NCBI GenBank assembly: GCA_013361595.1
Contig: JABFXT010000084.1
Location: 1 to 14,964 of the forward strand
Direction: 5' to 3'
Origin: Nocardia sp.
Lineage (GTDB): Bacteria > Actinomycetota > Actinomycetes > Mycobacteriales > Mycobacteriaceae
Length of the DNA stretch: 14,964 bases
Below the pieces are notes generated by a model that searched no databases, was not told the origin of the DNA, and saw nothing but the letters and a program-made list of their open reading frames with translations. A program made the translations under genes and the position numbers. This document shows, piece by piece, positions 1-14,964 of this stretch; the first letter of the stretch is position 1, and every line of letters begins with the position of its first letter.

Positions 1-1
1 C

Positions 2-304
2 CACAGCAATCGACAGCGTCGTGAAGCCGCCGAGCGGATGGCGCTCAACGCCCCGATCCAGGGTACGGCCGCCGATATCATCAAGGTCGCGATGATCAAT
101 GTGCAGACCGCGCTGGCGGAATCGGGGCTGCGTTCGCGGATGTTGCTGCAGATCCACGACGAACTCGTTTTCGAAGTCGCCGCGGGCGAACGGGAGCACC
201 TGCAAGAGCTGGCCCGGGAGCAGATGGCTTCGGCTATCGAACTGTCGGTCCCGCTGAGTGTTTCGGTCGGTGTCGGCCGCAGCTGGGACTCGGCGGCGCA
301 CTGA
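2..304 (+). CDS. polA: DNA polymerase I, C-terminal fragment
   Basis: This is the 3' end of a gene that starts left of the window; the reading frame is open from base 2 to the TGA at 302-304 (100 residues). It encodes the end of the family A polymerase palm and fingers. The stretch SNRQRREAAERMALNAPIQG matches the region after the O-helix in actinobacterial PolA, and QIHDELVFE is motif C with the catalytic His-Asp-Glu. The ending GRSWDSAAH resembles the mycobacterial PolA terminus. Pol I fills gaps in lagging-strand synthesis and excision repair. The identification is secure; only the missing N-terminal part (5' nuclease and inactive exonuclease-like domains) cannot be inspected. Confidence 0.97.
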   Translation, partial: HSNRQRREAAERMALNAPIQGTAADIIKVAMINVQTALAESGLRSRMLLQIHDELVFEVAAGEREHLQELAREQMASAIELSVPLSVSVGVGRSWDSAAH

Positions 305-755
305 GATCGGTCGCCGGGTGAGGGTCCCGGCGGTATCGCTCGCGGGTGCGTGATCGGCAGGGTTCCCGGCCGATGGTCCCGGTGGTGCGTCGATCGTCGC
401 CACCGCGGATTCGGGGGCGGGCCGTGCACTCGGCTCGATTCGCCCGGGGTGATTGTCTGTTTTCGTGTATCCGGATGTCCGTTCCGGGATTTCGTCCCGG
501 CGAAATCGTTGCCGATACGGCGAGACATTCGGCGCGTGGTCACCACCCGGTGATCGCGGACGTGTTTATGATGCACGGCAAGCATTGCGTGTCGGCCGTA
601 CCGGCGAATCCCGCGGTGCGGTAAGAAGCCGTCTCGGGCCATTGCGGCCGAGTTCGCGGCGTTCGAATCCGGGGGCTCGCGAATTCGCGGCAGCCGACGG
701 TATGGGGTGAGTTCGTGTGTGAATTTCCGATCCGATCATGACTGACTGGAGCACG
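305..755. other. gene-free stretch between polA and the porin gene
   Basis: About 450 bases without a convincing gene. Open frames here are short, lack ribosome sites, overlap in several frames and encode Arg/Pro/Ser-rich strings typical of random GC-rich frames. The one promoter-like element is TATGAT at 567-572, a good -10 hexamer, preceded by the small dyad TCACC-ACCC-GGTGA at 540-553. No good -35 sits 16-18 bases upstream. If it is used, the porin mRNA would have a leader of about 175 bases. I see no RNA gene. Confidence 0.5.
353..374 (+). terminator. possible polA hairpin terminator (weak)
   Basis: ATCGGC at 353-358 pairs with GCCGAT at 369-374, and the interior GGG/CCC may extend it, about 50 bases after the polA stop. 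No T-run follows, so if it terminates at all it would be of the U-less type sometimes proposed for actinobacteria. It may equally be chance in GC-rich DNA. Confidence 0.25.
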
Positions 756-1472
756 ATGAACCGCAAGTATTCGTACACTTTCGCGGCGATCGCCGCGGTG
801 ATATCGGCCGTGACCGGCGGCGTCTCCGCTGTCGACACCGCGCGGGCGGCACCCGGGGAAATAAGTTCGGGCGGCCTGCACATGGTCGCATCCGCGAATT
901 CCAATAACGTTGTGCCTTCTCCCGATACGGCACTCGGAGTGCCTTTCGCGCACGCGGTCAAGGTATCCGGCGACTTCTCGGTCGCTCTCGACGGCGACGC
1001 CCGGCTGCGCGGCGGCGAGGTCGTGGCCGGCTATCTGATCGGCTGTGCGATCGATATCGCCAACGGTATCTCGATCGGTATATCACCCAGTGTCGGCATG
1101 GGTGTCGAGGTCGCGCCCTCGGTGGGTCTCGATCTCGGTGTCGATCTCGGTCTGGCCATAGACGCACCACCGACCGTCGGCATCGGTGTCGGTGTCGGGT
1201 TGGGTCTGCAGACCGCCGTCGGTGTGGAAAGCGGACTCGCGGGCGAGCTCGCGGTGAACCTGGCACCCGGCACGGTGACGGCTGCCGTGATCGGCGCGGC
1301 GGAACTCGACGAGGAGTCGACCTTCCCCTACACCTTCGCGCACAGCAATACCCCGTTGAACGTCAATGGTTGCCTGTCACCCGCGTCGGCCATGCCGTTC
1401 GTCACCGTCCGCGCCGATTCGAGCGGTGGCAGCGTGCAGACGACGGGGTACGGGGCATCGTTCGGCTTCTGA
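756..1472 (+). CDS. MspA-family porin, secreted
   Basis: A 238-residue precursor with a signal peptide: MNRKY, a hydrophobic stretch at about residues 8-26, then an A-R-A site near residues 29-31. The body has features of MspA porins of mycolate-containing bacteria, which form channels in the outer (mycolic acid) membrane: VVAGYLIGCAIDI near residue 89, then NLAPGTVTAAVIGAAEL and a C-terminal FVTVRADSSGGSVQTTGYG resembling MspA. Cys97 and Cys206 are probably a disulfide pair, as I recall for Nocardia/Rhodococcus paralogues. Residues 104-160 are an unusual Gly/Val-rich run of alternating small and hydrophobic residues, fitting beta-strands. I chose ATG 756 over in-frame ATG 738 because GGAG at 748-751 precedes it and it gives a standard signal peptide; the spacer is short (4 bases). 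Channel specificity cannot be read from sequence. Confidence 0.82.
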   Translation: MNRKYSYTFAAIAAVISAVTGGVSAVDTARAAPGEISSGGLHMVASANSNNVVPSPDTALGVPFAHAVKVSGDFSVALDGDARLRGGEVVAGYLIGCAIDIANGISIGISPSVGMGVEVAPSVGLDLGVDLGLAIDAPPTVGIGVGVGLGLQTAVGVESGLAGELAVNLAPGTVTAAVIGAAELDEESTFPYTFAHSNTPLNVNGCLSPASAMPFVTVRADSSGGSVQTTGYGASFGF

Positions 1473-1743
1473 GCAGTAGCGGATCACGGGTGCCCGGGCC
1501 GGGCGAGCCCGGATATCGAGGGTCGTCCCGGGTGTTCTCGCTCGCCGCGCGCGGCGACGAGGCCGCACACCGACAGCGGGCGGGCGCGCCCGGAGCGGCC
1601 GGTAACGGGTGACGGGGGAGTCTGCTTCGTCACCGCAGGTCGGGTGCGGGGTTCCGGGTTGCGTGCCGGTGACCAGGGAGAACAGTACTCGGCAGTAGGA
1701 GAAACGGCGGGCGAATATGGTTGCCATCCGCCCGGGGAGTCTT
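1473..1743. other. gene-free stretch after the porin gene
   Basis: About 270 bases with no supported gene. It contains GC-rich inverted repeats, including the self-complementary 12-mer CGGGCGCGCCCG at 1581-1592 and the repeated GCCCGGGC/CGGGCGAGCCCGG pattern near 1492-1513, but none has a T-run. The porin transcript must end here or run on toward the attenuator. Confidence 0.5.
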
Positions 1744-1749
1744 TATTCT
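1721..1749 (+). promoter_or_regulatory. sigma-70-type promoter for the attenuator/leuA-like transcript
   Basis: TTGCCA at 1721-1726 and TATTCT at 1744-1749 are separated by exactly 17 bases. Seven bases further on lies G1757, the first base of an in-frame GTG that opens the leader peptide, so the predicted transcript start and start codon coincide. Such leaderless starts are common in mycobacteria and relatives. Confidence 0.72.
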
Positions 1750-1756
1750 CGACCCC

Positions 1757-1891
1757 GTGCAAATTCCTGCCGCCGGCCTGTGCGCCGCGCCGATGCTCGC
1801 AGATCGCGACGGTGCGGTGCCCCTCTCGCGTACCGCGGAGTCGGCTCGTCGGCTACTTGCCGTAGTAGTAACCCGCCGTAGCGGGGTCTGA
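1757..1891 (+). CDS. leaderless leader peptide with Leu-Leu-Ala-Val-Val-Val control codons
   Basis: A 44-codon frame runs from GTG 1757-1759 to TGA 1889-1891. Its last 14 residues are RRLLAVVVTRRSGV, the signature I associate with actinobacterial ilv/leu leader peptides. The control codons are CTA CTT GCC GTA GTA GTA at 1853-1870; CTA and GTA are rare in this high-GC DNA, which would make a ribosome sensitive to charged leucine and valine tRNA. No ribosome site precedes GTG 1757, but it sits at the predicted transcript start. In-frame ATG 1793 and GTG 1817 are alternative starts, also without good ribosome sites. The peptide ends in the hairpin region that precedes the leuA-like gene. The product is probably not functional; translation through the frame is the signal. 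Confidence 0.75.
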   Translation: MQIPAAGLCAAPMLADRDGAVPLSRTAESARRLLAVVVTRRSGV

Positions 1892-1933
1892 TCCGGACCG
1901 GCCCCCTCGCTGCGGGCCCCCCTTTCTGCTTTT
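1872..1933 (+). promoter_or_regulatory. transcription attenuator: protector, antiterminator and terminator hairpins
   Basis: Three mutually exclusive pairings follow the control codons. The protector pairs CCCGC 1872-1876 with GCGGG 1881-1885 (5 bp, loop CGTA). The antiterminator pairs 1877-1886 with 1904-1914 (10 pairs including one G-U, T1907 bulged). The terminator pairs GGCCC 1900-1904 with GGGCC 1914-1918, followed after CCCC by TTTCTGCTTTT at 1923-1933. A ribosome stalled at the Leu/Val codons would cover the first protector arm and free the antiterminator. A ribosome reaching the stop at 1889 would cover the second arm and let the terminator form. The terminator stem is short and its T-run displaced, so read-through or a Rho contribution is possible. 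The layout is of the trp/ilv attenuation type. Confidence 0.62.
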
Positions 1934-1981
1934 GCTGGTCCCCCAAACCTGCCGACCATCTCTGGGAAGACCTACGTACTC

Positions 1982-2422
1982 ATGACCACACTGACTCTGG
2001 AAAACGACGCCCTGACCACGGCCGCCCCGCGTAGCCTGCGCACCGAATGCGCGGAACTGACGGCCGCCCAATTCCACGACCGCTACGGCGAATGCCCCGG
2101 TCCGATCCGGCTCGCGGGCTGGTCGTCCACCGGTGCGCACGGCGGCGCTTTCACCGCGACCCTCGAATTCGCCGGCTGGTCCCGTTCGGTCGTCGCGGCG
2201 GGTAGTCCGATCGCCGCCATGACCTCGGCGCTCTACGAAGCCGGCCATCCCGTCGAGATCCTGCGGTTCCACCAGCGTCGGACACCGGCGGGTACCGCGA
2301 CCTTCGTGCAATGCGAAAGCGACGGCCGTCGCGGCTGGGGCGCTGCCCTCGCCGCCGACGGTGCCGAGTCCTCGGTGCGGGCGATGATCGCCGGCGTCAA
2401 CCGGCTCGGCGCACTCGGCTGA
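1982..2422 (+). CDS. stand-alone 2-isopropylmalate synthase regulatory (LeuA dimer) domain protein
   Basis: A 146-residue protein whose C-terminal two thirds resemble the allosteric domain of LeuA and lack any catalytic TIM barrel. AGSPIAAMTSALYEAGHPVE (about residues 73-92) corresponds to the GNGPVAAFVDAL region of LeuA. FVQCESDGRRGWGAALAADG (108-127) and SSVRAMIAGVNRL (130-142) correspond to VECEVDGRVLWGVGIDPN and SLKAVVSAVNRA. In full-length LeuA this domain binds leucine and mediates feedback inhibition. The isolated domain could bind leucine itself or associate with the synthase; that is inference. The start ATG 1982 has GGGAAG at 1964-1969, a long 12-base spacing. It is the only gene behind the branched-chain attenuator, which supports a role in leucine/valine metabolism. 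It converges on the thioredoxin gene across a shared terminator. Confidence 0.75.
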   Translation: MTTLTLENDALTTAAPRSLRTECAELTAAQFHDRYGECPGPIRLAGWSSTGAHGGAFTATLEFAGWSRSVVAAGSPIAAMTSALYEAGHPVEILRFHQRRTPAGTATFVQCESDGRRGWGAALAADGAESSVRAMIAGVNRLGALG

Positions 2423-2438
2423 ACCGTCGACGACGACA

Positions 2439-2482
2439 ACGGCGGGCTCCACACCATCCCCGGAAAGTGTGGAGCCCGCCGT
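2439..2482. terminator. bidirectional terminator between the leuA-like gene and thioredoxin
   Basis: ACGGCGGGCTCCACAC at 2439-2454 and GTGTGGAGCCCGCCGT at 2467-2482 form a perfect 16-bp stem with a 12-base loop. It lies 16 bases after the leuA-like stop and 12 bases from the thioredoxin stop on the other strand. There is no long T-run on either side, but the stem strength and convergent position make this a confident call. Confidence 0.9.
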
Positions 2483-2494
2483 CGTCCGTCGATT

Positions 2495-2878
2495 CTATTC
2501 GGCCGCTTCGTCGTTGGCCGCCTGCTGCTCGGCGAGTTGCTTACGAACCTCGTCCATATCCAGATCCTTCACCTGGGACACCAGATCTTCGAGCGCCGCG
2601 GGCGGCAGCGCACCCGGTTGTGCGAAGACGAGCACACCCTCGCGGAAAGCCATGATGGTCGGAATGGACTGGATATTGGCGGCCGCGGCCAGGCCCTGTT
2701 CGGCTTCGGTGTCGACCTTGCCGTGCACGACATCGGGGTGTTTGTCCGACGACGCCTCGTAGGTCGGCGCGAAGCTGCGGCACGGTCCGCACCAGGAAGC
2801 CCAGAAATCGACGAGTACCACGTCGTTGCCGGTGACTATGTCGTCGAAATTCTGCTGGGTCAGTGTCTGGGTGGCCAT
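2495..2878 (-). CDS. thioredoxin with C-terminal charged tail
   Basis: A 127-residue cytoplasmic thioredoxin-fold protein, a dithiol-disulfide oxidoreductase. The redox site is WCGPC (Cys30, Cys33) after VLVDFWAS, and the cis-proline is Pro73 in SIPTIM. No signal peptide is visible. It is about 20 residues longer than classical TrxA because of a helical, acidic, Gln/Ala-rich tail (from about residue 108) that may mediate a partner contact. The start ATG has AGAGGA just upstream (about 2883-2888 on this strand). No thioredoxin reductase gene is nearby, and it ends at the shared bidirectional terminator. It is one of several thioredoxins expected in such a genome, so I give no symbol. Confidence 0.92.
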   Translation of the reverse strand: MATQTLTQQNFDDIVTGNDVVLVDFWASWCGPCRSFAPTYEASSDKHPDVVHGKVDTEAEQGLAAAANIQSIPTIMAFREGVLVFAQPGALPPAALEDLVSQVKDLDMDEVRKQLAEQQAANDEAAE

Positions 2879-3000
2879 GACGTCCTCTCGTGGTCGGTTT
2901 CAGGCTGTAACGCCGGCCCCGGCCGCGGTGTTCCACGGCGGTGTCGTACGCCACCGGCACCTACCCTACGTGGCGTGGTCGGGCGCCGCGTCGGCTCGGT

Positions 3001-3534
3001 TCAGCCGTGTCCGGCGACCTGCCACGCCCGGCGCTGGTCGCCGTCCCAGCGCCGGATCCCCACCACGGTCGCGGTGGTGTCCCGGTCCGCCGCGACCGCC
3101 GCGACCGCGTCGCCGATCCGCTGCGGCAGAATTCGGCGGGCCAGCGTCACATGCGGTGTCCACTGGTCGGGGCGCAGATTCGCCGGGATGTCGGGGCACG
3201 GTTCCATCACCTGATGGATCCGCCGATGGCAGGCCAGCAGTTGTTCGGAGGGGACTACGGCGCGTACCAGGATCGGCCGCCGGGCGCCGAACACGAGAAC
3301 CCCGCCGAGGCGTACCGGGAACGGCCGGAACGGCAAGCGGTCGAGGTCCTGTTCGATACGGGGCCAGATCTGCCGGGCGACCGCCACGGTGATGTGCGGC
3401 CGGTGACTTTCGGTATCGCCGTCGTGCCGGCTTCGCCCGAGTCCGGGTAGTCCCGCTTCGGCGAGCAGTTCCCACTGCCGCCGGATTCGCTGCTCCGCTG
3501 TCTCGTCGAGCAGTAGTTCCACCGACTGCACCAT
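3001..3534 (-). CDS. 2'-5' RNA ligase / LigT-like 2H phosphoesterase family protein
   Basis: A 177-residue protein with the two HxTx motifs that define the 2H phosphoesterase superfamily: HITV at residues 47-50 and HVTL at 128-131, about 80 residues apart as expected for the pseudo-symmetric fold. Members act on 2',3'-cyclic or 2'-5' phosphodiester bonds in RNA or nucleotides; the substrate here is unknown. The N-terminus MVQSVELLLDETAEQRIRRQW fits the first strand and helix. I chose ATG 3534; the frame stays open much further upstream, but that part is low-complexity and runs under the divergent importer gene. No ribosome site precedes 3534, yet TACCGT lies 8 bases before it (3543-3548), which would suit a leaderless transcript. 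The stop lies 122 bases from the thioredoxin start on the same strand. Confidence 0.85.
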   Translation of the reverse strand: MVQSVELLLDETAEQRIRRQWELLAEAGLPGLGRSRHDGDTESHRPHITVAVARQIWPRIEQDLDRLPFRPFPVRLGGVLVFGARRPILVRAVVPSEQLLACHRRIHQVMEPCPDIPANLRPDQWTPHVTLARRILPQRIGDAVAAVAADRDTTATVVGIRRWDGDQRRAWQVAGHG

Positions 3535-3625
3535 ATCTGCAGACGGTAGCGGTTCGTACGCCGGCGCATCGCGGGTCGGGCGCCGGGAGGCGCCGCGCCC
3601 GAAGATCAATCTTGGGTTACTCCGG

Positions 3626-3654
3626 GTGTTCCGGATGCCGGTCTCGCCTACTGT
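3626..3654 (+). promoter_or_regulatory. possible promoter of the ABC importer operon
   Basis: TACTGT at 3649-3654 fits the TANNNT -10 pattern and lies about 60 bases before the importer start. The -35 position (GTGTTC, 3626-3631, 17-base spacer) is poor. Confidence 0.3.
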
Positions 3655-3714
3655 GCCTGACAACATCGACGATCGGTCGAGGGCCGGCGATTCGCGAGCG
3701 GCAGGTGGTGGCGT

Positions 3715-4620
3715 GTGTTCGAACGTTGCGGGATTCGGACGCGGTGGATGCTGTGCGGGTTGGTGGGTGTCCTGCTGGTGGCCGGGTGTGTGACCAATAT
3801 CGAGGACACCGGCCCGGTGCCGCCGAAGGTGCCGGTACCGCCGGTGGCCGCGCTGGCCGCGCGGGTGCCGCCGGATATCGCCGCGGCCGGTGAGCTGGTG
3901 GTCGGGGTGAACGTGCCGTATCAGCCGAACGAGTACCGCGACCGGCGCGGCGCGATCGTCGGTTTCGATATCGACCTGATGGACGCGGTCGCGGCGGTGC
4001 TCGGGATCCGGGCCCGCTATGCCGAATCGGCGTTCGAGAAGATCATCCCCGCGGTTCAGGCCGGTACCTACGATCTGGGCATGTCCTCGATCACCGATTC
4101 GGTGGAACGGGAGGAGCAGGTCGATTTCGTCACCTATTTCAGCGCCGGAGTGCAGTGGGCGCAGCGCACCGGTCACCACGTCGACCCCGGGAACGCCTGC
4201 GGCAAAAGGGTCGCGGTACAGGCCACCACCGTCGAACATATCGACGAAGTCCCGGCCAAGAGCGAAGCCTGTGTCGCGGCGGGGAAGGATCCGATCATCA
4301 TCGACGCCTTCGACGAACAGAGCGCGGTGACCAATGCGCTGGTACTCGGCCAGGTCGATGCCATGTCCGCGGATTCCCCGGTCACCGCGTACGCGATCAA
4401 ACAGACCGACGGCAAGATCGAACCGGCCGGCCCGGTCTTCGATTCGGCGCCCTACGGGTGGGCGGTCGCGAAGGGATCGCCGTTGGCGCCGGTGCTGCGC
4501 GACGCGGTGCAATATCTGATGAACAACGGGCAATACCGGCAGATCACCGAGAACTGGGGTGTCCAGGAGGGCGCATTGCGCACCTCCGTGATCAACGGCG
4601 CGAGGGAGTCGCTGCGATGA
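3715..4620 (+). CDS. polar amino acid ABC transporter, substrate-binding lipoprotein
   Basis: A 301-residue precursor of an extracytoplasmic solute-binding protein (family 3, GlnH/GluB-like). A hydrophobic N-terminus ends in the lipobox LVAGC (Cys25), so the mature protein is a membrane-anchored lipoprotein. A Pro/Val-rich linker (about 32-55) precedes the binding domain, which opens with [30 protein letters not shown] (79-93), [20 protein letters not shown] (116-135) and [14 protein letters not shown] [13 protein letters not shown] near the end are family hallmarks. Cys162 and Cys186 are probably a disulfide. The start GTG 3715 has AGGTGG at 3703-3708; ATG 3748 is a later alternative. Its TGA overlaps the permease ATG. 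The substrate is likely glutamate, glutamine or a similar polar amino acid, but not resolvable from sequence. Confidence 0.92.
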
Positions 4621-5537
4621 CCGCCGATCCGAATACGACCGCCGAGCCCGAACCGATCGTCGCGGTGCCGTTGCGCCGACCCGGGCGCTGGGTCTCCGCC
4701 GCGCTGATCCTCGCGCTCGCCGGGCTCTTCGTCTACGGCGCCGCCACCAACCCCGCCTATCGCTGGGACGTGTACTGGAAGTATCTGCGCGACACCCGGA
4801 TCGCGGCCGGCGCGGTGGTCACGCTCGAACTTACCGTGCTCGCGATGCTCATCGCCGTCGTGCTCGGCGCACTGCTGGCGGTGATGCGGTTGTCGCCGAA
4901 CCCCGTGCTGCGGTCGAGTGCCTGGGTCTATCTGTGGGTTTTCCGCGGCACCCCGGTATACGTGCAACTGGTCTTCTGGGGGCTGGTGCCGTCGCTGTAC
5001 CAGAACGTCGCGTTCGGCGTTCCCTTCGGCCCGCGGCTGTTCGAGGTCGACGTACAGAGCCTGCAGGCCGGATTCGCGTTCGCCGTGATCGGGCTGGGGC
5101 TCAACGAGGCCGCGTATATGGCCGAGATCGTCCGAGCCGGTATCAACTCGGTCGGGGAAGGACAGCGCGAGGCCTCCATCGCCCTCGGGATGTCCTGGTC
5201 GCAGACCATGCGCCGGACGATCCTCCCGCAGGCGATGCGGGTGATCATCCCGCCGACCGGGAACGAACTCATCAGCATGCTCAAGACCACGGCGCTGGTC
5301 ACCGCGATCCCGCTCAGTACCGATCTGTTCGGCCGGGCCCGCGATATCTACGGGGTCAATTTCCTGCCGATCCCGCTGCTGCTGGTCACCGCGACGTGGT
5401 ATCTCGCGATCACCAGCGTGCTGATGGTCGGCCAGTACTACCTGGAGAAACACTATTCGCGCGGTATCTCCCGGCAGCTGACCGCGAAACAACTCCAGGA
5501 ACTGGCCGACGCGCGCGGGGAGGTATCGGCGAAATGA
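4617..5537 (+). CDS. polar amino acid ABC transporter, permease
   Basis: A 306-residue inner-membrane permease of the His/Glu/Gln/Arg type. After a soluble N-terminus of about 25 residues come several membrane segments (roughly 26-43, 64-90, 104-124, 152-170, 225-240 and 252-275). [11 protein letters not shown] (108-118) is the conserved HEH-family motif. [20 protein letters not shown] with ASIALGMS (163-193) is the EAA loop that docks on the ATPase. The start ATG overlaps the upstream stop as ATGA, with GAGGGAG at 4602-4608. The TGA likewise overlaps the ATPase start. A single permease is present, so it presumably works as a homodimer. A cytoplasmic tail of about 30 residues, rich in Gln, Lys and Glu, ends the protein. 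Confidence 0.94.
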
Positions 5538-6310
5538 CCACCACGAGTTCGGAACCCATGATCCGCGCCGAACGTGTGTGCAAGAGTTTCGGGGCGCTGC
5601 GGGTGCTCAACGGGATCTCGCTCGATGTGCGGCACGGGCAGGTGCTGTGCCTCATCGGCCCCTCGGGTTCGGGGAAGTCCACCTTCCTGCGGTGCATCAA
5701 CCATCTGGAGCAGGTCGACGCGGGCCGGTTGTATGTCGACGGGGAACTCGTCGGCTATCGGGAGAAGGGTGGCAGGCTCTACGAACTGCATCCGCGGGAC
5801 GCCGCCCGGCAGCGGCGGGATATCGGCATGGTGTTCCAGCATTTCAACCTGTTCCCGCATCGCACCGTGCTCGCCAACATCATCGAAGCGCCGACCCAGG
5901 TGAAGAAGGTGCGCAGAGCCGACGCGCTGGCGCGCGCGAAGGAGCTGCTCGATCGGGTCGGGCTGGCGGACAAGGCCAACGCCTATCCGGCACAGCTCTC
6001 CGGCGGCCAGCAGCAGCGGGTGGCGATCGCCCGGGCGCTGGCGATGGATCCGAAACTGATGTTGTTCGACGAGCCGACCTCCGCCCTGGATCCGGAACTG
6101 GTCGGTGAAGTCCTCACCGTGATGCGCGAACTCGCCACCTCCGGGATGACGATGGTCGTGGTCACCCACGAGATGGGTTTTGCGCGTGAGGTGGCCGATC
6201 AGCTGGTGTTCATGGACGAGGGCGTGGTGGTCGAGGCCGGGGCACCCGGTGATCTGTTGACCAATCCGGTTCACGACCGCACCAAGGCGTTCGTCTCCCG
6301 GCTGCTGTAA
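5534..6310 (+). CDS. polar amino acid ABC transporter, ATP-binding protein
   Basis: A 258-residue ABC ATPase energising the importer encoded just upstream. Walker A is GPSGSGKST (42-50), the Q-loop is [10 protein letters not shown] (Gln102), the signature is LSGGQQQR (155-162), Walker B is LMLFDE (175-180), the D-loop is SALD (183-186) and the switch His is His212 in VVTHEMGFA. An insertion, [18 protein letters not shown] (about 70-87), sits between strands before the Q-loop; I recall similar inserts in actinobacterial relatives. The start ATG 5534 overlaps the permease stop (ATGA) with GGGGAGG at 5517-5523. The three genes overlap end to end, indicating one mRNA and translational coupling. 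Closest general type: GlnQ/GluA. Confidence 0.95.
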
Positions 6311-6385
6311 CGGCCGCTGATACGGGACCCAGGGCTGCTTTCCGGGCGGCGGCGGTTCCATGACCGCTGGTTATGGTGAGGAGAA

Positions 6386-6399
6386 GAAACATCTGTTTC
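6386..6399. promoter_or_regulatory. candidate operator, dyad GAAACA-N2-TGTTTC
   Basis: A perfect 14-bp dyad lies 34-47 bases before the FAD oxidoreductase start. It is AT-rich in very GC-rich DNA and has the size of a TetR-type half-site pair. TATGGT at 6372-6377 could be a -10 just upstream, placing the dyad at the start of the transcript. No regulator gene is adjacent. Confidence 0.45.
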
Positions 6400-6432
6400 A
6401 CTTATCGCTTCGCACCCTGCATCGTTGGATGA

Positions 6433-7851
6433 ATGGAAAACAGCGTTGCCGAGCCCGCCGTCACACTGAGCGGGGCCGCCGATAGCGAACTGGCCACCTT
6501 CGCGGCGCCGGTCTTCCGTCCGGGCGAGGACGGGTACGTGCGCGAGGTCTCCGGTTTCCAAACCGCCGACCGGCATCGGCCGGCCGTGGTCGTCGTCGCC
6601 CGGAACACCGAGGATGTGCGGGTGGCGGTCGATTTCGCCGCCCGGCACGGGCTGCCGGTGGCGGTTCAGGCGACCGGGCACGGCCTGTCCGTGGCCGCCG
6701 ACCGGGGGGTGCTGATCAGCACCCGGCTCCTGACCGATATCGCGATCGATCCCGCCGGCGCACGTGCCCGGATCGGTGCCGGGGTGCGGGCGGGTGATCT
6801 GGTCGCGGCGGCGGCGCGGTACGGGCTCGCGCCGCTGAACGGCTCGTCACCGTCGGTGGGGGTGGTCGGCTATGTACTGGGCGGTGGGATCGGGCTGCTG
6901 GCCCGGGCGTACGGGTACGCCGCCGATCATGTGCGTGCGTTCGATCTCGTCACCGCCGACGGCCGGGTACGGACGGTCCGGCCGGGTGCCGATCTCTTCG
7001 GCGCGGTCCTGGGCAGCGGCGGCAACTTCGGTGTCGTGACCGCGATGGAACTGGACCTGGTTCCGGTCACCGGTGTGTACGGGGGTCAGCTGGTTTTCGA
7101 TACGCCGCTGGTACCGCGCACGCTAGCGGCCTGGCGGGAATGGACCACCATGGTGCCCGATTCGGTCACCTCGACCGTCGCCATGCTGGACTTCCCGGCT
7201 GTCCCGGCGGTCCCCGAACCGCTGCGCGGGCGTTTCGCTGCCTCGATCCGGCTCGCCTTCGACGGTGACGTCCGGGAAGGCGAGCGCCTCGTGGCACCGT
7301 TGCGGGCGATCGGCACTCCGCTACGGGACGATCTGCGGGCGATGCCCTACACCGAATCGCACACCATCCACTCCGACCCCGATCATCCGCACGCCTATGC
7401 CGCCACCAACGCGCTGCTGGACGATCTCCCGCCGGATGCGCTGGCGGCACTGCTCGAGGTCGCGGGTCCCGACGCCGGGTACAGCGCGGTGATCGATATA
7501 CGCCACCTCGGCGGCGCGCTGCGCGGACCCGGGCGTACCGATCTCGCGCTGGGTCATCGGACGGCGGGCTATGTGGTCCGCGTGATCACCGCCCCGGAAC
7601 CCGGTGCCGAGCCGGGCGCACCCGTGCGCGCGGCCCTGGCGCCGTGGACGGTCGGCCACAGTCTCGCGTTCCTCTACGGTGCCGGGCACGCGGCCGGCGA
7701 CGCACAGACCCGGGGCGGCTACCGTGCCGCGACCTTCACCCGCCTGGCCGGGCTGAAGGCGAAGTACGACCCGGGAAATATGTTCCGCTTCAACCGCAAT
7801 ATCGCGCCGGCGGGCCGGGCCGGTGTCACCAGCGATGCACGCGCGCGGTGA
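6433..7851 (+). CDS. FAD-linked (BBE/VAO-type) oxidoreductase
   Basis: A 472-residue flavoprotein of the PCMH/VAO superfamily with a berberine-bridge-like C-terminus. The FAD domain begins RPAVVVVARNTEDVRVAVDFA (49-69), followed by VAVQATGHGLS with His83 at the usual 8-alpha-flavinylation site. NGSSPSVGVVGYVLGGGIGLL (136-156) is the second FAD segment. The Cys of bicovalent family members is Ser139 here, so at most a single covalent link is expected. The substrate domain follows, and KYDPGNMFRFNRNI near the end is the typical BBE motif. Such enzymes oxidise alcohols, sugars or secondary-metabolite intermediates; the substrate is unknown. No signal peptide is seen. The ribosome site before ATG 6433 is weak (GGATGA). 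The 3' end overlaps the convergent dehydrogenase gene by 26 bases. Confidence 0.88.
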   Translation: MENSVAEPAVTLSGAADSELATFAAPVFRPGEDGYVREVSGFQTADRHRPAVVVVARNTEDVRVAVDFAARHGLPVAVQATGHGLSVAADRGVLISTRLLTDIAIDPAGARARIGAGVRAGDLVAAAARYGLAPLNGSSPSVGVVGYVLGGGIGLLARAYGYAADHVRAFDLVTADGRVRTVRPGADLFGAVLGSGGNFGVVTAMELDLVPVTGVYGGQLVFDTPLVPRTLAAWREWTTMVPDSVTSTVAMLDFPAVPAVPEPLRGRFAASIRLAFDGDVREGERLVAPLRAIGTPLRDDLRAMPYTESHTIHSDPDHPHAYAATNALLDDLPPDALAALLEVAGPDAGYSAVIDIRHLGGALRGPGRTDLALGHRTAGYVVRVITAPEPGAEPGAPVRAALAPWTVGHSLAFLYGAGHAAGDAQTRGGYRAATFTRLAGLKAKYDPGNMFRFNRNIAPAGRAGVTSDARAR

Positions 7852-8917
7852 CCTGTTCGGTGAATTCGCTGGTCGATGCCTGGCCGCCGAGATCGGCCGT
7901 GGCGATTCCGGCGGCGAAGGTCGCCGCGATCGCGCGTTCGATCCGCTCGGCCGCCCGGGCCAGGACGGCCCGGTCGTGCCGGGTCGCCAGCCACCGCAGC
8001 AGCATGGCCGCGGACCGATGCAGGGCCACCGGATTCGCCCGATTGTGACCCGCCAGATCGGGTGCGGCCCCGTGCACCGCCTGGGCCATCGCCCGGTCGG
8101 CGGAGCAGTTCAGCGAGGCAGCGGTACCCAGTGACCCGCCGAGCTGGGCGGCGAGGTCGGAGAGGATATCGCCGAACAGGTTCTCGGTGACCAGCACATC
8201 GAAATCGCCGGGGGCGCGGACCAGATGAGCGGCGGCCGCGTCGACGTGTTCGTCGGTCACCGTTGTTCCGGGATATTCCGCCGCCACGGCGTAGCAGCTG
8301 TCGCGGAACAGGCCCATCGTCAGCGGTAGCACGTTCGCCTTGTGCACGACGGTCACCTTTCCGCGTCGGCTCGCGGCCAGCCGGAACGCCTCGTGCGCGA
8401 TCCGTTCGGAGGCCGCGCGGGTCACCAGACCGACCGACAGCGCGATATCCGGCGTGGGGCAGAACTCGCCGGATCCGACGGCCATGTTCCGGTCGGCGTA
8501 GAAACCTTCGCTGTTCTCGCGGACCACGACCAGGTCGATATCCGGCGCGGCCGCCGCGATGCCGGGGAACGCCTGCACCGGCCGGATATTCGCGTACAAC
8601 CCGAAATGGCGCCGGATCGCGCCGCCGGGCGCGAGGCGGTGCTCGGGCGGATAGGAGGCGTTGTCGTGCGGGCCCAGGAGCCAGCCGTCGGTATCGAGCA
8701 GGCCGGTGAGCGTCGATTCCGGTAGGGCGGTGCCGAATTCGGCGATCGCCCGGTGTCCTATCGGCAGCGGGACCCAGTCGATCGCGGGCACGCCGGTGGC
8801 GGCCAGTGCCTCGTCCATCACGCGCCGGGCCGAATTCACCACTTCCGGGCCGATCCCGTCGCCCTCGATCAGTCCCAGCCGTAGTCGTTCACCCTGTGCC
8901 TTCTGCTCCATCCGCAC
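7826..8917 (-). CDS. isocitrate/isopropylmalate dehydrogenase family protein
   Basis: A 363-residue beta-decarboxylating dehydrogenase. GLIEGDGIGPEVV (15-27) opens the fold, LYANIRPV (108-114 region) carries the substrate-binding Arg, and VVRENSEGFYADR (131-143) has catalytic Tyr140. Lys193 in VVHKANVL is the second catalytic residue. Asp226, Asp250 and Asp254 (in ENLFGDILSDLAAQLGG) are metal ligands. HGAAPDLAG has Asp287 where NADP enzymes carry Lys, suggesting NAD+. The usual GAVGxPxW loop of LeuB is replaced by LGPHDNASYPPEH (81-93), so this is probably not the housekeeping LeuB and the 2-hydroxyacid substrate is uncertain. The first codon is GTG 8917; ATG 8911 (Met3) is an equal alternative, neither with a strong ribosome site. 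It is convergent with the flavoprotein gene. Confidence 0.87.
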   Translation of the reverse strand: MRMEQKAQGERLRLGLIEGDGIGPEVVNSARRVMDEALAATGVPAIDWVPLPIGHRAIAEFGTALPESTLTGLLDTDGWLLGPHDNASYPPEHRLAPGGAIRRHFGLYANIRPVQAFPGIAAAAPDIDLVVVRENSEGFYADRNMAVGSGEFCPTPDIALSVGLVTRAASERIAHEAFRLAASRRGKVTVVHKANVLPLTMGLFRDSCYAVAAEYPGTTVTDEHVDAAAAHLVRAPGDFDVLVTENLFGDILSDLAAQLGGSLGTAASLNCSADRAMAQAVHGAAPDLAGHNRANPVALHRSAAMLLRWLATRHDRAVLARAAERIERAIAATFAAGIATADLGGQASTSEFTEQVTARVHRW

Positions 8918-9004
8918 ATGGTCGCAGGACCTGGCCGGGGACCGGTGGGGGCACGCGCGATTCGCCGGGTGGTCCGTCGGCTACCGTTAACTGCTGCCGC
9001 GCTG

Positions 9005-9030
9005 CTATCTTGGTGATATCACTTTGATAG
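9005..9030. promoter_or_regulatory. 26-bp dyad operator upstream of the SPFH-RHH operon
   Basis: CTATC (9005-9009), the perfect palindrome GTGATATCAC (9013-9022) and GATAG (9026-9030) share one centre at 9017.5; 10 of 13 base positions in each half are complementary. It is AT-rich against its surroundings and ends two bases before the ribosome site GGAGG at 9033-9037. TATCTT (9006-9011) inside it could be the -10. A ribbon-helix-helix dimer or tetramer, such as the one encoded by the second gene, is the natural candidate ligand. Confidence 0.6.
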
Positions 9031-9042
9031 ATGGAGGATGTC

Positions 9043-9927
9043 ATGACATTCCGGAACGCCACCCGGGTCAACGGGTTCGTCGTGTTACTGATCTGGCTGG
9101 TGCTCACGATCGCTCTGGCGGCGGTTGCGGTGGCGGGATTCACGGCATTCGCCCAGCATCGGAACGCGGTGGCCCTGGCCGGAGCGATCGCCGCATGCGT
9201 GGTGGGAGCGGTCGTGTTGCTCGGTATCACCGGGCTGACGGTGGTGAACCCGAACGAGGCCAAGGTCGTCCAGTTCTTCGGCCGCTATATCGGCTCGGTC
9301 AGCGAACCCGGTTTCTTCTCGGTGCTGCCGCTGACCGACCGGCGCAGCATCTCGCTGCGGGTCCGCAACTTCGAGACCCAGAAGCTGAAGGTCAACGATG
9401 CCGACGGTAACCCCGTGGAGATCGCGGCGGTCGTGGTCTACAAGGTGGTCGACAGTTTCAAAGCCGCCTTCGCCGTGGACGACTACGAGGAATACGTGGC
9501 GACCCAGTCCGAAGCCGCGGTCCGGCACCTGGCCACCACCCACCCCTACGACGCGCACGACGCCGACCGCACCAGCCTGCGTGACGGCGCCGAGGTCGCC
9601 GAAGAGCTGACGGTGGAACTGCGCGACCGCACCGAAACCGCGGGTATCGAGGTGGTCGAGGCCCGGATAACGCACCTCGCGTACGCGCCGGAGATCGCGC
9701 AGGCGATGCTGGTCCGTCAGCAGGCGGCGCAGGTGGTGGCCGCGCGGACCCAGATCGTGGAGGGCGCGGTGGGCATGGTCGGGTTGGCGCTCAACCGGCT
9801 GACTGCCGAGGGCATGGTGGAACTCGACGAGGAACGCAAGGCCACCATGGTGTCCAACCTGCTCGTGGTGCTGTGCGGTGACCGGCCGACGCAGCCCGTG
9901 GTAAATGCGGGATCGCTGTACAACTGA
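9043..9927 (+). CDS. SPFH/band-7 domain membrane protein
   Basis: A 294-residue membrane protein. Two hydrophobic segments (about 10-35 and 43-66) form a hairpin, followed by a stomatin/prohibitin-like domain: LTVVNPNEAKVVQFFGRYIG, then LPLTDRRSISLRVRNFETQKL and GNPVEIAAVVVYKVVD. The coiled-coil-like part includes EVVEARITHLAYAPEIAQAML and QQAAQVVAARTQIVEGAVGMV. SPFH proteins oligomerise at the membrane and scaffold microdomains or proteases; the task here is unknown. I chose ATG 9043 because GGAGG at 9033-9037 is correctly spaced (5 bases); in-frame ATG 9031 would bury that site in the coding sequence. No NfeD or FtsH gene is nearby. The stop overlaps the start of the RHH gene (TGATG). Confidence 0.9.
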   Translation: MTFRNATRVNGFVVLLIWLVLTIALAAVAVAGFTAFAQHRNAVALAGAIAACVVGAVVLLGITGLTVVNPNEAKVVQFFGRYIGSVSEPGFFSVLPLTDRRSISLRVRNFETQKLKVNDADGNPVEIAAVVVYKVVDSFKAAFAVDDYEEYVATQSEAAVRHLATTHPYDAHDADRTSLRDGAEVAEELTVELRDRTETAGIEVVEARITHLAYAPEIAQAMLVRQQAAQVVAARTQIVEGAVGMVGLALNRLTAEGMVELDEERKATMVSNLLVVLCGDRPTQPVVNAGSLYN

Positions 9928-10103
9928 TGTCCGAACGCAAGAAGGTCCTGCTCCGGCTCGACCCGGCGGTGTACGACGCGGTCGCGAAATGGGCGGCCGA
10001 CGATCTGCGCAGCGTCAACGCGCAGATCGAGTTCGCCCTCCGGCGCGCGCTGGAGCAGGCCGGGCGTTCCCCGCGCCGCCCGGGCCGCGACGACCACACC
10101 TGA
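9927..10103 (+). CDS. small ribbon-helix-helix (Arc/CopG-like) DNA-binding protein
   Basis: A 58-residue protein whose ATG shares a base with the TGA of the SPFH gene, so the two are translationally coupled. The order fits a ribbon-helix-helix fold: strand KKVLLRLD (5-12), helix A PAVYDAVAKWAADDL (13-27), turn RSVN, helix B AQIEFALRRALEQAG (32-46), then a basic disordered tail ending RRPGRDDHT. Residues in the KVLLRL strand would contact the DNA major groove. RHH proteins are usually autoregulators or antitoxins. No toxin gene follows, so repression of its own operon through the dyad at 9005-9030 is the simplest reading. It is short enough to be missed by length-limited gene calling. Confidence 0.85.
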   Translation: MSERKKVLLRLDPAVYDAVAKWAADDLRSVNAQIEFALRRALEQAGRSPRRPGRDDHT

Positions 10104-10181
10104 GGTGCTGCCGGCATCCTGTGGGTGCGCGGGTCGCTGCGGCCGAGAGTCACCGACCGTAGCGGGGCGCTGTTGTCCGTA

Positions 10182-11159
10182 TCAGGACCACACGCTGGAA
10201 ATCTCGCCGGTCGACTGCAGTTCGTGCAGCCGCTCCAGGGTGCGGTCGATCGCGTTGTCGCTCAACTTCAGGTCCTCTGCTGCGCTACCGATCCGGTCAT
10301 CGGTGATCGCCTTCAGCGGATCCAGCACACTCGGGGGAAGATCTGACCCGTCGTAATACCTGGCGAATGCGGAATACGACTCGAACCCCTTGTTGCCGCG
10401 GCGCGGATCGGCGTCTTCCGGGAAGCTCTCGGAATGGTCGTACAGCACCAGTTCGTCGTTGGGACTGGCGTCGTCGTTTCCGTCGTGCTTCGGCCGGAAG
10501 TTCGCCGTTCGCCCGTCGGCATTGCCGATCAGGGAGTGCCCGGCGGCTGCCTGTAATCCCTGTTCTTCCGGAAAGTCCCTCGCATACTTACTGTATTTCA
10601 TCGGAACGTAGAGCTGTGAGGAACCCGGCCCGAAGGGCCCGTCGACGAGCGCGGTCGGTGGCACCAACGGTGCCCGCATCATCTCGAATACGCGGTAGCC
10701 CAGGACGTCCCTGATCGCCAACTGGCCCGGTGTATGAGGAATCCAATCGATATTGCCGAATTTTTCTTCGTCGAACGGCTTATAGATGAAAAGTACGCCG
10801 CTGTCGCGATCTCGGGCGACATAGACGCCATTCGAACTGTTGGGCAATGCGTTCGACAAGTCGTAATCGATCTCGAGCTGCCGCGAAGCGACGTACTGTT
10901 CGGCCGGGCTGGGTGTGTACGGCGGAAAGCGGCCGCTCGGCGGGACGGCGCCGCGAGCTCCGAGCTGGGCATCCATATTCGTCTGATCGATCATCGCCGC
11001 GACAGACCGGTCGTCGTGCCGCAGGTTCCTGACCCGTGTGAGGGTGGAGGTGACGTCTCCGTACCGGCGTGCGCTCTCCCGGGCCGCGGCCCTCGCCGTA
11101 ATGACCATGCGCAACATCGCATCGTCCATGACACCGGTCCATGGGCCCAGATTCCTCAT
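10182..11159 (-). CDS. PI3/PI4-kinase-fold protein (distant SCO1664-like)
   Basis: A 325-residue protein. The middle resembles bacterial PI3/4-kinase-like proteins of the SCO1664 type: VLFIYKPFDEEKFG (Lys127, likely ATP-binding), a PGQLAIRDVLGYRVFE helix, then LVPPTALVDGPFGPGSSQLYV (165-185), very close to that family. SLIGNADGRTANFRP (Asp215, Asn220) fits the catalytic loop and LVLYDHSESFP (Asp241, His242) the metal-binding motif, so activity is plausible. The first 90 residues are helical, then Pro-rich, and unrecognised. The target (lipid, protein or small molecule) is unknown. Base composition is well below the neighbours: 10741-10800 is 25/60 G+C by my count. That suggests transfer. The ATG shares a base with the preceding gene's stop (TGATG), so the pair is an operon. 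Confidence 0.72.
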   Translation of the reverse strand: MRNLGPWTGVMDDAMLRMVITARAAARESARRYGDVTSTLTRVRNLRHDDRSVAAMIDQTNMDAQLGARGAVPPSGRFPPYTPSPAEQYVASRQLEIDYDLSNALPNSSNGVYVARDRDSGVLFIYKPFDEEKFGNIDWIPHTPGQLAIRDVLGYRVFEMMRAPLVPPTALVDGPFGPGSSQLYVPMKYSKYARDFPEEQGLQAAAGHSLIGNADGRTANFRPKHDGNDDASPNDELVLYDHSESFPEDADPRRGNKGFESYSAFARYYDGSDLPPSVLDPLKAITDDRIGSAAEDLKLSDNAIDRTLERLHELQSTGEISSVWS

Positions 11160-11518
11160 CAGCGGTCGGCGCCCCGCCGCGGCTCTCGATCACCCCGGCG
11201 CGGACCGGATCGCGGCTCGCGGTGCACGGGCGGTGGGGCGGCATCTGGACTCTCGTCCACCACCCGGCAGTAGCTCGTGCGGCGTGGCCGCAGGGCTGCG
11301 CGCAGAAACGCCGGACCATCCGCCACGGTGACGGGCTCCCGGCTCTCGGGTACCGGTATTCCGTCGGTGTACCACTCCTGCGCCGTGGGACATCCCTCGG
11401 GACGGGCCGATGTCAGGGTTATGGTCCCGGCGGCAGTGAGGCGGAATTCCGCGACCCGTTCGTACCCGGTCGCGACGAGTTCGTAGACCGCGACCACGGT
11501 GGGTACCTTGCCGGACAT
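11159..11518 (-). CDS. hypothetical protein, partner of the kinase-fold gene
   Basis: A 119-residue protein I do not recognise. Residues 1-90 look like a compact alpha/beta domain (VVAVYELVATGYERVAEFRL, a possible beta-hairpin TITLTSARP, then EGCPTAQEWYTDGI and ADGPAFLRAAL). The last 30 residues are a Pro/Arg-rich, probably disordered tail (PPPVHREPRSGPRRGDREP). I chose ATG 11518, with GGGA seven bases upstream; the frame is open to 11686, but that would overlap the methyltransferase gene and adds no clear domain. Its stop overlaps the start of the kinase-fold gene, so both are probably made together and may act as one unit, for example adaptor plus kinase. No membrane segment or signal peptide is visible. 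Confidence 0.65.
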   Translation of the reverse strand: MSGKVPTVVAVYELVATGYERVAEFRLTAAGTITLTSARPEGCPTAQEWYTDGIPVPESREPVTVADGPAFLRAALRPRRTSYCRVVDESPDAAPPPVHREPRSGPRRGDREPRRGADR

Positions 11519-11551
11519 ACTGCCATCCCGCCTACTCCGATTGGCACGCTC

Positions 11552-11581
11552 ATTGTGACCGGCAGGGTCCGGATTGCACAA
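11552..11581 (-). promoter_or_regulatory. possible promoter of the kinase-fold operon
   Basis: On the minus strand TTGTGC (11581-11576) and CACAAT (11557-11552) are 18 bases apart, just after the methyltransferase stop and about 35 bases before the start at 11518. The -10 match is partial. Confidence 0.3.
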
Positions 11582-11589
11582 GCGGGCGA

Positions 11590-12447
11590 TCACGGTCTGT
11601 GAGTAACGAATATCGCCGTTCCGGGAAACAGTTGTCCTCGTAGCGGACTCCATTGGCCCCATTCCCGGTCCAGCCATTCCGGCCATTCCGGTTCGACGAT
11701 ATCGTCGAGCACCAGCCCGGCTCCGACTATTTCCCGGACCCGGTCACCGATCGTCCGGTGGTGTTCCACATAGGTGCAGCGGCCCTCGCCGTCGATCTCG
11801 CTGTACGGGGTGCGGTCGAAATAGGGGATCACCGCTTCGAGGCCGTCCGGCCCCGGATCGTCGCGGAAGATCCAGCGCATCGGGTGGTTCACCGCGAACA
11901 CCCAGCGACCGCCCGGTCGCAGTACCCGCGCGACTTCCCGCATCACCAGTGCGGAGTCGGCGACGAACGGTACCGCCCCGAAAGCCGAGCAGGCGAGATC
12001 GAAGGATTCGTCCGCGAACGGCAGCGCCTCGGCGCCGGCCTGGACCAGCGGTACCCGCGGTCCGCCCTGCGCCATGGCCGTGCGGCCCCGGGCGAGCATT
12101 CCTATCGAGATGTCGAGACCGACCGGATCGGCGCCCTGGCCGGCCAGCCAGCGGGCGCAGGGCGCCGACCCGCAGCCGACCTCCAGGATCCGTTTTCCGG
12201 CGACGTCGCCGAGAAAGCGCATATCGCCTTCGTGCAGGCCCTCCGGGCACCAGACGAACTCACCGCCGGTGCTGTCGGTACCCAGGAACTCCCCGTGGGT
12301 ATCGTGGTATTGACCGGCATCGGCATCCCACCAGCGCCGGTTCGCGCGTTCGCTCTCGGCCGAGCCGACCCGCAGGCGCGCCGCACCCGCGGTGCCCAGT
12401 AGTTCGGTGGCCTGAGCGTGGCGATCTTGAACGAGGTCGTCGGACAC
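11590..12447 (-). CDS. class I SAM-dependent methyltransferase
   Basis: A 285-residue cytosolic methyltransferase. Motif I is ILEVGCGSAPCARWLAGQG (87-105), followed by VGLDIS with Asp112 for the adenosyl ribose. AEALPFADESFDLACSAFGAV (139-159) is the motif II region and RVLRPGGRWVFAVNHPMRW (174-192) motif III. The C-terminal part (DREWGQWSPLRGQLFPGTAIF) is typical of actinobacterial UbiE-like methyltransferases of unknown substrate. The N-terminal segment ERANRRWWDADAGQYHDTHG is a common lid. I chose GTG 12447 because the frame upstream runs into the rpsA promoter region; TATAGG about 10 bases before it could be a -10 for a near-leaderless start. It is divergent from rpsA and separated from the kinase-fold pair by about 70 bases. 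Confidence 0.85.
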   Translation of the reverse strand: MSDDLVQDRHAQATELLGTAGAARLRVGSAESERANRRWWDADAGQYHDTHGEFLGTDSTGGEFVWCPEGLHEGDMRFLGDVAGKRILEVGCGSAPCARWLAGQGADPVGLDISIGMLARGRTAMAQGGPRVPLVQAGAEALPFADESFDLACSAFGAVPFVADSALVMREVARVLRPGGRWVFAVNHPMRWIFRDDPGPDGLEAVIPYFDRTPYSEIDGEGRCTYVEHHRTIGDRVREIVGAGLVLDDIVEPEWPEWLDREWGQWSPLRGQLFPGTAIFVTHRP

Positions 12448-12482
12448 GTCGCGAAGCCTATAGATCCGCTCCGGGGGGTCGT

Positions 12483-12512
12483 TTGCCCGCCCGGTTCCGG
12501 GTCGCGTACGCT
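12483..12512 (+). promoter_or_regulatory. rpsA promoter
   Basis: TTGCCC at 12483-12488 and TACGCT at 12507-12512 are 18 bases apart. The transcript would start near 12519, giving an untranslated leader of about 95 bases before ATG 12615. Confidence 0.5.
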
Positions 12513-12528
12513 GAACGCGCAAGTGATC

Positions 12529-12549
12529 ACACCCGGAGCAGCTGGGTGT
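12529..12549 (+). promoter_or_regulatory. hairpin in the rpsA 5' leader
   Basis: ACACCCGG (12529-12536) pairs with CTGGGTGT (12542-12549), 8 pairs with one G-U and loop AGCAG, in the predicted rpsA leader. It is not followed by T residues. In E. coli, S1 represses its own mRNA through structured leader hairpins; a similar role here is only a possibility. Confidence 0.4.
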
Positions 12550-12614
12550 ATCGCAGCGTACCGAAAGTCTCAATGTCCGCAACCGATCACAATCCGTCCG
12601 GAGCAAACCGCCAC

Positions 12615-14081
12615 ATGCCCACCACCGTCACCTCGCCGCAGGTAGCCGTCAACGACATCGGCTCTGCCGAGGACTTCCTCGCCGCCATCGACGCCACGAT
12701 CAAGTACTTCAACGACGGCGATATCGTCGAAGGAACCATCGTCAAAGTCGACCGCGACGAGGTCCTGCTCGACATCGGTTACAAGACCGAAGGCGTCATC
12801 CCGTCTCGCGAGCTCTCCATCAAGCACGATGTCGACCCGAACGAGGTCGTTTCCGTGGGCGATGAGGTGGAGGCTCTCGTCCTCACCAAGGAGGACAAAG
12901 AGGGGCGCCTGATCCTGTCCAAGAAGCGGGCTCAGTACGAGCGCGCCTGGGGCACGATCGAGGAGCTCAAGGAGAAGGACGAGGCCGTCCGCGGCACTGT
13001 GATCGAGGTCGTCAAGGGCGGTCTGATCCTCGACATCGGTCTGCGTGGCTTCCTGCCCGCATCCCTGGTCGAGATGCGCCGCGTCCGCGATCTGCAGCCG
13101 TATGTCGGCAAGGAGATCGAGGCCAAGATCATCGAGCTCGACAAGAACCGCAACAACGTGGTTCTGTCGCGCCGTGCCTGGCTGGAGCAGACCCAGTCCG
13201 AGGTGCGCAGCGAATTCCTGCACCAGCTGCAGAAGGGCCAGGTCCGCAAGGGTGTGGTCTCCTCCATCGTCAACTTCGGCGCCTTCGTCGATCTCGGCGG
13301 TGTCGACGGTCTGGTGCACGTCTCCGAGCTGTCCTGGAAGCACATCGATCACCCGTCCGAGGTGGTCGAGGTGGGCAACGAGGTCACCGTCGAGGTCCTC
13401 GACGTCGACCTGGACCGCGAGCGCGTCTCGCTGTCGCTGAAGGCCACCCAGGAAGATCCCTGGCGTCAGTTCGCCCGCACCCACGCCATCGGCCAGATCG
13501 TGCCGGGCAAGGTCACCAAGCTGGTGCCGTTCGGCGCGTTCGTCCGCGTCGAGGAGGGCATCGAGGGCCTGGTGCACATCTCCGAGCTCGCCGAGCGTCA
13601 CGTCGAGGTCCCGGACCAGGTCGTGGTCGTGGGCGACGACGCGATGGTCAAGGTCATCGATATCGACCTCGAGCGTCGCCGGATCTCGCTGAGCCTCAAG
13701 CAGGCCAACGAGGACTACAGCGCCGAGTTCGATCCGTCGAAGTACGGCATGGCCGACAGCTACGACGAGCAGGGCAACTACATCTTCCCCGAGGGCTTCG
13801 ATCCCGAGACCAACGAATGGCTCGACGGTTTCGACAAGCAGCGCGAAGAGTGGGAAGGCCGCTACGCCGAGGCGGAGCGCCGGCACAAGATGCACACCGC
13901 GCAGATGGAGAAGATGGCTGCCGACGCCGCGGCCGAGGCCGTCAACGGTGGCGGTTCGTCGAACTATTCCTCCGAGAGCGGCGCGCAGTCGGCTTCCAGC
14001 CAGCCGGAATCGGCGGGTGGTTCGCTGGCCAGCGATGCTCAGCTCGCGGCTCTGCGGGAGAAGCTGTCCGGTAACGCCTGA
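12615..14081 (+). CDS. rpsA: 30S ribosomal protein S1
   Basis: A 488-residue protein with four S1 (OB-fold) RNA-binding domains at about 34-103, 121-186, 207-275 and 292-361, each with the GxVxxVxxxGxxVxL/I pattern, such as GTIVKVDRDEVLLDIGYKTEG and GVVSSIVNFGAFVDLGGVDG. It matches M. tuberculosis RpsA (481 residues) almost residue for residue up to the C-terminus, where a Ser-rich, variable linker leads to the conserved SLASDAQLAALREKL ending. RpsA binds mRNA at the ribosome, and in mycobacteria it has been linked to tmRNA binding. I chose ATG 12615 (MPTTVTSPQVAVND) from the mycobacterial start; GGAG at 12600-12603 lies 11 bases away. In-frame ATG 12573 would add 14 residues. A strong terminator follows at 14109. 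coaE, next in M. tuberculosis, is not here. Confidence 0.97.
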   Translation: MPTTVTSPQVAVNDIGSAEDFLAAIDATIKYFNDGDIVEGTIVKVDRDEVLLDIGYKTEGVIPSRELSIKHDVDPNEVVSVGDEVEALVLTKEDKEGRLILSKKRAQYERAWGTIEELKEKDEAVRGTVIEVVKGGLILDIGLRGFLPASLVEMRRVRDLQPYVGKEIEAKIIELDKNRNNVVLSRRAWLEQTQSEVRSEFLHQLQKGQVRKGVVSSIVNFGAFVDLGGVDGLVHVSELSWKHIDHPSEVVEVGNEVTVEVLDVDLDRERVSLSLKATQEDPWRQFARTHAIGQIVPGKVTKLVPFGAFVRVEEGIEGLVHISELAERHVEVPDQVVVVGDDAMVKVIDIDLERRRISLSLKQANEDYSAEFDPSKYGMADSYDEQGNYIFPEGFDPETNEWLDGFDKQREEWEGRYAEAERRHKMHTAQMEKMAADAAAEAVNGGGSSNYSSESGAQSASSQPESAGGSLASDAQLAALREKLSGNA

Positions 14082-14108
14082 GGCGGATATCGGTAGCGGA
14101 TAGCCGAA

Positions 14109-14145
14109 CAGAAGACCCCGGCCCTTTCTGGGCCGGGGTCTTCTG
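14109..14145. terminator. bidirectional terminator after rpsA
   Basis: Bases 14109-14124 (CAGAAGACCCCGGCCC) and 14130-14145 form a perfect 16-bp stem with loop TTTCT. The distal arm ends in GGTCTTCTG. It lies 27 bases after the rpsA stop and 17 bases beyond the stop of the convergent reductase gene, so it should serve both. Confidence 0.93.
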
Positions 14146-14161
14146 CGTCGGTGCCCGACCG

Positions 14162-14839
14162 TCAGTACCCGACGGTGAACCTGCGCTGGATGTACTGCGG
14201 AAACTCTGTTTCATCCAGTAGTGCGACCGCGACATCCTCGGCGGAGATATCGCGGCCGCCGGTATCGAGCAGCTGGTCGCCGCCGACCCGGAAGCGCCCG
14301 GTCCGGGCGCCGGGCTCGATCCGGCCCGAGGACGGGCTGAGGTAGGTCCAGCGGCGATTCGACGTGCGATAGATGTTCAGCGCGTCTCGGCCCGCGGCCA
14401 CGGCTCGGTGATACTCCCGCGGTACGTCGAGGTCGCGGGGCAGATTCTCGGCGAAGCCCGGCTCGTCCACGAGTTGCCGGCCGGGTGCCACTTCCAGGCT
14501 GCCCGCGCCCCCGGCCACGAGAACCCGAATACGCGGATGGCGGGCGAGGGCGTCCACCATCGCTTTCGCCCCCACGACGAAATCGTGTGCGCGTGCGATC
14601 GTATCGTCGATGCCGTATCCGGCGTTGACCGCGCTGATCACCACATCCAGACCGGTGATCGCCGCGGCGATGCTCTGCGCGTCGCGCCAGTCCGCCACCT
14701 GCCAGGAGACTTCGCCCCGATCGCGGGGAAAGCGGGATTCGTGGGTGCTGAATCCCCGTACGAGGTGCCCGCGACGGACCGCTTCCGCGACCACCCGGGA
14801 ACCGATGACGCCGGTGGCGCCGAAAACTCCGATATGCAT
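14162..14839 (-). CDS. NAD(P)-binding, atypical SDR-like reductase
   Basis: A 225-residue Rossmann-fold protein. MHIGVFGATGVIGSRVVAEA carries the GxxGxxG nucleotide motif (Gly7-Gly13), followed by AVRRGHLVRGFSTH. DWRDAQSIAAAITGLDVVIS (about 50-70) is the second Rossmann segment, as in NmrA/YwnB-like NAD(P)H-binding proteins. A Tyr-x3-Lys catalytic pair is not evident, so it may be a reductase or a redox sensor. LVAGGAGSLEV and TYLSPSSGRIEPG are typical of the family. The start ATG 14839 has GGAG five bases upstream; GTG 14845 would include that site. A promoter and a divergent frame lie upstream, suggesting local control. Confidence 0.85.
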   Translation of the reverse strand: MHIGVFGATGVIGSRVVAEAVRRGHLVRGFSTHESRFPRDRGEVSWQVADWRDAQSIAAAITGLDVVISAVNAGYGIDDTIARAHDFVVGAKAMVDALARHPRIRVLVAGGAGSLEVAPGRQLVDEPGFAENLPRDLDVPREYHRAVAAGRDALNIYRTSNRRWTYLSPSSGRIEPGARTGRFRVGGDQLLDTGGRDISAEDVAVALLDETEFPQYIQRRFTVGY

Positions 14840-14869
14840 ATCCACTCCGGATCCATGCTGTGTTCATTT

Positions 14870-14895
14870 ACTACACGGCGTTCAGAAACTACACG
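14870..14895. repeat. direct repeat ACTACACG, possible operator
   Basis: ACTACACG occurs at 14870-14877 and again at 14888-14895, 18 bases apart, just at and after the predicted start of the reductase transcript. The position suits repressor sites; the spacing is not a whole number of helical turns. Confidence 0.35.
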
Positions 14896-14899
14896 ATGA

Positions 14900-14927
14900 A
14901 GCATAATCGCACACGGTAGAGTGTCAA
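14900..14927 (-). promoter_or_regulatory. promoter of the NAD(P)-binding protein gene
   Basis: On the minus strand TTGACA (14927-14922, perfect consensus) and TATGCT (14905-14900) are 16 bases apart. The transcript would start near 14893, with a leader of about 54 bases. The region overlaps the likely -10 (TAGAGT, 14917-14922) of the divergent frame. Confidence 0.7.
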
Positions 14928-14930
14928 CCC

Positions 14931-14964
14931 GTGGCCGAAGGAGTGATGAATCGCCGAGAACGTC
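14931..14964 (+). CDS. 5' end of a possible divergent regulator gene (partial)
   Basis: An open frame starts at GTG 14931 and leaves the window after 11 codons (VAEGVMNRRER). An in-frame ATG lies at 14946, but AAGGAG at 14938-14943 is too close to serve it. TAGAGT at 14917-14922, 8 bases before the GTG, suits a leaderless start. A short basic N-terminus divergent from a reductase gene is typical of TetR-type regulators, but the fragment is too short to classify. Confidence 0.4.
   Translation, partial: MAEGVMNRRER

Follow-up and report, generated by a model that had tools for sequence, protein, structure and literature searches.

The window, by which we mean the whole stretch of 14,964 nucleotides analysed here, derives from a Nocardia assembly. 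This origin fits the protein encoded at 1982-2422, which is 96% identical to its counterparts in N. jinanensis, N. rhamnosiphila and N. fusca. An MspA-type porin gene (738-1472; PF09203, E 1.9e-29) lies directly upstream of a leader element that extends to the start of the 1982-2422 gene. Below, elements in front of homologues of this gene are called small-gene elements and those of the kind found before leuA are called leuA-type. The features of the locus are as follows.

1721..1726, + strand: -35 hexamer TTGCCA; its TTGC is kept in most Nocardia alignment rows reaching that far
1744..1749, + strand: -10 hexamer TATTCT (TAnnnT), 17 nt after the -35 hexamer
1757..1891, + strand: leader peptide of 44 codons from GTG (1757) to TGA, probably leaderless; end conserved in 65/67 regions
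1853..1870, + strand: control codons CTA CTT GCC GTA GTA GTA (Leu Leu Ala Val Val Val); 57/57 selected small-gene leaders outside Nocardia have Val in this segment
1872-1876/1881-1885, + strand: P12, protector-like hairpin CCCGC/GCGGG; covariation weak outside the leuA-type elements
1876-1886/1904-1915, + strand: S1 helix, predicted pseudoknot stem 1, CCGTAGCGGGG / CCC-t-CGCTGCGG; 83 to 91 of 91 sequences paired per position
1895-1902/1934-1941, + strand: S2 helix, predicted pseudoknot stem 2, GGACCGGC / GCTGGTCC; six counted pairs in 81/91 sequences
1900-1904/1914-1918, + strand: T34 hairpin GGCCC/GGGCC, the terminator of an earlier note; excludes S1 and S2
1937-1940/1969-1972, + strand: possible sequestering stem GGTC/GACC beside GGGAAG, from a predicted fold; weak covariation
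1964..1969, + strand: GGGAAG, conserved in the alignment, likely the ribosome site of the gene
1982..2422, + strand: gene for a 146-aa protein, a stand-alone LeuA allosteric domain (PF08502, E 4.5e-6, its one Pfam match)

The earlier note, made from the DNA letters, had proposed a leaderless branched-chain amino acid attenuator at 1721..1933. Its TTGCCA-N17-TATTCT promoter, the GTG at the predicted transcript start and the 44-codon frame are all in place, and a pattern scan of 1480-2500 returned this promoter-like site and no other, where shuffles expect 0.1. The control codons are rare, as the note had remarked of CTA and GTA: in nine window genes CTA makes up 2.2% and CTT 0.9% of Leu codons, and GTA 4.3% of Val codons. 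The element reaches beyond 1933 to the gene start, and takes in the pseudoknot arm at 1934-1941 and the possible pairing of 1937-1940 with 1969-1972.

The note was also right that the target is not leuA itself. The product of 1982-2422 is a copy of a regulatory domain and not an enzyme. Its AlphaFold2 model (mean pLDDT 85.8) has M. tuberculosis LeuA (1sr9) as best match (E 2.8e-8, TM 0.68 on the query), and a profile built from 27 relatives matches the same LeuA protein (1sr9, 3fig). Matches to dsRNA-binding-like folds were weak (E 3.4e-3 and above) and were set aside. Because full-length LeuA with its own PF08502 domain is encoded elsewhere in nine complete Nocardia genomes, the small gene is an extra, free-standing copy of the LeuA regulatory part. 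In the window's own assembly (78% complete) the PF08502 matches are this gene and a LeuA paralogue, with no others, and the main leuA was not found there. Each of the 150 genus genomes searched gave a match; the weakest, in G109 (E 3e-6), an assembly that is 88% complete, may represent LeuA and not the small gene. Relatives of the protein often carry the database name '2-keto-3-deoxygluconate kinase', and one is called 'AmpD'; their domain content does not bear out these names. In the open-licence literature searched, we found no study of this widespread stand-alone LeuA domain protein.

The leader frame and its start

In the window, the leader frame (1757-1891) has the C-terminal end RRLLAVVVTRRSGV. 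Of the 67 different upstream regions compared (65 from Nocardia and 2 from Rhodococcus), all but two have an end of the form ..VVxRRS(G/E)V before the stop codon, with RRSGV in 63 and RRSEV in L060 and L063; this bears out the branched-chain leader peptide of the earlier note. The two misses are L017, which has an earlier TAG and ends ..RLLLVVARP, and L026, which is cut by the contig end.

A GTG with TAnnnT 7 nt (61) or 6 nt (1) upstream is found in 62/63 Nocardia regions with a leader, in a search that used a filter on the second codon; the one exception is L054, where the contig ends too soon. Likewise, TAnnnT stands 4-10 nt before an in-frame start in 57/57 small-gene loci outside Nocardia and 36/36 leuA-type loci, all of them selected. 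The same spacing precedes 133/7400 ATG/GTG anywhere in these loci, an uneven comparison in which the leaders had several in-frame starts to pick from and each control had one. This promoter spacing, kept across genus and family, suggests that leaders of both kinds are leaderless, as the earlier note had supposed for the window.

The note had considered both the leaderless start and the length of the leader unusual. The former has been reported for the leuA leader peptide LeuL1 of Streptomyces lividans, on RNA-seq evidence (PMC8079986). The latter is a Nocardia feature: leaders of the pattern-selected loci outside Nocardia have 13-16 codons (for example MKRLLVVHRRSGV, followed by the stop), and those of Nocardia exceed them by about 30 codons (window 1757-1850), their promoter lying farther upstream. 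Nocardia leaders range from 39 to 68 codons with the frame always kept, and the 64-68-codon leaders in 17/62 regions arise via an in-frame insert. The extension carries a weak coding signal, with entropies of 0.51/0.62/0.74 at the three codon positions of 54 different leaders and a synonymous share of 0.427 vs 0.284 under a uniform model that ignores GC bias.

An in-frame ATG lies 11-21 codons before the stop in 31/62 Nocardia regions, near the start used in other genera, and is perhaps the ancestral short start. Such an ATG could mean that the leader is translated from an internal codon and is not leaderless at all. Against this, the ATG is absent in the other 31 regions, the window among them, and the GTG spacing is kept in all but the truncated region, so that we find an internal start scarcely credible.

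Four leaders (L017, L146, L219 and L240) stop four codons short of the usual end, at a TAG that falls within the S1 arm, with control codons and core retained. It is as if the RRSGV tail mattered as RNA only and were dispensable as peptide. In L141, two extra bases keep the leader frame open beyond the usual stop.

Kinship with the LEU element

The leader MQRALLL(S/G)RRDGV, ending at a stop codon, stands before leuA in three Nocardia genomes, together with recognisably related sequence; a fourth region, L157, was unmatched by the pattern. The LEU element upstream of leuA in Actinobacteria has a leader with Leu codons, a pseudoknot and no obvious terminator (Seliverstov et al. 2005, PMC1262725). 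From its description in the text we infer that the leuA-type elements here are this published element. The small-gene element is its paralogue, with Leu/Val in the leader where the leuA leaders have Leu-Leu-Leu; the earlier note had missed both this kinship and the stand-alone LeuA domain as target. The window's element shares with the LEU element the short leader of branched-chain codons, the pseudoknot and the lack of an obvious terminator. S1 and S2 correspond, by its description, to the conserved pseudoknot. The two differ in their target, the published element lying upstream of leuA and the window's before a stand-alone PF08502 gene, and in that Val replaces part of the Leu run. Neither a stand-alone target nor Val appears in the text of PMC1262725.

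Other known leaders resemble the window's in part. Canestrari reportedly described leaderless polycysteine attenuators of mycobacteria in 2020; these are alike in using a leaderless short ORF as amino acid sensor and differ in sensing cysteine and in the genes involved. S. lividans LeuL1 (PMC8079986) is leaderless, reads MRFGLLLLSCRGEGL and has no typical terminator, like the window's element, and differs in its Leu codons and its full-length leuA. The ilvB1 attenuator of M. tuberculosis has LVVI control codons that include GUA, as here, and differs in its 166-nt leader, its intrinsic terminator and its enzyme operon (PMC13236596). The open-licence literature searched covers the LEU element, ilvB attenuation and the leuA leaders known from Corynebacterium and Streptomyces; it yielded no account of an element that has recoded codons or stands before a gene for a stand-alone LeuA domain. 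Rfam 15 covariance models, searched up to E 1, have no match in this place.

At DNA level, a 66-base core of the element has matches in 241/301 family genomes, from 24/31 genera. With the window protein as query, a downstream homologue was found in 18 of 20 loci from other genera. Once two further members were added as queries, a homologue lay at most 900 nt from the leader stop in 57/57 pattern-selected loci outside Nocardia, several of which come from the same genus. These 57 remain from 77 loci tried with the leader pattern, of which 7 were unmatched and 10 were repeat sequences; the 60 kept included three from Nocardia (L161, L189, L190). When the seven unmatched loci (L141, L146, L182, L205, L209, L210, L219) were re-read, L182 had the usual leader, L205 and L209 were leuA-type, L146 and L219 were small-gene elements with an early TAG, L141 had the open frame and L210 showed nothing.

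A covariance model built from 42 sequences found elements in 96/101 family genomes at E 0.1. At E 0.01 it matched 171/296 class genomes, a sample that includes family members and in which a lone weak match can be chance. Of 20 loci sampled beyond the family, 19 have a LeuA homologue downstream; in the remaining one, L255, the gene is leuB. A deeper covariance search of ten genomes returned three kinds of element, whose downstream genes are leuA, a leuA paralogue (52-59% identity) and the stand-alone domain gene; the two lowest of its matches that were read, L238 and L239, look like chance. A 22-base core word had 0 matches in viral contigs. The window's genome holds a second, LEU-type element (L229, G000:C411:1702-1797) with the leader MSHPELLLDRHGGA ahead of a stop codon; the gene that follows encodes a LeuA paralogue sharing 56% identity with LeuA. 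In L255 (G674:C2:166576-168776), which belongs to another family, the element occupies 201-299 and the gene 485-1531 is leuB (NF002898, E 6.9e-177). Its leader, MRRVLVITCRGGV and a stop, has Val/Ile codons before leuB, a second recoding with a different target.

Control codons and helices

The control segment contains Val in 57/57 small-gene leaders outside Nocardia vs 1/36 leuA-type leaders. Counted over six positions (codons 6-11 before the stop in small-gene and 5-10 in leuA-type leaders), the former hold 126 Val, 61 Leu and 18 Ile codons and the latter 111 Leu, 4 Val and 3 Ile. The Leu codons of the leuA-type vary synonymously (CTT 53, CTC 48, CTG 10), so the amino acid is what is conserved. 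For Val, where GTA accounts for 94/126 codons vs the 4.3% seen in window genes, this argument is weaker, because GTAGTA is nearly invariant as DNA and can pair with the linker outside Nocardia (a helix termed P0); RNA pairing, rather than the amino acid, could be what keeps the Val codons in place. In L142 and L146, for example, GTAGTT pairs with GAGCTAC or GAACTAC in the linker, and matched pairs beat swapped ones; this was not seen in Nocardia. Permutations did as well as the real P0 pairing in 0/2000 cases outside Nocardia, 1480/2000 in Nocardia and 1143/2000 in the leuA-type, and the latter two counts exclude P0 from the window's mechanism.

These codons bear on the 2005 proposal that a protein or ligand reads the pseudoknot of the LEU element (PMC1262725), in which case the leader peptide would be secondary. 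The very high DNA conservation of the core, the early leader stops in four loci and the mutational paradox quoted in PMC1262725 would suit such a reader. It is harder to square with leuA-type Leu codons that change synonymously while the amino acid stays, with a start spacing kept in all selected loci, with a codon identity that shifts with the target gene, and with control codons retained in the very leaders that stop early. We consider it very improbable.

P12, S1 and T34 share arms and are mutually exclusive, in the classical order that the earlier note had described. For S1 and S2, 91 loci were chosen from 259 and aligned, with 91/92 matches kept and a short reverse-strand match of L141 dropped. 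The 38 leuA-type sequences in this alignment include L240 (early TAG), L247 (leader not found) and L255 (leuB), which the 36-member leuA-type set excludes. S1 shows AU/GC/UA exchanges across 11 positions, with 83 to 91 of 91 sequences paired at each, counts that lean towards S1 since the alignment was fitted to it. For S2, counted with linker gaps closed towards the 3' side first, all six counted pairs are present in 81/91 sequences, and the maximum was 64 in 1000 trials in which 3' arms were shuffled among sequences. By subset, the pairs are complete in 33/36 small-gene sequences outside Nocardia (0/1000) and 31/38 leuA-type sequences (0/1000), and are uninformative in Nocardia, where every shuffle gave 17/17. 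On the 42 sequences, 97.7% of S2 cells are paired, with a covariation of 0.144 vs 0.105 shuffled and 0.027-0.080 slid. Relatedness among sequences stays in the S1 and S2 shuffle controls. On these alignments, the predicted pseudoknot of S1 and S2 covaries across small-gene and leuA-type elements.

The earlier note had proposed looking for compensatory changes in its three stems. They occur in S1 and also in T34; P12 is weak, and when Nocardia is taken by itself none of the helices is conspicuous, the best being S2 at 107/2000. One purine 3' of the stop codon co-changes with its partners in both T34 and S2: among 28 small-gene representatives outside Nocardia in which each of the three letters could be read, these are A/U/U in 20, G/C/C in 3, A/U/C in 3 and mixed with G-U in 2. 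This fits what two exclusive states would leave, with few independent events beneath it.

The order of the helices invites classical transcription attenuation, at least in this clade, with T34 as intrinsic terminator and S1 as antiterminator, and M. tuberculosis ilvB1 is regulated by termination (PMC13236596). A run of at least 4 T within 10 nt after T34, however, occurs in 0/56 small-gene elements outside Nocardia and 1/36 leuA-type elements. Nocardia is richer in T there (mean 4.7 of 10; 22/62 with such a run), and the longest run in the window is 3. The pattern scan gave one terminator-like site, at 1912-1929, where 0.5 are expected by chance; its stem is not that of T34. S2, moreover, covaries yet has no role in that model. 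The T-run is displaced and poor. The earlier note had itself called the terminator its weak part, with a short stem and displaced T-run, and the intrinsic terminator it proposed finds no backing in these counts. We regard classical attenuation as unlikely. As the T-run is not conserved, control of translation start is favoured over intrinsic termination.

Termination could instead depend on Rho, acting in the C-rich stretch after the leader and blocked by a stalled ribosome or by the pseudoknot. In its favour, there is no conserved intrinsic terminator, and Rho-dependent termination has been suggested for cys leaders (PMC1262725). It would leave the conserved gene-proximal GGGAAGACC and S2 unexplained, and seems to us quite unlikely.

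A proposed ribosome-gated pseudoknot

We consider it rather probable that the window holds a paralogue of the LEU element with Leu-Val-Val codons, which controls a stand-alone LeuA domain gene through a stalled ribosome, a pseudoknot and the start of translation. Comparison among genomes supports the leader, its codons, the promoter spacing, S1 and S2 as components. That the ribosome stalls, that events follow in the order given below, that Val is the signal and that translation is what is controlled are the parts that we infer.

The transcript would start at the GTG at 1757, and a ribosome would load on the 5' end without a ribosome site. If charged Val (and Leu) tRNA is short, this ribosome would stall at 1853-1870 and cover the 5' arm of P12. 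S1 could then form and exclude T34, and the arm after the stop codon would pair with 1934-1941 as S2. With S2 formed, 1934-1941 would no longer sequester, and the ribosome site at 1964-1969 would be free, giving the on state. If charged tRNA is ample, the ribosome would reach the stop codon and cover the 5' arms of S1 and S2; 1937-1940 would pair with 1969-1972, giving the off state. The off state would be the plain fold with P12, T34 and the stem beside GGGAAG. These three do form in the plain fold predicted for the window, in which the stretch 1757-1982 is not unusually stable (z -0.83; 36/200 shuffles equally stable).

Weak covariation of two stems counts against the mechanism. For the sequestering stem (1937-1940/1969-1972), permutations were as good in 55/2000 cases outside Nocardia, 156/2000 in Nocardia and 552/2000 in the leuA-type. 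For a stem between the codon run and the ribosome site, the base stem of the LEU element, the corresponding counts were 37/2000 in other genera, 686/2000 in Nocardia and 186/2000 in the leuA-type. The early-stop leaders and L141 fit a dispensable peptide tail, but would shift the position at which the ribosome ends.

The mechanism of the LEU element has been unsettled since the leader-codon mutations of S. coelicolor leuA and ilvB, whose results, by the account in PMC1262725, were at odds with classical attenuation. The Leu-to-Val swap offers a natural test of the mode of sensing, as the same layout occurs with other codons and another gene in the same genomes. The Val and Leu responses of both elements in one strain would separate sensing by the ribosome from a pseudoknot read by a protein or ligand. 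The element is, besides, a way into the study of the stand-alone LeuA domain protein, which is widespread. More broadly and quite tentatively, a single RNA architecture might be retuned in Actinobacteria through changes in its control codons. On this view, the LEU element would have been copied to a free-standing gene of the leucine-sensor type and recoded from Leu to Val (to Val/Ile before leuB in one genome), so that a valine-sensing RNA sets the amount of a protein akin to leucine sensors, where the valine and leucine pathways branch, by a ribosome-gated pseudoknot controlling translation. We rate this wider picture as possible rather than probable.

Two further genes of the window deserve mention. 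The solute-binding protein encoded at 3715-4620 aligns with the kinase model StpK7 over model residues 333-600 (E 4.7e-110) and lacks the kinase part; its gene adjoins putative permease and ABC ATPase frames. At 7826-8917 lies a dehydrogenase of the isopropylmalate/tartrate type, which scores under the cut-off of every NCBIfam model listed; its gene shares 26 bases with the 3' end of the oppositely oriented gene 6433-7851, which encodes an FAD oxidase.
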